From Gammaproteobacteria bacterium (GTDB taxonomy: Bacteria > Pseudomonadota > Gammaproteobacteria > Ga0077536): DNA of 61,812 bases. Where the stretch lies: positions 1-61,812 of the forward strand of contig JACPPA010000031.1 of NCBI GenBank assembly GCA_016191285.1. The letters run 5' to 3'. Below, piece by piece: positions 1 to 61,812 of the stretch (positions are counted from its first letter, which is position 1; the number at the start of each line of letters is the position of its first letter). Made by a program: the position numbers and the translations under genes. The notes under the pieces were generated by a model. The model searched no databases, was not told where the DNA came from, and saw only the letters and a list, made by a program, of their open reading frames with translations.

Positions 1-168
1 CACTTTCCCTGTTTGGGAACAGTAGCACTGACATCAGAATTGCGGGCGCATAGACCGGCCGTTGAGGAGAAGAAAATTGAAGGGGTGGAGACTCCGAGTC
101 CCACTCGCCTACTTGACACGAGACGGCTAATGGGTGACCCCGTGATCCGCCGTGATCCGCCGAAGGGA

Positions 169-1584
169 TCAGCGGGTGTGCACGATCATCTTCATGCCGA
201 ACTTTGGCATCAGGGTTACGCGAGGTTTCAAGGCAATAGGGTGATTAGGAACCAGGCTCAGGCGATAGCGTTGGGCGACAGTTGCGAGGAGCAGTACTGC
301 TTCGATCGTCGCGAAAGTCTTTCCGATGCAAGTCCGAGCACCCAAGCCAAACGGCAGATACGCGTTTTTCATTCTCTGTAAGCTTTCTGGATCGGTGAAC
401 CGCGCCGGATCGAAAACCTCCGGTCGTGGAAACCAACGAGGATCGTGGTGTGCCATGTAGGTCCAGATACCGACCTCACTGCCGGCGGGGACGAAGTAAC
501 CTCCAATGTGGCTATCCGCGATGGCCTTGCGCGCGATGGCGAACACTGGCGGATAGAGGCGCATGGATTCCTTCACGATTTGCTCGGTGTACGGCAAGGC
601 GTCGAAGTCTTCGAATCGAGGCGGCCGACCCCTGAGCACCCGCTCGATCTCATCGTTCAGTTTCGCAGTGATGTCAGGATGTTGCGAGAGCAAATAGAAT
701 ATCCAGGTAAGCGCATGTGAAGTGGTCTCGTGCCCCGCGATGAAAAACGTGACGAGCTGATCTCGGATCTCCTTGTCGCTCAATCCAGCGCGATCACCTT
801 CTTCGTCTCGCGCATCGATCAGCCGTTGCAAAAGATCAGCTGTTTCTCCAGATTCGTGCACAGTGTCGGACCCCGTACCGTTGCGCCGTAAAGCGATGAG
901 TCGATACATCACTTCATCGATTGAACGCAGCGCGCGCCGCGCTTTCCTCCGCTGGGGACTGGGCACCCAGCGCGGTAGCAGATCGGGTCGGGAAAAGGAA
1001 TCCTGCAGCACGGTCACGGCACCGGTGATTGCGTCCATGTCGTCGCCTACTTCATGACTGAACAATGACCGGGAGACGATGCGCAAGGTGAGGCGGGTCA
1101 GTTCTGCGCCGAGGTCGATTTGCCGACCGTCCCGCCAACGCTCGATCATGTCAGTGGCTTCCTGCACCATCATGTGGGAGTAGACGTGTAAACGCTCCTT
1201 GTAAAACGTGGGTTGGATCATGCGACGGTGCAGGCGCCACACCTCGCCGTCGGTATTCAACAATCCCTGCCCAAGTACGCGGCCGAGCCGAATGAATGCG
1301 CTGTGCGTTTTGGCGTAACAGTGGGCATTGGTGATCAGCACCTCCCGGATTTGCTCCGGGTGTCTAATGACATAGAGACCACCGTCGGCATTCGGCACAT
1401 AGTAAATATCGCCCAGGGTTTCGAAACGCTGGCTCACGACGCCGATAAGATTGTGCAAAAACGCATGATAGGTCCGCAGTCGTGCGACCCAGCCAGAAGG
1501 TGACGGCGGACTCGGCGGACGGAGGGTGTCGGATGCGGCAGGCACCCGGTTATGGTAATGCTTACTACGTAGTGACGCACACAC
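169..1584 (-). CDS. cytochrome P450 monooxygenase
   Basis: Heme-thiolate monooxygenase that inserts one oxygen atom into a hydrophobic substrate using electrons from a separate redox partner. Visible landmarks over 471 residues are the I-helix oxygen-activation motif AGHETT (about 283-288), the ExxR pair in KESMR (339-342) and the heme loop PFGLGARTCIG with the cysteine ligand near 419. The loop and overall length resemble the CYP4/CYP102-like side of the family rather than the short class I bacterial enzymes. No ferredoxin or reductase gene is nearby. The GTG start used here is uncertain; another GTG lies about 13 codons inside. The gene faces away from the rest of the window and its left neighbour is outside. 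The family is certain, the substrate unknown. Confidence 0.93.
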   Translation of the reverse strand: MCASLRSKHYHNRVPAASDTLRPPSPPSPSGWVARLRTYHAFLHNLIGVVSQRFETLGDIYYVPNADGGLYVIRHPEQIREVLITNAHCYAKTHSAFIRLGRVLGQGLLNTDGEVWRLHRRMIQPTFYKERLHVYSHMMVQEATDMIERWRDGRQIDLGAELTRLTLRIVSRSLFSHEVGDDMDAITGAVTVLQDSFSRPDLLPRWVPSPQRRKARRALRSIDEVMYRLIALRRNGTGSDTVHESGETADLLQRLIDARDEEGDRAGLSDKEIRDQLVTFFIAGHETTSHALTWIFYLLSQHPDITAKLNDEIERVLRGRPPRFEDFDALPYTEQIVKESMRLYPPVFAIARKAIADSHIGGYFVPAGSEVGIWTYMAHHDPRWFPRPEVFDPARFTDPESLQRMKNAYLPFGLGARTCIGKTFATIEAVLLLATVAQRYRLSLVPNHPIALKPRVTLMPKFGMKMIVHTR

Positions 1585-1841
1585 GGCTGCGTATGCGTGG
1601 ATATTCTAGGGCCCGGTCTGCTTGATTCAGGCATATCGATAACACCTTGCGCGGAGACTGGAGCCATGGACGGTCTCGTGATCCAGAACGCTCATATCGT
1701 CGATAGTCCTCAAACTCGCGCACCCCATGCGCCGGCAATGTGCGCAGGCGCCTCCGGGTGTTCCACAAACACTGGATCGTGGGCTCACCAGTTGATACCG
1801 AATCAAGTGATCACTAGACGCCGTCGTGAAAGATGCGTGTC

Positions 1842-2360
1842 TTAAAACCCCCGCTCGTAAGGCCCGGTAGCGCGACCATAGGTCGGAATCGGCAACGCCA
1901 AGTCGACGCCTGCCTGGCGCGTCGCGTCTATCAGCCAGAACGGGTTGCGTAACAGCGCTCGTCCGACAAAGGCGAGATCGATGCGTTGGGCCCCCAACGC
2001 TTCCTCCAGAAGATCAGAAGCGGCAACCGAACCGGTGGTTGCCGTGAGTATTCCCACGTCGTGTTTCAGGCGCTCCGCGTATTTCAATTGATAACCAGGA
2101 TAGACCGATACCGGATAGCCGGGCACGATGTTTCCGGCCTAGATGTCCAGCAGATCGACGTCGCGCGCCGCCAGCTGCTGTGCGAACCACAGTGCGTCTT
2201 CAGGCGTGACAGCATCGGAACGATGATCCGTCGCCGATATCCGCACCAGTAACGGTCGGTCCTGCGGCCACGCTGCCCGCACGACTTCAATGACCTCCAG
2301 TGGGAAACGTGCGTGGCGAACTGCGTACTCCGGCGAAGCCGGTACGCGATTCCGATTGAT
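1842..2360 (-). pseudogene. broken Old Yellow Enzyme (NADH:flavin oxidoreductase) C-terminal half
   Basis: Reading the minus strand gives a stretch recognisable as the C-terminal half of an Old Yellow Enzyme: FPLEVIEVVRAAWPQDRPL, then LVRISATDH, LAARDVDLLDI, VYPGYQLKYAERLK and AFVGRALLRNPFW. It is interrupted by an in-frame TAG directly after LLDI, where intact homologues read a serine/glycine-rich segment. Upstream of about position 2350 the homology dissolves into other frames, and the FMN-binding N-terminal half is missing. The remaining open segment of 94 codons could start at an internal ATG, but it would be only a fragment of a TIM barrel. I read it as a decaying gene. Confidence 0.75.
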
Positions 2361-2511
2361 GTCGGTACGGTGTTCCGGAGTTCATTGGTACGGTGAACGG
2401 GCGTGGTTACTGTGTCGTTCAATGCTGCATCGGTCAAGCCTTGGCAGCGTGTTCTAGCGGTTTTCGTTTACGCATAGACTCTCCTTTCCAGAGGACCCGG
2501 CCGGGGTCAGA

Positions 2512-2790
2512 CTATGTTGATCTCATCCGGCGGAAGGCCCCACGCTGCGCTTTTCCGTACCTTGCTTCCATGGCGATTGCTTCAGGGATGCCAACGCTGG
2601 TGTAGAAGGCGATTCGCGCAGTCGCCGTGCTCACCGCGGCGCGAATCATTTCAGGGCGGTTGCCAGCGGCAATGATTTGCGAGCCTGTGGCGTACGAGCC
2701 GACGAACACGATGCCGGCAACGCGGGCCGGATGCGCCGCATACGCTTCGAGCGCAATGTTGCCCCCATTGGCGAACGTGGCATTACGTGA
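2512..2790 (-). pseudogene. unassigned enzyme remnant
   Basis: An open minus-strand frame carries two protein-like stretches: NGGNIALEAYAAHPARVAG, which resembles the strand after the nucleophile elbow of alpha/beta hydrolases, and GIPEAIAMEARYGKAQ, which resembles the C-terminal helix of enoyl-CoA hydratases. Neither domain is complete. The frame ends in a stop soon afterwards and its upstream part runs into the azoreductase promoter. It may be a deletion chimera of two lost genes. It sits in the same decayed zone as the Old Yellow Enzyme remnant. I do not assign a function. Confidence 0.35.
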
Positions 2791-2871
2791 TGGGCTGCGG
2801 CCGGTTAGACTGCCTGCAATCGACGCGGGCGCGTTCCGCGACATCAACCCGGCTCCTAAGGAGAAAACCTC

Positions 2872-3498
2872 ATGGCCACGCTGCTGTATATCGAAAGCTC
2901 GCCGCGCAAACAACGCTCACACTCGATCAAAGTCGCGGAGGCGTTTCTCGCGAGCTATCGACGCGCGCACCCGGACGACCGTATCGATCGCCTCGATCTC
3001 TGGCAAGAGAGTCTGCCGCGCTTCGACGGCGATATGTTGAACGCGAAATATTCCATCATGCATGGGGAGAACCCGTCGGCCGCCGAGCGCACCGCGTGGA
3101 CTGAAGTCGAACGCCTGTTCAAGCGCTTCGACGCGGCCGACAAGTACGTGTTCAGCGTGCCGATGTGGAATTTCGGTCTGCCGTACGTGCTCAAGCACTA
3201 TATCGATGTGATCACTCAGCCCGGGTTGGCCTGGAGTTTCGATCCCGCGAGTGGTAGCTATAGCGGACTGGTACACGGCAAGGTTACGGCCATCTACGCG
3301 AGCGGTGGTGCCTATCATGCCGGCAGCGGCGCCGAGGCGTTCGATCTGCAGAAGCCGGCACTCGAAAACTGGCTGGCCTTCATCGGCCTGACCGACATCA
3401 CGCGCATTGTAGTCGCCGGTACCCTGGCCGGTCCGGCGGCGGCCAAAGCCACCGACGACGCCAGCGCCGAGGCAGCGCGGGTGGCGGCCGGGTTTTGA
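2872..3498 (+). CDS. azoR: FMN-dependent NADH-azoreductase
   Basis: Flavodoxin-fold oxidoreductase that reduces quinones and azo compounds with NADH through bound FMN, in the cytoplasm. The 208-residue length fits AzoR. The N-terminal beta strand LLYIESSPR leads into the phosphate-binding loop, VPMWNFGLPYVLKHYID (about 97-113) is the family's flavin ring-binding segment, and YASGGAYHAGSG (about 143-154) is the second flavin loop. A strong ribosome site (AAGGAG) precedes the ATG. It is followed after about 50 bp by a glyoxalase-fold gene on the same strand, so the two may be co-transcribed. The exact physiological substrate is unknown. Confidence 0.92.
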   Translation: MATLLYIESSPRKQRSHSIKVAEAFLASYRRAHPDDRIDRLDLWQESLPRFDGDMLNAKYSIMHGENPSAAERTAWTEVERLFKRFDAADKYVFSVPMWNFGLPYVLKHYIDVITQPGLAWSFDPASGSYSGLVHGKVTAIYASGGAYHAGSGAEAFDLQKPALENWLAFIGLTDITRIVVAGTLAGPAAAKATDDASAEAARVAAGF

Positions 3499-3549
3499 GC
3501 CGCAAGATCGCCGCGGATCACTTTTTAAGATCAACTTCAGGAGTTCCCC

Positions 3550-4188
3550 ATGGAAAATACCAACCGCGAATTCGAACTGCGTGGGCTCAACCACGTCGCC
3601 ATGGTCTGCAAGGATATGCAGCGCACCGTGGATTTTTACGGCAATGTCCTGGGCATGAAACTCATCCGCACCTTGGACTTACCTGGCGGCAGCGGACAAC
3701 ATTTCTTTTTCGACATGGGCGGTGGTCAGTGTTTTGCTTTTTTCTGGTTTCCGGAGGCGCCCGATCGCAATCCGGGCGTGTCGAACCCGCGCGCTAATAT
3801 CGATCCGGCCACGGCGCTCACCGACCCGACGGGTTTCCTGTCGTCACACGGTTCGATGAATCATTTCGCATTCGATGTGGCGCCGGAAAAAATCGCGGAA
3901 TATCGCGACAAATTAATCGCGAAAGGCGTTCAGGTCAGCTCCTTCATGCATCACGATGCCTCGCCCTCGCAGCTCGCCGACAGCGTGACCGAAAGCGTCT
4001 GGATTAGCTCGATTTACTTCCAAGATCCGGATGGCATCGTGCTCGAATTCGCCGCGAACCAACGCGAGTTCAATACCGCCCTCGGCGACCGCCGGGATCA
4101 CATTCCCGCGACTCCAGCCGATGGCGAGCGTTATCGCCAAGAAGGCGCGGCAATGCGGATGATGGCGGCACAATCGACTGCAGGTTAA
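3550..4188 (+). CDS. VOC-superfamily (glyoxalase/extradiol dioxygenase fold) protein
   Basis: Vicinal-oxygen-chelate fold protein of 212 residues. The first module begins LNHVAMVCKDMQRTVDFYG (about 14-32), the usual first beta-alpha unit with a metal-binding His. A second His lies in SMNHFAFDV, and the terminal Glu in DPDGIVLEFA completes a plausible metal triad. The reaction cannot be read from the sequence; glyoxalase, dioxygenase and isomerase activities all occur in this family. A ribosome site (CAGGAG) is well placed. Only 9 bp separate it from citrate synthase, so it probably lies in the same transcript. Confidence 0.85.
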   Translation: MENTNREFELRGLNHVAMVCKDMQRTVDFYGNVLGMKLIRTLDLPGGSGQHFFFDMGGGQCFAFFWFPEAPDRNPGVSNPRANIDPATALTDPTGFLSSHGSMNHFAFDVAPEKIAEYRDKLIAKGVQVSSFMHHDASPSQLADSVTESVWISSIYFQDPDGIVLEFAANQREFNTALGDRRDHIPATPADGERYRQEGAAMRMMAAQSTAG

Positions 4189-4197
4189 GAGGTAGCC

Positions 4198-5508
4198 ATG
4201 AGTAAACCAGTTGACAGTGCGGCGGCCAATGTTGCACGCGTCGAGTCGGCGGCCGGTACCCACGAATTCCCGATACGCTCGGGAACCATCGGCCCCAATG
4301 TCATTGAAATTTCCAAGCTCTACAGCGAGACCGGTTATTTCACCTATGACCCCGGGTTCACTTCGACTGCGAGCTGCGAATCGAAAATCACCTACATCGA
4401 TGGCGATGCGGGGATCCTGCTGTACCGTGGCTACCCCATCGATCAGCTGGCCGAGCAGAGCAATTTCCTCGAAATCGCCTACCTGCTGCTCACCGGTGAA
4501 TTGCCGAGCAAGACCGAGTTCGACGAATTCGAACACGCCATCACGCACCACACCATGGTGCACGAACAATTGCACCGCTTTTTCAGCGGTTTTCGCCGCG
4601 ATGCGCATCCGATGGCGATCATGTGCGGCGTAGTCGGCGCGCTCTCGGCCTTCTACCACGACTCGACCGACATCAACGATCCGCGCCAGCGCCTCGTCGC
4701 GAGTAGGCGCTTGATCGCGAAGATGCCAACGATCGCCGCGATGGCGTTCAAGTATTCGATCGGTCAGCCCTTCGTCTACCCCGACAACGATCTCGACTAC
4801 ACCGCGAGTTTTCTCAAGATGTGCTTCGCGGTGCCGACCGCGACCTATCGGGTTAACCCGATCCTGTCGCGCGCGATGGATCGCATTTTCATCCTGCATG
4901 CCGACCACGAACAGAATGCTTCGACGTCGACCGTGCGCCTGGCGAGTTCGTCCGGCGCCAACCCGTTCGCCTGTATCGCCGCCGGCATCGCCTGCTTGTG
5001 GGGCCCCGCGCACGGTGGTGCGAACGAGGCTGCACTGAATATGCTGGTGGAGATTGGCAGTGCCGATCGCATTCCCGAATACGTCCGCAAAGCCAAGGAC
5101 AAGAACGATCCGTTCCGCCTCATGGGCTTTGGGCACCGCGTGTACAAGAACTACGACCCGCGCGCGAAAGTCATGCAGCAAACCTGTCACGAAGTCCTCG
5201 ATGAGCTCGGCGTGAAGAACGAGCCGCTGCTCGAAGTCGCGATGGAGCTCGAGAAAATTGCGCTTTCGGACGAATATTTCATCGAGAAAAAGCTCTACCC
5301 CAACATCGATTTCTATTCCGGCATCACGCTGAAGGCCATGGGTTTCCCGACGACTATGTTCACCGCGCTGTTCGCGCTGGCGCGTACCGTCGGCTGGGTC
5401 GCGCAGTGGAACGAGATGATCGAAGATCCGAGCCAGCGCATCGGTCGTCCGCGCCAACTTTACATCGGGCATACACCGCGCGATTATGTACCGCTCGCGG
5501 AGCGCTGA
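4198..5508 (+). CDS. gltA: citrate synthase (type II)
   Basis: Condenses acetyl-CoA with oxaloacetate to citrate, the entry step of the TCA cycle. The 436 residues match the large hexameric Gram-negative form. Catalytic landmarks are His272 in AHGGANEA, His313 in [14 protein letters not shown] and Asp371 in NIDFYSG. The N-terminal extension, with cysteines and a [12 protein letters not shown]-like stretch, is the region that gives NADH allostery in type II enzymes. It follows the VOC gene by 9 bp with a GAGG ribosome site, and the M20 peptidase starts 19 bp downstream. It is not next to succinate dehydrogenase genes, unlike in many Proteobacteria. Confidence 0.97.
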
Positions 5509-5527
5509 GGGCGATGGCAGGCAGCTT

Positions 5528-6979
5528 ATGAGGCGCGCGCTCTGCGGTCTGCTGGCCGCACTCGCATTCAGTACGGCGGTAATGCCGACACCCGCGGCGA
5601 GTCAGGCTAGCACCGCTCTGCCAGACACCGTTGCGAGCGATTGTCCGCGCGCGATGACCGTGGAGCCGGCGGCGGTCCAAGCGGAAGCGGTGTGCCTGCT
5701 GCGCCAGTACGTACAGATTGATACCACCAACCCGCCCGGCAATGAGCTCGCGGCCGCGCGCTTTCTGGCGGCCTTTCTACAGCGCGAAGGTATCGAGGCG
5801 GCGCTGTTCGAAGCGGCGCCGGGACGCGCCAATCTCTATGCACGCCTGCACGGGGATGGCAGCGGCAAAGCCCTGATGCTGGTCCATCACATGGATGTCG
5901 TACCGGCCAATCCCGAGGAATGGACTGCGCCGCCTTTCGCAGGTGTGGTGCGCGACGGCTATGTGTGGGGCCGCGGCACGCTCGACAACAAAGGGCCCGG
6001 CATCATGGAACTGCTGTCCTTCGTCATGCTGAAGCGACTCGGCGTGCCACTCGGGCGGGACGTGGTGCTGCTCGCGGTGGCCGACGAGGAGGAGGGTGGC
6101 GGCAAAGGTGCGCGCTATATGATGGCCGAACATTTCGACGTCTTGCGGGATGTCGAGTTTGCGTTGAATGAGGGCGGTGCCATGCTCCAGTTGGACGATG
6201 GGCGCCTGCTCTACGCCGTCGAATTCGCCCAGAAAGTGCCACTGTGGTTGAAAATCATTGCCACGGGACCGGCCGGCCACGCCGCGATGCCGAAGCCCGA
6301 GGCAGCCACGCACCGCCTGGTGCGGGCGCTCGCCCGTCTCGAGCAATTCGAATTTCCCGTGACCGTTGTGCCTGCGGTGCAATCAGTGTTCGACCAGCGG
6401 GCCGAAGCCATGGCGCCCGCCAAGCGCGCGGCCTATCGCGAACTCGCCAAGTCGCTCGCGCAACCGGCGTTTCGTGCCGAGTTTCTTAAGGATCCGCACA
6501 ACGCGGTGATGGTGCGTAACAGTCTCGCGATCACCATGCTGACCGGCAGTGCCAAGGAGAACGTCTATCCGGCGCAGGCCTCCGCGGTTGTCGATTTGCG
6601 ACTGTTGCCCGGTCAGGATCCGCAAGCGGTCGTGGCCGAGCTCGAGCGGGCGATGCACGAGCCCGAGGTGCGCGTGGAGCCGCTATTGTCCGCGACTGCG
6701 CATTCCTCGCCGCTTGACACCGTCTTGTTCAAGGCCATCACGACGCTGATTAAGCGGCACGATCCGAAAGCGCGAGTCACGCCCAATTTCATCGCCGGCT
6801 TCACCGATTGCAACACGTTTCGAGCCAAGGGCATCACCTGTTATGGCTTCATGCCCATGCATCTGCCGATGGCTGAAACCGAGCGGGTGCACGGCCGCGA
6901 CGAACGGCTCGCCATCGACTCCCTGGCGCAGGCCACCCTGCTGCTGCACGAACTGGTGCGCGAGATGGTGGGCCGCTAG
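5528..6979 (+). CDS. exported M20-family metallopeptidase
   Basis: Zinc peptidase of the M20 (carboxypeptidase/ArgE/DapE) family that hydrolyses peptide or N-acyl bonds. From the chosen ATG it has 483 residues and opens with a Sec signal peptide (MRRALCGLLAALAFSTAVMP), cleaved near the AAS motif, so the enzyme should be periplasmic. The metal sites are His121 and Asp123 in VHHMDVVP, Asp153 in GTLDNKG, and the Glu pair 187-188 in ADEEEGGG. An upstream in-frame ATG inside gltA would give a longer N-terminus but would bury the signal peptide, so I used 5528. It follows gltA closely on the same strand. Confidence 0.9.
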   Translation: MRRALCGLLAALAFSTAVMPTPAASQASTALPDTVASDCPRAMTVEPAAVQAEAVCLLRQYVQIDTTNPPGNELAAARFLAAFLQREGIEAALFEAAPGRANLYARLHGDGSGKALMLVHHMDVVPANPEEWTAPPFAGVVRDGYVWGRGTLDNKGPGIMELLSFVMLKRLGVPLGRDVVLLAVADEEEGGGKGARYMMAEHFDVLRDVEFALNEGGAMLQLDDGRLLYAVEFAQKVPLWLKIIATGPAGHAAMPKPEAATHRLVRALARLEQFEFPVTVVPAVQSVFDQRAEAMAPAKRAAYRELAKSLAQPAFRAEFLKDPHNAVMVRNSLAITMLTGSAKENVYPAQASAVVDLRLLPGQDPQAVVAELERAMHEPEVRVEPLLSATAHSSPLDTVLFKAITTLIKRHDPKARVTPNFIAGFTDCNTFRAKGITCYGFMPMHLPMAETERVHGRDERLAIDSLAQATLLLHELVREMVGR

Positions 6980-7026
6980 TGTGCTGCCCCACGTCGAATC
7001 TACATGACGCACCATTGCTGACAGCG

Positions 7027-7095
7027 CCGTGGGAGCCGCCTTGAGCTTCGAATATTTACTGAGAAGGCCCTTCGCGGCTAAAGCCGCGCCCACCA
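7027..7095. repeat. REPIN-type palindromic repeat, locus 1
   Basis: Two REP units in opposite orientation, GTGGGAGCCGCCTTGAGC and GGCTAAAGCCGCGCCCAC, separated by about 25 bp, in the gap between two convergent genes. The same sequence family recurs at nine other places in the window, always between genes. Confidence 0.85.
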
Positions 7096-7188
7096 TGGAA
7101 ACGCGCCAACTCATGAAAGTTCATTGCGGGACAACACTAATGTCGGGTGCGAAAGTCTGCGTGCTGCCAGTCAGCGCCGCGGCCCGCC

Positions 7189-7707
7189 TCAGCGTGGTTT
7201 AACCGCGATGACCTCGATCTCGACCAAGGCGCCGGGCGCCACCAGCGCCGCGACTTGCACGGCGCTGCGTGCCGGTTTGTTGGGCTGCTCCGGGGTGCCG
7301 AAGAATTTCGTGTAGCCGGCCATCAGTCCGGCGAAGTTGAGTTTATTGTCGTTGCCCGGATCGGCGACCATGAACACGGTCATCTTCACGATGTCGCCCA
7401 GGCCGAGCCCGAGCCGCGCGAGCGTGCTCTTGATCGACGTGAGGGTGCTGACAGTTTGCGTTTCCATGTCGCCGTAGGCGGCAACGCTGCCCTTGGGCGC
7501 GTTCTTGTCGATCACGGAGGGCAGCGCACCGCTAACATACACCGTATCGAGATCGCCTCGAACGGTCACTGCCGAGGAGATGGGAAAGGGATTGCCGTCG
7601 GGCAGCGGCAGGCGCACGACATCGTCTGCATGAGCAGCGCCAAGGGGTAAGGTATTGAGCAGCACGCCCAAGGTTACGGTAGCCCGTCGCAAAGGATCTT
7701 TTCGCAT
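7189..7707 (-). CDS. exported RidA/YjgF family imine deaminase
   Basis: RidA-fold protein that would hydrolyse reactive enamine/imine intermediates to keto compounds. The 172 residues start with a Sec signal peptide (MRKDPLRRATVTLGVLLNTL, cleavage after AHA), unlike cytosolic RidA. The core contains DTVYVSGALP (about 54-63), SIKSTLARLGLGLGDIVKMT (about 91-110) and the C-terminal RSAVQVAALVAPGALVEIE with the conserved Arg of the active site. A good ribosome site (AGGAG) precedes the ATG. It begins 55 bp downstream of the amine oxidase on the same strand, so the two are likely co-transcribed and both exported. The pairing makes chemical sense because amine oxidases release imines. Confidence 0.88.
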   Translation of the reverse strand: MRKDPLRRATVTLGVLLNTLPLGAAHADDVVRLPLPDGNPFPISSAVTVRGDLDTVYVSGALPSVIDKNAPKGSVAAYGDMETQTVSTLTSIKSTLARLGLGLGDIVKMTVFMVADPGNDNKLNFAGLMAGYTKFFGTPEQPNKPARSAVQVAALVAPGALVEIEVIAVKPR

Positions 7708-7762
7708 TTCGTCTCCTATGGTCGTTAAAGAAACGCTGCAAAAGGCAGAGGTTCCATAAATT

Positions 7763-9328
7763 TCAGGCTTGACCAGTGCGCGCGGCGCGTTCGGCGATCA
7801 TCTCCACCACGCGCTGCGCCGACAGCACGGCGCCTTCTTGCCAGCCGGGTGTCTGGCTCAAATTGGCGGTCGCGAGATAGACGCGGCCGTCGGGCTGATT
7901 GAGCAGCTTGAAGTCGTCGGGATCGTTGCCGTCCGATCCTTCCCAACCCAGCACCCAGGGGCCAAGACTGTAGGGGATCTTTGCCCAGGTCACATTAACG
8001 CCGTTCGTGAGCAGATGCGAACAACCGGGATGCACCTGCTCGATCGAAGCCCGCGCGGCGGCGAGGCGCGCGGCCAGCGGTTTGTCGCCCAGGCGAATTG
8101 CGGCCTCGCCGTTCGCATAGGCGCCCAGCACGATACCGGAGGGCGCATGAAACCCGTGACTCGGATACCACACCAGGCCGGTGTCGTTCTTGACATAGGA
8201 GATGCCACCGTAGATCTGCTGATCTTCCCAGAAGCGCGGAGACTCAAAGGCCACCTTGAGCGAGTGATCGTATTTGATTCTCCGCAACGCAGTTTTTATG
8301 CGAGGCGATAAATCGGTGTCGATACCCGCCAGGATATTGAAGGGCAGCGTACAGATGACGTAGTGCGCCTCGACCGTGCCGGTTTCGCCGGTGGTAGTGT
8401 TCTTGTGCACGACCGTCACACCACGCTCGGCACTTCGTATGGCAACCACCGCTTGGCCGCGCTTGATCCGGGCGCCGAGTCGCGACTCGAACGCGAGAGG
8501 GATCCGATCCATGCCCCCCACCGGCTGCAGCATCGTGGCGTGCCAATCGACGAACTCGTCGAACATAATCGCGATCCACAGATCGGCATCCAGCAATTCG
8601 TGCATCGACAAGGGGTCGACCGCGACGCCCTTCCGGTCAAAGGCGCCGGGCGCGATTTTGTACCCGGCGCGCTCGGATCCGCGATATTCGCCGTCCTTGT
8701 TCAAATCGCCGTACAGGTGCAGGAATGCGATCATGCGGTCGCGATCTTCAAGCGTTAGCTGGTCGTCGAGACGCCCGCGATTGATCGCCTTGGCCAACAG
8801 CTCGGTGATATGACCGCGCGTGTCTGCCATCGCCTGACTTATGCGAAACGGTTGTCCACTATTGACGCGGTCCGAGCGCATGAAGGCGCTGCGACTCAGA
8901 TTGACTTCGGTTTCGAGTGCGACGCCGAACTTACGGCAGTAACCAAGCACCGCATGGTGATGGCTGGGGAGCCGTGCCGGCCCAGCGTTGAAGTATTCGC
9001 CTGCGGAGAACGCGCAGGCCTGCACGCTGCCGTCGGTCATTTCGATGCGTGTGTCCCGGCGTACGCTCCAGTTTCTGCCGCCGACCCGATCGCGGGCTTC
9101 CAGGATCGTGACCTCATATCCCGCCTCGCCGAGTTCCCAAGCCGAGACCAGGCCGGCAATGCCGGCGCCTAGGATAACGACGCGGGTCCCGGGTGAGGCA
9201 CGCGCAACACGCAGGGGCGCTGTAGGGCTTGGCTCACCCGTCATGCCGAGCGCACGCATCGACGCATAGGCGGCACTGAACCCGCCGACGGCGGCGATTC
9301 GTTCGAGGAATTGCCGGCGCGTGGTCAT
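7763..9328 (-). CDS. Tat-exported flavin amine oxidase
   Basis: FAD enzyme of the monoamine/L-amino-acid oxidase family that oxidises an amine to an imine with release of hydrogen peroxide. The chosen ATG gives 521 residues opening with a twin-arginine signal, MTTRRQFLERIAAVGGF. The dinucleotide-binding motif follows in VVILGAGIAGLVSAWELG with the acidic partner in VTILEARDRVGGRN. The C-terminal flavin segment is DGRVYLATANLSQTPGWQEGA-like. A longer TTG start would place 15 residues before the Tat motif and is less likely. The adjacent exported RidA gene suggests a periplasmic oxidation and imine hydrolysis unit. The substrate is not evident. Confidence 0.9.
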   Translation of the reverse strand: MTTRRQFLERIAAVGGFSAAYASMRALGMTGEPSPTAPLRVARASPGTRVVILGAGIAGLVSAWELGEAGYEVTILEARDRVGGRNWSVRRDTRIEMTDGSVQACAFSAGEYFNAGPARLPSHHHAVLGYCRKFGVALETEVNLSRSAFMRSDRVNSGQPFRISQAMADTRGHITELLAKAINRGRLDDQLTLEDRDRMIAFLHLYGDLNKDGEYRGSERAGYKIAPGAFDRKGVAVDPLSMHELLDADLWIAIMFDEFVDWHATMLQPVGGMDRIPLAFESRLGARIKRGQAVVAIRSAERGVTVVHKNTTTGETGTVEAHYVICTLPFNILAGIDTDLSPRIKTALRRIKYDHSLKVAFESPRFWEDQQIYGGISYVKNDTGLVWYPSHGFHAPSGIVLGAYANGEAAIRLGDKPLAARLAAARASIEQVHPGCSHLLTNGVNVTWAKIPYSLGPWVLGWEGSDGNDPDDFKLLNQPDGRVYLATANLSQTPGWQEGAVLSAQRVVEMIAERAARTGQA

Positions 9329-9556
9329 GCATGCCCCCGATAGTGGATCGATTTCGACGTGACAGGATGGCAATCTCGACGCGGTCCTGTCCAGGGGTCT
9401 GTGTGATGAGCTAACTGAACGTTGTCATCGTACGCGCGCCAAAACCCAAATCTGGCTGGACAGTATTAACCCTTAAGTCCGAACGGCGGCCATCGCGAAT
9501 AATCGAAACTCCGGAATCAGTTGCCCATTCATCGGTTGCAACCGCCGCTTGTGACG

Positions 9557-10126
9557 CTACGAATAGAAACGGATGCGGCGCACGCGCCATAGTCCCGTCA
9601 GGCCGAGCATCATCAGCGCGATGCTCGCCGGTTCGGGAATAGGAACTAGGCGGTCGAAGGTGCCGCTGAGGTTGTCGTAGAGCCCGTCCCCGATGCCGTT
9701 CAATCCTGCGAGATAGAGTTGCCCCTTCCATATGGGTTTGTCGGCATTGCTGGTATCGAGAAAGATCATGTCCTCGCCATGCGGATTATGCGGATTGGCG
9801 GGTTTACTAGGATCCTTGTTGGCTACCTCGGCGTCGTCAAAAAAGAGGAAAACCCCGGCGTGGCCCGCCGGTAGAAAAAGATCGTCTAACGGCAGGTCAG
9901 TGCGACCGAGGTAACGTTTCACCCCCAGCTTGTACGATTGTTCCCGGTTAAGCTCGTCCGCAGTCAGTAACTTGCCGTCGAAATAGGAATGGCGTTTGCC
10001 GTCGGCGACGAAGTAGTTCGAGATTTCGACTCCGATCGGAATCGCCGCCGCGGTGAGCGGCCAAAACAGGATACCGACCAATGTCAGTTCCAGCGCCCGT
10101 TGAACGGTGGATCGAAAACTGATCAT
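9557..10126 (-). CDS. PEP-CTERM sorted secreted protein
   Basis: A 189-residue protein with no recognised enzyme domain. It has an N-terminal signal peptide (about 1-28) and a tripartite C-terminal tail: VPIPEPASIALMM, a short hydrophobic helix, and a basic end WRVRRIRF. This is the PEP-CTERM signal processed by exosortase, so the mature protein should be exported and released or attached to extracellular polysaccharide. A ribosome site is present just before the ATG. No exosortase gene is in the window. It is separate from the neighbouring sulfotransferase on the same strand. Confidence 0.88.
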   Translation of the reverse strand: MISFRSTVQRALELTLVGILFWPLTAAAIPIGVEISNYFVADGKRHSYFDGKLLTADELNREQSYKLGVKRYLGRTDLPLDDLFLPAGHAGVFLFFDDAEVANKDPSKPANPHNPHGEDMIFLDTSNADKPIWKGQLYLAGLNGIGDGLYDNLSGTFDRLVPIPEPASIALMMLGLTGLWRVRRIRFYS

Positions 10127-10140
10127 GTCGGTATCCTCCA

Positions 10141-10314
10141 GTTACAAATGATGACATCTTGCGCTCGACGGTCAACGCCCAGCGCAAATCCCGCGAATTC
10201 GTTAACCAGAAATCCTGGCAATCCGAGTTGATACTGCGGCCCTCCACGTTTCAGCGGATAGGGATCGTCGGTCAGCGCGCGTGACGGCGCAGACATTAGG
10301 TTCTCCTTGTCCAA
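10141..10314 (-). pseudogene. fragment of acyl-CoA dehydrogenase-like flavoprotein
   Basis: About 45 codons on the minus strand read RGGPQYQLGLPGFLVNEFAG followed by FALGVDRRAQDVI. They line up with RGGPLYNLGMPGLIANELGG followed by FAVGVARRALDEI of the intact gene at 46292-47464. Nothing of the N- or C-terminal domains remains. This is a decayed paralogue internal fragment sitting just upstream of the PEP-CTERM gene. It retains an open frame of 63 codons but cannot fold as the enzyme. Confidence 0.7.
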
Positions 10315-10409
10315 ATTTAATAATCGATGGAGAACGTAAATAAGGAATCGTTATCGCTCAAGGGAAGCGATTTACGGACGACTTGGCCGGGGAATGAGGT
10401 TGACTTGAT

Positions 10410-11033
10410 TCAGCGTTTGGGGGCGGGGAGTGCAGAGCCTATACGCTCTTTAAATTCCGCCGTGGTATTGGCATGGGGGAATTCGATGTCGGGGACAGGC
10501 AACCCGAGCGCGGCACACAGTGGCGCCCAGCCTTCGCTCGCCTGCCATTCGAGAAGGCGATCCGCGGGGGCCGTGGCGCGCACGTGGGCGTTGTGCGCTT
10601 CATAAGCGGCGATAGCCGCAGCACGGTTCTCGATGTCCGCGGTGAAACGGTGCTTGAACAGGTCGCTGACCATGCGTTTCCAGGGAGTGTCCTGGGCCTG
10701 CCGGGACGCCGGGAATATGGTGTTCGAAGCGCTCTTCCACCACGCTTCCGCCTCGCGGTGGGAAAGCACGATGAGTGCCTTCGGAAAAGCGTGCGCGAGT
10801 TCTTCCCAGTAGGCCGAGGCCGGCCAATCGATGGCGGCGGTCCAGTCCCGGAGAAACGCATGCCAGTCGGGCATGTTGCCGAGCGCCGCCGCGTGCCACA
10901 CCGTGACATCGTCGGGGCGTGAAAAGACTTCATGCATATGATAACAACGGCCGCCGAGCAGAATTTCGAGCGCGGCTTGCAGGGAGGTCGTGCCGGTACG
11001 GCCGACGCCAGCGCCGATTACGCGGATAGTCAT
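10410..11033 (-). CDS. sulfotransferase family protein
   Basis: PAPS-dependent sulfotransferase-like protein of 207 residues. The N-terminal P-loop-like 5'-phosphosulfate site is GAGVGRTGTTSLQAAL (about 7-22). The segment KALIVLSHREAEAWWKSASN (about 85-104) matches the 3'-phosphate-binding strand and helix of the Sulfotransfer_4 type family. The acceptor is unknown and may be a lipid, sterol or glycan. It lies on the minus strand with no partner gene; about 600 bp of non-coding DNA separates it from the divergent SDR gene. Confidence 0.85.
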   Translation of the reverse strand: MTIRVIGAGVGRTGTTSLQAALEILLGGRCYHMHEVFSRPDDVTVWHAAALGNMPDWHAFLRDWTAAIDWPASAYWEELAHAFPKALIVLSHREAEAWWKSASNTIFPASRQAQDTPWKRMVSDLFKHRFTADIENRAAAIAAYEAHNAHVRATAPADRLLEWQASEGWAPLCAALGLPVPDIEFPHANTTAEFKERIGSALPAPKR

Positions 11034-11639
11034 GGGGCAATCTCCCTAATGTGCTGAGCACTGGTGGATTTCATCTTAGCAGTTCGCGGAACAGTGAGAA
11101 CGGAGCCGGTCTTGCCAACTCCCAGACCACTAGCGCAAGTCGACCGCCCGGGTTTGATCCTCTCCTGTCTGTCCCGAGCGACTGGCTTTCAGACGTAGAA
11201 TTTTCTATGCGAGGCATCGTAGGGCGGAAAAGCGCAGCGCCTTCCGCCCTATCTTGCTTCCGTTAAAGCCCACGAAGTCAGCCGAGCAGTTCAATCGAAT
11301 TACGTCCATAGTTGCTCCGGTATCGCTTATGCATCCGACATCGCGCATACCTCAGCCAAAATCCAGTTGAGACGTGACACACCCAACTCGACGATTCGAC
11401 GTTGGCCGAGGCCATTCTCAATTCCTTCGTTCGCGGCGCTTATCTAATAGAATTAAAAGGAACGTCTAGGCGCGAACTATAATCCATTAGAACGCACATC
11501 GGCGCTTGACCATCGTAATGCTCAACGACACATTGACGACGTTCGTTCACCGTCCTTGTGCATCGGAATCTCGTACTGAATGCGAGCGGAATCGAGCACT
11601 GGCTTTGCCGAAATACGCGGCGCTAAAGGAGGATCGAGG
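11034..11639. other. non-coding divergent interval with one palindrome
   Basis: No convincing gene here. Positions about 11218-11253 hold a hairpin, TAGGGCGGAA...TTCCGCCCTA, around an AGCGCAGCG core. A degenerate relative (GGACGGAAAAGCGCAGCGC) lies at about 47928-47946, so it is a dispersed repeat. The rest should contain the divergent promoters of the sulfotransferase and SDR genes, but I see no clear -35/-10 pair. Confidence 0.5.
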
Positions 11640-12479
11640 ATGCAGAACCTGCAAGGCCGCGTGGCCGTGATCACCGGCGCCGCGAGTGGAATCGGGCGCG
11701 GCATTGCGTTGGCGTGTGGTCGTCACGAAATGCGTCTCGTGGTGGCCGACGTCGAAGCGGACGCCCTTGCAGCGGTCGTCGCGGAACTTAACGCCGCAGG
11801 GTGTGATGCCACCGGCGTCGTGACCGACGTCGCCGATCGCCTGCAGGTCGATGCGCTCGCCAAGTCGGCCTTCGTACGGCATGGTGCCGTGCACCTGCTG
11901 TGCAATAACGCCGGGGTGATCGACGACAACTTGCCGAGCTGGGAGTGCCCGCCGGCCGATTGGCAATGGGTGCTGGGGGTCAATCTAATGGGAGTCGTGC
12001 ACGGCATCGAAGCATTCGTGCCGCGGATGCTCGCCAGTAGTGAGCCCGGGCATATTGTTAACACCGCCTCAATTGGAGGGCTGGTCACGTCGACCGCGAA
12101 TACGCCGTATACGGTCAGCAAGCATGCGGTGCTGGCGTTGTCGGAGTGTCTGTACAAGGAACTCGAAGCACGGCAGGCGCCAATCGGGGTCTCGGCGCTG
12201 TGTCCTGGGTGGGTCGCCACGGGGATCGCCGATGCCGATCGCAACCGGCCTGAACCGCGTGACCTCGGCGAGATGGAGCAGGTGCGGCGCGAACGCCTGC
12301 GCTCAGCGCTCGGCGCGGGTATGGCTCCCGGCGCAGTCGGGGAGCTCGTGCTCGAGGCAGTCCAGGAAGGTCGCTTCTACATCAAAACCCATCCGCACTG
12401 GGACCACTTAATCGAAGAACGCTTCGCTGGAATTCTCGATGGCCGGCGACCGGCGGCGACACGCTTGCCGCGTGAGTGA
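11640..12479 (+). CDS. short-chain dehydrogenase/reductase (SDR)
   Basis: Classical NAD(P)-dependent SDR of 279 residues that interconverts an alcohol and a ketone. The cofactor motif TGAASGIG is at 12-19 and NNAG at 89-92; the catalytic Ser144, Tyr157 and Lys161 are all present. The ATG at 11640 is chosen because AAAGGAGGATCGAGG sits directly before it; an upstream in-frame ATG would add 20 residues without domain support. The stop overlaps the start of the next gene by 4 bp (GTGA), so it is translationally coupled to the GST-like protein. The substrate is unknown. Confidence 0.9.
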   Translation: MQNLQGRVAVITGAASGIGRGIALACGRHEMRLVVADVEADALAAVVAELNAAGCDATGVVTDVADRLQVDALAKSAFVRHGAVHLLCNNAGVIDDNLPSWECPPADWQWVLGVNLMGVVHGIEAFVPRMLASSEPGHIVNTASIGGLVTSTANTPYTVSKHAVLALSECLYKELEARQAPIGVSALCPGWVATGIADADRNRPEPRDLGEMEQVRRERLRSALGAGMAPGAVGELVLEAVQEGRFYIKTHPHWDHLIEERFAGILDGRRPAATRLPRE

Positions 12480-13420
12480 GTCCGATGGACTTGATCCTGC
12501 ACCATTACGACTTCTCCAATTTCTCCGAGAAAATCCGCGTGATCCTCGGCCTCAAGGACTGCACCTGGGGCTCGGTCGAAATCCCCGCGACTGAGCCCAA
12601 ACCGGATTACACCCCCTTGACCGGTGGCTATCGGCGCACCCCGGCCCTGCAGTGCGGCGCCGACGTCTACTGCGACACGCGCTTAATCGCCGAAGTCCTC
12701 GAGGCCCGCGTGCCCGTGCCGAGTCTCTTCCCTGGCCACTCGCCCGCGCGCACGCGCGTGCTCGTCGAAGGGATTGCCGCGTGGGCCGAAGACCGACTGT
12801 TCTGGCCGCTCGCGCTCTATGTTACTGGCGTCAACGCGCACAAATTCCCCGCTTCATTTCACGCCGATCGGTCGCGCTTACATGGCAAGCCCATGCCGAC
12901 GTTGGCACAGGTAGAAGCCTCTGCGCGATATCGGCTCAGCCAGTGGCGGGTACAACTGGGTTGGATTGAGGAACTCCTCGATAACGCCCATCCTTATGTA
13001 CTTGGGGAGGCGGTAAGTCTCGCGGATCTCACACTCTATATGGCGCCGTGGTTTCTCGAACAAATCGGCGGGCGCAGCGCATTGCTCGATACTTTACCGC
13101 GTACGCGCGAGTGGATGGCGAACATCGCAGCGCTCGGCCACGGCCACCCCGTTCCGTGCGCTGCAGAAGACGCCCTCGCCATTGCGGTTGCGGCGGAGCC
13201 GCAACCGCTGGTCGTTAGCGACTACGAATCCCCGGAGGGGCTCGAACTCGGCACCCTCGTGACCGTCTCGCCGTTCGATGATCATTCCGCACCAAGTCAT
13301 GGTCGGCTCGCGGCGATCGACGATGAGCGCCTCGTCATCGCAACCGAACACCCGCGCACGGGACGGTTGCATGTGCATTTCCCGCGCCTCGGCTATCGCG
13401 TCCGGCGAGGGAGGGATTGA
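12476..13420 (+). CDS. glutathione S-transferase family protein
   Basis: A protein of 311-314 residues with an N-terminal thioredoxin-like GST domain (YDFSNFSEKIRVILGLK, about 11-27, with a TPALQCG-like cis-proline region at about 60) and an all-helical C-terminal domain ending near residue 220. An extra C-terminal segment of about 80 residues carries a beta-rich LGTLVTVSPFDDHS stretch. The start is either the GTG overlapping the upstream stop or an ATG 9 bp later. It is translationally coupled to the SDR, which suggests that the two act on the same compound, for example reductive or glutathione-dependent ether or epoxide cleavage. That role is inference. Confidence 0.85.
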   Translation: MSPMDLILHHYDFSNFSEKIRVILGLKDCTWGSVEIPATEPKPDYTPLTGGYRRTPALQCGADVYCDTRLIAEVLEARVPVPSLFPGHSPARTRVLVEGIAAWAEDRLFWPLALYVTGVNAHKFPASFHADRSRLHGKPMPTLAQVEASARYRLSQWRVQLGWIEELLDNAHPYVLGEAVSLADLTLYMAPWFLEQIGGRSALLDTLPRTREWMANIAALGHGHPVPCAAEDALAIAVAAEPQPLVVSDYESPEGLELGTLVTVSPFDDHSAPSHGRLAAIDDERLVIATEHPRTGRLHVHFPRLGYRVRRGRD

Positions 13421-13625
13421 CGATGGTCGCGAGTCGCGACAGGTACGAGGTAGCGATTGCGGCGCTGCTCGACCGCAAAAGCAGGCGCGGTGCTTGATGG
13501 GTTTAGCTAGGCGGCCTGGTAAAGAGACAATACATCGTGGGCCGAACACCGCCGAACCGCGGATTCTGCTTTTCGAAGTCGCGCCTGGCGACATTGACGA
13601 ACAACCGAAATATAAGGAGCCTGCA

Positions 13626-14333
13626 ATGCAAAACCATAAGGTGGTTTCTCACGACGAATGGGTTGCGGCACGACGCCTGCACCTCGACAAGGAGAAGGAA
13701 TTTACGCGTATGCGCGACCAACTCAGCGAAGCGCGGCGCGAACTGCCTTGGACCAAAGTCGAGAAACTCTATGTCTTCGATGGACCACGCGGTAAAGAAT
13801 CGCTCGCAGAATTGTTCGGTAACTGCAGCCAGCTGGTCGTGTACCACTTTATGTTTGGTGCCGACTGGACAGAGGGTTGTCCGAGCTGCTCATTCTGGGC
13901 GGATAACTTCAATGGCATCGACATCCACCTACAACACCGAGACATTCAGTTTTTAGCGATATCAAAAGGACCCTTAGAAAAATTGGAAGCCTATAAGCGC
14001 CGACTTGGTTGGCAATTCAAGTGGGTGTCGTCCATGGACAACGACTTCAATCGTGATTATCAGGTTTCCTTCACGCCCGACGAATTGCAAGCCGGAGAGG
14101 TTTATTACAATTTCGGAAAGCGCGCGTTCCCGCAGACGGAAGCGCCAGGGATAAGTGTTTTTTACAAAACTGAACAAGGCGAGATTTTCCGTACGTATTC
14201 ATGTTACGCACGCGGTTTAGACATGCTCAATGGCGCGTATCACTATATAGATCTCACGCCAAAAGGGCGCGACGAAGCGGGCTTGCCATTCACAATGACG
14301 TGGGTTCGTCGCCGTGATCAGTATGTTGATTAA
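13626..14333 (+). CDS. DUF899 thioredoxin-like family protein
   Basis: A 235-residue cytoplasmic protein of the DUF899 family, which has a thioredoxin-like fold. Landmarks are the N-terminal helix VVSHDEWVAARRLHLDKEKE, the strand LVVYHFMFGADWTEGCPSCS carrying a CPSC pair (about 82-85), and the terminal TPKGRDE and MTWVRRRDQY motifs. The ATG at 13626 follows TATAAGGAGCC and is preferred over a long upstream extension that overlaps the GST gene. The biochemical function of the family is not established. The MITE-like element begins about 100 bp downstream. Confidence 0.88.
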   Translation: MQNHKVVSHDEWVAARRLHLDKEKEFTRMRDQLSEARRELPWTKVEKLYVFDGPRGKESLAELFGNCSQLVVYHFMFGADWTEGCPSCSFWADNFNGIDIHLQHRDIQFLAISKGPLEKLEAYKRRLGWQFKWVSSMDNDFNRDYQVSFTPDELQAGEVYYNFGKRAFPQTEAPGISVFYKTEQGEIFRTYSCYARGLDMLNGAYHYIDLTPKGRDEAGLPFTMTWVRRRDQYVD

Positions 14334-14541
14334 CGGGCAGAAATGTTGCAAAGGCACTCGTGGAGAGAATTCATGTGCCCTCTGTGTATGACAACTGTAG
14401 CGCCGATCGCGATTGGTACCGTTTCGATGACTCGGTAAACAGGTGTCTAGCTTGAATGGCACTTACTTAAGTGCGGTTTACGCCGTCACCCCGTGCTCCG
14501 AGCACTAAGTCCAGCGAAAAATAAATTCATTATTTGACTGG

Positions 14542-14561
14542 ATTCCGGCGGTCGCCGGAAT
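14542..14561. other. 9-bp stem hairpin abutting the intron insertion site
   Basis: ATTCCGGCG and CGCCGGAAT form a 9-bp perfect stem around a 2-base centre; the group II intron begins 2 bp further on. Hairpins next to insertion points are typical targets of some bacterial group II introns. Confidence 0.7.
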
Positions 14562-14563
14562 GA

Positions 14564-16410
14564 GTGCGCCCATGATGGCGCGATATCAGCGCGGTGGAAG
14601 TCCGCGTCGGAGTTTGCCACAGCTCCGTAGCGGAAGGTAACTGCGTCGCTGCGAGGCGGGGTGGGGAGCAACCGGAAGCGAACTGTCGGTCCGTAGGATA
14701 ACGAACTCGATTCGGCGTGGTGTGGCGGCGAGCCTGCTCATTCGTGGCGAAGCCCGGAACTAGCCCGATACGCTGAGGTGGCGAGGCAAGCGATATCGGG
14801 GCGCACGGTGTGGTGGGAGACGGAACGAGAGGAAGGTATGGCGCAGTAAGTGGGGAGACCTGCGCGCGGGGTGAACGCGTGCAGGAGTCAGCGCCTGCAT
14901 AGTAGCGCGACCGGTGACGGTCACCGGCGCGGTTAGCAAAGCCGCGTTGAGGGAAGGCAGGCAGGTGGAGGCCGGGAGTGACAGGCTGAGGCCCAGCGTA
15001 AGCGAACCGTCGGGAGTGCCGACGACGGCTAGACAAGACGGAGAGACCCGCGGTCGTGACTGGTCGTGGGTGGAAGCCTCGATAGGGAACGAGCGCAGGT
15101 TGGCGGCGCTGGGTAACGGCGTGCGCGGAGGCCAATGGGGTAGCCTGATTGACAAGGTGTACCGGCCGACAACGCTGGCGGCGGCGTGGCGCAAGGTGGC
15201 AGCTAAGGCTGGTGCGGCCGGGGTGGATGGGCAAAGTGTTGAGCAGTTTGCGAGACGGGCGCAGGACTATCTCGTGGAACTAGAAGAAGCGCGCAAGACG
15301 GGAAGTTATGAGCCGCTGCCGGTGAAGCGGGTGGAGATCCCGAAGGGGCGGGGTAAGACCCGTCCACTCGGGATCCCGGCGGTCAAAGATCGCATCGTGC
15401 AAACGGCGGTGAAGCTGGTGATTGAACCGATAGTTGAGCGTGAGTTTCTGGACCTGAGTTATGGTTTTCGTCCGGGACGAGGCTGCAAAGACGCGTTACG
15501 CGAAGTGGACCGGCGGCTCAAGGCGGGCTACCCCCACGTGGTGGATGCTGATCTAGAGAGCTACTTTGACAGTATTCCGCAGGAGCGATTGCTGGCACGG
15601 GTCGGCGCGCATCTCAGTGAGGGTCGGCTGCTGGCGCTGAGTGAAGCGTTTGTGTCGATCAGGACATCGGCAAAGGGGTTGGCGCGCTGGACACCGACCG
15701 GGGGCACGCCGCAAGGCGCGGTGATAAGCCCGCTGTTGGCGAACCTGTATCTACATCCCCTGGACTGTCATATGCAACGCTGCGGTTATGCGCTGGTGCG
15801 TTATGCCGACGATGGGGTGGTGCTGTGCCGCAGTGCCGGTGAAGCTGAAGCGGCGCTGGCGGAGATGCAACACTGGGTAGCGGCGAATGGTCTGCGTCCG
15901 AATCCGGCGAAGACCCCTATCGGGGATTGCCGGGTCGCGGGACAAGGGTTCGAGTTTCTGGGCTATCGTTTCGAGGCGGGACAACGCGGGGTGAGACGCA
16001 AGAGTGTGCACGCGATACGCGAACGTATCCGGGAGAAGACCCGGCGCACGCGGGGCGATAGCTTGCGGACTATCAGCGCCGAGTTGAACCCGCTGCTGAG
16101 GGGCTGGTTCGGTTACTTCAAGCATGCTCATCCCGACACTTTCCAAGCGATGGATGGTTTTGTCCGTCGTCGTCTGCGTGCACTCCGGCGCAACCAGGAG
16201 AAGCGGCCCGGGATTGGACGCTGTGTGTCTGATCATCAGCGCTGGCCAAAGGCCTTCTTTGCCGAGTTGGGCCTCTTCACATTGACCGAGGCCCACGTGT
16301 TGGCAAGCCAATCCCGATGAGGAAACCACTGACTGGAGAGCCGTGTGCGGGAGAACCGCACGCACGGTTCGGAGGGCGGGGAGGAGCGCTTGCTCCTTCT
16401 CGACCCCTAT
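14564..16410 (+). mobile_element. group II intron (complete, 1847 bp)
   Basis: Self-splicing retroelement. The 5' end is GTGCGCC, matching the GUGYG consensus. Domain V is at about 16338-16370, a hairpin GAGCCGTGTGCGG / CCGCACGCACGGTTC with an AGC triad and a GAGA loop. A domain VI-like stem (GGGGAGGAGCGC...CTCC) follows and the 3' end is CGACCCCTAT. The boundaries are supported independently: the flanks CCGGAATGA and CGAAGGGCCAGGATTG are contiguous, with one base different, in the related element at 30.18 kb. It encodes a reverse transcriptase/maturase inside. About 350 bp of ribozyme domains I-III precede the coding region. The structural subclass is not resolved. Confidence 0.93.
14914..16320 (+). 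CDS. ltrA: group II intron reverse transcriptase/maturase
   Basis: Intron-encoded protein that helps splicing and copies the intron into DNA. In 468 residues the RT domain shows KRVEIPKGRGKTRPLGIPA (about 138-156), FRPGRGCKDAL (185-195), TPTGGTPQGAVISPLLAN (260-277) and the catalytic YADD (297-300). The maturase domain X, with PLLRGWFGYFKHAHPDTF, follows, and the protein stops soon after, without an HNH endonuclease domain. The GTG start gives the longest frame; the true start may lie closer to the segment around residue 50. No internal stop is seen, so the protein looks intact. Confidence 0.95.
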   Translation: MTVTGAVSKAALREGRQVEAGSDRLRPSVSEPSGVPTTARQDGETRGRDWSWVEASIGNERRLAALGNGVRGGQWGSLIDKVYRPTTLAAAWRKVAAKAGAAGVDGQSVEQFARRAQDYLVELEEARKTGSYEPLPVKRVEIPKGRGKTRPLGIPAVKDRIVQTAVKLVIEPIVEREFLDLSYGFRPGRGCKDALREVDRRLKAGYPHVVDADLESYFDSIPQERLLARVGAHLSEGRLLALSEAFVSIRTSAKGLARWTPTGGTPQGAVISPLLANLYLHPLDCHMQRCGYALVRYADDGVVLCRSAGEAEAALAEMQHWVAANGLRPNPAKTPIGDCRVAGQGFEFLGYRFEAGQRGVRRKSVHAIRERIREKTRRTRGDSLRTISAELNPLLRGWFGYFKHAHPDTFQAMDGFVRRRLRALRRNQEKRPGIGRCVSDHQRWPKAFFAELGLFTLTEAHVLASQSR

Positions 16411-16688
16411 CGAAGGGCCAGGATTGCGCCTCTTTCCCGGCATTTCAGCTTAAGTAAGTGCCATTGAGTTCTGACACCTGTTTACTGCGGCGGTATCTGT
16501 CGCTCGATTAGCTGAGTTTCGCGCAGTGACTGGTCTAGAGCAAGGCGGGTGAGCGTGAACGACCCTCCAGAGACGCACGCGGGCGGGGTTCGCTTTTCCA
16601 GTAACCGGCCTCTGCATTTGGTCATCCGCAACAAGTCGAGGTATGAACTTTCTTCGGTCAGGGGAATGGCAACGAGAGGGGTGTTCTA

Positions 16689-17042
16689 ATGGACGTTATT
16701 TCGGGAGAGTACAGCATGCCTCCCGGCCGATCGCTGTATGGCCCGCCACCTTGGTACCTCAGAGGGGCGGACGCGATTGTTGCGCGCTATGAGGCAGATG
16801 ACGGTCAGAAAGTCTGACAACTGCTCCCTCCAGGAGTCGAGCCGTTGGAAGACCCCGTGCAGTGCGTTGCATGGGCGGTAACTTACGCGGAATCGAACCT
16901 CGGGCCCTACAACGAAATTTTGATGTACGTGCGAGTTTCGATCGACGGCCTTTTATGTAAAGACAAAGGCAGTGGCTGGATACTTAACCTCGGCGCTCGT
17001 CGTGCGCTGATGCATCCAGACCCGAGGGATGCGGGGGCGTAG
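16689..17042 (+). pseudogene. acetoacetate decarboxylase-like gene with in-frame stop
   Basis: From the ATG the frame reads SLYGPPPWYLRGADAIVARY, hits TGA at codon 43 (16815-16817), then continues in the same frame with LLPPGVEPLEDPVQC and YAESNLGPYNEILMYVRV. This order matches the N-terminal part of acetoacetate decarboxylase superfamily proteins, which are about 250 residues long. The frame then ends at codon 118, so the catalytic lysine region is absent. One nonsense codon plus loss of the C-terminal half indicates a dead gene. Nothing suggests selenocysteine insertion. Confidence 0.75.
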
Positions 17043-17058
17043 TCCGCCCCCGCGGGTC

Positions 17059-18906
17059 TCAACGAACGACTAGGCCGGCGTAGTCGCCTTTTACGCGCCA
17101 CTCGGCCAGCATCTCATAGAAACGCAGGCCGCCTTCCGGGTAATGGCCCTGCAGAAAGCCGTCATTATTGGACGTGGCGTTACCTTCGGCGTTGTAGTAG
17201 CCGGGCGTGCAATTCGCGAGGTAGTCGGTCATCGCGTTCGGCGCGGTCACCAGCGCGAGCCACTCCTCCTCGGCCTGCTTCGTCGGCTCCAGGGCTTTCA
17301 CGCCGCGCGCTTTCACATCGGAAAACACCGCTGCGAGATGCCGCGATTGGTTGTCGAGCATGTAGGTGAAATTCGGCGTGTAGCCGGTCTGCGTGAAGCC
17401 CATGTGGTAGCAGTTTGGGAAGCCGTGGCTCATCAGGCCGTGGTACGTGCGCATGCCGCGCGCCCAGTAATCGCCGAGTTTGACGCCATTGCGACCGATG
17501 ATTTCGAGTTCCGCCTGGTGCGTGTAGGTGGCACGACTGACCTCGAAGCCGGTCGCGAAGATGAGGCAGTCGAGCTCGTATTCGACGCCATCGACCACCA
17601 CGCCCTTCTCGGTGACGCGCTCGACGCCCAAACCGCCGGTATCAACCAGCGTGACGTTCGGGCGGTTGAAGGTCGGCAGGTATTCATCGTTGAAGGTCGG
17701 CCGCTTGCACCACGGGCGATACCAGTGCTTGGCCGCTTCTGCGGTCGCCGGATCCTTGATGGTGGCGTCAACGCGCGCACGAATGCGGTTGTCGTGTTGG
17801 AAGTCCAGGATTTCGCCGAGCTGTTTGAGTTCCGCATCGGTCAGATCCGCCGCGCCGGAGCCGTCCAGCAATTGCCCAAGCGACTTGAAGAGTTCTGTCC
17901 AACCGTCGTTGACGAGATCCTCTTCAACCGCAACGCCGACGAGTAGCTTCGTGAAATTGTCGTTGCGATCGCGCTGCCAACCGGGCGTCAGCGTCTTGAA
18001 CCACTCGGGGTTGGTCGGGCTATTACGGCGCTCGTCGACCGAAGACGGCGTGCGCTGAAAGACGTAGAGGTGGCCAGCGGCGTTGCCGAGGTGCGGGATG
18101 CACTGGATGCCCGTGGCCCCGGTGCCGATGATGCCGACGCGCTTGTCCCCCAGCTTGTCGAGTTTGCCGCCCGCGTAGCTGCCGCCAGTGTAAGCGTAGT
18201 CCCAGCGACTGGTGTGGAAGGTGTGGCCCTTGAAGTTGCGTAAGCCCGGCAGGCCGGGCAGCTTGGGTCGGTTGAGCGAGCCGCTCGAGATGACGACCTG
18301 ACGCGCGCGGAAGACGTCGCCGCGATCGCTCGTAACGATCCAGCGAGCGTCGGCGTCGTCCCAGCGCAAGTCGCGCACCTGGGTCTGGAAGTAGGCGCGC
18401 GAGTAGAGATCGTAATGACGGCCGATGCGCTGAGCGTGCGCATAGATCTCGGGCCCGAAGGAGTACTTCTCCTTCGGCATGTAACCAGTCTCGTCGAGCA
18501 ACGGCAGGTAGATGTAAGACTCGACGTCGCACTGTGCGCCCGGATAGCGGTTCCAATACCAGGTGCCGCCGAAGTCACCGGCCCGCTCGATGATCCGGAA
18601 ATCGCGGATCCCGGCCTCTTGCAAACGTGCGGCCATCAGCATGCCGCCGAAGCCACCCCCCAGGATCGCGACCTCGATGGTCTCCTGTACCGGCACGCGT
18701 TCGATGCGCTCGGCGATATAGGGGTCGTCCTTGTAATGGTCGAGGTCGCCTTCAACGTCCTGGTACTGCGACGCGCCGTCCGGGCGCAGGCGCCGATCGC
18801 GCTCGAAGTGGTACTTGCGGTGCAGTTCATGTGGGTCGAAGCCGAGCACATCGGGGCTTGGGATGGCCAGCTTCCCATCTTTGACTAACGATACTGGTTT
18901 GTTCAT
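17059..18906 (-). CDS. Baeyer-Villiger monooxygenase 1 (long form)
   Basis: NADPH- and FAD-dependent class B monooxygenase that inserts oxygen next to a ketone, giving an ester or lactone. The 615-residue length and N-terminal extension resemble the large-ring ketone type. The motifs are GGGFGG (83-88), the FAD-side GGTWYWNRYPGAQCD (about 113-127), the fingerprint FKGHTFHTSRWD (225-236) and the NADP site GTGATG (261-266). The ATG follows a GGAGAGGAT ribosome site. It is divergently arranged with BVMO 2 across a 384-bp interval and is only distantly similar to BVMO 2 and 3. The physiological ketone is not known. Confidence 0.95.
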   Translation of the reverse strand: MNKPVSLVKDGKLAIPSPDVLGFDPHELHRKYHFERDRRLRPDGASQYQDVEGDLDHYKDDPYIAERIERVPVQETIEVAILGGGFGGMLMAARLQEAGIRDFRIIERAGDFGGTWYWNRYPGAQCDVESYIYLPLLDETGYMPKEKYSFGPEIYAHAQRIGRHYDLYSRAYFQTQVRDLRWDDADARWIVTSDRGDVFRARQVVISSGSLNRPKLPGLPGLRNFKGHTFHTSRWDYAYTGGSYAGGKLDKLGDKRVGIIGTGATGIQCIPHLGNAAGHLYVFQRTPSSVDERRNSPTNPEWFKTLTPGWQRDRNDNFTKLLVGVAVEEDLVNDGWTELFKSLGQLLDGSGAADLTDAELKQLGEILDFQHDNRIRARVDATIKDPATAEAAKHWYRPWCKRPTFNDEYLPTFNRPNVTLVDTGGLGVERVTEKGVVVDGVEYELDCLIFATGFEVSRATYTHQAELEIIGRNGVKLGDYWARGMRTYHGLMSHGFPNCYHMGFTQTGYTPNFTYMLDNQSRHLAAVFSDVKARGVKALEPTKQAEEEWLALVTAPNAMTDYLANCTPGYYNAEGNATSNNDGFLQGHYPEGGLRFYEMLAEWRVKGDYAGLVVR

Positions 18907-19290
18907 TGCGATCCTCTCCTAGGCCGGGTCATTGGGGCACGTTGGGCTTTACCATGGGCCGCGATCATAGGGATAGCCGTGGCTGTTACTCGATACCGAT
19001 ACCTGTCAATTGCTGGTAATTTGATGACAACCGATGCATGGCGTGTCCCCATGCATCGCGACTAACCCGGAAGCTTTCGAGAAACCGTTGCACGCCGGGC
19101 AATGCCGTAGGCAGTATCCGGGGAAGCGATGGGATTTTATACGAGCTGCTAGACGATAATGTGGTCATTGCGACGATTACGATGCAAGATCTCGTCACAC
19201 TCCATCAGGCGAATTCGCAACTATGAAAGACTATCGTCGGCGGATATTCACCACAGAAAATTCTGATAAATATTAGCCTGGAGGCTTGTC
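18907..19290. other. divergent interval between two BVMO genes
   Basis: No gene recognised. It must hold the start signals for both flanking monooxygenases. The right-hand gene has a TGGAGG ribosome site at about 19278-19283. AT-rich stretches near 19250-19275 could be a promoter, but no convincing hexamer pair or operator palindrome was found. Confidence 0.5.
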
Positions 19291-20895
19291 ATGAAACTCA
19301 AGGGCGGAGAAGTTGACGCAGTGGTGATAGGGGCAGGTTTTGCCGGCCTTTATGCCGTCTATCGACTTCGGCAAATGGGGTTGTCCCACAGGGCGTTCGA
19401 ACAGGGGGGCGGCGTCGGCGGCACCTGGTACTGGAACCGCTACCCTGGCGCGGGCTCCGATTCCGAGAGCTGGGTGTATTCGTTCACATTCTCCGAGGAA
19501 TTGGAGCAGGAATGGAGTTGGAGCTGCCGGTTTCCTGGACAGGCAGAAATCCTGCGCTATTTGGAGCACGTTGCAGACCGCTTCGACTTGCGGCGCTCGT
19601 TTGACTTCAACACGCGTGTCACCGGTGCGGCGTACGACGAGCCGAGCGGCTTATGGACGATCAAGACACAGCGTGATGACGAGGTCCGGGCCAAATACCT
19701 CATCACGGCCGTCGGCTGCCTGTCGGCAGCGCAGGTTCCGAACATTCCGGGCTTGGATCAATTCAAGGGCCACTGGTATCACACAGGGCAGTGGCCACAC
19801 GAGGGCGTCGACTTCACGGGCAAGCGCGTCGGTGTTATCGGAACTGGGTCGTCCGGAATCCAGTCGATCCCGGTTATCGCCAAGCAGGCCCAGCACCTGA
19901 CGGTCTTCCAGCGGACGCCGAATTTCAGCGTTCCCGCACGCAATGCGACGCTATCGCCGGAGCGCGTGAACCAGATCAAACGCGACATCAAGAAGATCCG
20001 CGAGTTTTGCCGGTGGTCGACCATCGGGCAGCCCTACGACTGGCAGGAAGCCGAAGCGCTCAAGGTTGACCCCGAGGAGCGCAATCAGCAGTTCGAGACT
20101 GCTTGGCAGAAGGGCGGTTTCGAGTGGATGTTCGGAAGCTACCGCGACCTCCTGTTCGATAAGAAGGCCAATGACATGGCCGCGGACTTTGTGCGGGAAA
20201 AGATCCGTGGCGTAGTCAATAATCCAGAAGTTGCGCGCAAGCTGATCCCCACCGGTTACCCGATTGCCACCAAGCGTCTCCCGCTCGACACGGATTATTT
20301 CGAGACCTTCAACCGGGACAACGTCGATCTCGTCGATCTCCGGGAGTCACCCATCGAGGAGGTTATGGCCACCGGGCTCCGCACGCGCGACAAGAGCTAC
20401 GAACTGGACGCCATTGTCTTCGCGACGGGCTTTGACGCATTGACGGGCCCTCTGACGCGGATCGACATCCGCGGGCGGGATGGCCAGAAGCTCGAAGAGA
20501 AGTGGTCCGTCGGTGCCCGAACTTATCTGGGCGTTTCCACCCGGGGCTTTCCCAACATGTTCATGATCACAGGACCGGGGAGCCCGTCCGTCCTCGGCAA
20601 TATGCCAGTCTCGATCGAGCAGCACGTCGATTGGATCTGCGAGTGTATCGCCCACCTTCAGAAGAACGGCGCATCCACGATCGAGCCCACCAAGGATGCC
20701 GAGGAAAAGTGGGTTGCGCACGTACAAGACCTGGCTGACGCGACCCTGTTTCCGCAGGCGGACTCCTGGTACATGGGCGCGAATATTCCTGGAAAGCCGC
20801 GCGTCTTCATGCCGTACATCGGCGGGTTCGGGACTTATCGCAAGTTGTGTGCGGACATAGCGGAAAAGGATTACGAGGGATTTACGATTACGTAG
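19291..20895 (+). CDS. Baeyer-Villiger monooxygenase 2 (CHMO-like)
   Basis: FAD/NADPH monooxygenase of 534 residues, the usual length of cyclohexanone-monooxygenase-type enzymes. The motifs are GAGFAG (14-19), GGTWYWNRYPGAGSDSES (43-60), the BVMO fingerprint FKGHWYHTGQWPH (158-170), the NADP loop GTGSSG (184-189), and TKRLPLDTDYFETFNRDN (about 329-346), which contains the active-site arginine. The C-terminal GPGSPSVLGNMP is typical. It resembles BVMO 3 closely by eye, for example through RGR-GQKL, ARTYLG and SIEQHV. It stands alone on the plus strand, with 354 bp of non-coding DNA after it. Confidence 0.95.
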   Translation: MKLKGGEVDAVVIGAGFAGLYAVYRLRQMGLSHRAFEQGGGVGGTWYWNRYPGAGSDSESWVYSFTFSEELEQEWSWSCRFPGQAEILRYLEHVADRFDLRRSFDFNTRVTGAAYDEPSGLWTIKTQRDDEVRAKYLITAVGCLSAAQVPNIPGLDQFKGHWYHTGQWPHEGVDFTGKRVGVIGTGSSGIQSIPVIAKQAQHLTVFQRTPNFSVPARNATLSPERVNQIKRDIKKIREFCRWSTIGQPYDWQEAEALKVDPEERNQQFETAWQKGGFEWMFGSYRDLLFDKKANDMAADFVREKIRGVVNNPEVARKLIPTGYPIATKRLPLDTDYFETFNRDNVDLVDLRESPIEEVMATGLRTRDKSYELDAIVFATGFDALTGPLTRIDIRGRDGQKLEEKWSVGARTYLGVSTRGFPNMFMITGPGSPSVLGNMPVSIEQHVDWICECIAHLQKNGASTIEPTKDAEEKWVAHVQDLADATLFPQADSWYMGANIPGKPRVFMPYIGGFGTYRKLCADIAEKDYEGFTIT

Positions 20896-21249
20896 TGCCT
20901 CTCTCGGCGTCTTGATCGAGGGAGCAAGGTATTCTTTTCCGGATGCGTTCCCGATGATCGAGCGTTGTCTTGATTAACGTCACTTCACGCGGCGACGCAC
21001 TGTCGACCCCAATGATGTGAGGACGACCATGGCGGGCGGCGATCGGTATCCTTTCAGCGCTTGGTTTTGCCAATGCCGAGCCTTTTTTATAGCGTGGAGA
21101 GGGGCCAGTGTTTGTTCGCAGCGGCCGCTTTTCGATATTTAGTGTCCGCCACTTGGGAACGTCGGTGTCAGGTGATGGCAAGTTGCCCCTTACCCTCTCC
21201 TTAGAACATTGCGATTCTGTGTTCGTTCGCATTTGGGTGAGCCGCGGGG
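20896..21249. other. non-coding interval
   Basis: This stretch lies between the convergent ends of BVMO 2 and the acetolactate synthase gene. A minus-strand open frame covers it but shows no recognisable motif, no ribosome site and an arginine-rich composition typical of chance frames. I see no strong hairpin terminator. Confidence 0.5.
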
Positions 21250-23091
21250 TCACGCGTCGCGTTCGAGAATAATGTCCTGGTATGAACCGCCGGCCGGGAT
21301 CATCGGGTAGACGTTTTGCTCCCGATCGACGATGACATCAACCAAGTAGGGTTCGGCGGGATCAGCCAGCATCCGCGCATAGGCGGCCGCGAGTTCGGTC
21401 CACGAGGTCGCTCGCTCCGCGGGGACCCGATAGCCGGCGGCGATGGTAACGAAATCGGGGTAGATGTCGTGATCGCCGGCGCGTTTCACCGCCATCGGAT
21501 CCCCTAGCGAGGAGCCGGCGCGGTGCCCGGCATAGATCATGTCCTGCCACTGTCGCACCATGCCTAACCATTGGTTGTTGATGCACACGATCTTCACGCC
21601 AATGCCGTAACGGTGGCAGGTCGATAGCTCGTGAATACTCATATTGAGGCTACCGTCGCCGTCGATATCGATCACCTGGCGTTCCGGGCATCCGACTTTG
21701 GCGCCGATTGCAGCCGGCAATCCATAGCCCATGGTGCCGAAGCCAGAACTCGACAGGAACGAGCGACGACGATTCACCGCGTAGTGCTGCATGGCCCACA
21801 TCTGATGCTGACCGACACCGACGGTGACCAGCGCTTCGCCGCCAGTCATCTCGGACAAGAGTGCGATGGCCGCAGGGCCACCGAGCGTGGGGCGTTCGCG
21901 GACGCGAAGTGGTTGGGCCAGCTGCATGGCCGCTAAGCGTGCGCGCCACGCCGCATAATCACCCGCCGTTACCGCCTCAGTGAGCTGGTCCAGCGCGAGG
22001 CGTAGATCGGCGGTAATACCGAGCGTGACAACCTTGTTCTTGTTGAGTTCGTTGCGGTCGATGTCAATGTGAATGATTTGACCGTGCTTGATGAACTTGT
22101 TGACGTTGCCGGTCACGCGGTCATCGAAGCGCACGCCGAGCGCAATCACGAGATCGGCCTCGTTGACGGCGACGTTGGCCGTGTAGCTGCCGTGCATGCC
22201 GAGCACGTGCAGCCACAGTGGATGCTGCGCCGGTATCGCGCCCAGTCCCATGATGGTGGTGGTGATCGGGCAGCCGAGTTTCTCGGCCAGCGCCACTAAT
22301 CCCGCTTCCGTCCCGCTTGAAACGACGCCGCCGCCCGCATAGATCACCGGCCGAGCAGCTTCCGCGATCATCCGCACGCATTGTCGCAACTGCGACTCGG
22401 GAATACCGCTGGCAGCCGCCTCGGGCGGATCAATCACTGCCGGAATACGCGGTGGCACGTAACGCCCTTCGGGATCGCGCGGGAAGTGTTGTTGGATGTC
22501 TTTCGGCAGATCGATAAGAACCGGGCCGGGTCGGTTCGAACCCGCCAGCGCAAAACCGGTGCGCACCGCGTGTGGGATCTCCGACACGCGTTCGACCAAG
22601 ATGCTGGCCTTGGTGATCGGACGGGTAATGCCGACGATGTCGGCTTCCTGAAACGCGTTTTTGCCGAGTAAATAACTCGGCACGTTGCCGGTAATGGCGA
22701 CGACCGGCGTCGAGTCGCTATGCGCATCAGCAAGGCCGGTGACGAGATTGCAGGCGCCGGGGCCGGAGGTTGCCAAGCACACCCCAATCCGGCCGGTCGC
22801 ACGGGCGTAGCCCTGCGCGGCATGGACGGCGCCTTGCTCGTGCTCTGTGCGATAGCAGCGGATCCCGAACGCGTCTAAACAATCGAAGATCTCGAGATTT
22901 GCACCGCCCGGATAACCGAACAAGCAGTCGACGCCTTCGGCCCGCAACGCAGCCGCGAGGATTTGCGCACCGCGCAGTGCGCTGGCGCGATCCTCCTCCC
23001 GGATCGCGGACAAAGGCGCGCCAGACACCGACCCTACATCGCCGTAGGTCACGTTATCGTCGGCCGGTCGGATCCGGCTGTTCTTGTCCAC
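21250..23091 (-). CDS. ilvB: acetolactate synthase large subunit (orphan, ThDP-dependent)
   Basis: Thiamine-diphosphate enzyme joining two pyruvates, or pyruvate and 2-oxobutyrate, for branched-chain amino acids. In 613 residues the catalytic Glu85 is in RTEHEQGAVHAAQGYARATG, the central FAD-binding domain contains GMHGSYTANVAVNEADL, and the ThDP motif is IDGDGSLNMSIHEL ... CINNQWLGMVRQWQ. An unusual N-terminal tail of about 35 residues precedes the domain. The GTG start has a strong AGGAGAAGC site. No regulatory small subunit (ilvN/ilvH) is adjacent, so it may be an anabolic enzyme with its partner elsewhere, a catabolic type, or a carboligase with another substrate. Confidence 0.88.
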   Translation of the reverse strand: MDKNSRIRPADDNVTYGDVGSVSGAPLSAIREEDRASALRGAQILAAALRAEGVDCLFGYPGGANLEIFDCLDAFGIRCYRTEHEQGAVHAAQGYARATGRIGVCLATSGPGACNLVTGLADAHSDSTPVVAITGNVPSYLLGKNAFQEADIVGITRPITKASILVERVSEIPHAVRTGFALAGSNRPGPVLIDLPKDIQQHFPRDPEGRYVPPRIPAVIDPPEAAASGIPESQLRQCVRMIAEAARPVIYAGGGVVSSGTEAGLVALAEKLGCPITTTIMGLGAIPAQHPLWLHVLGMHGSYTANVAVNEADLVIALGVRFDDRVTGNVNKFIKHGQIIHIDIDRNELNKNKVVTLGITADLRLALDQLTEAVTAGDYAAWRARLAAMQLAQPLRVRERPTLGGPAAIALLSEMTGGEALVTVGVGQHQMWAMQHYAVNRRRSFLSSSGFGTMGYGLPAAIGAKVGCPERQVIDIDGDGSLNMSIHELSTCHRYGIGVKIVCINNQWLGMVRQWQDMIYAGHRAGSSLGDPMAVKRAGDHDIYPDFVTIAAGYRVPAERATSWTELAAAYARMLADPAEPYLVDVIVDREQNVYPMIPAGGSYQDIILERDA

Positions 23092-23204
23092 TTGCTTCTC
23101 CTATGGTCAGCATCCGCATTTTACGGGTGCTCGAATGAAACCCCGAACCGCCCATGCCAGGCGATTCGACGCGCGGCCATTCGGGCTTGCGTGTCAGTTC
23201 GTCA

Positions 23205-23915
23205 TTACACTCGCAGCGCGCGTTCCGCGTAGCATTTCGCCAAGTCTTGAAGCGCTTGCTCGCAGTCTCCATTGAACGCTGGCCCGTGCATCAAGCCAAG
23301 CACTTTGGGTTTGTAACTGGCCAAACGCCGAATCGTGGAAGCTGTCTGTGGTGTCAGCGCCGTGGCACCGTATTGATCCTCGGCCTGCATCGCGGGCCCA
23401 ATCGGATCGTCCTTCGACAGGGCTGAGTGATCGCCATTCCGGGTGAACAAATCCCCACAGCACAGCGTGCTAGTGGTTTCTTCGAATATCACCCCAGCGT
23501 CCCAGCAGTGAGGCACGTGCGGCGTGGCCAAGTATCGAATTCGCTTACCGCCCAAATCGAGCAGCTCCTCGTTATTCAAAGCCCGTGGGGGGCGGCTTGC
23601 GATGTCTTTCACCGACAGCATGCAGCCGATGGCGCCGACGGCGACCTGGGCAAGCGGTGACGCTGTCAGCCAGTCGTTCATCGCGCCAGATTCGTCCGCT
23701 TCCCAATGACCGAACGAGATCCAGCGCAGCCGAGATAGCGGCATGACTTTCGCGACCGCGGCCGACACCAAGGGGAATAATCCACGCATTCCACAGTGGA
23801 AAAGAAACGGCTGTTCGGCGTCGATCAAATATTGGTTGAAGGCGAGATCGGCCTCTTTGATATAGGTAGAAAGCCGGTAAATGCCCGTGGATATTTCGTT
23901 TATGTTCGTGTTCAT
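23205..23915 (-). CDS. ODP-type metallo-beta-lactamase fold hydrolase
   Basis: Stand-alone MBL-fold protein of 236 residues related to the di-iron domain of flavodiiron proteins. The metal motif has the ODP form H-x-E-x-D (FGHWEADESGAMN, His70, Glu72, Asp74) rather than HxHxDH. Further ligands are plausible in TPHVPHCWDAG, CCGDLFT and the C-terminal MHGPAFNG. There is no fused flavodoxin or rubredoxin domain. The ATG has a GTGAGGTCTC leader. It could bind or reduce oxygen or NO, or act as a hydrolase; the sequence does not decide. It is on the same strand as, and upstream of, the acetolactate synthase with a 113-bp gap. Confidence 0.85.
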   Translation of the reverse strand: MNTNINEISTGIYRLSTYIKEADLAFNQYLIDAEQPFLFHCGMRGLFPLVSAAVAKVMPLSRLRWISFGHWEADESGAMNDWLTASPLAQVAVGAIGCMLSVKDIASRPPRALNNEELLDLGGKRIRYLATPHVPHCWDAGVIFEETTSTLCCGDLFTRNGDHSALSKDDPIGPAMQAEDQYGATALTPQTASTIRRLASYKPKVLGLMHGPAFNGDCEQALQDLAKCYAERALRV

Positions 23916-24032
23916 GAGACCTCACTTATCACCGCAAGCGGTGGACGACTTTATGGTCAGCGGCATTCAAAGGTTACACCGATTCTGGCGCCGATTCCGA
24001 TGCAAGCGTTTAGCCTGCGCGACCTCCTCTGC

Positions 24033-24450
24033 CTACGAATGTTCCTCGAAGGATTCACGACACCAAATGTCCTCCCGCGGTAAATATCTCCCGAAGACCC
24101 AGGCGTCACCGAACTCCTGCTGCACGTTCGTCCGCTTACCTCCCGACCAAATTGTTTCGGTTGTCATACCCGTAGGAATCCCAGATTTCAAGAGCGCGGA
24201 AGGTAGACGAATCGCATACTGTGTTCCCATGTTGATCCCAGATTCGTTCCACCACGTCGGGATGTGATCCGGCTTTCAAATAGTAGAGGGCCCCATCGCG
24301 TGGCGCACTTTCGTCTTCCTTCGCCTCTCCGCGTTCGAGATAGCGAAAGATCTTTTCGTTTTTTGGCTGACGAACCGACAAGCGTCGGCTCTGCGCCATC
24401 GCCACGCCATCCGCGCCCAAACGCAGAAAGAAAAGCCGTTGCCTCGACAA
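24033..24450 (-). pseudogene. frameshifted conserved hypothetical gene
   Basis: Two minus-strand frames carry adjacent pieces of what looks like one protein: DGALYYLKAGSHPDVVERIW in the first, then YAIRLPSALLKSGI and QQEFGDAWVFGRYLPREDIW in the second, overlapping around 24225. The pieces read like successive parts of a small uncharacterised protein, with about 25 residues missing at the junction and a frame change. I recognise the pattern from conserved hypothetical proteins but cannot name a function. No intact start is convincing. Confidence 0.55.
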
Positions 24451-24645
24451 TTGGTTTCCTTCAACACCCTATTGAGCCTTGCCTGGCCGGTGATCGTATC
24501 GCGCTCGACGCAGGTGGTCGTGGGGCTGGCGGATGCTTTGATGGTCGCGCATCTCGGCGCAGGTGCGCTTACCGCGGTGACTACCGGCGGATTGAATGCC
24601 TTCGCGGGATTCATTTTTCCGATGGGCATCGTCTTCATTTCCGGC
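24439..24645 (+). pseudogene. truncated MATE-family efflux pump, N-terminal fragment
   Basis: The frame reads LVSFNTLLSLAWPVIVSRST, QVVVGLADALMVAHLGAGAL and GFIFPMGIVFIS, which is the first membrane hairpin of a MATE multidrug/Na+ antiporter. Homology breaks at about residue 68 and the frame then enters unrelated sequence and stops. MATE proteins have about 450 residues and 12 helices, so over 80% is gone. It overlaps the start of the neighbouring frameshifted gene, another sign of a deletion junction here. Confidence 0.75.
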
Positions 24646-24717
24646 CGTCCTATTTTTTGCGACCGCACCCGGTCCTATACTCAGCGAACGCCAATTTACT
24701 AAACAGTACAAACTTAT

Positions 24718-25626
24718 ATGACAACCCCCACGCATGCCGGCCCGTCGTCGCTTGGTTATCTTGTGTTCGAAGCCAAGGACCTAGTGCGCTGGCAACAATT
24801 TGCAGTCGACATTCTTGGCGTCCACGCCCAGCCCGAGACCACGGAGCGGGTGCTGGGTTTACGCATCGACCATCACGCGCAGCGCCTGCGGATTGAACGC
24901 GGTGAGCGCGACGATTTAATCGCCGCGGGCTGGGAGCTCGATACCGAAGACGAACTGGCCGCGCTAGTGGCGCACATGCGCCGTGCCGGGATCGCGGTAG
25001 AGCCGGGTAACGACGAACTCGCGCTCGGTCGGCGCGTGAAGCAATTGTTCCACTGCACGGATCCGAATGATCTGCGTCACGAGTTCTATTTCGGACCGGC
25101 CACGGCCCCCATGAGTGAGCCATTTCACTCCCGCGTGCTTAAAAGTCATTTCGTCGCCGGTCGTCTCGGCGTGGGGCATTTCGTGGCGGCGGCGAAAAGC
25201 AAAACCGCTACGCACCGCTTTTATAGTGAGGTATTAGGCTTACGTGTCAGCGATTACATCAAAGGCGAAGTCGCGCCGGGTGGCCCCGTGCTCGACGCCA
25301 CGTTTTATCACACGGCCACCGGCCGACATCACTCAGCGGCGATGGCGGAGATTCCGTCGCCAAAAAAAATTCACCACTTCATGCTCGAAGTCGGCGATAT
25401 GAACGACGTTGGGTTGGCATATCACCGTTGCCTCAAAGCCGATGTGCCGGTGATGATGGGTTTGGGTCATCATCCTAATGACGACATGTTTTCGTTTTAT
25501 GCGGTAACGCCGAGTGGTTTCGGGGTTGAAATCGGCTGGGGCGGTGCGGTAATCGACGACGCGCGCTGGACCGTGCGCACGTACTCTCGGTTGAGCGACT
25601 GGGGCCACGAGATGGCGCACCACTAA
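24718..25626 (+). CDS. type I extradiol dioxygenase-like protein (two-domain VOC)
   Basis: A 302-residue protein with two VOC modules, the architecture of BphC/HsaC-type ring-cleavage dioxygenases that open catechols next to the hydroxyls using Fe(II). The first module (about 10-130) is degenerate. The second supplies the metal triad: His154 in GVGHFVAA, His219 or 220 in KIHHFMLEV, and Glu271 in SGFGVEIGWGG. The catalytic outer His and Tyr fit TGRHHSAAMA and FSFYAVTPSGFG. No ribosome site is evident before the ATG. Among the BVMO genes it could cleave a catecholic ring intermediate. Confidence 0.88.
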   Translation: MTTPTHAGPSSLGYLVFEAKDLVRWQQFAVDILGVHAQPETTERVLGLRIDHHAQRLRIERGERDDLIAAGWELDTEDELAALVAHMRRAGIAVEPGNDELALGRRVKQLFHCTDPNDLRHEFYFGPATAPMSEPFHSRVLKSHFVAGRLGVGHFVAAAKSKTATHRFYSEVLGLRVSDYIKGEVAPGGPVLDATFYHTATGRHHSAAMAEIPSPKKIHHFMLEVGDMNDVGLAYHRCLKADVPVMMGLGHHPNDDMFSFYAVTPSGFGVEIGWGGAVIDDARWTVRTYSRLSDWGHEMAHH

Positions 25627-25792
25627 TCGTTTACCTGCGCCCGTTCCAGATCAACATGATGAGAAAAATCATCGCTACCGTAATCAATCGCGTATTTTTC
25701 GCTCAGTTTTCCCGCTAAGTTTCAGTATACTGCGCGGCCATCGCGCAACTTTCGACACGCTAGCGCCTTAAGAATTTCCAGGAGATCGAACC

Positions 25793-27418
25793 ATGTCCGC
25801 CACCCAATCAACGATCATTTCGAAAACCTCGGTTCGGACCCTCGACGCCATTGTCGTCGGTGCCGGTTTCGCGGGTCTTTATATGCTGCACAGCCTGCGG
25901 AAGCTCGGCCTCAATGCCCGTATTTATGAGGCGGCAAGCGGTCCAGGGGGTACGTGGTTTTGGAATCGTTATCCCGGGGCGCGTTGCGATATTCCCAGTC
26001 TCCAGTATTCGTATCAGTTCTCCGACGATCTGCAACAGGAGTGGGAATGGGCCGAGCGCTATGCATCGCAGCCCGAAATTCTGAAATACGTCGAGCACGT
26101 GATCGAGCGCTTCAAGCTCCGCCCGGATATTCAGTTCAATACACGCGTCCAAGCCGCGCATTTAGACGAAGCCGCTGGCCGTTGGCAGATCCAAACGAGC
26201 ACCGGCGAAACGGTTTCCGCGAAATTCTGCATCATGGCGACCGGGTGCCTGTCCTCGACCAATGTGCCGGATTTCAAAGGTCTCGATTCATTCCGCGGCA
26301 AGTTCTATCACACGGGCCAATGGCCGCACGAGGGAGTCGACTTCACCGGACAACGCGTGGCCGTCATCGGTACGGGGTCGTCTGCCGTGCAGTCCATTCC
26401 GCTGATCGCGGCGCAAGCAGCCCAACTAACCGTCTTTCAACGCACGGCTAATTTCTCGGTGCCTGCGCACAATGCGCCACTCGATCCGGCGGAGCAAAAA
26501 CGGGTCAAGGCCAACTATGACGAATTACGTACGGCGGGCAAGAATCAGCTCTTGGCGTGGGATATCGACCCCAATGCCAAACTCGCTGCCGATGCCACGC
26601 CAGCCGAAATTCGCGCCGAATGCGAACGGCGTTGGCGGATGGGTGGCCTGTATTTCTACGGCGTGTTCGCGGATCTGTTGATCAACCCGGAATCAAATCG
26701 CGTATTGGCCGAGTTCATCCGCGACAAGATCCACGAACAAGTCAAAGATCCGGCGGTGGCTGAATTACTGTCGCCGAAAACGGTGTTGGGTTGTAAACGT
26801 ATTTGCGCCGACACTGACTACTTCCAAACTTATAACCGCGAGAATGTCTTGTTGGTCGATATCAGTAAATCCGGTATCGATGAGATTACGCCGCAAGGCC
26901 TGCGTGTGGGCGGCAGGGATTACGCCTTCGATGCCATCGTGTTTGCGACCGGCTTCGACGCGATGACCGGGTCGATCAATCGCGTGGATGTGCGCGGTCG
27001 CCACGGTCAAAAGCTCAAAGACAAATGGGCCGCCGGCCCGCGCACGTATTTAGGGTTATCTTCCGCCGGATTTCCGAACTTCTTCATCATCAGCGGCCCG
27101 GGTAGCCCGTCGGTGTTGACCTGCATGATAACGTCGATCGAGCAACACGTTGAATTCATCACCGAGTGCATCGACTACCTGCGCAAGCACCGGCTCGCGC
27201 ATATCGAGGCGACCGTCGAGGCCGAAAATCGGTGGGTGGAACACGTGAATGAAGTGGCTGGGAGCACGCTCTTCAATTCCTGTAGCTCGTGGTATTTAGG
27301 CGCCAATGTCCCGGGTAAGCCGCGAATTTTTATGCCCTACGTCGGGTTTCCTCCGTACGTTGCGAAATGCAATGAGATCGTTGCCAAGGGTTACGAGGGG
27401 TTTGCATTAACCGCTTAA
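25793..27418 (+). CDS. Baeyer-Villiger monooxygenase 3 (CHMO-like)
   Basis: FAD/NADPH class B monooxygenase of 541 residues. The motifs are GAGFAG (23-28), GGTWFWNRYPGARCD (52-66), the fingerprint FRGKFYHTGQWPH (167-179), the NADP loop GTGSSA (193-198) and CKRICADTDYFQTYNREN. The last differs from the usual KRPPLD form, so the active-site wall may differ from that of BVMO 2. The C-terminal GPGSPSVLTCM and ANVPGKPRIFMPYVG match the family. A CAGGAGATC ribosome site precedes the ATG. It is followed by REP repeats and no cotranscribed gene. It is a close paralogue of BVMO 2, 5 kb upstream. Confidence 0.95.
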   Translation: MSATQSTIISKTSVRTLDAIVVGAGFAGLYMLHSLRKLGLNARIYEAASGPGGTWFWNRYPGARCDIPSLQYSYQFSDDLQQEWEWAERYASQPEILKYVEHVIERFKLRPDIQFNTRVQAAHLDEAAGRWQIQTSTGETVSAKFCIMATGCLSSTNVPDFKGLDSFRGKFYHTGQWPHEGVDFTGQRVAVIGTGSSAVQSIPLIAAQAAQLTVFQRTANFSVPAHNAPLDPAEQKRVKANYDELRTAGKNQLLAWDIDPNAKLAADATPAEIRAECERRWRMGGLYFYGVFADLLINPESNRVLAEFIRDKIHEQVKDPAVAELLSPKTVLGCKRICADTDYFQTYNRENVLLVDISKSGIDEITPQGLRVGGRDYAFDAIVFATGFDAMTGSINRVDVRGRHGQKLKDKWAAGPRTYLGLSSAGFPNFFIISGPGSPSVLTCMITSIEQHVEFITECIDYLRKHRLAHIEATVEAENRWVEHVNEVAGSTLFNSCSSWYLGANVPGKPRIFMPYVGFPPYVAKCNEIVAKGYEGFALTA

Positions 27419-27434
27419 TGGCTAGTGTTGTTAT

Positions 27435-27500
27435 TGTGGGAGCGGCTTTAGCCGCGAATGGGGTTCAATAAATATTTGAAGCTCAAAGCGGCTCCCACAC
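27435..27500. repeat. REPIN-type palindromic repeat, locus 2
   Basis: TGTGGGAGCGGCTTTAGCCG, then after about 25 bp an inverted unit ending GCGGCTCCCACA. The left arm and its upstream flank (GTGTTGTTATTG) are repeated in the next locus, about 145 bp on. Confidence 0.9.
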
Positions 27501-27578
27501 AGCTCACACGCCATATCTGGTTCGCGAACTAGACTTGCCCGGGCCAGAAAGGAAATTCGGTAATCGAAGTGTTGTTAT

Positions 27579-27645
27579 TGTGGGAGCGGCTTTAGCCGCG
27601 AATGGACCTGCTTCAATGAGGATTCGCCGCTAAAGCGGCTTCCAC
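27579..27645. repeat. REPIN-type palindromic repeat, locus 3
   Basis: Same layout as locus 2, with the identical left arm and flank GTGTTGTTATTGTGGGAGCG. The right arm is CGCTAAAGCGGCTTCCAC, with one mismatch to the consensus. Two tandem REPINs fill the gap after BVMO 3. Confidence 0.9.
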
Positions 27646-27705
27646 GATGCGCCGCCAGTAGCCGGCGAATCATGCAGATTCGCGGGACGTCGTCCCGCCT
27701 AAAGC

Positions 27706-27860
27706 TCAGCGCTCGGCCTTCGGCTGCCGTTCAAATTCGGAGCTCTTGGCACACGCCAAGGCCGCATCGGTCAACCACAGAAATAACTTATTCGGACTCG
27801 CCATGTTGCCGATGAGCAGAGCGCGGTGGTACCGCCGCCAACGATGGCAATGTTGTGCAT
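27706..27860 (-). pseudogene. scrap of an FAD-binding oxidoreductase (tentative)
   Basis: From a minus-strand ATG the frame reads MHNIAIVGGGTTAL, which looks like a Rossmann FAD-binding N-terminus, and soon stops. A shifted frame then reads SPNKLFLWLTDAALACAKSS up to a stop at 27706. This suggests the two ends of a deleted flavoprotein gene. The evidence is a single 14-residue motif, so the call is weak. Confidence 0.3.
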
Positions 27861-27972
27861 GGATTTTCCGCGAGAGCTGGGCTTGACGGGGAGGTTAAAC
27901 GCTCGGTACGAGCAGCGCACCCCGTTAGGCGAACCTCGCTATACTGGCTCGAAACCCGAGATCAAGAAATTT

Positions 27973-28653
27973 ATGAGAACCATCCTCGTAATCGGCGCCG
28001 ATCGAGGGATCGGCGAAGCGCTTTGTGTCGAGCTGCAGGCGCGAGGCGATGCCGTGGTCGCGGCGTGCCTCAAGGATTCGCCGGCCCTGCGCGCGCTTGG
28101 GGTAGAAGTCGTTAGCGGTGTGGATGTGACTTCCGCTTCCGCCATCGCGGCATTGGCCTCGCGGCTCGCGGGACGCCGTCTCGACGTGTTGATTCATGTC
28201 GCCGGCGTCGTCTTCGAAGCTAAGCTCGGACACTTCGACTACGACGCCATCACTACTGAATACGCGGTTAATGCGCTGGGGCCTTTACGCGTGACGGAAG
28301 CCTTGCTCGGATCGCTAGGTGAAGGGTCGAAGATCGCAATCATCACCAGTCGTGTTGGCTCGTTGGGCGAGAACATGAGTGGCGGTTTGTACGGCTATCG
28401 CATGTCTAAAGCCGCCGCCAACATGGGCGCCATCTGTCTTGCGCACGATCTTAAGCCGCGCGGCATCGCGGTGATGGCGCTGCATCCCGGTAGTGTGCGT
28501 ACGGAGATGACACGCGGACTGACGAACGCGGCAGTTGGGCCGCTGATTGAACCGATCGACGCCGCGCGCGGCCTCCTCGCGCGTATTGATGAACTCAACC
28601 TGGACGCCACCGGGTCCTTCCGCCATGCTAACGGCGCGGTGTTGCCCTGGTAA
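27973..28653 (+). CDS. SDR family oxidoreductase (CsgA-like, short)
   Basis: A 226-residue SDR. The cofactor loop GADRGIG is at 8-14, with Ser126 and the Tyr142-x3-Lys146 pair (YRMSK) in place; the canonical NNAG is replaced by HVAG (75-78). Its length and motifs resemble the C-factor/CsgA-like branch of SDRs, which includes carbonyl reductase-type enzymes. The ATG at 27973 is chosen because the longer upstream frame has no domain content. It is followed after about 105 bp by a second SDR on the same strand. The substrate is unknown. Confidence 0.85.
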   Translation: MRTILVIGADRGIGEALCVELQARGDAVVAACLKDSPALRALGVEVVSGVDVTSASAIAALASRLAGRRLDVLIHVAGVVFEAKLGHFDYDAITTEYAVNALGPLRVTEALLGSLGEGSKIAIITSRVGSLGENMSGGLYGYRMSKAAANMGAICLAHDLKPRGIAVMALHPGSVRTEMTRGLTNAAVGPLIEPIDAARGLLARIDELNLDATGSFRHANGAVLPW

Positions 28654-28759
28654 TCGAGTCGACCAGAGGAGATCAGATGTTCGCAGTGTATGGCGTTGTT
28701 CCCGGCGTGGGTCCGCTGGTGTCGAATCCGGTGTCGATCCACCAAACCGCGGTGCGCGG

Positions 28760-29551
28760 ATGAGTGCCGGTTCCAAACTTGGCAATAGAACGGCGCTCGT
28801 CACCGGCGGCTCTTCCGGGATCGGCGCTGCAGTCGCTGAGTGCTTCGCCGCGGAAGGCGCGTTGGTAATGATCGCGGATATTGACGACGCGGGCGGCGCG
28901 GCAGTGGTCAGGGGCATCGAAGGAAAGGGCGGCCGTGCCGTGTTTCGGCATGTGGATGTCACGGTGCGGGCCGATGTGCGCGCCATGGTTCACGCTGCCG
29001 CCGCGCTCGGTGGCGGCCTTAACATTCTTTGCAATAACGCGATGAGCAATCCCAGTGATCACTACACCGTGGATGAGCGCTGGGATGTGATGCTCGAAAG
29101 CGGACTAACGGCATATTGGGCCGCCGCCACCGAAGCTGCGCCAATCCTCGCCCGCAGCGGGCACGGCGCGATCGTCAGTATCGCGTCGATCGCCGGAGCG
29201 CGTATCGGGATCGATTTCGCGAGTGAAGCCTACAGCGCGGCCAAGGCTGGGATCCTGGGTCTCACGCGCAAACTCGCTAAAAAATATGGACGCGACGGCG
29301 TACGGGCCAACGCGATTTGCCCCGGCATCATCGAGACGCCGCGGTGGCGTAGCCCGGACAGTGTGGAGCCGCAATTTGCGCGACGCTATCGCCAAATGGC
29401 GCCGCTCGGACGCTTTGGACTGCCGAGCGAAGTCGCCGCGCTGGCGTTATTTCTAGCCAGTGACGATGCCTCGTACATCACCGGCCAGGATTTAGCGATC
29501 GACGGTGGGTTTACGACGGCCTATCATTTTGAATCGATCGCTTTCGATTGA
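28760..29551 (+). CDS. SDR family oxidoreductase (classical)
   Basis: A 263-residue classical SDR with TGGSSGIG (15-22), catalytic Ser143, Tyr158 and Lys162, and the C-terminal YITGQDLAIDGGF signature. The NNAG motif has become NNAM (92-95), a mild departure at a structural position. The ATG at 28760 starts directly before the beta-1 strand; the longer frame upstream overlaps the previous SDR and is unsupported. It likely oxidises or reduces a secondary hydroxyl in the same route as its neighbours. Confidence 0.88.
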   Translation: MSAGSKLGNRTALVTGGSSGIGAAVAECFAAEGALVMIADIDDAGGAAVVRGIEGKGGRAVFRHVDVTVRADVRAMVHAAAALGGGLNILCNNAMSNPSDHYTVDERWDVMLESGLTAYWAAATEAAPILARSGHGAIVSIASIAGARIGIDFASEAYSAAKAGILGLTRKLAKKYGRDGVRANAICPGIIETPRWRSPDSVEPQFARRYRQMAPLGRFGLPSEVAALALFLASDDASYITGQDLAIDGGFTTAYHFESIAFD

Positions 29552-29641
29552 ACTAGGGAAGCCCTGCAAGAGTGCAGAGCTTCCCGCGGCACAGGGAGGT
29601 GCTATCCCACAGTGCACTTTCATAACTCGGCACGTTGCCAT

Positions 29642-29708
29642 TGTGGGAGCCGCTTTAGCGGCGAATGGGCCTTTCAATAAAGATTCGCGGCTAAAGCCGC
29701 TCCCACAA
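29642..29708. repeat. REPIN-type palindromic repeat, locus 4
   Basis: TGTGGGAGCCGCTTTAGCGG, then an inverted GCGGCTAAAGCCGCTCCCAC about 30 bp away. It lies just after the SDR gene. Confidence 0.9.
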
Positions 29709-29727
29709 AGTATTTATCCACGGAACC

Positions 29728-30023
29728 TCAATACGTCCAGGTCTCGGTGTGCGGCCGTAACTCCATCTCATTGCTCCATGCCGATTGTGGCTGGCGATGC
29801 ACCCACAAGTAGGTTTGCGCGACGTCATCGGTATTCGCCGCCTCGCGCGGATTCAACTTGTCGCCGTAGGCTTCGCGCACCACGGGCACGTCGAGTGCGC
29901 AGTCGAGGCGCAGGTGCGCAATAAGTACCCCGCTAAATCGAAACCCTCGCGCGCAAACGCCGCCGCGAGCGATTGACCCAGACTTTCGCCAGCACCGACG
30001 ATCGCACACACTGGATTTGCCAT
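29728..30023 (-). pseudogene. SDR gene with large internal deletion
   Basis: From the ATG at 30023 the frame reads ANPVCAIVGAGESLGQSLAA, a normal SDR N-terminus. A different frame then supplies the C-terminal end: NPREAANTDDVAQTYLWVH and NEMELRPHTETW, typical of SDRs that end in a W-x-x-E-L-x-x-R-P pattern. The intervening core of roughly 150 residues, including the catalytic Tyr and Lys, is missing. The junction and frame change point to an internal deletion. Directly upstream lies the second MITE-like copy. Confidence 0.78.
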
Positions 30024-30054
30024 GTCTGGTCTCCCCTAATTGAGGTCAGTTATG

Positions 30055-30222
30055 AATGGCACTTGTTTAAGTGCGGTTTACGCCGTCACCCCGTGCTACG
30101 AGCACTGGGTCCGGTGAAAAATGAATCCATTATTCGACTGTATCCCTCCCGGCGAAAGCCGGGAATTCGCCGGCATGACGAAGGGCCAGGATTGTGCATC
30201 TTTCCCGGAATTGCAGCTTAAG
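30055..30222. repeat. MITE-like element, intron-free copy
   Basis: This copy matches the element at 14.4-16.5 kb from AATGGCACTT through GTGCGGTTTACGCCGTCACC and GAAGGGCCAGGATTG to GCAGCTTAAG, but has no intron: CATGA and CGAAGGG are contiguous at 30178/30179. The outer inverted repeat GTAAACAGGTGTC is absent on both sides, so it is a shortened or older copy. It carries its own hairpin, TCCCGGCGAAAGCCGGGA, at about 30147-30164. Confidence 0.85.
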
Positions 30223-30305
30223 GAATCTCTGCAAAAGGCAACGCGGGAGAGGGGACGCTCGCAACCCCAGCATTCCACATAGAACGCATGTTACTGTGGG
30301 GCCTT

Positions 30306-31289
30306 ATGATTCCCATTTCCATCTTAGACCTCGCGCCGATCATTCAAGGCAGCAATGCCGCGCAGGCGTTTCGCAACACGCTTGATCTGGCGCAGCACGC
30401 CGAACGCTGGGGCTATCGCCGCTATTGGCTCGCCGAACATCACAACATGACCGGGATTGCGAGCGCGGCGACGGCGGTGGTCATCGGCCATGTGGCGAGC
30501 GGGACCCGGACGATTCGCGTCGGCGCTGGCGGCATCATGCTGCCGAACCATTCACCGCTTGTGATTGCCGAACAATTCGGCACCTTGGAATCGCTGTATC
30601 CGGGGCGAATCGATCTCGGCCTCGGCCGCGCACCAGGCTCGGACATGCGCACCGCGCAGGCCCTGCGCCGCGATCTTCGCTCGAACGCGGAACGCTTTCC
30701 GCAGGATGTCATGGAAATTCAGACGTTGTTGGGGCCATTGATGTCCGGTCAAGTCATCCGCGCGGTGCCCGGCATGGGTTTGCAAGTGCCGCTGTGGATT
30801 TTGGGTTCGAGCTTGTTTGGCGCGCAGGTCGCGGCGGCGTTGGGTCTGCCGTTCGCCTTCGCGTCACACTTTGCGCCGGATGCGCTGCTCGAAGCACTAC
30901 AACTTTATCGTGCGCACTTTCGTCCTTCCGCCCAATTGGATCGACCCCATGCCATGGTCGGCGTTAATGTGTTCGCCGCGGCCACCGACGCCGACGCTGA
31001 GCGGTTGTTTACGTCATTGCAGCAGCAGTTCACGAACCTGCATCGCGGCAATCCCGGGCAAATTCAGCCACCGCTGGACGACATCAATACGTATTGGTCG
31101 GCAGGGGAAAAGGACAGTGTTGAACACATGCTGACGTACGCGGTGGTGGGTGGGCCCGCCAAGGTCCGCGACAAATTGCACGCGTTCATCGCCTTGACTG
31201 AAGCCGATGAACTCATGGTCACCGCTTCGATTTATGATCACACTGCGCGCCTGCGCTCGTTTGAACTGGTGGCCGAACTCCGCCAATGA
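30306..31289 (+). CDS. LLM-class flavin-dependent oxidoreductase (MsnO8-like)
   Basis: Luciferase-like TIM-barrel monooxygenase of 327 residues using reduced FMN or F420-like flavin. The family marks are [20 protein letters not shown] (about 28-47), [20 protein letters not shown] (about 68-87) and [17 protein letters not shown] (about 99-115). These fit the MsnO8 subgroup. The ATG at 30306 is chosen because the fold starts at ISILDLAPI. It is not tightly linked to the following LLM gene (about 135 bp apart, with half a REP unit between). Confidence 0.9.
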
Positions 31290-31312
31290 AGTACCAGCGT
31301 GCCCCTGCATCT

Positions 31313-31340
31313 TAGGCGGGAGCGACTTTAGTCGCGAATA
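31313..31340. repeat. single degenerate REP unit
   Basis: GGCGGGAGCGACTTTAGTCGCGAATATT is one unpaired unit of the REPIN family, with two compensating changes in the stem (GACTTTAGTC). Confidence 0.75.
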
Positions 31341-31425
31341 TTGCATCCCCCGCAAGCCTATTCTTTGACAGGCGCTGAGTAGGTTTGTAGGTTGCGCTAA
31401 TTCAATAATAACGGAGACCGCTTTA

Positions 31426-32520
31426 ATGAAGCTGGGCTATTTCATGATGCCGTTGCATCACGTCGATCGCGACTACCACCAAACACTCAACGAGGACATG
31501 GAGGCGATCATCCATGCCGACCAGCTCGGATACACCGAAGCCTGGGTCGGTGAACATTATTCGAGCAAGGTCGAACAAATCACCTCGCCGCTGATGTTCC
31601 ATGCCAATCTCATTAGTCGCACGAAGCAAATTAAACTCGCGACCGGTGTGATGTGTCTGCCGCAGTATCATCCGGCCGTGAGTGCCGGGCAGGCCGCGAT
31701 GTTCGATCACCTGAGCGAAGGGCGTTTTATCATGGGCGTGGGTCCGGGCGGGTTGTTGTCCGATTTCGAACTGTTTGGCGTCATGGACAAAGATCGCATG
31801 GCGATGATGGAAGAGGCGCTCGATCAAATGCTCGCGATGTGGACCACCGAGCCACCGTACAAGCTGCATGGCAAACACTGGACGATCGATATGCAGAAGT
31901 GGACGCATCACGACATTAAATTGGGATATGTGCCGAAACCGTTTCAGCTCCCGCATCCGCCAATTGCGATGTCCGCGGTCAATCCGTCCTCCGGCTCGAT
32001 GAAATTCGCCGGCGCTCGAGGCTATATGCCGGTGACCGCGAATTTCATCGCAAGCTGGTGTGCGAAAACGCATTGGCCGGCCTATTGCGCCGGCGCGGCG
32101 ACTACCGACAAACCGGCCGATCCCGATCAATGGCATGTGGCGCGCAGCATTTACGTGGCGGCAACCGATGAAGAGGCGGCCGCGTTTGTGAAACACGAAG
32201 GCGGTGCGTACGACTATTACTTCGAATATCTGTACAAAATTTTTGAGCGTGGCAAGTTCAAGGCGCCCTTTGTCGAACATGCGACCGATGCTCCGGATTC
32301 TTTGAATCCACGACGGATGCGCGACTACTGTGTGATCCATGGCAGTGTCGATACCGTGGTGCGCAAGCTCCTGGCGTTCCGCGCCGAAGTCGGTCATTTC
32401 GGCACGTTGCTCTACGCCGCGCACGACTGGCTGGATAAAGCGGCGATGAAAAATTCAATGCGCTTGATGGCGGAAGAAGTGATGCCGCGGTTAAACCACG
32501 CGCTCGAGAATGTCCGATGA
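31426..32520 (+). CDS. LLM-class flavin-dependent monooxygenase
   Basis: Bacterial luciferase alpha-type flavin monooxygenase of 364 residues, probably oxygenating a cyclic ketone or fatty substrate with FMNH2 supplied by another enzyme. Marks are the N-terminal MKLGYFMMPLHHVDRDY, HADQLGYTEAWVGEHYSSK (about 31-49), TKQIKLATGVMCLPQYHP (about 66-83) and EGRFIMGVGPGGL (about 100-112). A ribosome site (CGGAG) precedes the ATG. Its stop overlaps the next start as ATGA, so it is translationally coupled to enoyl-CoA hydratase and heads a four-gene operon ending with the SRPBCC gene. Confidence 0.92.
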   Translation: MKLGYFMMPLHHVDRDYHQTLNEDMEAIIHADQLGYTEAWVGEHYSSKVEQITSPLMFHANLISRTKQIKLATGVMCLPQYHPAVSAGQAAMFDHLSEGRFIMGVGPGGLLSDFELFGVMDKDRMAMMEEALDQMLAMWTTEPPYKLHGKHWTIDMQKWTHHDIKLGYVPKPFQLPHPPIAMSAVNPSSGSMKFAGARGYMPVTANFIASWCAKTHWPAYCAGAATTDKPADPDQWHVARSIYVAATDEEAAAFVKHEGGAYDYYFEYLYKIFERGKFKAPFVEHATDAPDSLNPRRMRDYCVIHGSVDTVVRKLLAFRAEVGHFGTLLYAAHDWLDKAAMKNSMRLMAEEVMPRLNHALENVR

Positions 32521-33272
32521 AAATCGATGTGACCGAGCACGGTCCGCACATCGCCATTGTCACCATCGACAATCAACCGCGTCGCAATGCGATGACGCGT
32601 CAGATGATGGCCGACCTCGCCGCGACCTGGGATCGCCTCGAAACCTCGGCGTGCCGCTGCGTGGTGTTGACTGGAGCCGGCGATAAGGCCTTCAACGCCG
32701 GCGCCGACGTCAGCGGCGATTTGAGCGCGAGCGAAGACACCGCACGCATCATCAACCGTGCGTTACTTAAGACGTGCGCCTATCCGAAACCCATCATCGC
32801 CGCGGTCAACGGAGTGTGCGCTGGCGGTGGTGTCGAATTGATGCTGGCCAGCGACATTCGATTGGCCGTGCCCGACGCGCGCTTCGGATTACCGGAAGTG
32901 AAATGGGCAATCTATCCGTTCGGTGGCTCTACCGCGAAACTTGTCCATCAGATTAGCTATGTGCATGCCATGAAGCTCTTACTGACCGCGGAGATGATCA
33001 CCGCCGACGAAGCGGTCCGTATCAACCTCATCAATGAAATTGTGCCGAGGGAGCGATTGATGGAACGCGCGCTCGAAGTGGCGATGGCCATCGCCGCGAA
33101 CAGTCCACGCGCGGTACAGGCCGTCAAACACCACGTCAGCGCCGGCTTCGCGGCCAACGCCCTGGCACGCGAACCCGACGAACAAGTGCTGGGCGATAAA
33201 GTGCGCGCCAGCGCCGATTTTGTCGAAGGCGTGGCGGCGTTTCGCGCCAAGCGGCAACCGAACTACGAATAA
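32517..33272 (+). CDS. enoyl-CoA hydratase/isomerase family protein
   Basis: Crotonase-fold protein of 251 residues acting on acyl-CoA intermediates. The oxyanion-hole segments are GDKAFNAGADVSG (about 60-72) and GVCAGGGVELMLASDIRLAV (about 101-120). Both usual acidic residues look present, in GGGVEL and in FGLPEVKW. It overlaps the LLM stop by 4 bp and is followed after 18 bp by the CoA-transferase, so the products probably work in sequence on a CoA thioester. Hydration, isomerisation and ring cleavage are all possible in this fold. Confidence 0.92.
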   Translation: MKIDVTEHGPHIAIVTIDNQPRRNAMTRQMMADLAATWDRLETSACRCVVLTGAGDKAFNAGADVSGDLSASEDTARIINRALLKTCAYPKPIIAAVNGVCAGGGVELMLASDIRLAVPDARFGLPEVKWAIYPFGGSTAKLVHQISYVHAMKLLLTAEMITADEAVRINLINEIVPRERLMERALEVAMAIAANSPRAVQAVKHHVSAGFAANALAREPDEQVLGDKVRASADFVEGVAAFRAKRQPNYE

Positions 33273-33290
33273 TTCGAGCGAGGATTAAAG

Positions 33291-34472
33291 ATGGAACCAT
33301 TGCGTGGCATCCGTATCGTAGAAGCAACCGGCAACGCGTCCGGTCCCATGGCCACCGCGATGCTGGCGGATCAAGGCGCGGACGTGATCCGTCTGGAACC
33401 GATGGGCGCGGGCGATCCCTCACGGCATGTCGGCGGCGTGCGCGGGGGCGTCACTGCCTACACCGCGTACCTCAATCGCAATAAACGCTCGATGGCGGTC
33501 GATATAAAAAATCCGCAACTGCGGCCCTTGCTCTACAAGCTCATCGCGACTGCGGATGTGTTTGTCCAAAACTCACGGCCCGGCGCACTCGAGCGCAGCG
33601 GCTTTGGATTTGACGATCTGCATAAACTTAATCCTAAGCTCATTTATGTTTCGATCTCCGGTTTCGGCGCCACCGGACCGGGGGCGCACGAACGCGTTTA
33701 TGATCCCGTGATTCAATGTGTTTCCGGCTTCGCCGCGGCGCAGGGCACGCAGGGTGTACCGGCGCTAATGAAGACCATCGCGAGCGATAAAGTCGCCGCG
33801 TTAACTGCCGCGCAGGCAATTTCGAGCGCGTTGTTCGCGCGTGAACGGGGCAGCATCGGCGGACATCATGTCGAGCTTTCGATGCTCGACGCCAGTCTCG
33901 CGTTTCTGTGGCCCGAGGCGTACTGGAATCATAGCTTCGTTGGAACCGAAGGATTTGCGCCGAAGCCGCTGATTGGGGATTTCTACAAGCTGCTAAAGAC
34001 CACCGATGGCTACGTCACGATGATCGTGGTCGGCGACGATGAGTTCCGCGGGGCCTGCCGCACGTTCGGCACGGAAGCGATGTACGACGATCCGCGCTTT
34101 AAAACGCTCTCCGATCGTTTCGAGAATTACACGGCGATGTTCGCTGAATTCGAAAAGGCCGCGCTAAGCATGAGCACGGCAGGCCTGGTCGCGCGCATGA
34201 ATGAAGAGGATGTGCCGTGTGCGAAGGTCAATACTTTCGATGAAGCAATCATTGATCCGCGGGTCACGCATCGCGCGAGCCTCATTGAATATGAGCATCC
34301 GCAAGGCGGACGGATTCGTCAAGCGCGCTCACCGGCGATCTTCGATGGCGAGCCCAACGGCATCCGCCGCCCATCGCCGATGTTGGGCCAACACACCGAT
34401 GAATTGCTCCGCACCGTCGGTTGTTCAGACGCGGATCTCGCCGCGTTGCACGCGGCCGGCGCCGTTGGCTAA
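33291..34472 (+). CDS. class III CoA-transferase (CaiB/BaiF family)
   Basis: A 393-residue protein that moves CoA between carboxylic acids or racemises an alpha-methylacyl-CoA. It opens with LRGIRIVEATGNASGPMA and LADQGADVIRLEPMGAGDPS (about 24-43), then LNRNKRSMAVDIKNP. The catalytic Asp fits VELSMLDASLAFLWPE (about 190-205). The gene has a GAGGATTAAAG leader and continues the LLM/hydratase operon. In degradation clusters this family often activates side-chain acids or performs 2-methylacyl-CoA epimerisation; which of these applies is not decidable here. Confidence 0.92.
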   Translation: MEPLRGIRIVEATGNASGPMATAMLADQGADVIRLEPMGAGDPSRHVGGVRGGVTAYTAYLNRNKRSMAVDIKNPQLRPLLYKLIATADVFVQNSRPGALERSGFGFDDLHKLNPKLIYVSISGFGATGPGAHERVYDPVIQCVSGFAAAQGTQGVPALMKTIASDKVAALTAAQAISSALFARERGSIGGHHVELSMLDASLAFLWPEAYWNHSFVGTEGFAPKPLIGDFYKLLKTTDGYVTMIVVGDDEFRGACRTFGTEAMYDDPRFKTLSDRFENYTAMFAEFEKAALSMSTAGLVARMNEEDVPCAKVNTFDEAIIDPRVTHRASLIEYEHPQGGRIRQARSPAIFDGEPNGIRRPSPMLGQHTDELLRTVGCSDADLAALHAAGAVG

Positions 34473-34487
34473 TGTAACGAGTACGCA

Positions 34488-35015
34488 ATGTTTAAGATAA
34501 TTGGTGGAATTATCGTCGTTGTCGTCGCAGGACTTCTGCTGTATGCCACATCCAAGCCGGATGTGTTCCGGGTGCAGCGTACAACCGTGATCAAAGCCCC
34601 ACCCGAGAAAATCTTCCCGCTCATTAACGATTTCAAGCAGTGGGGCGCCTGGTCGCCGTGGGAGAAAAAGGATCCGGCCATGCAGCGAACCTTTGGGGCG
34701 ACGACGAGCGGCGCTGGGGCGAATTACGCGTGGAACGGCGACAAGAATGTCGGTCAGGGCAGTATGGAAATTCAAGAGTCAACGCCGCCGAACAAGATCG
34801 TTTTGAAGCTTGATTTCGTGAAACCAATGGAAGGTCATAATGTTGTCGAATTCACGCTGCAACCGGTAGGCGATGGCACGCGGGTCACTTGGGACATGCA
34901 AGGGCCAACGCCTTATCTGGCGAAGATCGTCCACGTGTTTATCGACATGGATCGCATGGTCGGCGGGGATTTTGAAACGGGTCTTGCGAATCTGAAGGCG
35001 AGCGCCGAGAAATAA
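34488..35015 (+). CDS. membrane-anchored SRPBCC-family protein
   Basis: A 175-residue START/SRPBCC hydrophobic-ligand-binding fold with an N-terminal transmembrane segment (IIGGIIVVVVAGLLLYA, about 4-20). The domain runs RVQRTTVIKAPPEKIFPLIN, then WGAWSPWEKKDP and VVEFTLQPVGDGTRVTW. It is 15 bp after the CoA-transferase stop, at the end of the operon, and may bind a hydrophobic substrate at the membrane. The family also includes regulators and cyclases, so the role is inference. Confidence 0.85.
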   Translation: MFKIIGGIIVVVVAGLLLYATSKPDVFRVQRTTVIKAPPEKIFPLINDFKQWGAWSPWEKKDPAMQRTFGATTSGAGANYAWNGDKNVGQGSMEIQESTPPNKIVLKLDFVKPMEGHNVVEFTLQPVGDGTRVTWDMQGPTPYLAKIVHVFIDMDRMVGGDFETGLANLKASAEK

Positions 35016-35082
35016 AGCGCCCGCAAACTCGCGCGCGCTTTAAGGCGAAGAACATCAAGATTTAAGTCGACGCGAACAATTT

Positions 35083-35245
35083 CCCCTCACCTCCCCTCAC
35101 CCTGGCCCCCGCAAGGGGAGAGGGGGTGAAATCGGTGTCGCGTGCGCCATCCCGTATCCTGGCTTTGCCATAAGAGGAGAGAAAAAGCCCCGCGTGCTCG
35201 CATTGCCCCCTCTCCCCTTGCGGGAGAGGGTTGGGGTGAGGGGTA
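35083..35245. repeat. CCCTCACC-type palindromic repeat pair, locus 1
   Basis: Left unit CCCCTCACCCTGGCCCCCGC with AAGGGGAGAGGG; inverted right unit CCCCTCTCCCCTTGCGGGAG and GGTTGGGGTGAGGGG, about 85 bp apart. Related units occur at 45.16 kb and 54.99 kb. It sits between convergent gene ends and could form a long hairpin. Confidence 0.85.
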
Positions 35246-35282
35246 TAGGATCAGATCGTACCCCTCGAATCGCAACAGAACT

Positions 35283-36275
35283 TTAGTTTAGAAACGTCCG
35301 CGCGACGTCCAACACGCGACCAATATCGTCCGCCGCGACATCAAGGTGGGTAACGAGTCGTAGCCGCTCACCCGGCAATATCTTGATCTGGTTTTTAGCG
35401 AGGTGTTCGGCCAAACCCCGTGGCGCGCGCACGAAGACCATGTTGGTCTGCGCCGAGGAAATTTCGAAGCCGGCCGCCGCGAGTCCGGCGGCGAGGCGTT
35501 CGGCGTTCGCGTGGTCCTCGACGAGCCGTGCTACGTGATGTTCTAGCGCATAAAGACCAGCCGCGGCGAAAATGCCGGCTTGGCGCAACCCACCGCCCAA
35601 AATTTTGCGATGACGGCGCGCCTCGGCAATGAATTCGCGAGGGCCGAGCAACAAGGTACCGGCCGGAGCCCCCAAGCCCTTCGACAGACAGATCGAAACC
35701 GAATCGAAGCCACGGCACAGCGTTTCGACCGGTGCCTTCAAATGCGCCGCGGCATTAAAAAGTCGCGCGCCATCGAGGTGAGTGGCTAACGCCCGTCGCC
35801 GCGCGAGATCGAGCGCGGCCGTGACATAATCGGGCGGCAGCACGCGACCCGAAATAGTATTCTCTAACGCGAATAGGCGCGTGCGCGCGAAATGCGGATC
35901 GTCGGGTTTGATCGCGGCTTCAACCTCGGCGAGATCGAGCGTGCCATCCGCACGGTTCGTGAGTGGTTGGGGTTGAATCGATCCCAACACTGCCGCACCG
36001 CCAGCTTCGAAACGATAGGTGTGCGCTTCCTGTCCCACCAGATATTCGTCACCACGGCCGCAGTGACTCATCAGGGCCGCGAGATTCGACTGCGTACCGG
36101 TCGGAAACCACAACGCAGTTTCGAGTCCACAGAGCTCCGCCGCGTAATCCTGTAGCCGATTAACGGTTGGGTCGTCGCCGAAGACATCGTCGCCGACTTC
36201 GGCATCGGCCATCGCGCGGCGCATGCCGGCGGTCGGACGAGTCACGGTGTCAGAACGGAGATCGATGATTTTCAC
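35283..36275 (-). CDS. ltaE: low-specificity L-threonine aldolase
   Basis: PLP enzyme that splits threonine or allo-threonine into glycine and acetaldehyde. From the GTG at 36275 it has 330 residues, matching E. coli LtaE (333). The start MKIIDLRSDTVTRPTAGM is diagnostic, His85 in QEAHTYRFEAGG matches the catalytic His, and the PLP Lys is Lys199 in SICLSKGLGAP. A longer upstream extension has low-complexity content and overlaps the divergent gene, so I rejected it. The ribosome site before the GTG is weak. It is divergent from the PEP-mutase family gene. Confidence 0.92.
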   Translation of the reverse strand: MKIIDLRSDTVTRPTAGMRRAMADAEVGDDVFGDDPTVNRLQDYAAELCGLETALWFPTGTQSNLAALMSHCGRGDEYLVGQEAHTYRFEAGGAAVLGSIQPQPLTNRADGTLDLAEVEAAIKPDDPHFARTRLFALENTISGRVLPPDYVTAALDLARRRALATHLDGARLFNAAAHLKAPVETLCRGFDSVSICLSKGLGAPAGTLLLGPREFIAEARRHRKILGGGLRQAGIFAAAGLYALEHHVARLVEDHANAERLAAGLAAAGFEISSAQTNMVFVRAPRGLAEHLAKNQIKILPGERLRLVTHLDVAADDIGRVLDVARTFLN

Positions 36276-36390
36276 GTTGCTATCCCGGCGCGACGATCGC
36301 GTGTGCTGCCGATACGATGGCTTTGACAATGACATCATAACCAGGTTGGCGACAGTTGACCGCGGGGCGTATGCCGATAAACTTGGCGCT

Positions 36391-37212
36391 ATGCCCCTTG
36401 CCGCCGACACCTTACTCGATCGATTCCGCCGCTTGCACGCTGCCGGTTGTTTTGTCATTCCGAATCCATGGGATCTCGGGAGCGCGCACTATCTTGAGCG
36501 GCGGGGATTTCACGCCTTGGCGACCACCAGTTCCGGCTACGCCTGGTCGCTGGGGCTTGCCGACAACCGAGTCGCATTAGACGCCGTTCTCGCCAATCTA
36601 CGCGCGCTGGCGACTGCCGTGCAGATCCCCGTCAATGCGGATTTCGAAGGTGGCTTTGCAATTGACCCAGCAGATGTTGCATCGAATGTGGGGTTGGCGG
36701 CGAACACAGGGGTTGCCGGAATATCGATTGAAGATTCGACCGGCGATGCGGCGAATCCGCTCTTTGAGTTTGCGTTGGCCGTGGCGCGGGTGCAGGCCGC
36801 GCGCGCCGCACTCGATCGTGTGGCGCCGAAAATCGTACTCACCGCCCGCACAGAAGGTTTCATAGTCGGACGACCGGACTTAACGGAAACCATCAAGCGG
36901 CTGCAAGCCTTTGCTGCGGTCGGCGCCGATTGTCTCTATGCTCCGGGTCTGCGTACCCCAGACGAGATTGCGGCGGTCGTTACCGCGGTCGCTCCCAAGC
37001 CCGTCAACGTGCTTATCGGCAGTGATTTTATTTCGGTCGCAGAACTCGCGAAGCTCGGCGTGCGACGCATCAGCGTGGGCGGTGCGCTCGCGCGAAGTGC
37101 GTGGGGTGAGTTCATGCGGGCGGCGAATGAGATCGCTACCGACGGCACGTTCAGCGCGTTTCGACAGGCGGCGCCTTTCGCCGAAGTCAATGGACTATTC
37201 AAGGAGCGTTAA
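36391..37212 (+). CDS. isocitrate lyase/PEP mutase superfamily protein
   Basis: A 273-residue (beta/alpha)8 enzyme acting on C-C or C-P bonds alpha to a carboxylate, with Mg2+. Landmarks are FVIPNPWDLGSAHYLERRGF (about 20-39), ATTSSGYAWSLG, the metal region VNADFEGGFA (about 83-92), ISIEDST and ARTEGF. The usual catalytic KRCGH-type loop of isocitrate lyase is absent, so it fits the PEP-mutase/oxaloacetate-decarboxylase/methylisocitrate-lyase-like branch. The stop is 4 bp inside the convergent ogt gene end. The reaction is not assigned. Confidence 0.87.
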   Translation: MPLAADTLLDRFRRLHAAGCFVIPNPWDLGSAHYLERRGFHALATTSSGYAWSLGLADNRVALDAVLANLRALATAVQIPVNADFEGGFAIDPADVASNVGLAANTGVAGISIEDSTGDAANPLFEFALAVARVQAARAALDRVAPKIVLTARTEGFIVGRPDLTETIKRLQAFAAVGADCLYAPGLRTPDEIAAVVTAVAPKPVNVLIGSDFISVAELAKLGVRRISVGGALARSAWGEFMRAANEIATDGTFSAFRQAAPFAEVNGLFKER

Positions 37213-37748
37213 GCGAGCGCGACGCCTTCGTGACGCAATAGCCACTGCTTGCGTGCAAGGCCGCCGGCATAACCGGTCAACGAGCCGTTGGCGCCGATAA
37301 GGCGATGGCACGGCACCACCACACTGATGGGATTCGCACCGTTCGCGTGACCGACGGCGCGCACTGCGCGCGGTCGGTCGAGTTGGGTGGCGAAGGCACC
37401 ATAACTTAGCGTGTGCCCAACGGGCACTGCGCGTAGCGCAGACCATACTTCGCGCTGAAATGAGGTACCACCGAGATGAACCTCCAGCCGCTCCAACGCG
37501 CGCAAATCGCCGGCAAAGTAATTGATGAACGGTGTACGCAGTGTCGACGTCGCGCGTTTCGTCTGTAACGTAAAATCGACACCGTCGCGACCCCACAACC
37601 GGCGCAGTGATCGCTGCAGGTGTGGGGCATAATCCATCCAGTCCACCGCACGCAGACGCTCGTGTGCGTCGCTAACAATGAGCAGCGTGCCGATCGGCGA
37701 CGTTAGTTCGGCAAGAAAGAACCGCTCAGGCAGACGCGATCGCGGCAT
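37209..37748 (-). CDS. ogt: methylated-DNA-[protein]-cysteine S-methyltransferase
   Basis: Suicide repair protein that transfers methyl groups from O6-methylguanine to its own cysteine. In 179 residues the acceptor Cys147 is in VVVPCHRLIGANGSLTGYAG, preceded by the DNA-binding helix FATQLDRPRAVRAVGHAN with the arginine finger. The ATG at 37748 lies inside the end of the upstream Ada-AlkA gene (23-bp overlap), so the two are translationally coupled as a methylation-repair operon. The frame could extend upstream, but those codons belong to the antisense phase of AlkA coding sequence. Confidence 0.95.
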   Translation of the reverse strand: MPRSRLPERFFLAELTSPIGTLLIVSDAHERLRAVDWMDYAPHLQRSLRRLWGRDGVDFTLQTKRATSTLRTPFINYFAGDLRALERLEVHLGGTSFQREVWSALRAVPVGHTLSYGAFATQLDRPRAVRAVGHANGANPISVVVPCHRLIGANGSLTGYAGGLARKQWLLRHEGVALA

Positions 37749-39132
37749 TTTCGATCGTGCCCAATGGTCGCGTATCGACGAGGCCAGCGGGCGCTTGGGT
37801 CGCCGCACCCGCCGTCCATAGATGGAGCGCGGCATAGGCGCGCCACGGCCGCCACGCGTCGGCGTACGCTTGCAACGCGCGGACGGACGGACGATGTCCG
37901 TCATCATCTGCCAACGCGCGCAGTAACCCGATATCGCCCGTCGGAAAGGCGTCGGGTTCACCATACGCGCGCATCGCGATGTATTGCGCAGTCCATTCCC
38001 CAATTCCTGGTAGCGCGCGCATCGCAATCACGGCCGCGTCGAGCGATGGCTTTTGATCAAATAAATGACCGTCGTTCGCGGTTGCGGCAGCGAGCGCCGC
38101 CAATGCCGCGGCGCGTGCTCCCGGCATACCCAGCGCACACAGGTCAATGCCAACCAACTGCTGCGGCGTGGGAAAGGTGTAACGAAGTTTGTCGTTATTC
38201 GCGACAGTCAGCGGCTGCCCATGGGCTGCGACTAACTTCCCGGCGAGTTTGGTCGCCGCGCCAACGGTTATCTGCTGACCGAGGATCGCACGCACCGCTA
38301 ATTCGAAACCATCCCATGCGCGTGGCACGCGTAATCCGGGTCGGGTCGCGAGCAAGGGTTGCAAACGCGAATCGCGCGCCAAGTGATCCGCAACTAAAGT
38401 TGGATCGAGCGCCAAATCAAACATCCACCGCACCCGATTGGCGATGGTGGTCAGCGCTTCAATGCGTGGAAAATCGATCTCAATCCGAAGTCGTGGATGC
38501 TCGCCATCCTTACCGACCGTTAATGTGCCGCGCGCACCGTCGAGTACAATCGTGCGGTGATAACGGCCGCCGTCATCCACCCATTCCACACCGGGAATGG
38601 CACGTGCAGCGAGAAATTTCGCGAGCGCAGCCCAGTCGTAGGGAGGTGCATACGCGAGCGTTAACACCACCCCGGCAGCTGCGGATTGGGTCCCCAAATT
38701 GCGCAGACGGAGCGGACGCAACGCCGACAGTGGCCGACCGTATAGAGATTGCATCGTCGCAGCGAGGCTGTGCTCGCCCTCGAAGCCGGTAGCGGTGGCA
38801 ATTTCGGCAAACGGTAATCGTGTGTCGGTGATGAGCTGCTTGGCCAATAGCACGCGCTCGATTTTCGCAGCCGCGATGGGCGTGGCGCCAATATCCCAAG
38901 GCGTGAGCCGCGGCGCGGTTTCCGGCCGGCAGCGTAGACACGGACGAAATCCTGCACTGTGCGCGGCCACAGCCGTCGGAAAAAACGTCATGTTTTCGCG
39001 TTTGGGCACGCGGGCGGAACAGATCGGCCGGCAATAAATGCCGGTGGTACGCACCCCGGCGAACAGGCGACCATCGACCCGCGCAGCGTGGTTTAAAAAT
39101 AGCTGGTAGCTGGTATCGTGGTTTAGCGCCAT
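37726..39132 (-). CDS. alkA: Ada-type regulator fused to AlkA DNA glycosylase
   Basis: Two-function alkylation-response protein of 468 residues. The N-terminal Ada zinc domain has Cys34, Cys38, Cys65 and Cys68; one of these accepts methyl from phosphotriesters and switches on DNA binding. An AraC-type helix-turn-helix follows (about 85-145). An AlkA N-terminal domain (about 152-262) and an HhH-GPD glycosylase end the protein, with LPGIGEWTAQYIAMRAYG (374-391) and catalytic Asp400 in FPTGDIGLL. It excises 3-methyladenine and probably auto-regulates. ogt follows with a 23-bp overlap. The Ada O6-methyltransferase domain is not fused and is supplied by that gene. Confidence 0.95.
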   Translation of the reverse strand: MALNHDTSYQLFLNHAARVDGRLFAGVRTTGIYCRPICSARVPKRENMTFFPTAVAAHSAGFRPCLRCRPETAPRLTPWDIGATPIAAAKIERVLLAKQLITDTRLPFAEIATATGFEGEHSLAATMQSLYGRPLSALRPLRLRNLGTQSAAAGVVLTLAYAPPYDWAALAKFLAARAIPGVEWVDDGGRYHRTIVLDGARGTLTVGKDGEHPRLRIEIDFPRIEALTTIANRVRWMFDLALDPTLVADHLARDSRLQPLLATRPGLRVPRAWDGFELAVRAILGQQITVGAATKLAGKLVAAHGQPLTVANNDKLRYTFPTPQQLVGIDLCALGMPGARAAALAALAAATANDGHLFDQKPSLDAAVIAMRALPGIGEWTAQYIAMRAYGEPDAFPTGDIGLLRALADDDGHRPSVRALQAYADAWRPWRAYAALHLWTAGAATQAPAGLVDTRPLGTIENAAIASA

Positions 39133-39228
39133 GTGTCTAGTGTCCCAGAAGCGCGCGAGTAATACTTGTGGAATCGAGCAAAATGCTTACACCTAGGCAA
39201 GCATCACAATTAGCCGTACCCTCGACTG

Positions 39229-39690
39229 ATGTCGATCACACTCAATATCAACGGCATGAGCCGCCAACTCGATGTTGAACCCGAGTTACCGCTACTCTGG
39301 GTACTGCGCGATAAACTTGGCCTTACCGGGACTAAATTCGGGTGCGGCATCGGCGCCTGCGGCGCGTGCACGGTGCATCTCGATGGGCAACCCGTTCGCT
39401 CCTGTTCGCTGCCGGTCGAGCTCGCGCGCGGCAAGGCCGTGACGACGATTGAAGACCTGGGCGGCGCGCACCCGGTCCAACAAGCGTGGATCGCGGCGCA
39501 AGTACCGCAATGCGGATACTGTCAATCGGGCATGATCATGGCGGCGGTCGCGTTATTGAAGGCGCATCCCGCGCCGAGCGACACCGAGATCGATCAAGGA
39601 ATCACCAATCTCTGTCGCTGCGGCACCTATCCGCGGATCCGGCGGGCGATTCACGCCGCGGCAGGCGCCAAGGTCGATCGCGACGCATGA
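39229..39690 (+). CDS. iorA: molybdenum hydroxylase [2Fe-2S] subunit (IorA-like)
   Basis: Small iron-sulfur subunit of a xanthine-oxidase-family hydroxylase, passing electrons from the molybdenum centre. In 153 residues the plant-type cluster uses Cys39, Cys44, Cys47 and Cys59 ([16 protein letters not shown]) and the second cluster uses Cys95, Cys98, Cys129 and Cys131 ([22 protein letters not shown]). All eight ligands are present. Its TGA overlaps the ATG of the large subunit. As in isoquinoline 1-oxidoreductase, there is no separate FAD subunit gene. Confidence 0.95.
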
Positions 39691-41933
39691 AGTTCTCCGG
39701 TAGCCGACGGCGTTTCATACTGGCAGGCGCGACCCTGGGTGGCGGGTTGCTGATTGGATACGGCTTGTTCAAGCCGCGCGATTTTTTAGGTGACCCGCAA
39801 CTTTTACCATTGAACGCAGATGAAGTTGCGCTCAGCGCCTGGCTCAAGATTGCGGCTGATGGGACTATCACCGTGGCCGTACCGCGCGTCGAGATGGGGC
39901 AGGGAGTACACACCGCGCTGCCGATGTTGATCGCCGAAGAACTGGACGCCGACTGGACTGCGATAAAAGTCACGCAGGCGCCCATCGCCGCGGTGTACGG
40001 CAACATCGTTGGCATGGTGGACACCACGCCCATCGACGAGGCGAACCGCGGCCCGGTGGGGGTGTCGATGCGTTGGGCCTACGCGCGCCTCGCGCGTGTA
40101 CTCAGCATACAAATTACGGGTGGCAGCTCGAGCGTGCGCGATGCGTGGTTGCCAATGCGCACGGCGGGGGCCACCGCGCGCTTGATGCTGCTCGAAGCCG
40201 CCGCGTTACGCTGGAACGTAAAAGTTGGTGAGCTCAGCGCACACGCCAGCGTCATTACGCACACCGGTTCCGGACGGACATTCAAGTTTGGTGAGTTGGC
40301 CGGTGAGGCCGCGAAGCTTACGCCACCCACCCAGATCGATTTCAAATCCTCCACCCAATACACGCTGTTGGGTAAGGCCATACCGCGCGTCGACATCCCC
40401 GCCAAGACCAACGGCGCGGCGCGCTTCGGCGTCGATACCTACCGCGCGGATATGCTGTTCGCGGCAATCAAGGCATCCCCCGTGTTTGGTGGTGTCTTGA
40501 AGTCCGTTGATGAGGAAGCGTTGCGTAAAGCGCCCGGTGTTGTGCACGTAGTGAAACTCGATGACGCGGTTGCGGTTATCGCGGAAACCACCTGGCACGC
40601 GCAGCAGGCGCTGAATGCCGCGGCGATTGAATTTGACGGTGGCGCGTACGCGAAACGATCGCTCGCCGGCATCTTCGACGATTACGCGCGCGCGATGGCG
40701 GTGGGTGACTTCTTCGGCTATGAAGATATCGGCGACGCACGTAGCGCGCTCACCAAGGATCCCGTGATCCAAGCCGAGTACCGTGCGCCGCTCCTAGCGC
40801 ATGCCTGCTTGGAACCGATGAACTGCACCGTGCGGGTCGATGTCGACGGCGCGGAGATCTGGTGCGGCAACCAAGCGCCGGATCTGATGCGCATGAACGC
40901 TGCGCATGCGCTTTCATTCCCGCAAGAGAAGGTGACGCTACACACGCCTTATCTAGGCGGCGGTTTCGGTCATCGACCCGAACCCAGCACGATGTTACAG
41001 GCCATTAAAATCGCGCAAGCCGTGCCCGGTCGAACCGTCAAACTCACCTGGTCGCGTGCAGAAGATCTACAGCACGACACCTACCGGCCACCCGCGCTGG
41101 CGCGATTCAAGGCGCGGCTGGACGCAAGCGGCAACATCGCGGCGTGGTTGCATCAAATAACATCGCCGGACGGCGTGCCGGCCACGATGGCGCGCTGGTA
41201 TCCACAATTGCCGCTCGCCGGCCCGGACCGCACGTCGGTCGATGGTGCGGCGTTTCTCGCTTATGCCATAGCTAATCGTCGTGTGGAGCACTGCGCGGTG
41301 GCGGTCGACCCGTTGCCGATCGGGGTTTGGCGCAGCGTCGGGCATTCGACGAATCTGTTTTTTGTCGAGAGCTTCATGGACGAACTCGCGTTGGCGGCGG
41401 CACGCGATCCAATCGACTTTCGTCTGCGGCATCTCACCGCGCGCCCGCGTGAATCGGCGCTGCTCGAGCGCTTACGCGAGATTAGCAAATGGGATACGGC
41501 GCTACCGTCCGGTCGCGCGCGCGGTGTTGCGTTTGGCAACGCCTATGGATCAATCGTCGGGCAAGTCGCGGAAGTTTCGATCGTCGGTGGCGCACTACGC
41601 GTGCATCGCGTGCTCTGCGTACTCGATTGCGGACGCGTCATTAATCCAGACATCGTCGCCGCGCAGCTCGAGAGCGGTATTATTTTCGGACTGACCGCCG
41701 CGCTATATGGCGAAGTGCACTACGACCAAGGTCGTATCAAGCAAAATAATTTTGGTGACTATCGTTTGCTATCAATGGCGGACACGCCGGAGATCATCAC
41801 GCACCTCATCGACAGTGACGCAGAGCCCGGTGGCGTCGGTGAAGTGGGAACGCCAGCAGTCGCACCGGCGGTGGCGAATGCCATCGCCGCGCTGACTGGA
41901 AGCCGCCTACGGTCTCTGCCGCTTCGAATCTAG
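39687..41933 (+). CDS. iorB: molybdopterin-binding large subunit (IorB-like)
   Basis: Catalytic subunit of 748 residues that hydroxylates an N-heteroaromatic or an aldehyde with water as oxygen source. It begins with a twin-arginine signal ([18 protein letters not shown]), so the complex should be exported with cofactor bound. The cofactor-binding landmarks are [36 protein letters not shown], and the C-terminal [20 protein letters not shown] with the catalytic Glu (GEVG). The small subunit carries no signal, as expected for co-export. A cytochrome c subunit, common in IorB-like systems, is not seen next to it. Confidence 0.94.
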
Positions 41934-42045
41934 GCCCCGACGGCTTGCACAGCGATTTGGATTCCCTTTACATTGCGGCTAGCCCGACAAGAACCGGCGT
42001 TTTTACCGAACGCTCTTTATTTGCAGCAGCAATTGGAAGGTTTTT

Positions 42046-42954
42046 ATGATCCTCAAAGGCAAAGTAGTCCTGGTAACGGGCGCCGGTCGCGGCGTCGGGC
42101 GTGCCATCGCGCTGGAAGCCGCGCGCGCTGGCGCCGCGGTGGCGGTCAACGACTTAGGCGTTGGCTTGTCCGGTGACGGCGCCGACGCCGGTCCGGCCCA
42201 AGAAGTGGTGCGCGAAATCGAAGCGCTCGGTGGGCACGCGATTGCGCTGACCAAGAGCGTGGCCGCGTGGGACGATGCGCACGAAATGGTCGCGGAAACC
42301 GTCAAACGGCTGGGCGGCATCGACGCAGTGGTGAATAACGCCGGCAATTTGCGCGACGTGATCTTCCATAAGATGACCTCGGACGATTTCCATGCCGTGC
42401 TCAATGTGCATCTGGTGGGTTCGTTCAACATGAGCCGCGCCGCCGCCGATTACTTCAAGGAACAAAAAAGCGGCGCCTATGTGCACATGACCTCGACCTC
42501 GGGGCTCATCGGCAACTTTGGTCAGGCCAATTACAGCGCCGCGAAATTGGGAATCGTCGGACTCTCGAAATCCATCGCGCTCGACATGCAGCGTTTTGGC
42601 GTGCGCTCGAACTGCATCGCGCCGTTTGCGTGGACGCGCATGATCGATTCGATTCCGATCACCAGCCCCGAGCAGGCCGAGCGCGTCAAGAAACTGAAGA
42701 CGCTCGTGCCCGAACGCGTGGCGCCGTGCGCGATTGCATTGCTTTCGGATCTCGCCGATGGCGTCACCGGCCAAATTTTTGGCGTGCGCAACAACGAAAT
42801 CTTTTTGTTTTCGCAACATCGCCCGTTCAAGACCGCGCACACCTCGGATGGCTGGACGCCGGAGACCATCGCGAACCGCGTCTTCCCGCAGTTCAAAACC
42901 AGTTTCTATCCCCTGGATCGATCGGCGGATATTTTCAGCTGGGATCCGGTGTAA
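42046..42954 (+). CDS. MFE-2-like 3-hydroxyacyl-CoA dehydrogenase (SDR)
   Basis: A 302-residue SDR of the type found as the N-terminal domain of multifunctional beta-oxidation enzymes. TGAGRGVG is at 11-18, followed by VNDLGVGLSGDGADAGPAQE (34-53), an insertion diagnostic for this group. NNAG is at 97-100 and the catalytic residues are Ser150 or Ser152, Tyr163 and Lys167. It probably oxidises a 3-hydroxyacyl-CoA during side-chain or ring degradation. It is followed by a citryl-CoA-lyase-like gene after 35 bp, so the two are likely an operon. Confidence 0.88.
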   Translation: MILKGKVVLVTGAGRGVGRAIALEAARAGAAVAVNDLGVGLSGDGADAGPAQEVVREIEALGGHAIALTKSVAAWDDAHEMVAETVKRLGGIDAVVNNAGNLRDVIFHKMTSDDFHAVLNVHLVGSFNMSRAAADYFKEQKSGAYVHMTSTSGLIGNFGQANYSAAKLGIVGLSKSIALDMQRFGVRSNCIAPFAWTRMIDSIPITSPEQAERVKKLKTLVPERVAPCAIALLSDLADGVTGQIFGVRNNEIFLFSQHRPFKTAHTSDGWTPETIANRVFPQFKTSFYPLDRSADIFSWDPV

Positions 42955-42989
42955 CGGCGCGCTAATTCGACTCAACAAGGACTCCTTCG

Positions 42990-43760
42990 ATGTACAAGAA
43001 AGACAATCCCGTTACTCATCTCTGCACGAGCGACGTCGACAATATTTGGATCCGTGGCCGCAATTTGTGCGACGACCTGATCGGTAAAATGTCGTTTACC
43101 GACTTCATCGTGTTTCATTTTCTCGGTAAGGACGCGACCAAGCTGCAGCACGCGGTGGTCGATGCCGTGCTGGTGTGCATCATGGAACACGGCATGACGC
43201 CCTCGGCCGTGGCCAGCCGCGTCACGTACTTAGGCGCACCCGAATCCTTGCAAGGCGCGGTGGCCGCCGGCCTGCTCGGCGCGGGTTCGCGATTTGTCGG
43301 GACTGCCGATGAAGCCGCCGCGTTGTTGGCGCGTATCGTCGGTAAACCGCAAGCCGAGCGCGCCGGAGAGGCTGCGATCATCGCCACGGAATTTCACGGC
43401 GCCAAGAAATTCCTACCCGGCTATGGTCACCCCATTCACACCAACGGTGATCCCCGAGTTAAACGCTTGGACGAAGTTGCGCGGGCAGCAGGTGCGAAAG
43501 GCGAGTATTTGGACGCGATGTATCTGCTTGGCGAGGCGATCAAAAAAGCCAGCGGCAAAAACATCGTGATCAATGTCAACGCAGCGATCGGCGCGGTGCT
43601 ACTTGAGGCCGACTTGCCGCCCACCATCGCGCGCGGTTTCAATTTGATCGCGCGGTGCGCGGGTCTGGTCGGCCATTTGTTGGAAGAACTGACCGAGCCG
43701 GCCGGCTATCACATTTGGAAACTCGCCGACGAAGGCGTGCCCTATGTCGCGGCCGGGTAG
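42990..43760 (+). CDS. citryl-CoA lyase-like (citrate synthase fold) protein
   Basis: A 256-residue protein with the citrate synthase small and large domain cores but only about 60% of the usual length. Family marks are the helical region SFTDFIVFHFLGKDATK, GMTPSAVASRVTY, and GYGHPIHTNGDPRV (about 149-162), which corresponds to [13 protein letters not shown] of citrate synthase. This short form is usually annotated as citryl-CoA lyase. The Asp of the third catalytic position is not obvious. In this neighbourhood it may cleave or form a C-C bond of a branched acyl-CoA instead. A ribosome site (AAGGA) precedes the ATG. Confidence 0.82.
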   Translation: MYKKDNPVTHLCTSDVDNIWIRGRNLCDDLIGKMSFTDFIVFHFLGKDATKLQHAVVDAVLVCIMEHGMTPSAVASRVTYLGAPESLQGAVAAGLLGAGSRFVGTADEAAALLARIVGKPQAERAGEAAIIATEFHGAKKFLPGYGHPIHTNGDPRVKRLDEVARAAGAKGEYLDAMYLLGEAIKKASGKNIVINVNAAIGAVLLEADLPPTIARGFNLIARCAGLVGHLLEELTEPAGYHIWKLADEGVPYVAAG

Positions 43761-43792
43761 CGCCTAAACCGCTTCCGAAGGAAGCAGGGTGA

Positions 43793-43858
43793 GTGGGAGC
43801 CGCATTAGCGGCGAATGCATTGCGCACTTTTTGATTCGCCGCTGAAGCGGCTCCCACA
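43793..43858. repeat. REPIN-type palindromic repeat, locus 5
   Basis: AGTGGGAGCCGCATTAGCGG, then an inverted GCCGCTGAAGCGGCTCCCAC after a short loop. It lies between the citryl-CoA-lyase-like and FAD monooxygenase genes. The stem changes are partly compensated. Confidence 0.9.
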
Positions 43859-43898
43859 ATAACCTCGGCAATCGAGCGCAGTAAGCAGGAGGCAGGTG

Positions 43899-45140
43899 AT
43901 GACCGAACAATCCTATGACGTCATCGTCGTCGGCGCCGCGCTCGCGGGTTGCACCGCCGCCATCCTTTACGGCCGAGCCGGGTTGAAGGTCGCGCTCATC
44001 GAACGCAATCCGGATGCCGCCGCGTATAAACAAATTTGCACGCATTTCATCCAAGCGTCGGCAACGCCGACGCTTAGGCGGTTAGGGCTCGCTGACAAAC
44101 TCGACGCCGTCGGCAGCATTCACAATTCGGTGAATATCTGGACCCACTTTGGCTGGATGCGCGAGCCCGCGCTCGTGGATGACCAAGGCGCGCCGATTTT
44201 TGGCTATAACGTGCGCCGTCAGGTGTTGGACCCGCTCATCCGTGAACTCGCTAAAACAACCCCGGGTGTTGATCTGTTGCTCGGTCATTCGGTGCGCGAG
44301 CTGGTTTTTGATCAAGGTCGGGTCACCGGCGTCGTTACCAGCCACGAGGGAACCACCAAGACCTGGCGTGCCCGTCTGGTGGTGGCGGCCGATGGGCGCA
44401 ATTCACGACTGGCAGAACTCGCGCAAGCGCCAACGAAATTCTCGATGAATCGACGCAGCGGTATCATCGCGCAGTACCGCAATGTGCCGTTGAAGCACGG
44501 CACCATCTCGCAGATGTGGATCAACGACGCAGCGGTCGGCTACATTTTTCCGAACGACGATGGAGTGACGGTGGTGGCGGCGATGCCGCCGCAGGCAGAT
44601 TTTGCGCGTTTCAAAGCCGACCCTGAAGCCAGTCTAGCCGCATACATCAATGCGTTTCCGAATGCCCCCGATTTGCGTCAGGCGTCGCTGGTAAGCGACG
44701 TGCTGCAAATCAAGGATTATCCCAATCAAACACGGCCGGCGGTCGCTAAGGGTATGGCGCTCGTTGGAGATGCGGCGCTGTCGATGGATCCACTTTTCGG
44801 CGTGGGATGCGGTTGGGCCTTTCAAACCGCGGAATGGCTGGTGGATGCCACTGCCGACGCGCTGAAAGCGGGGCAAGGACTCGATCGAGCGCTTAGCGCT
44901 TACGCCAAACGTCGTAAGCGCCAATTGGCCGGACACGAATTTGTCGTCACGGATTTTTCCAAACGTTATCGCCTCAATCTCATCGAGAGTGTGATGTTCA
45001 AGGCGGCGGCACGTGATCCTGAGATCGCGGCGCATGTGTTCCGCTTTGCATTGCGCATTACGGGATTAGGCGACTTCCTGAAACCGCAGGCAGTGCTGCG
45101 CGCGCTGTGGATCAATATGACCGTGCCTGCGCCGGCATGA
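43899..45140 (+). CDS. FAD-dependent monooxygenase (PHBH fold)
   Basis: A 413-residue class A flavoprotein. The first motif is VVGAALAGCTAAILYGRAG (about 11-29), a slightly relaxed GxGxxG, with IERNP as the ribose anchor. The middle GD motif is LVGDAALSMDPLFGVGCGWA (about 289-308) and RRQVLDPLIRE binds FAD. It may hydroxylate a ring or reduce a prenyl double bond, because geranylgeranyl-reductase-like proteins share the fold. The ATG at 43899 is chosen because AGGAGG ends 6 bp upstream; a GTG one codon earlier is in frame. Confidence 0.88.
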   Translation: MTEQSYDVIVVGAALAGCTAAILYGRAGLKVALIERNPDAAAYKQICTHFIQASATPTLRRLGLADKLDAVGSIHNSVNIWTHFGWMREPALVDDQGAPIFGYNVRRQVLDPLIRELAKTTPGVDLLLGHSVRELVFDQGRVTGVVTSHEGTTKTWRARLVVAADGRNSRLAELAQAPTKFSMNRRSGIIAQYRNVPLKHGTISQMWINDAAVGYIFPNDDGVTVVAAMPPQADFARFKADPEASLAAYINAFPNAPDLRQASLVSDVLQIKDYPNQTRPAVAKGMALVGDAALSMDPLFGVGCGWAFQTAEWLVDATADALKAGQGLDRALSAYAKRRKRQLAGHEFVVTDFSKRYRLNLIESVMFKAAARDPEIAAHVFRFALRITGLGDFLKPQAVLRALWINMTVPAPA

Positions 45141-45159
45141 GGCAGCGTGCCGGCTATCG

Positions 45160-45198
45160 CCCCTCACCCCGGCCCTCTTCCGCGCGGGGTGAGGGGGA
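45160..45198. repeat. CCCTCACC-type palindromic repeat, locus 2
   Basis: CCCCTCACCCCGGCCCTCTT followed by CCGCGCGGGGTGAGGGG forms a compact hairpin in the convergent gap between the FAD monooxygenase and cyclase genes. It could act as a bidirectional terminator. Confidence 0.75.
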
Positions 45199-45226
45199 AA
45201 TTACTCCCCATGCACTCCCCGAATCG

Positions 45227-46198
45227 CTATTTAATAACGACCGGATTCACCGGCGCACCCGCGCCATTGACGATCTTTAACGGCGCGGCGACATACAAGA
45301 ACGTGTATTGACGATCCGCAGCGCAGTCGGTGGCGAGATCGTCCAACCACGCGATCTCGGTCAGGGTTATTCTGAGATTGCGCATCAGCGCATTGTGCAG
45401 CGGCAGCGCCACTCCCGAGACCGGATCCACCGTCACTTCGTTCGCGATGGTGTCAGTGACGAGATTCGGGATCTCCATCTCGTTAAACCATTTAACGAGG
45501 GCCGGACTGTAAGTCAGACCGGGCTCGATGAAGTTTTCGTAGAATTCCGCATGCGACACTTTGTAGTACTTCGCGATCCAACCGGTGCGCACCACGAGGA
45601 TATCGCGCGGCTTGATTTCCGTGCCCTGGGCGGCGGCGCACGCTTTTAAATCTTCATGCGTGAAGGTCTCGCCGGGCTCGAGCACTGCTTTTTTCCGCCA
45701 GCGTGCGATGTCGAGCAGAATGCCGCGCCCGACCACCCCGCGTTCGGCGATGGGCATGATGCTCGCTTTGGAGAGACCGCCGATGGTGGTCTTCGCGTCG
45801 TAGCCATTCCAGATCTGACCATCGAACCAGACATGGCCTAGCGCATCGTACTGCGTGGAGCCTTGCGGAAAACAGGTCATGTAATCGTCGGCGTAGTGCA
45901 AGCCACCCTCGAAATGCAAGCCTTTGTTCGCGATCCAATGACCTTCATCCATGACGTTGACGCGGATGGCGCCGGAGCGGCCGGGCCACACGGGATCGCC
46001 TTCGGGGTTCGCCATTTTCACCTGCAAGGTAAAGACCTTGCCGGATTTGATACTGCTTGCCGCTTTGACGATTAACTCTGGCGTTAAATAATTCAGACTG
46101 CCAACTTCATCGTCCGCCCCCCACTTGCCCCAATTCTTGGGTGAATCTTTTAGTAGTTCACCGACCGGTGGCGCGGTTTTCTTGTCGACGGTGGACAT
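45227..46198 (-). CDS. cyclase-family hydrolase
   Basis: A 323-residue protein of the cyclase/kynurenine-formamidase family, metal-dependent amide, lactone or ester hydrolases. The domain runs KNWGKWGADDEVGSLNYLTP, the region QGSTQYDALGHVWFDG (about 115-130), then IKPRDILVVRTGWIAK and the C-terminal LHNALMR. The canonical HxGTHxDxPxH metal site appears as QGSTQYDALGH, keeping Asp and His but not the first two His. This substitution is known in a large subfamily, so activity is still likely, with altered metal binding. It follows the acyl-CoA-dehydrogenase-like gene in the same transcript direction and could open a lactone made by one of the BVMOs. Confidence 0.88.
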   Translation of the reverse strand: MSTVDKKTAPPVGELLKDSPKNWGKWGADDEVGSLNYLTPELIVKAASSIKSGKVFTLQVKMANPEGDPVWPGRSGAIRVNVMDEGHWIANKGLHFEGGLHYADDYMTCFPQGSTQYDALGHVWFDGQIWNGYDAKTTIGGLSKASIMPIAERGVVGRGILLDIARWRKKAVLEPGETFTHEDLKACAAAQGTEIKPRDILVVRTGWIAKYYKVSHAEFYENFIEPGLTYSPALVKWFNEMEIPNLVTDTIANEVTVDPVSGVALPLHNALMRNLRITLTEIAWLDDLATDCAADRQYTFLYVAAPLKIVNGAGAPVNPVVIK

Positions 46199-46291
46199 GG
46201 GGCTCTCCTTGGTGTGGGCGGTTGAGTTCGAGACAACGAAAACTCACAGATGGACTCGAACGTGTCAAGCGCCTCATTAGCGCAACTGGGT

Positions 46292-47464
46292 TTAGACCAT
46301 GGGATTAAGATCAGTCGCGCCGAGCAGCCTTTTCCCATGCTGTTCGTAAATCGAATCGTTGACGATTAAATGCACCGACGCGACTTGGAGATCGCGCACG
46401 CAGCGCTGAAGCATGTTATCCAGATGCACCGCCGAGCCTCCGCCGTAGCGAAAAGCTTGTTGCGCGACTTCAAGCGCAGTGTGCATGGCGTACGCCACCA
46501 CGCTTCGCATTTCGACTTGCTGCGCGGCGTCCGGTCGTGTGCCGCCGCAGACTGTCGCCCAGGCCTTCTCGTAAACCTCGATCATCAACCCACGCGCCGC
46601 GCGCAATTTCAGATCGCACTCGCCAAGCACGTGTTGGAAGACCGGTCGATCGGCGACGGTCGCCTTTTTCCCGTAACCGCGGCGCTTGCTCAACGCCTGG
46701 GCAATGATCTCATCCAATGCCCGGCGCGCCACCCCCACCGCAAATCCACCGAGTTCGTTGGCGATTAAGCCGGGCATTCCCAAGTTATACAGCGGTCCGC
46801 CGCGCACCGGAGCCATCTTTCGCAAATCGAAACTGAAGCTTTCGGGGACCAGGCGATCCGCAATCGTGAAATCGCAGCTGCCGGTTCCTTTCAAGCCCGA
46901 CACGTACCAGTTGTCGTGAATCTCGATGTCACTGGCGGGCAACATCACAAAGCGCGACCCGGCCGGTGCCCCGGCAGCGTCCTCGACGATGACGTGGACC
47001 CCAACCCATTCGGCATGCCTAATCCCGCTGCCCCACGACCAGCGTCCGTTCACGCGATACCCGCCGTTCTCGCGCACCGCGCGGCCCGGCATGACCAATC
47101 CCGCGGCGGTTGGAATACGTCCCCCCGCCCACATGCGCTCGATGGCGGCATCGGGCAGAAACGCACACAGTGAAAGCGCGCCCGCGCCAATGAATGAGGC
47201 CCAGCCCGCCGAGGGATCGATATAAGAAATCGCTTCAATTACTTCGATTTGGGTTACCGGATCGGCCTCCGCGCCGCCCAGCGCAATCGGCGCCTTGAGC
47301 GCGAACAGCCCCGCTTCGCGGAGCGCGCGCACTGAAGCCGCCGGTAGCGTGCGCTCAGCTTCCGCCGCCGCGACCCCGGCCTGCAAGGTGTCGCGTACGC
47401 CGTCAACGGCTTTAAGCAATGCGGTACGTTTCGCGGCCCGTTCGATCGGGAAAAGTGACTGCAT
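46292..47464 (-). CDS. acyl-CoA dehydrogenase-fold flavin monooxygenase (HsaA/HpaB-like)
   Basis: A 390-residue protein of the two-component hydroxylase branch of the acyl-CoA dehydrogenase fold. It uses reduced flavin from a partner to hydroxylate phenols, as HsaA does in steroid ring degradation. Marks are VRALREAGLFALKAPIALGG, IDPSAGWASFIGAGALSLC, GYRVNGRWSWGSGIRHAEWV and the C-terminal RYGGGSAVHLDNMLQRCVRD. No catalytic Glu of true dehydrogenases is evident. The ATG at 47464 is chosen; an upstream GTG/ATG adds 17 residues without domain support. The gene has a fragmentary paralogue at 10.2 kb. Confidence 0.87.
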   Translation of the reverse strand: MQSLFPIERAAKRTALLKAVDGVRDTLQAGVAAAEAERTLPAASVRALREAGLFALKAPIALGGAEADPVTQIEVIEAISYIDPSAGWASFIGAGALSLCAFLPDAAIERMWAGGRIPTAAGLVMPGRAVRENGGYRVNGRWSWGSGIRHAEWVGVHVIVEDAAGAPAGSRFVMLPASDIEIHDNWYVSGLKGTGSCDFTIADRLVPESFSFDLRKMAPVRGGPLYNLGMPGLIANELGGFAVGVARRALDEIIAQALSKRRGYGKKATVADRPVFQHVLGECDLKLRAARGLMIEVYEKAWATVCGGTRPDAAQQVEMRSVVAYAMHTALEVAQQAFRYGGGSAVHLDNMLQRCVRDLQVASVHLIVNDSIYEQHGKRLLGATDLNPMV

Positions 47465-47515
47465 GCTTGCCTGCCCTACCAAGAGTTGGTTTGATGATGA
47501 GACGTAACGTCTCAT

Positions 47516-48064
47516 TTACTGGAATACGCGTGGGCGATCAAGCGAACAGGTTTCTAAAAGTAAAGATGCGCGTGGGGAGCGGGTAAAGATTACTTCGCCT
47601 CGCTCGCAATAATGACGATGGCGTAGATCTTACTGTGGGAGCCGCTTTAGCGGCGAATGGGCCCTAACGAAGATTCGTCGCTAAAGCGACTCCCACATCG
47701 ACCCTTGGCCCTTATGGATGCCCCCGCCATTGCGAAGAGCACCGCGACCAAGCAATTCATGGACCCCTAGGCCATTACTGGCGGTCCGACTTGTGCGCCT
47801 ACAGAACCGCGGTCTATTGTGTCGACCGATAGAAAAAGGGTAAGCCGTGTCTCGGATAAATTACTGATGTTGATTAAATCCAAGGCTGCTGGGCGATTAT
47901 GCCAACGCCGTCGAATGCAAGTTCGTAGGACGGAAAAGCGCAGCGCACCCGCCGCATGCGTCCCACCGCGGTGCCGACAGATCCGAAAATTTCCGTTCAA
48001 ACGCAGGTGTGCCGTGCTCTTCGCGGCGACCGCGCTACTAACTGTGTAATGCGCGCGTTTGAGT
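47516..48064. other. non-coding interval with REPIN and a degenerate palindrome
   Basis: No gene recognised. REPIN locus 6 is at 47635-47698. At about 47928-47955 there is GGACGGAAAAGCGCAGCGC, a degenerate relative of the palindrome at 11.2 kb. The start of the acyl-CoA-dehydrogenase-like gene is on the left; the metzincin gene ends on the right. Confidence 0.5.
47635..47698. repeat. REPIN-type palindromic repeat, locus 6
   Basis: TGTGGGAGCCGCTTTAGCGG and an inverted CGCTAAAGCGACTCCCACA. It has the same spacing as the other loci. Confidence 0.9.
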
Positions 48065-48802
48065 TTATGCCATTGAGGGGTTCGAATACGTTGGTAAAGC
48101 GTTTCGCCGCCGCCGGGAGGCAACGAAACCTATCACAAGCAAAGCGCTCAACAACAACAGGGATCCTGCGGGCAGCGGTACCGCGGCGACGGCGGTGATC
48201 AGAATTGGCGTAATGTCGATGAACCGTTGACTGCCTGCGAATTGTATCAATGGACTGCCGAGGATTGCGTCGACTTGCGCTTGGTCGAGGCTGGTATTGC
48301 CGCTGATCGTCGCATTCATCAGATTCGTGCCGCTGTCTGGGAAGAGGTGATCGAGGCCAAGATTATGCCCAAGTTCGTGGGCAATGAGGGCACCGCCGTT
48401 TCCGCCCGCGGCAGAGCCTGATTTAACGACAATCCTATTTCCGGAAATATCACCACAGCCAATTAAATTTGGGTTCGAGGTGCCGCCGCAGAAACTTAGG
48501 TTATCGACGAAAAACAAATTAACGGTTGGAGACAATTTGGGCGCCAAGCCAAACAGCGTGTCCAACTGAGTGCTGGTATCAATAGTGAGCAAACTCGAAT
48601 TCACGATCGACACAATCGGATCGAAGCGAATGTCGATGGTTCGATTGACCAATAGCGCCTGGGAAAACACCGAATCGAGGGCCAATTCGTTGGTGGTGAC
48701 CGTCGCCGCTGGGCTCGCGAGCGTCACGGTCAATCCGGTAAACACCACCAGAGTGCGCAGCCAGGATTTTATTGTGTTGGGTATTAGGCCTGCCTGAAGC
48801 AT
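48065..48802 (-). CDS. VPLPA-CTERM metzincin-type metalloprotease
   Basis: An exported zinc protease of 245 residues. A signal segment (about 12-33) leads to a mature part whose zinc motif is HELGHNLGLDH (142-152), the HExxHxxGxxH form of metzincins, with a plausible Met-turn at NLMN (160-163). The C-terminus is VPLPAGSLLLLSALLVI then RRRR (208-233), the VPLPA-CTERM sorting signal recognised by an exosortase-type system, so the enzyme is probably processed at the inner membrane and released or anchored in an extracellular matrix. The ATG at 48802 follows AAGGAG. The catalytic domain is short, close to a minimal matrixin-like core. Confidence 0.9.
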   Translation of the reverse strand: MLQAGLIPNTIKSWLRTLVVFTGLTVTLASPAATVTTNELALDSVFSQALLVNRTIDIRFDPIVSIVNSSLLTIDTSTQLDTLFGLAPKLSPTVNLFFVDNLSFCGGTSNPNLIGCGDISGNRIVVKSGSAAGGNGGALIAHELGHNLGLDHLFPDSGTNLMNATISGNTSLDQAQVDAILGSPLIQFAGSQRFIDITPILITAVAAVPLPAGSLLLLSALLVIGFVASRRRRNALPTYSNPSMA

Positions 48803-48948
48803 CGTTCTTACTCCTTGGTCGTTGTGGGTTGATGGTCCAATTGCCACCTTCGTTAGCGGCCTCATCATAGGCGATCTGCAATTAATTGTAGTCGATCCCC
48901 GAGGCTACCGTGTAGGCTACTGAAAGCATTAACTGGGAAAGGGTCTCC

Positions 48949-50112
48949 ATGCAAACCATCGGCAAATTGCTCGCGGCGGATGAGCATCTCAACCATCAAA
49001 TCGTCGACACTTTCGCGACCGTCGCGGAATCGGATCTGTCGTGGACCGAAAAGTTATGGATGCCGATCTCGCGCAAGGATGGCAGTCTGCAGCTCGATGT
49101 TGGAATGGGGCGTTATCAGAACCGGGATGTCTTGGATGGCTTTGCCGGCATCTCGCGCGGCAAAGAACAGTGGACGGTACGGGCGAGTCGCGAGCTCTCG
49201 CTCGATCCGGCGGCGAACCGCGTCGGCCCGATTACCTACGAAGTACTTGAGCCACTGAAGAAAATCCGCTGGCGGCTCGAGCAGAATTCCATCCTTCCGC
49301 TCAAATTTGACGTGACCTTCGACGCCGTGCATCCCGCGTTTTTCGAGGATCGTCATATTCAGCGCGATGAGCGCGGCTTTCGCATCGTCTCCAACGTCGT
49401 GCGCTACCACCAAGCTGGCGCGCCGAGTGGCTGGGTGGAAATTGATGGCAAACGCGAGGTGGTTGATCCTAAGGATTGGTTTGCGTATCGCGACCACTCG
49501 TGGGGGGTACGATTAGATGTGGGCGCGCCGCCGAGTGATCTGCGACCCGCGCGCGATTTCGGCGAGCGCAAATTCGAGGATTCGAAGTTTCTGTTGAATT
49601 GGTCGCCGCTATTGCTCGAAAAGCCGGATGGCACGCGCTACGAATATCACTTCTATCTACAGATCCGCGGCGACGAGGTGTTTTATTTTTCGGGTTATCG
49701 CAATCACGCGGACGGCCGTCAGGAGCGCATCGCCCGTGCTCGCCCCGAGTTGCGTTACGTGGATGAAACGCGGCGTCTCATCGGCGGTCGTATTTTTTTC
49801 GATATGCTGTCGGGTGAAACCGCTGAGGTTCAGATCGAAGTGATGGGCGAATCTGGGTTCTATCTCGGGCCGGCGTTGTACCTTGGCTTCGATGGCAAGA
49901 AGCATGGCAATTGGCGCGGCGAATTGAATGTCGACGGCGAGCAGATCCCGGACATGACCGCACCCGATGTCCGCAAACGTTTAGGCAGCGCGGTGCGCGA
50001 CACCATCGTTCGCGCGCGTGAGGGCGATGCGGTCGGTTATGGTCTGTTCGAACCCATCGTACTCGGTGAGTGGCCGCAGTTTGGAACTACGTCGGGCACG
50101 CCACGGAGTTAA
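48949..50112 (+). CDS. lipocalin-like DUF7064/DUF7065-type protein
   Basis: A 387-residue protein with two beta-rich halves. The first half has GRYQNRDVLDGFAGISRGKE; the second carries the conserved FAYRDHSWGVRLDVGAPP (about 182-199) and the FYSGYRNHADGRQERI-like strand. This R-x-HSWG-x-R pattern is seen in AttH/CrtC-like lipocalin-fold families often encoded with steroid or terpenoid degradation genes. Some relatives bind or hydrate hydrophobic substrates. I cannot assign a reaction. It is 3 bp before the kinase-like gene, so the two are coupled. Confidence 0.7.
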   Translation: MQTIGKLLAADEHLNHQIVDTFATVAESDLSWTEKLWMPISRKDGSLQLDVGMGRYQNRDVLDGFAGISRGKEQWTVRASRELSLDPAANRVGPITYEVLEPLKKIRWRLEQNSILPLKFDVTFDAVHPAFFEDRHIQRDERGFRIVSNVVRYHQAGAPSGWVEIDGKREVVDPKDWFAYRDHSWGVRLDVGAPPSDLRPARDFGERKFEDSKFLLNWSPLLLEKPDGTRYEYHFYLQIRGDEVFYFSGYRNHADGRQERIARARPELRYVDETRRLIGGRIFFDMLSGETAEVQIEVMGESGFYLGPALYLGFDGKKHGNWRGELNVDGEQIPDMTAPDVRKRLGSAVRDTIVRAREGDAVGYGLFEPIVLGEWPQFGTTSGTPRS

Positions 50113-50115
50113 CGC

Positions 50116-51111
50116 GTGTCGCGCGATCCGAACCTTCTGCTGAACGGGCTGCGTCGGTATCTCGGCTGCGACGATGCGTTAACCTCGGTAATCCCGCTAT
50201 CAACCGGCCATTCGAATGAGACTTATCGATTGGCAGGCATCAATCGGATCCTGCGCATGCCACCGTCGAAAGAAGGGCTACTGCCGCCCTACGACATGGC
50301 CGCTCAGCACGCCGTGTTGTCGGCCATGGCCGGTTACGAACAAGGTCCGCCCGTGCCTCGCGTCTACGAACTCTGTAATGACGCAGCGGTCATCGGCGAT
50401 CCGTTTTTTATCATGGATGACCTGCCCGGCGAGGCGTTCGAATATGTCACGCCGGATTGGTTGAAGGTGGCGCCGGCGGCGCTGCCCGATCGGATGTGCG
50501 CGCAATGGATCGGCGCGGTGACTGCCGTGCATCGTATGCCCGTACGGCGGATGCCGGCCGCGCCACGCAGCGTGGTCGAGGAAGCCCAACACTGGCTCGA
50601 CGTAGCGGTTAGTGCCGAAGCACCGCGGGCGCTGATTGCGGTGTTGGAAGATCTGGTCGCGCATCCACCACCGCTGTCTGGGTCAGCGACACCGATTCAT
50701 GGTGATCCTAAACATGGCAATTGTCTGTGGGACCAACAAGGTCGACTACTCGCGCTGCTCGATTGGGAAATGGCGGGTGTCGGCGAGCCGCTGCTCGATC
50801 TCGGTTACATCATGCAGTTCTACGATCAGGGCGATGCCGCGCTGGCGTCGGCGGGTTATGAGTTGCCGGGCTGGTGGTCGAAAGCGCGCACCATCGACGT
50901 CTGGCAACAGGCGACCGGCCGCACCGTGATTGCGCTGCATCGTTACGAAGCAATCCAGGTCGCCAAGGTGGCGGCCATCATCGCGCTCGGTGCGCATCTC
51001 TTTCGCACCGGTCGCGCGCCCGATCCACGCTTCGCGGCGTGGGCGACCGTGATCCCAGGCTATGTGCAGTTGGCGGCGCGCTGCGCGGCAGATGAGTTGG
51101 CGTCGTACTAG
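50116..51111 (+). CDS. APH-type phosphotransferase (ACAD10/11-like)
   Basis: A 331-residue kinase-fold protein. It has an N-terminal lobe, a catalytic loop IHGDPKHGNCLWDQQG (about 194-209) with the Brenner-motif HGD-x4-N, and a DWEMAGVGEPLLDLGY metal-binding segment (about 215-230). In this fold relatives phosphorylate small alcohols, including 4-hydroxyacyl-CoA, before elimination, as in ACAD10/11 and levulinate pathways. The GTG start is 4 bp after the previous stop and no strong ribosome site is visible, so coupling to the lipocalin-like gene is likely. It is probably not an antibiotic kinase, given its neighbours. Confidence 0.85.
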   Translation: MSRDPNLLLNGLRRYLGCDDALTSVIPLSTGHSNETYRLAGINRILRMPPSKEGLLPPYDMAAQHAVLSAMAGYEQGPPVPRVYELCNDAAVIGDPFFIMDDLPGEAFEYVTPDWLKVAPAALPDRMCAQWIGAVTAVHRMPVRRMPAAPRSVVEEAQHWLDVAVSAEAPRALIAVLEDLVAHPPPLSGSATPIHGDPKHGNCLWDQQGRLLALLDWEMAGVGEPLLDLGYIMQFYDQGDAALASAGYELPGWWSKARTIDVWQQATGRTVIALHRYEAIQVAKVAAIIALGAHLFRTGRAPDPRFAAWATVIPGYVQLAARCAADELASY

Positions 51112-51157
51112 CAGCCTGTCGGACAGGGAATCGTCGCGAGGCGAGTGGGACCGGCTT

Positions 51158-51276
51158 TGTGGGAGCCGCTTTAGCGGCGAATGCACCTCGACAAAGATTT
51201 GTCGCCCACTGTGGGAGCCGCTTTGAGCTTCGAATCTTGATTGAACCCCTTCGCGGCTAAAGCCGCTCCCACAAAA
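51158..51276. repeat. REPIN-type composite repeat, locus 7
   Basis: Three REP units in a row: TGTGGGAGCCGCTTTAGCGG, then CTGTGGGAGCCGCTTTGAGC, then an inverted GCGGCTAAAGCCGCTCCCAC. The array lies upstream of the TetR gene and probably arose by insertion of one REPIN into another. Confidence 0.9.
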
Positions 51277-51329
51277 ACAAAAATAACTTCAACAAAGCAG
51301 TCCTCACACTCTCTCAAATATCGATTGCG

Positions 51330-51345
51330 TTAGAGCATGCTCTAA
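51330..51345. promoter_or_regulatory. perfect 16-bp palindrome, likely TetR operator
   Basis: TTAGAGCATGCTCTAA is its own reverse complement. It ends 7 bp before the TetR-family ATG, so bound regulator would block its own expression, the usual autoregulation pattern. A TAATAT stretch overlaps its right edge and may be part of the -10 region. Confidence 0.85.
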
Positions 51346-51352
51346 TATTAGG

Positions 51353-52075
51353 ATGTGCTCCATGTCGCTCCGCGAACAACAAATGGCCGCTCGCCGCACC
51401 CGCATCCTCGATAACGCCGAGCGCGTTATTCGCGAGTTCGGCGTTATCGATTTTTCCATGCGCTCGCTCGCGGCCGCGGCGGAAATCAGTCCTGCCACCC
51501 CATACAACCTTTTCGGCTCGAAAGAAGGGCTCCTCTACGCCTTGCTCTCGCGCTCGCTCGATGAAATCACGCGGCGCGGGCTCGCGTTCAAGTCCCGCGA
51601 TCCGCTCGAGCAAATTCTCGAAGCCGCGGATAACGCAGTCGACATTTTCCTGGACGATCCCAATTTTCTGCGCCCGCTGTACCAGTTTCTGCTGGGTGTG
51701 ATCCATCCGGTATATCGCCCGCAATTCATCGAACGCTCGTTGGGCTACTGGCGGACCGCCTTGGATTCCGCCGCCGCGGCCGGACTCTTGTCCGCGGATT
51801 TCGACCGTAACACGCTCGCCCATGCGCTGATGGCGCACTTCATGGGCGTGCTCGAATTTTGGATCCATGAGGACGTTGACGACGCGGGGTTTCGCGCGCA
51901 TGTCGGCTATGGCACGGCGTTGCAATTGTGGCCGCTGGCGAGCAGCACGCGCCTTCCGAAACTGCTGCGCAAGCTGCGCGCCGCCCGACAAAGTATTAAG
52001 GATTCCATCGTAAAGGCCGCGGCGCCAAATCTCGCCGCCCCCATTCAATTATCGACGCGACGCAGCAGAGGATAG
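51353..52075 (+). CDS. TetR-family transcriptional regulator
   Basis: A 240-residue one-component repressor. The N-terminal helix-turn-helix covers about 17-62 (RILDNAERVIREFG, SMRSLAAAAEISPATPYNLF, GSKEGLLYALL) and a C-terminal ligand-binding domain follows. The palindromic site directly upstream is the probable operator. The gene begins a tightly packed run: the LLM gene starts 5 bp after its stop and the P450 directly after that, so it probably controls the 52-55 kb genes and perhaps the whole run to 60.5 kb. The ligand is likely a pathway intermediate. A second in-frame ATG is 9 bp in. Confidence 0.93.
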   Translation: MCSMSLREQQMAARRTRILDNAERVIREFGVIDFSMRSLAAAAEISPATPYNLFGSKEGLLYALLSRSLDEITRRGLAFKSRDPLEQILEAADNAVDIFLDDPNFLRPLYQFLLGVIHPVYRPQFIERSLGYWRTALDSAAAAGLLSADFDRNTLAHALMAHFMGVLEFWIHEDVDDAGFRAHVGYGTALQLWPLASSTRLPKLLRKLRAARQSIKDSIVKAAAPNLAAPIQLSTRRSRG

Positions 52076-52080
52076 CGCCC

Positions 52081-53184
52081 ATGAAAACCGGTTACATGAT
52101 CATGATGGCCAACTTGCACGACAATCTAACGGATGCGGAAATGATCCGCGAAGAAATGCGCATGGCCGAATTGGCTGAAGAAGTCGGCTACGACGCCATC
52201 TGGTGTGCCGAACATCATTTTGAATCGTATTCGATGGCCGTCGATAACATCCAAGTCTTGACCTGGCTCGCCGCGCGTACCAAAAAAATTCAGCTCGGCA
52301 GTGCAGCGCTGATTCTGCCGTGGTGGACCCAACCGATTCGCCTGGTGGAAAAAATCTCGATGTTGGACGCGATGTCGAACGGGCGTTACCTCGTCGGCTT
52401 CGGTCGCGGGCTGTCGCGCAACGAGTTCGAATCCTTCGGCATTGCGATGGACGAAACCCGTTCGCGCTTCGACGAGTCGGCGAAGATGATCATCGCGGCG
52501 ATGAAGACAGGTTTTATCGAAGGCAACGGTCCACATTTCAAGCAGAAGCGCACCGAGATAAAACCGGCTCCGCTGCAAAGCTTGGACGATCGCCTGTATG
52601 CGGTCGCGATGTCACCGGATTCAGCGACCATCGTCGGCGATCTCGGGGCGCGAATGATGTGCTTCGTTCAATTTTCGATGGATAAACATCTACCGAACTT
52701 TGAGCTGTATCGCGCTGCTTACGGAAAAACGCACAGTCGCGCGGCGCCGCCACCGTTATTGCTCGACTTCTGTTACTGCGACAAGGACGTCGCGCGCGCC
52801 GAATCCTTGGTACGCAAACATCTTGCGGCGAATTATCTGTCAATCTTGAAGCACTACGAGTTCATGGCGGACTACCACAAGGAAATTAAAGGCTACGAAG
52901 CCTATGGAGACGCAGCCATGTTCCTCAATTCGCTAGGACTCGACGCCGCGGTTGACGATTACATTACGCATCAGGCGTGGGGTACCCCGCAGCAGATCCT
53001 CGACAAACTGCATGAGCGCCGCGCCGTCATCGGCCATTACGAGTGGAGTTCGATCGTGAGTTACGGTGGATTACCGTTCGATCGGGTGGAGAAAAGCATG
53101 CGCTTGATCGGCAAGGAAGTGCTGCCAGAGCTTAAGCAATGGCGCGACGAAGTACCGGCGCCGCGCGCCGCGGCGGTGGCTTAG
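52081..53184 (+). CDS. LLM-class flavin-dependent monooxygenase
   Basis: A 367-residue luciferase-fold monooxygenase. It opens with KTGYMIMMANLHDNLTDAEM, then EEVGYDAIWCAEHHFESYSM (about 33-52), TKKIQLGSAALILPWWTQPI (about 69-88) and SNGRYLVGFGRGLSRNEFES. The motif order matches the bacterial luciferase group. It starts 5 bp after tetR and its TAG is immediately followed by the P450 ATG, so the two oxygenases are translated from one message. The flavin reductase partner must be elsewhere. In the window it parallels the LLM genes at 30.3 and 31.4 kb, none of which is a recent duplicate of another by eye. Confidence 0.92.
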   Translation: MKTGYMIMMANLHDNLTDAEMIREEMRMAELAEEVGYDAIWCAEHHFESYSMAVDNIQVLTWLAARTKKIQLGSAALILPWWTQPIRLVEKISMLDAMSNGRYLVGFGRGLSRNEFESFGIAMDETRSRFDESAKMIIAAMKTGFIEGNGPHFKQKRTEIKPAPLQSLDDRLYAVAMSPDSATIVGDLGARMMCFVQFSMDKHLPNFELYRAAYGKTHSRAAPPPLLLDFCYCDKDVARAESLVRKHLAANYLSILKHYEFMADYHKEIKGYEAYGDAAMFLNSLGLDAAVDDYITHQAWGTPQQILDKLHERRAVIGHYEWSSIVSYGGLPFDRVEKSMRLIGKEVLPELKQWRDEVPAPRAAAVA

Positions 53185-54420
53185 ATGTCTGTCACGCAGG
53201 CGGCGCCGCCGCTCGATATCGATGTGATGGGACCGGAGGCGATCAGCGATCCGCAGGGTTATTTGGCCGGGCTGCGTGCACATCATCCGGTGTTTTGGGA
53301 TGTACGCTATCGATCGTGGTTGATCACGAGTTATCGCCATGTCGCGGCTGCGTTGCGCGATGAGCGATTCTCATCCGATCGCATCGAACCCTACATTCGC
53401 AAAAAATTATCGGGCCCGGATACGGATCCGTTAGTGCGGCAAGCCTTCGACGTCTTGAGTGGCTGGATGGTGTTCAAGGAAGAACCGGCCCATACCCGCT
53501 TGCGCCGGCTATGCAATCAAGCTTTCACACCGCAATCGATTACCAAATTACGTGCGCGGGTCGAGAGCTTATGCACGGAATTGCTGAACGCCGTTCCGAC
53601 CACCGGTGAATTCGAACTCATCGAAAAAGTGGCGGCGCCGCTGCCATCGATAGTGATCGCCGAGATGTTGGGCGTGCCGGTTTCAGATCGCGCAGACTTC
53701 GAACGCTGGACCGCGCAAGTGTCGCCGCTGGTATCGACGGGCCTGGATGATCCAACCCGCTACGGCAGCGTCGCCAAGGGTATGGACTCGCTGGTCAAAT
53801 ACTTTTCAGGATTGATCGAACGTTATCGCCAGGAACCGGCCGACAATTTGATCACGGCGCTGGTGCGGGCCAATGAAGATAACGACGCGCTGTCAGAAGC
53901 CGAACTGATGGCGACTTGCACGTTGATGTTGTTTGGCGGCCACGAGACCACCGCGAATTTTATTGCCAACGGCGTGTTGGCATTACTGCGCCATCCAGAC
54001 CAACTGGCCTTGGTGCGCGAAGATAAAATCGACATCAAAGCCGCGCTCGAAGAATTCATGCGCTATGACGGTCCGGGCAAGACCGTGGTCCGCGTGGCGC
54101 GTGAGGATTTTGAATTCGAAGGCGTTTCGATCAAGGCCGGGCAGCGCGTGTTCTTGATTTTATCGGTTGCCAATCGTGATCCGGAAGCTTTTGAGGATCC
54201 CGACAAACTGCGCCTAGATCGGCCGCAGACCCGTCACGTTGGCTTCGGCTTCGGTACCCATTTCTGCTTGGGAGCGCCCCTCGCGCGCCTGGAAGCAGGG
54301 GTCGCGATCCCACGGATCGTGAAGCGCTTTCCGGCGCTTAAGCTGGCCCCGGGGCCGCTCAAATGGCTGCCCTTCCTAGGCACGCGTGGCATGCGCGAGT
54401 TGCGTTTGATTGCTGGGTAA
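53185..54420 (+). CDS. cytochrome P450 (class I bacterial type)
   Basis: A 411-residue soluble P450. The I-helix has GGHETT (251-256), the ExxR is Glu290-Arg293 in LEEFMRYDG, and the heme loop is FGFGTHFCLG with Cys361. The length and ALEEFMR/FGFG form are those of ordinary bacterial class I P450s that take electrons from a ferredoxin. The ATG sits directly on the upstream stop codon, so it is coupled to the LLM gene. The cupin gene follows after 22 bp. It is unrelated in type to the P450 at the left edge. The substrate is unknown; hydroxylation of a terpenoid- or steroid-like ring is plausible. Confidence 0.95.
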   Translation: MSVTQAAPPLDIDVMGPEAISDPQGYLAGLRAHHPVFWDVRYRSWLITSYRHVAAALRDERFSSDRIEPYIRKKLSGPDTDPLVRQAFDVLSGWMVFKEEPAHTRLRRLCNQAFTPQSITKLRARVESLCTELLNAVPTTGEFELIEKVAAPLPSIVIAEMLGVPVSDRADFERWTAQVSPLVSTGLDDPTRYGSVAKGMDSLVKYFSGLIERYRQEPADNLITALVRANEDNDALSEAELMATCTLMLFGGHETTANFIANGVLALLRHPDQLALVREDKIDIKAALEEFMRYDGPGKTVVRVAREDFEFEGVSIKAGQRVFLILSVANRDPEAFEDPDKLRLDRPQTRHVGFGFGTHFCLGAPLARLEAGVAIPRIVKRFPALKLAPGPLKWLPFLGTRGMRELRLIAG

Positions 54421-54442
54421 AATCGGAAGAGGAGAGGAGTCG

Positions 54443-54976
54443 ATGTCGACATTTAGACGAGTGGTCACCGGTCATGCCGCAAATGGCAAGTCGATCGTCG
54501 CCAGCGATAGCAAAGTAGATGGTGTCGCGGTGCCCGGCTTAGCCGGCGTATATCTCACCACGATGTGGGGCAGCGACCTGCCGTTCACGTATCCGGATCA
54601 AGGCGCGGAGCCGGCGCATCCAGCGTGGTTTCCGCCGATTGGTGGGGTGCGCTTTTTCGAATTCGTGTTGGCGCCCGACAGTACCCCACCCGATACCAGC
54701 ATGACGCCGGAGCAAGTGGCGGCCGCCGCCAACCGATTATTTCCAGGTTTGCTCGCGCATTTCAACGCCGACGATCCGGGCATGCACCGCTCGGCTTCGA
54801 CCGACATGCTGTATGTGATCTCCGGTCGCTGTGTGCTCGAATTGGACGACGGTTCGCGGACCGAACTCGCTGCGGGTGATGTCATCGTGCAAAGTGGCAC
54901 GATGCATCGCTGGAAAAATCCGTGGAACGAGCCGTGCAGAATTATTGGTGCGTTAGTCGGGGCGCATTTGGAGTAG
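54443..54976 (+). CDS. cupin-domain protein
   Basis: A 177-residue protein with a single cupin barrel in its C-terminal half. The motif GRCVLELDDGSRTELAAGDV (about 128-147) is followed by QSGTMHRWKNPWNEPCRIIG, with the His of the metal or ligand site. The N-terminal half (AGVYLTTMWGSDLPF and WFPPIGGVRF) is unusual and may be a second degenerate barrel. The ATG at 54443 follows AGAGGAG. It ends the tetR-LLM-P450-cupin run and may be an isomerase or sensor of the oxidised product. Confidence 0.85.
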   Translation: MSTFRRVVTGHAANGKSIVASDSKVDGVAVPGLAGVYLTTMWGSDLPFTYPDQGAEPAHPAWFPPIGGVRFFEFVLAPDSTPPDTSMTPEQVAAAANRLFPGLLAHFNADDPGMHRSASTDMLYVISGRCVLELDDGSRTELAAGDVIVQSGTMHRWKNPWNEPCRIIGALVGAHLE

Positions 54977-54984
54977 GCGCATTT

Positions 54985-55092
54985 CTCCCTCACCCTGGCC
55001 CTCTCCCTCGAGGGGAGAGGGAATGGCTTCGAATAAGTCCGGTTAAAATCTTTCTCCCTCTCCCCCTGCGGGAGGGCTGGGGTGAGGGGGAA
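54985..55092. repeat. CCCTCACC-type palindromic repeat pair, locus 3
   Basis: CCCTCACCCTGGCCCTCTCC with CTCGAGGGGAGAGGG, then after about 40 bp CCCTCTCCCCCTGCGGGAGG and GCTGGGGTGAGGGGG in the opposite orientation. It separates the cupin gene from the Ltp gene and could attenuate read-through. Confidence 0.85.
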
Positions 55093-55151
55093 AAGCAAGT
55101 CAGGGGGAAAGTAAGTGACAACCAATCCACCTTTAGCTGGAGCCGAATAAA

Positions 55152-56324
55152 TTGAGTGAATCCATTCGCGACCGTGCCTGCATCGTCGGCATCGGTCACA
55201 CCGAATACTCCAAAGACTCCGGGCGCAGCGAGATGAAGCTCGCGTGCGAGGCGATCAGCGCCGCTATCGCGGACGCGGGGCTAAAGCCGTCGGACATCGA
55301 TGGCATCGCGAAATACACGATGGACAACAATGATCCCATCGATATCGCGCGCAATCTCTGCATGCCACACCTCCGTTATTTTGGCGAGGTCGCTTACGGT
55401 GGCGGTGGTGGGCCGGTGGGCACGATCATGTTGGGGGCGATGGCCGTTGCGACGGGCCAAGCCAAAGCCGTGGTGGCCTTTCGTGCGATGAACGAACGCT
55501 CCGGCCGCGGCACGCCGCGCTTCGGCCAGGCCGCGACGAGCGCTGGCGCCGCTGGCGTCGCGAGTTACCTCGCGCCCTACGGGTTATTCAGTCCCGCGCA
55601 AATGATCGCGCTCGCCGCGCGCCGGCATATGCATTTGTATGGTACGGAGTCGCGGCATTTTGGCGAGATCGCGGTGGCGTGTCGTCATCACGCCAATTTG
55701 AATCCCGACGCAATGATGTACGGCCGGCCGATGACCATCGACGATCATCAAAACTCGCGGATGATTGCTTCGCCGCTGCGTCTTTTGGATTGTTGTCTGG
55801 AAACCGATGGCGGCGCGGCGGTGGTCATCACCACCCCTGACCGCGCGCGCCATTTGCGGCATCCGCCAGTGTTCATCGCCGCCGGTGGGCTCGGGGCGGG
55901 CGCCTGGAATCATCGCTCGATCGTTAAAGATCTCGAATCGCACGAAAGCGAATCGACCGTCATCGGCAAACAGATTTTCAAGGATGCCGGGATCACCCAC
56001 ACGGACATCGATGTACTCTTTATTTACGATCATTTCACTCCGCTGGTGCTGATGGCGCTCGAAGACTACGGATTCTGTAAACGCGGCGAGGGCAAGGATT
56101 TCGTCAGCAACGGCCGCCTCCGCTGGCCGGATGGCGAGTTCCCGCTGAATACCAGTGGCGGCAATTTATCGGAGGGCTATATGCACGGCATGCAGAACAA
56201 TATCGAGGCGGTGCGTCAGCTCCGCGGCGCGGCACGCTGCCAGGTCAAAGACGCGCGCTACGCATTCGTTTCCGCCGGCAATGCCGTGCCTACGTCGGCG
56301 ATGATTTTGAGGCGCGACGTATGA
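55152..56324 (+). CDS. thiolase-fold lipid-transfer-type protein (Ltp)
   Basis: A 390-residue thiolase of the SCP-x/Ltp group. These proteins work with a DUF35 partner in retro-aldol or thiolytic cleavage of acyl-CoA side chains, as in steroid degradation. Marks are ACIVGIGHTEYSKDSGRSEM (about 9-28), ISAAIADAGLKPSDIDGIAK (about 37-56), FIYDHFTPLVLMALEDYGFC and the C-terminal LNTSGGNLSEGYMHGMQN, with the His region of the active site. The TTG start has a GGAG site 9-10 bp upstream. Its stop overlaps the DUF35 start (ATGA), as expected for a stable complex. Confidence 0.92.
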   Translation: MSESIRDRACIVGIGHTEYSKDSGRSEMKLACEAISAAIADAGLKPSDIDGIAKYTMDNNDPIDIARNLCMPHLRYFGEVAYGGGGGPVGTIMLGAMAVATGQAKAVVAFRAMNERSGRGTPRFGQAATSAGAAGVASYLAPYGLFSPAQMIALAARRHMHLYGTESRHFGEIAVACRHHANLNPDAMMYGRPMTIDDHQNSRMIASPLRLLDCCLETDGGAAVVITTPDRARHLRHPPVFIAAGGLGAGAWNHRSIVKDLESHESESTVIGKQIFKDAGITHTDIDVLFIYDHFTPLVLMALEDYGFCKRGEGKDFVSNGRLRWPDGEFPLNTSGGNLSEGYMHGMQNNIEAVRQLRGAARCQVKDARYAFVSAGNAVPTSAMILRRDV

Positions 56325-56740
56325 ATGACGCATTCGCATTTCCTTACCCCATTCCGGAGTACGGCGCTGAAGCGTACTGGGCGGCGTGTAATGAAGAACG
56401 GCTGGTGATGCAGCGCTGCGCTGCGTGCGGAAAATTCCGCTGGCATCCGTCGCCGCTCTGTACCCATTGCAGCGATGAGCGATTTACCTGGGCGCCGCTA
56501 TCCGGTCGCGGCAAGATCACCACGTGGACGGTAATCACGCACCCCGTTCATCCGGCCGCTGTCACCCGCGTGCCCTATGTGGTCGCGCAGATCGAACTCG
56601 ACGAGCAGCCCGGCCTCAACCTGATCAGCAACCTCATCGATGTCGATCCTGATCGGATCGCGTTCGATGCACCGGTTGCCGTGACCTTTGTGACACATCC
56701 CGCGGGACAAAAGCTGCCTATGTTTCGGCTCGCGCGTTGA
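56321..56740 (+). CDS. Zn-ribbon OB-fold protein (DUF35)
   Basis: A 139-residue partner of thiolase-like Ltp proteins. The rubredoxin-like zinc ribbon is CAACGKFRWHPSPLCTHC (about 28-45), followed by an OB-fold segment (GRGKITTWTVITHPVHPA). In Ltp systems this subunit gates acyl-CoA entry and is needed for activity. The gene overlaps ltp by 4 bp. The combination suggests that a branched-chain or steroid side-chain CoA ester is cleaved. Confidence 0.92.
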   Translation: MNDAFAFPYPIPEYGAEAYWAACNEERLVMQRCAACGKFRWHPSPLCTHCSDERFTWAPLSGRGKITTWTVITHPVHPAAVTRVPYVVAQIELDEQPGLNLISNLIDVDPDRIAFDAPVAVTFVTHPAGQKLPMFRLAR

Positions 56741-56741
56741 A

Positions 56742-56882
56742 GATTCGCCGCTAAAGCGGCTCCCACAGGCGGGGCGTCATGGTTGTGAGGTCATCCAGTC
56801 TACGCAGCTTGGCGGTCGATGGACAAAGCGGCCACCACAGGCGGGGCGCCGTGATTGTGCGAGCGGATTTATCCGCGAATTT
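56742..56882. repeat. two separated REP units, locus 8
   Basis: GATTCGCCGCTAAAGCGGCT followed by CCCACAGGCGGGG, then about 85 bp on a degenerate TTGTGCGAGCGGATTTATCC unit. They fill the gap between the DUF35 and PhyH genes. No gene is seen between. Confidence 0.75.
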
Positions 56883-56996
56883 TCGCAGTACCGAAATGAG
56901 GACGTAGGTTTGAATGTCACTTCTGTCGCCTGCGGATATCGGAGTCTCGAAGCATCAGCTATTCTTCAAATGAATTGAAGCAAGTGAGGTGCCGGC

Positions 56997-57770
56997 ATGA
57001 AACTTACGCCAGCGCAATTTGATACTTATCGGCGCGATGGCCTCGTGTTTTTCCCCGGACTCTTCGAGCCGCACGAAGTTGCGGCGTTGAGTGCCGAGCA
57101 AGTACGCATCTTTGCAACTTCATCGGAGACACATTTGCTCGCGGCCAGCGGCGAATTCTTGGGCACGACGGCCATGGATCGCGTCAGCCCACTCTATGCC
57201 CGCTTGTTGTGCGACGAACGCCTGTTAAGTATTGCCGAGCAATTGCTAGGGCCACGGCTCTACTGTCATCAGTACAAAATTATTCTGAAGCAGCCGTTTG
57301 GGAAATTGTCTTTACCATGGCACCAGGACTACGGCCCATGGCAACATCACGACGGCATGCCCGAGCCGCGCGCGGTAAGTATTGGGATCTATCTGGACGA
57401 AGTGACCGAATTTAACGGCCCAATCGTCTACATCCCGGGTTCGCATCGGCAAGGCTTGATTGAATACGAAGTTATTCCAGTGCCCGGCACGACGCCGATC
57501 CCAAGTTTACCGAATGCGACCGTCACCAAGCTTGCGGCGAAGGGTGGTCTTATCGCGCCCAAAGGTCCGCCGGGATCGGTGACGATCTTTGACTGCTGTC
57601 TCGCCCATGCATCTGGACAGAATTTATCGCCCGATCCGCGGCATTTGATTTACTTGAGCTACAACCCAGTAGCGAACGCGATCAAAAAGCCGACGCGTCC
57701 GACGCATTTCGCGTCGCAGGATTTTACGCCGCTGGTGCCAGCCCCACGCAGCGCACTGTTGGCGGCGTGA
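56997..57770 (+). CDS. phytanoyl-CoA dioxygenase-like 2-oxoglutarate/Fe(II) oxygenase
   Basis: A 257-residue double-stranded beta-helix oxygenase of the PhyH family that hydroxylates using 2-oxoglutarate and oxygen. The iron site is His109 and Asp111 in SLPWHQDYGPW with the distal His204 in DCCLAHASGQNLS; Arg215 is placed to bind 2-oxoglutarate. GPIVYIPGSHRQG lies between. It begins the third sub-block (PhyH, Rieske, ligase) of the 51-60 kb cluster. The likely target is a CoA ester or hydrocarbon-like intermediate, but this is inference. Confidence 0.92.
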   Translation: MKLTPAQFDTYRRDGLVFFPGLFEPHEVAALSAEQVRIFATSSETHLLAASGEFLGTTAMDRVSPLYARLLCDERLLSIAEQLLGPRLYCHQYKIILKQPFGKLSLPWHQDYGPWQHHDGMPEPRAVSIGIYLDEVTEFNGPIVYIPGSHRQGLIEYEVIPVPGTTPIPSLPNATVTKLAAKGGLIAPKGPPGSVTIFDCCLAHASGQNLSPDPRHLIYLSYNPVANAIKKPTRPTHFASQDFTPLVPAPRSALLAA

Positions 57771-57788
57771 TGCTAAGCGGCGGATCCA

Positions 57789-59003
57789 GTGACCGATAGC
57801 CCCTGGATCGCGAAGTGGATCGCGTGCGTCGCGCAAGAACGCGCGCGAACTGAACCCCCTGCACATTTTCCGCCGTTACCCGCCATCCCGGCGGGCCGCT
57901 ACATCGATCCGGAATTCTTTGCGCTGGAGTGCGACGCAGTATGGCGTCGTACCTGGCTCTATGCCGGCCACGTCGATCAGCTCCCTGCGCCCGGCAGCTA
58001 TTTTCTATGGAGCTACGGTAGTGCGCCGGTGGTAGTGCTGCGCGGCGACGACGGAGAGATCCGCGCCTTCTACAACACCTGCCGGCATCGTGGCGCGCCG
58101 GTCGTTCGCGCGGCCGAAGGGCGGGTTGGGACGACCCTGGTGTGCGGCTATCACGGCTGGACTTATGACCGTCAAGGCAAATTACGCGCGGTAACTGATC
58201 GTCGCGACTGGGCGCCGTTTGATTTTGCCTGTTATGGCTTGAGTCCAGTGCGTTGTGAAATTTTCGGCACTTGGATTTTTGTTTGTGAAGATGCCGCTGT
58301 TCAGCCACTCGCGGACTTCCTCGCGCCCGCTGCCCGCTATTTTCAACATCTCCCGCTCGATAAACTGCGCTTGGCGAATCGCCGCGGTTTTGACGTCGCG
58401 TGCAATGCCAAAGTGCTGATCGATAATTTTCTCGAGGCTTATCACTTTCGCCTGCTGCATGCGAAGACCACCGACCGGATCTTCGACAACCTTGGGACCA
58501 GCATTCATTTGTGGCAGAACGGTCATTCCATCATGCTGTCGCCGAATCGCCGCGCGGATTGGATTGATCCGGGCACCATCGGCATGCCGGAAATGAGGGA
58601 GTCCACCGCGATCGAACGCCATCACAATCCAAGCTACTGCGTGTTCCCGAATTTTATTGTACCCATTGCCCCCACGGGCATGCCCAGCGTCACGATCTGG
58701 CCGCGCACGGTTCGCACCTCGAGCGTCGAAGTGTTGTGGTTTGCGCCGAGCTGGGGTGATGGACCGCGTCCGCCGCTGTGGGACACGCGCGTCGCCAATT
58801 TCGATCGCATCGTCGACGAAGATATTCAGTTCGCCGAACCCATCCAGCAGTCGATCGAGTCGCCCGGTTTTCGCGGTGTGCCACTCAACTATCAAGAGCG
58901 CCGCATTTATCATTGGCATGAAGAGGTCGACCGGCGGATTGGCGCGGACCGCGTGCCCGCTGCCTTGCGCGTGGAGCCGATGTTGGCGCGCTTCGTCGAG
59001 TAA
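57789..59003 (+). CDS. Rieske aromatic-ring-hydroxylating oxygenase, alpha subunit
   Basis: A 404-residue Rieske non-heme iron oxygenase. The [2Fe-2S] ligands are Cys98 and His100 (CRHRGAPV) and Cys119 and His122 (VCGYHGWTY). The catalytic iron uses His219 and His224 in DNFLEAYHFRLLHAKT, with an Asp in the C-terminal half. The whole alpha subunit is present, but no beta subunit, ferredoxin or reductase gene is adjacent, so it may be an alpha-only (alpha3) enzyme with redox partners elsewhere, as in KshA-like steroid hydroxylases. The GTG start is 18 bp after the PhyH stop. Confidence 0.94.
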   Translation: MTDSPWIAKWIACVAQERARTEPPAHFPPLPAIPAGRYIDPEFFALECDAVWRRTWLYAGHVDQLPAPGSYFLWSYGSAPVVVLRGDDGEIRAFYNTCRHRGAPVVRAAEGRVGTTLVCGYHGWTYDRQGKLRAVTDRRDWAPFDFACYGLSPVRCEIFGTWIFVCEDAAVQPLADFLAPAARYFQHLPLDKLRLANRRGFDVACNAKVLIDNFLEAYHFRLLHAKTTDRIFDNLGTSIHLWQNGHSIMLSPNRRADWIDPGTIGMPEMRESTAIERHHNPSYCVFPNFIVPIAPTGMPSVTIWPRTVRTSSVEVLWFAPSWGDGPRPPLWDTRVANFDRIVDEDIQFAEPIQQSIESPGFRGVPLNYQERRIYHWHEEVDRRIGADRVPAALRVEPMLARFVE

Positions 59004-59017
59004 GGCTCGACGATCCC

Positions 59018-60547
59018 ATGCACGATAATCGGCAAGTTTCAGACACCGCACTGGCGGGCTTCGTCGATATCGCGCACCTCATCGCCGCTACCGCGCGGGC
59101 GCAGGCGGCGGCCGTCGCGATCGACGATGGCACGCGCGCCGTGTCTTACGCCACCTTTAATGCCCGTTGTAACCAGGTCGCTCATGCGCTCGCCGAATTG
59201 GGGATTTCGCGCGGCGATCGGATCGCGGTGCTGGCTGAAAATCGGATCGAATATCTGGAGTTGACTGTTGCCGCCGCGCGGGCGGGCGCGATCCTGTGCG
59301 CGCTAAACTGGCGCTTCACTGCATCGGAGCTCGCGCACTGTGTGCGCCTGACGGCGCCGGCGCTGTTGTTCGCGTCGGCGCGTTACGCCGTGCTCGCGCG
59401 CGACCTCCATGGATTACCCGTGATTGAGTTCGGTGATGAATTCGAAGCGCTGATAGAGCGCAGTCCAGCAACCGAATCGAGCGTCATTGCGCGACCCGAG
59501 GACGGTTTCATCATTCTCTACACCAGCGGCACCACGGGTGCTTCCAAAGCCGCGTTGATAAGTCACCGTGCTGAACTCGCCCGTTTCGCCTTGAGCCAGA
59601 TCGATAGCGGCTTGGCGGCGGGCGATGGCTTTATCGCGTGGGCGCCGCTGTTTCACATGGTGGCGCTCGAACATGCGCTCCATGTGCTGGCCCTAGGTGG
59701 AACGGTGCACCTGGTTGATGGTGCGGATATCGACCGCATCGTGCGCCTCGCGGAGACCGTACCGCAATGGTGGTTGGTGCTCCTGCCGGGCATGATCGAT
59801 CGCGTGGTTGAAACCATGGCCGCGCGTGGGCGGAAGCCCGCGCCCATTAAAATCGTCGGCGCCTTGGCTGATCTGGTTAGTGCCGACTTGGTTGCCGCGA
59901 CCTCGCGGATTTTCAACGCACCCTATTGGAATACCTTCGGCTCGACCGAGACCGGCATGCTGCCCTTCGCCGGCACCCGCTTCGCCGCGGGGGAACGCCC
60001 AACCAGTCTCGCCAAGGCGGCCAATTCGCTTCACGCCTTCAAACTCGTGGACGAAGAAGAACGTGGGGTTGCCGATGGGAAACCCGGCGAAGTCGCGGTG
60101 CGTGGTTCAACAGTTTTCAGCGGCTATTGGAATGCGGATGAAATTAACCAACGTGAATTCCGCGGCGGCTGGTTTCACATGGGCGATGTGTTCGTCGCGC
60201 GAAGCGACGGACTTTACGATTATGTCGATCGCGCGAAGTACTTGATCAAGACCGGCGCTGAGAATGTCTACCCGGCGGAAATCGAACGCGTGTTAATGAG
60301 CGATCCGCGCGTACTCGAAGCGGTGGTGGTGCGGCGGCCGGATGCGAAATGGGGCGAAGTGCCAGTGGCATTAGTTTGCTGTAGCACACCGGCGCCGAGC
60401 CGCGAGGAGTTGCTCAACTTTTGTCGCACCAAACTCGCGGGCTACAAGATGCCGAAAGACATCCTCTACGTCGTCTCACAAGACGAATTCCCGCGCAGCA
60501 CCTCGGGCAAAATCCTCCGTCAGGCGTTGGAACAACGCGTGCGGTGA
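59018..60547 (+). CDS. AMP-forming acyl-CoA ligase
   Basis: A 509-residue adenylate-forming enzyme that activates a carboxylic acid to its CoA thioester with ATP. The A3 motif is ILYTSGTTGASKAALI (about 166-181) and the A5-type loop is NTFGSTETG. The hinge is GDVFVARSDGLYDYVDRAKY, then LIKTGAENVYPAEIERVL, and the catalytic Lys is in PRSTSGKILRQA near the C-terminus. It lies 14 bp after the Rieske gene, so co-expression is likely. This is the entry enzyme expected for side-chain or ring-acid degradation by the Ltp, LLM and hydratase genes nearby. Confidence 0.94.
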   Translation: MHDNRQVSDTALAGFVDIAHLIAATARAQAAAVAIDDGTRAVSYATFNARCNQVAHALAELGISRGDRIAVLAENRIEYLELTVAAARAGAILCALNWRFTASELAHCVRLTAPALLFASARYAVLARDLHGLPVIEFGDEFEALIERSPATESSVIARPEDGFIILYTSGTTGASKAALISHRAELARFALSQIDSGLAAGDGFIAWAPLFHMVALEHALHVLALGGTVHLVDGADIDRIVRLAETVPQWWLVLLPGMIDRVVETMAARGRKPAPIKIVGALADLVSADLVAATSRIFNAPYWNTFGSTETGMLPFAGTRFAAGERPTSLAKAANSLHAFKLVDEEERGVADGKPGEVAVRGSTVFSGYWNADEINQREFRGGWFHMGDVFVARSDGLYDYVDRAKYLIKTGAENVYPAEIERVLMSDPRVLEAVVVRRPDAKWGEVPVALVCCSTPAPSREELLNFCRTKLAGYKMPKDILYVVSQDEFPRSTSGKILRQALEQRVR

Positions 60548-60597
60548 TGCTTCCGATAATCTCGCGCGAACCGCGACTCTCTAGGCGAGAAAAAGTC

Positions 60598-60740
60598 GGT
60601 GCCGGAGTTTCGTTTATTCGTTTATTTACGAGTATATATTTTCATTGCGACTTTTGGCTTGGGGTTTCACCAAAGGCGTCCTTAGCAGTAATCAACGACG
60701 CTTGGCGCATTCGCAACAAAATACGCGAAACTCCGGCACC
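60598..60740. repeat. 143-bp segment flanked by 15-bp perfect inverted repeats
   Basis: GGTGCCGGAGTTTCG at 60598-60612 is matched by its complement at 60726-60740. The inside is AT-rich and contains no convincing gene. It begins 11 bp after the BRCT gene's stop. It lacks GTTRRRY core sites, so it is not a recognisable attC, and no flanking target duplication is seen. It could be a small MITE or a long terminator stem. Confidence 0.65.
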
Positions 60741-60750
60741 AATCACGCTA

Positions 60751-61365
60751 CTACACGCAAAACTTTCCAGCGTTCGCCCAATGCTCTTCTGTAACTATTA
60801 CTATCGGGACGCCTTGATCGCGATAGTTCATTGCCTTCTCTATCTTGCGGCCAAACGTTTCGTGCGACCAGCTATCTGTTACGTATGTTCCGAGCACGAG
60901 ATAGTTGAGTGACTTGGAAACACTCGTTGCATTTACGCCTCCGAGCGATTCCGTGGCGTCCTGACATTGTTTTCGCGTTCCGAAAGCGCAAGTGCCCGTA
61001 AAGAGGAAGGAGCTCATTTCGAAAATGATCGGCGGGACTGGATTGTTGATAGGGAGGGAGGTAGTTTTAGCAAGCTCACCAACCGCCGATGATTCCCCAG
61101 TTATACGTCGCAAGATACTCAGAAGTTCCCGCGACTCTTCCCCGTCAAGAACGCCGTCTTCGAGCATGGCCCCTACTTTGCTAAGCAGGTTGAGTATTAT
61201 TGGATTGTTACTGGCTGCTCGGCTTTGAATCAGCCACGTTAGCAGGAACTCTGCTTCAGGATGCTCGATTCGGCCGTCTGCAGTCAGGCCTTTGCTGAGT
61301 CCAATGAGGGTATCGATTTGGCGGTCATCAATGTTCTTGCGATTAAATCTGGTGAACAACTCCAC
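60751..61365 (-). CDS. BRCT-domain protein with TerB-like N-terminal half (integron cassette gene)
   Basis: A 204-residue protein. The N-terminal half has two short acidic helical repeats, LTADGRIEHPEAEFL and LEDGVLDGEESREL, resembling the metal-binding loops of TerB-like helical proteins. The C-terminal BRCT domain (about 118-200) has the SFLFTGTCAFGTRKQC opening, a glycine pair LGG, and the conserved Trp197 in EEHWANAG. BRCT domains bind phosphoproteins or DNA ends. The GTG at 61365 is chosen over a far upstream ATG because GAGGAGGGTCAA precedes it; it lies 37 bp after the attC site, the spacing of a gene cassette. Function unknown. Confidence 0.85.
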   Translation of the reverse strand: MELFTRFNRKNIDDRQIDTLIGLSKGLTADGRIEHPEAEFLLTWLIQSRAASNNPIILNLLSKVGAMLEDGVLDGEESRELLSILRRITGESSAVGELAKTTSLPINNPVPPIIFEMSSFLFTGTCAFGTRKQCQDATESLGGVNATSVSKSLNYLVLGTYVTDSWSHETFGRKIEKAMNYRDQGVPIVIVTEEHWANAGKFCV

Positions 61366-61401
61366 TTGACCCTCCTCGCTTAAAGTTTGGTTTTTTGTGA
61401 T

Positions 61402-61483
61402 GCCTAACGCCTTGCGTGAACTGCGGCCGGCCACCGAGCTATTTGCGGAGCGCCACGGCGTCAGTTCGACGCAATGGTTAGGC
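61402..61483 (-). other. integron attC recombination site
   Basis: Read on the minus strand, GCCTAAC (61483-61477) and GTTAGGC (61408-61402) are the R'' and R' core boxes. Inside, TTGCGTCGAACTG and CAGTTCACGCAA pair over 12 bases with one extra C in the first box, the extrahelical base of bona fide attC sites. The total length is 82 bp. The upstream gene's stop TAA lies inside the R'' box and the next gene starts 37 bp after R'. The integrase and attI are not in the window. Confidence 0.88.
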
Positions 61484-61804
61484 GACGATTTTGTTGAGGT
61501 CGATTTCATAGCCAGCCCGTTTCAGCTCCCCGGCGAGCGAAAGCTTCCAGCCGTTAGCGTCATCAATCGGGTGATACACGACCCCAAGGATGTCCGATGG
61601 CAATTCAACGCCGCCCTTGTATAGAACGCAGACGCGCTCGCGTTTAAGTCGACCGATGAAGTATCCCATCTGTAACCGGTAACTCCTCGACGTACTTTCG
61701 CTGATAGCGCAGCTGCGGACAATAGCGCGCCAGTAGCAACGACTGGAGGCGAACGATGGCACGGCACCAACGGCCACGACCGAGTACGGCGCTGCGGCGC
61801 GCAA
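61478..61804 (-). pseudogene. TIR-like nucleotide-binding protein, C-terminal fragment (integron cassette gene)
   Basis: The last 63 residues read QMGYFIGRLKRERVCVLYKG, then GVELPSDILGVVYHPIDD and SLAGELKRAGYEIDLNKIV. This is the C-terminal half of the TIR-like nucleotide-binding domain (PF10137 type) found in anti-phage and CBASS/Pycsar-like effectors. The 45 residues before it show no homology, and a competing frame runs through the right edge, so the N-terminal part is either replaced or frameshifted. The stop lies inside the attC site. The full gene would need about 150-300 codons, most of them beyond the window or lost. Confidence 0.65.
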
Positions 61805-61812
61805 TCATGGCG

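Follow-up and report, generated by a model that had tools for sequence, protein, structure and literature searches.

The lao and rid genes described here, which encode an L-amino acid oxidase (LAAO) with a predicted Tat leader and a Rid3-type imine deaminase with a Sec-type leader, probably specify an extracytoplasmic amino-acid deaminating unit. This reading draws on the gene order, the leaders present in the two sequences, the conservation of the pair, the catalytic residues and a matched leader state, all of which we observed directly. What is new is the predicted export of the Rid and the match of its leader with that of the oxidase, not the gene pair or its chemistry.

Organisation of the locus

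The window, a stretch of 61,812 nucleotides from a gammaproteobacterial contig (JACPPA010000031.1), carries the LAAO gene (PF01593, of the RoLAAO type; 521 amino acids) on the minus strand at positions 7763–9328, with its ATG at 9328; a second possible start, a TTG at 9373, is also open. Downstream on the same strand lies the gene for the Rid3-type imine deaminase (PF01042, 172 amino acids; 7189–7707). The two ORFs and the 55-bp spacing that the initial annotation had reported for an exported oxidase and a Rid were both recovered: the intergenic gap from the oxidase stop to the Rid start (7708–7762, minus strand) contains an AGGAG 5 nt ahead of the Rid ATG (7713–7717), and a consensus scan of these 55 bp found no terminator-like site. 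Strand, spacing and conservation suggest that both genes are read in one transcript.

Several neighbouring genes were also noted. Convergent to the pair, at 5486–6979 of the window, is a gene for an M20-family peptidase (assigned by Pfam) with a likely signal peptide as judged by eye, and inspection by eye showed L001 and L002, though not G213, to have an M20-like gene in the equivalent place. Such a peptidase could supply amino acids to the oxidase. Upstream of the pair, on the same strand, a gene at 9557–10126 encodes a PEP-CTERM surface protein. In the related locus L001 (388–3542), genes for an aldehyde dehydrogenase and a GMC oxidoreductase lie directly 5′ of lao and rid in an operon-like arrangement, neighbouring genes either overlapping or abutting.

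Identity and catalytic residues of the two proteins

The oxidase matched the Pfam family Amino_oxidase (E 2.6e-43), and its top solved relative was the Rhodococcus opacus LAAO (2jae; E 1.4e-84, 34–35% identity), with similarity spanning the full length. The predicted model (mean pLDDT 86, with the leader as a low-confidence segment) had a TM-score of 0.93 to 2jae_A by target length, and sequence and model both pointed to the FAD amine-oxidase fold. A monoamine or polyamine oxidase was rejected as first choice: putrescine oxidase and MAO were far weaker than LAAO in the sequence search, MAO-A appeared only at rank 50 in the structure comparison, and the arginine expected to bind the substrate carboxylate is invariant. 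This residue, Arg119 (codon at 8972–8974, minus strand; aligned with an Arg of 2jae), is presumably RoLAAO Arg84 and was R in 68 of 68 paired oxidases. The earlier label of amine oxidase therefore holds at the level of the family but is too broad, with 2jae as the top match; the protein is an R. opacus-type LAAO, predicted to oxidise L-amino acids with release of H2O2.

The second protein matched Pfam Ribonuc_L-PSP (E 3.2e-20). By sequence and by fold, its closest solved relatives are PSPTO3006 (9bka) and PFL1385 (9bkc), the top two scoring 137.8 and 114.7 bits vs 41.8 for the next Rid, and both have been assigned to Rid3 (PMC5619798). Of the previous designation as RidA-like, membership of the Rid family stands, but RidA gives way to Rid3 on the basis of these relatives. 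By sequence, the protein is a member of the Rid3 subfamily of the Rid/YjgF superfamily, with imine deaminase activity predicted from its homologues. Rid3 proteins are described as keeping the catalytic arginine and glutamate and as having an isoleucine in place of the RidA active-site tyrosine (PMC4433059). Among 83 distinct Rid3 proteins, the equivalent of the catalytic RidA arginine (Arg147; codon at 7267–7269, minus strand; aligned with the PARS motif of HI0719, 1j7h) was R in all 83. E163 was found in 83/83 and E165 in 76/83, including the window protein, with the choice of the catalytic glutamate made by eye, and I43 in 81/83, in a column whose equivalence to the RidA tyrosine is uncertain.

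Export signals of the oxidase and the Rid

The N-terminus of the oxidase, MTTRRQFLERIAAVGGFSAAYASMRALG, contains the twin-arginine motif TRRQFL at residues 3–8, and the stretch that follows has no D or E in its 11-residue h-core. R4 and R5 are invariant in 21 aligned relatives, and TatC is encoded in the genome. The leader extends over approximately residues 1–30 (9239–9328, minus strand), and these features bear out the proposed Tat signal, as a prediction of export. As a separate observation, the h-region (9245–9319, minus strand) is unusually conserved, staying near G..GG..A.Y.AM..LG among proteins that are about 35% identical. The R. opacus LAAO has a Tat leader as well (PMC5053998), and the window oxidase resembles it in its predicted Tat leader, in addition to the identity and TM-score given above.

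The Rid starts with MRKDPLRRATVTLGVLLNTLPLGAAHADD, which by eye is a Sec-type leader composed of MRKDPLRR, ATVTLGVLLNTLPLG and AAHA, with the cut site, also placed by eye, before DD. Sequence and hydrophobicity delimit a signal peptide of residues 1–27 (7627–7707, minus strand), likely cut between AHA and DD, and the N-terminus is of low confidence in the predicted model. We scored Rid leaders by the best Kyte–Doolittle mean over 11 residues and took values of at least 1.60 as exported. The window Rid reached 1.60, the lowest among the 68 Rid3 leaders scored as exported. Of the 83 distinct Rid3 proteins, these 68 had means of at least 1.60, 14 had means of 0.43 or less, and one (L022), which has a TTG start, was set by hand to exported. 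The Sec signal claimed for the Rid was thus seen in sequence and hydrophobicity, as a predicted leader that most of the Rid3 proteins found have kept. In addition, 5 of the 83, two of them close relatives, carry a lipobox, which would be a separate sign of export.

As a control, we applied this threshold to 57 other Rid-family proteins. Two passed it, in each case by way of an ATG that precedes the canonical RidA start. The upstream ATG of L033 is probably out of use. In L070, on a Bacteroidetes contig, a RidA-like gene (about 5900–6426) has, in front of the canonical start, an open segment that is very hydrophobic and may be chance or another exported Rid. A chance signal on the Rid was judged unlikely from this control, with one of its two cases unclear, and from the conservation of the leader.

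Conservation of the gene pair

A conserved neighbourhood had been named beforehand as a test of the proposal, and the pair is kept in four partly overlapping samples. Besides these samples, the named genomes gave 27 Rid3-type loci (L001–L027, the Rid3-type ones among 80 kept), with an LAAO on the same stretch in 21. The class sample of 274 genomes had Rid3 above 200 bits in 4 and LAAO above 700 bits in 3, with the Rid beside the LAAO in all three LAAO genomes; at the cut-offs of the searches themselves, 9 (Rid3) and 5 (LAAO) genomes match. In the phylum sample (398 genomes), Rid3 was found in 25, LAAO in 27 and both in 24, and all 24 pairs were on the same strand within 3.5 kb (no more than 700 bp apart in 22 cases and about 3.4 kb apart in the other 2, measured, as in the genus and acidobacterial samples, between matched parts and not between start and stop codons). 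The lao gene came first in 23 of these 24 pairs; the order is not fixed, with the Rid ahead of lao in L020, L025, L027 and G416. The genus sample (119 genomes of one genus, probably Pseudomonas) had Rid3 in 30 and LAAO in 27, all 27 LAAO matches lying at most 173 bp from a Rid3 match. Finally, among 151 genomes of an acidobacterial class, Rid3 was present in 15, LAAO in 22 and both in 15, adjacent in 14. In both G713 and G569, the match to the Rid is fragmentary.

Across the four samples, genomes with Rid3 also had LAAO in 3/4, 24/25, 27/30 and 15/15 cases, and Fisher tests of co-occurrence gave p values from 1e-6 to 4e-34, calculated with relatedness ignored and with a few genomes shared between samples (G000, G224, G391 and G545). 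An LAAO with no Rid3 match was found in 3 phylum-sample and 7 acidobacterial genomes, with such absences less certain than presences since the first pass scored part of the candidates per genome. As LAAO occurs without Rid3, the Rid is not essential. That Rid3 is rarely found without LAAO, and LAAO sometimes without Rid3, fits an accessory role for the Rid.

Matched leader state and joint leader loss

When an acidic residue in the 11-residue h-core was used as the criterion for the oxidase leader, a criterion chosen after seeing the sequences, the 68 pairs scored had both leaders in 56 cases, neither in 12 and a mixed state in none. Of these pairs, 19 come from the 21 named LAAO loci, 25 were drawn from the class and phylum sets and a further 24 from the genus sample. 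Each locus or genome contributed a single pair, and where additional copies of LAAO or Rid were present (L020, L025, L027, G416, G519 and G610 are examples), they were left unpaired. Outside the 68 are G691 and L010, which have both leaders by eye, and L002, where the oxidase start is off the contig. The acidic residue occurs in 12 of 78 distinct oxidases and is absent in 66. Plain hydrophobicity was rejected as a measure of oxidase export, as it did not separate the groups, L003 and L004 overlapping with the leaderless clade.

In the oxidase tree, the 12 leaderless pairs form one fully supported clade nested among leader-bearing relatives, and the Rid tree likewise unites the same pairs (SH-aLRT 92). 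The joint leader loss is therefore one event and has no statistical weight: it illustrates the matching rule and does not prove it. Among the paired Rids, the leader is absent only in this clade with the disrupted oxidase leader. The oxidases of the clade still have the twin arginines. Reading both N-termini in 13 further acidobacterial pairs, which are outside the 68 and from which the oxidase of G879 was left out, revealed both leaders in all of them.

Proteins with known structures fall on both sides of this division. Along its entire length and with its leader, PFL1385 is nearly identical to the leader-bearing Rid of G716, which is paired with a Tat-type oxidase, and the PSPTO_3006-like Rid of G673, also nearly identical to its counterpart, has no leader and is paired with an oxidase whose leader is charged. 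Earlier biochemistry has therefore already sampled both states.

These data also bear on whether the leaders work at all. If they were non-functional, both proteins would be cytoplasmic and the match would be due to chance or to shared ancestry, which we consider very unlikely: the leaders persist in two phyla, a lipobox is present on five Rid3 proteins while nearly all other Rid proteins examined have no leader, and both leaders have gone together in one clade. In favour of this alternative, cleavage of the leaders is predicted only, the window Rid leader is the least hydrophobic of the 68, and the h-region of the oxidase leader is conserved to an unusual degree.

Partner exchange, cytochrome c genes and solo Rid3 genes

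The window Rid clusters with the Rids of L001, G213 and L003–L007 (SH-aLRT 98). The LAAOs of L003 and L004 come from a different lineage, one that has a cytochrome c gene, and are 35–38% identical to the window LAAO; their grouping with the oxidases of the window, L001 and G213 was rejected (AU p 9e-85, for a group named after seeing the trees). From these phylogenies, it seems that a Rid3 was retained and its oxidase replaced. In L003, another gene lies between LAAO and Rid.

Such an exchange, between oxidases of this identity, argues against a fine-tuned interface, and hence against the Rid being a structural subunit of the exported oxidase whose own catalysis is secondary. This alternative, which partially overlaps with the main explanation, has a parallel in Chlamydomonas, where a periplasmic complex of an LAAO (M-alpha) with a RidA-type M-beta has been described (PMC5053998, citing older work), and the close adjacency of the genes, with lao first in nearly all phylum pairs, would fit a complex. 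We nevertheless regard it as unlikely, because the catalytic arginine is kept in every Rid3 protein, separate export routes would need assembly outside, and LAAO is also found without Rid3.

A cytochrome c gene follows the LAAO in 26 of the 68 pairs, among them L024 and L026, where it stands after the Rid. Where phylum-sample genomes have an LAAO but no Rid3 match (three cases), a cytochrome c gene always adjoins the LAAO. In L003 (911–2964), a sister LAAO lineage has a small cytochrome c gene behind lao. Tryptophan W458 of the window oxidase, which we take to be RoLAAO Trp426, is absent in 23 of the 26 cytochrome pairs (kept in G553, G610 and G637). It is retained by 41 of the 42 in which the scan showed no cytochrome, the exception being G416. 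This pattern may mark dehydrogenase vs oxidase types.

Seven genomes have a leader-bearing Rid3 that is not adjacent to an LAAO. In five of them, an LAAO lies elsewhere, and in the other two, the genome of L006 and G143, no LAAO of this type was found, a point against the main explanation. The contig of L012 ends near the Rid, which may not be truly solo. G678 and G682 have leaderless Rid3-like proteins and no LAAO match. In G736 (L172:1501–3488), a gene for a Tat-type, DAO-family flavoenzyme is followed at a distance of 77 bp by a second leader-bearing Rid3, a layout like that of LAAO and Rid with another oxidase family, and this agrees with the main explanation. Two further cases do not fit it and count against it: in L005 (3809–6534), a leader-bearing Rid3 comes directly after ethanolamine ammonia-lyase genes (EutB by Pfam), and the same arrangement was assigned in L007 by sequence likeness to L005. 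Ethanolamine ammonia-lyases are cytosolic enzymes. A rule by which a leader-bearing Rid3 always neighbours an exported oxidase was dropped, being broken by L005, L007 and other solo cases.

The existence of solo leader-bearing Rid3 genes, one of them beside a EutB gene, and of Rid3 without this LAAO in G143 and the L006 genome would be expected if the exported Rid had different imines or enamines as its targets, or some periplasmic substrate unrelated to these, with its link to the oxidase being mainly regulatory co-expression. We find this improbable, as Rid3 is nearly confined to LAAO genomes in the proportions given above, and the solo Rid3 of G736 adjoins another Tat-type flavoenzyme.

Relation to described systems

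The lao-cccA-ridA operon of Gluconacetobacter diazotrophicus (GDI2456–2454) was described in 2016; its LAAO is Tat-type and of the R. opacus kind, the authors considered it probably periplasmic and suggested that RidA assists it, and lao mutants left tryptophan largely unused, made little indolepyruvate and lost all detected IAA (PMC5053998). The window resembles this operon in having a Tat-type LAAO gene with a Rid gene (GDI2454 being compared by description), and lao and rid are adjacent and co-directional as in that cluster. Unlike the operon, the window has no cytochrome c gene between lao and rid, and no ORF with a CxxCH motif was found within the stretch scanned after lao.

The two Rid3 proteins nearest to the window Rid by sequence and fold, PFL_1385 and PSPTO_3006, are both active in vitro on imines produced by LAAO, and PFL_1385 lowers the imine signal of an LAAO (PMC5619798). 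In the same work, complementation of a ridA mutant succeeded with four of six Rids, a result that could bear on export. RidA genes, and sometimes Rid3 genes, are reported to cluster with those of FAD amine oxidases (PMC4433059). With the in vitro work on PFL_1385 and the lao-cccA-ridA operon published, clustering and chemistry were therefore already known. In Chlamydomonas, periplasmic LAO1 occurs with LAO2/RIDA, given as a gene cluster (PMC10805672); the window pair is similar in combining an extracytoplasmic LAAO, predicted in our case, with a RidA-type partner, but Chlamydomonas is a eukaryote, so the export route is different.

The idea of an exported pair is thus less new than the initial annotation took it to be (PMC5053998, PMC4433059, PMC10805672). 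Export of the Rid itself appears to have received less attention. In the available text of PMC5053998, "signal peptide" occurs twice, in connection with methods and with the LAAO and never with RidA; that of PMC5619798 has no word beginning with "periplasm" or "signal", and that of PMC4433059 has neither "periplasm" nor "signal peptide". No mention of a Rid leader, of its match with the oxidase or of the joint loss was found in the accessible parts of these three papers and of PMC10805672. Likewise, we recognised no statement of an exported bacterial Rid among the papers listed for this subject, a body of literature represented mostly by titles and abstract openings and including few subscription journals.

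Discussion

We propose that the LAAO would fold with FAD in the cytoplasm and then be exported by Tat, and that in the periplasm, its presumed location, it would convert L-amino acids, its likely substrates, to imino acids. The electrons would pass to oxygen, an acceptor that we infer because no cytochrome c gene follows the window lao, unlike in sister lineages. Rid3, exported by Sec to the same compartment, would speed hydrolysis of the imino acids to keto acids and ammonia, and the expected benefit of doing so in the periplasm would be less damage and a higher yield of keto acid. Imines also hydrolyse without a Rid, which we counted against this explanation. The oxidase and Rid steps are each supported experimentally in homologues, and the two would act jointly in the periplasm. 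The earlier proposal that an exported Rid clears oxidase-made imines outside the cytoplasm is accordingly supported at the level of predicted export and of the conserved neighbourhood and Rid leader.

For the family as a whole, it seems fairly likely that Rid3 represents, for the most part, an exported branch of the Rid proteins, dedicated to partnering flavin amino-acid oxidases outside the cytoplasm and switching compartment with the oxidase. The leaderless clade offers a ready comparison, and both PFL_1385, with a leader, and PSPTO_3006, with none, already have a structure and in vitro activity. Bacterial Rid proteins have been treated as guards of cell metabolism, and among the sources available to us in part, only PMC5053998 connects such a protein with a periplasmic oxidase. 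If export of the Rid is conserved, reactive imines would be managed outside the cytoplasm too. There, bacteria would convert free amino acids to ammonia and to keto acids, among them the auxin precursor indolepyruvate, and, if Rid3 is indeed mainly an exported branch, bacterial imine damage control would extend from the cytoplasm to the periplasm.
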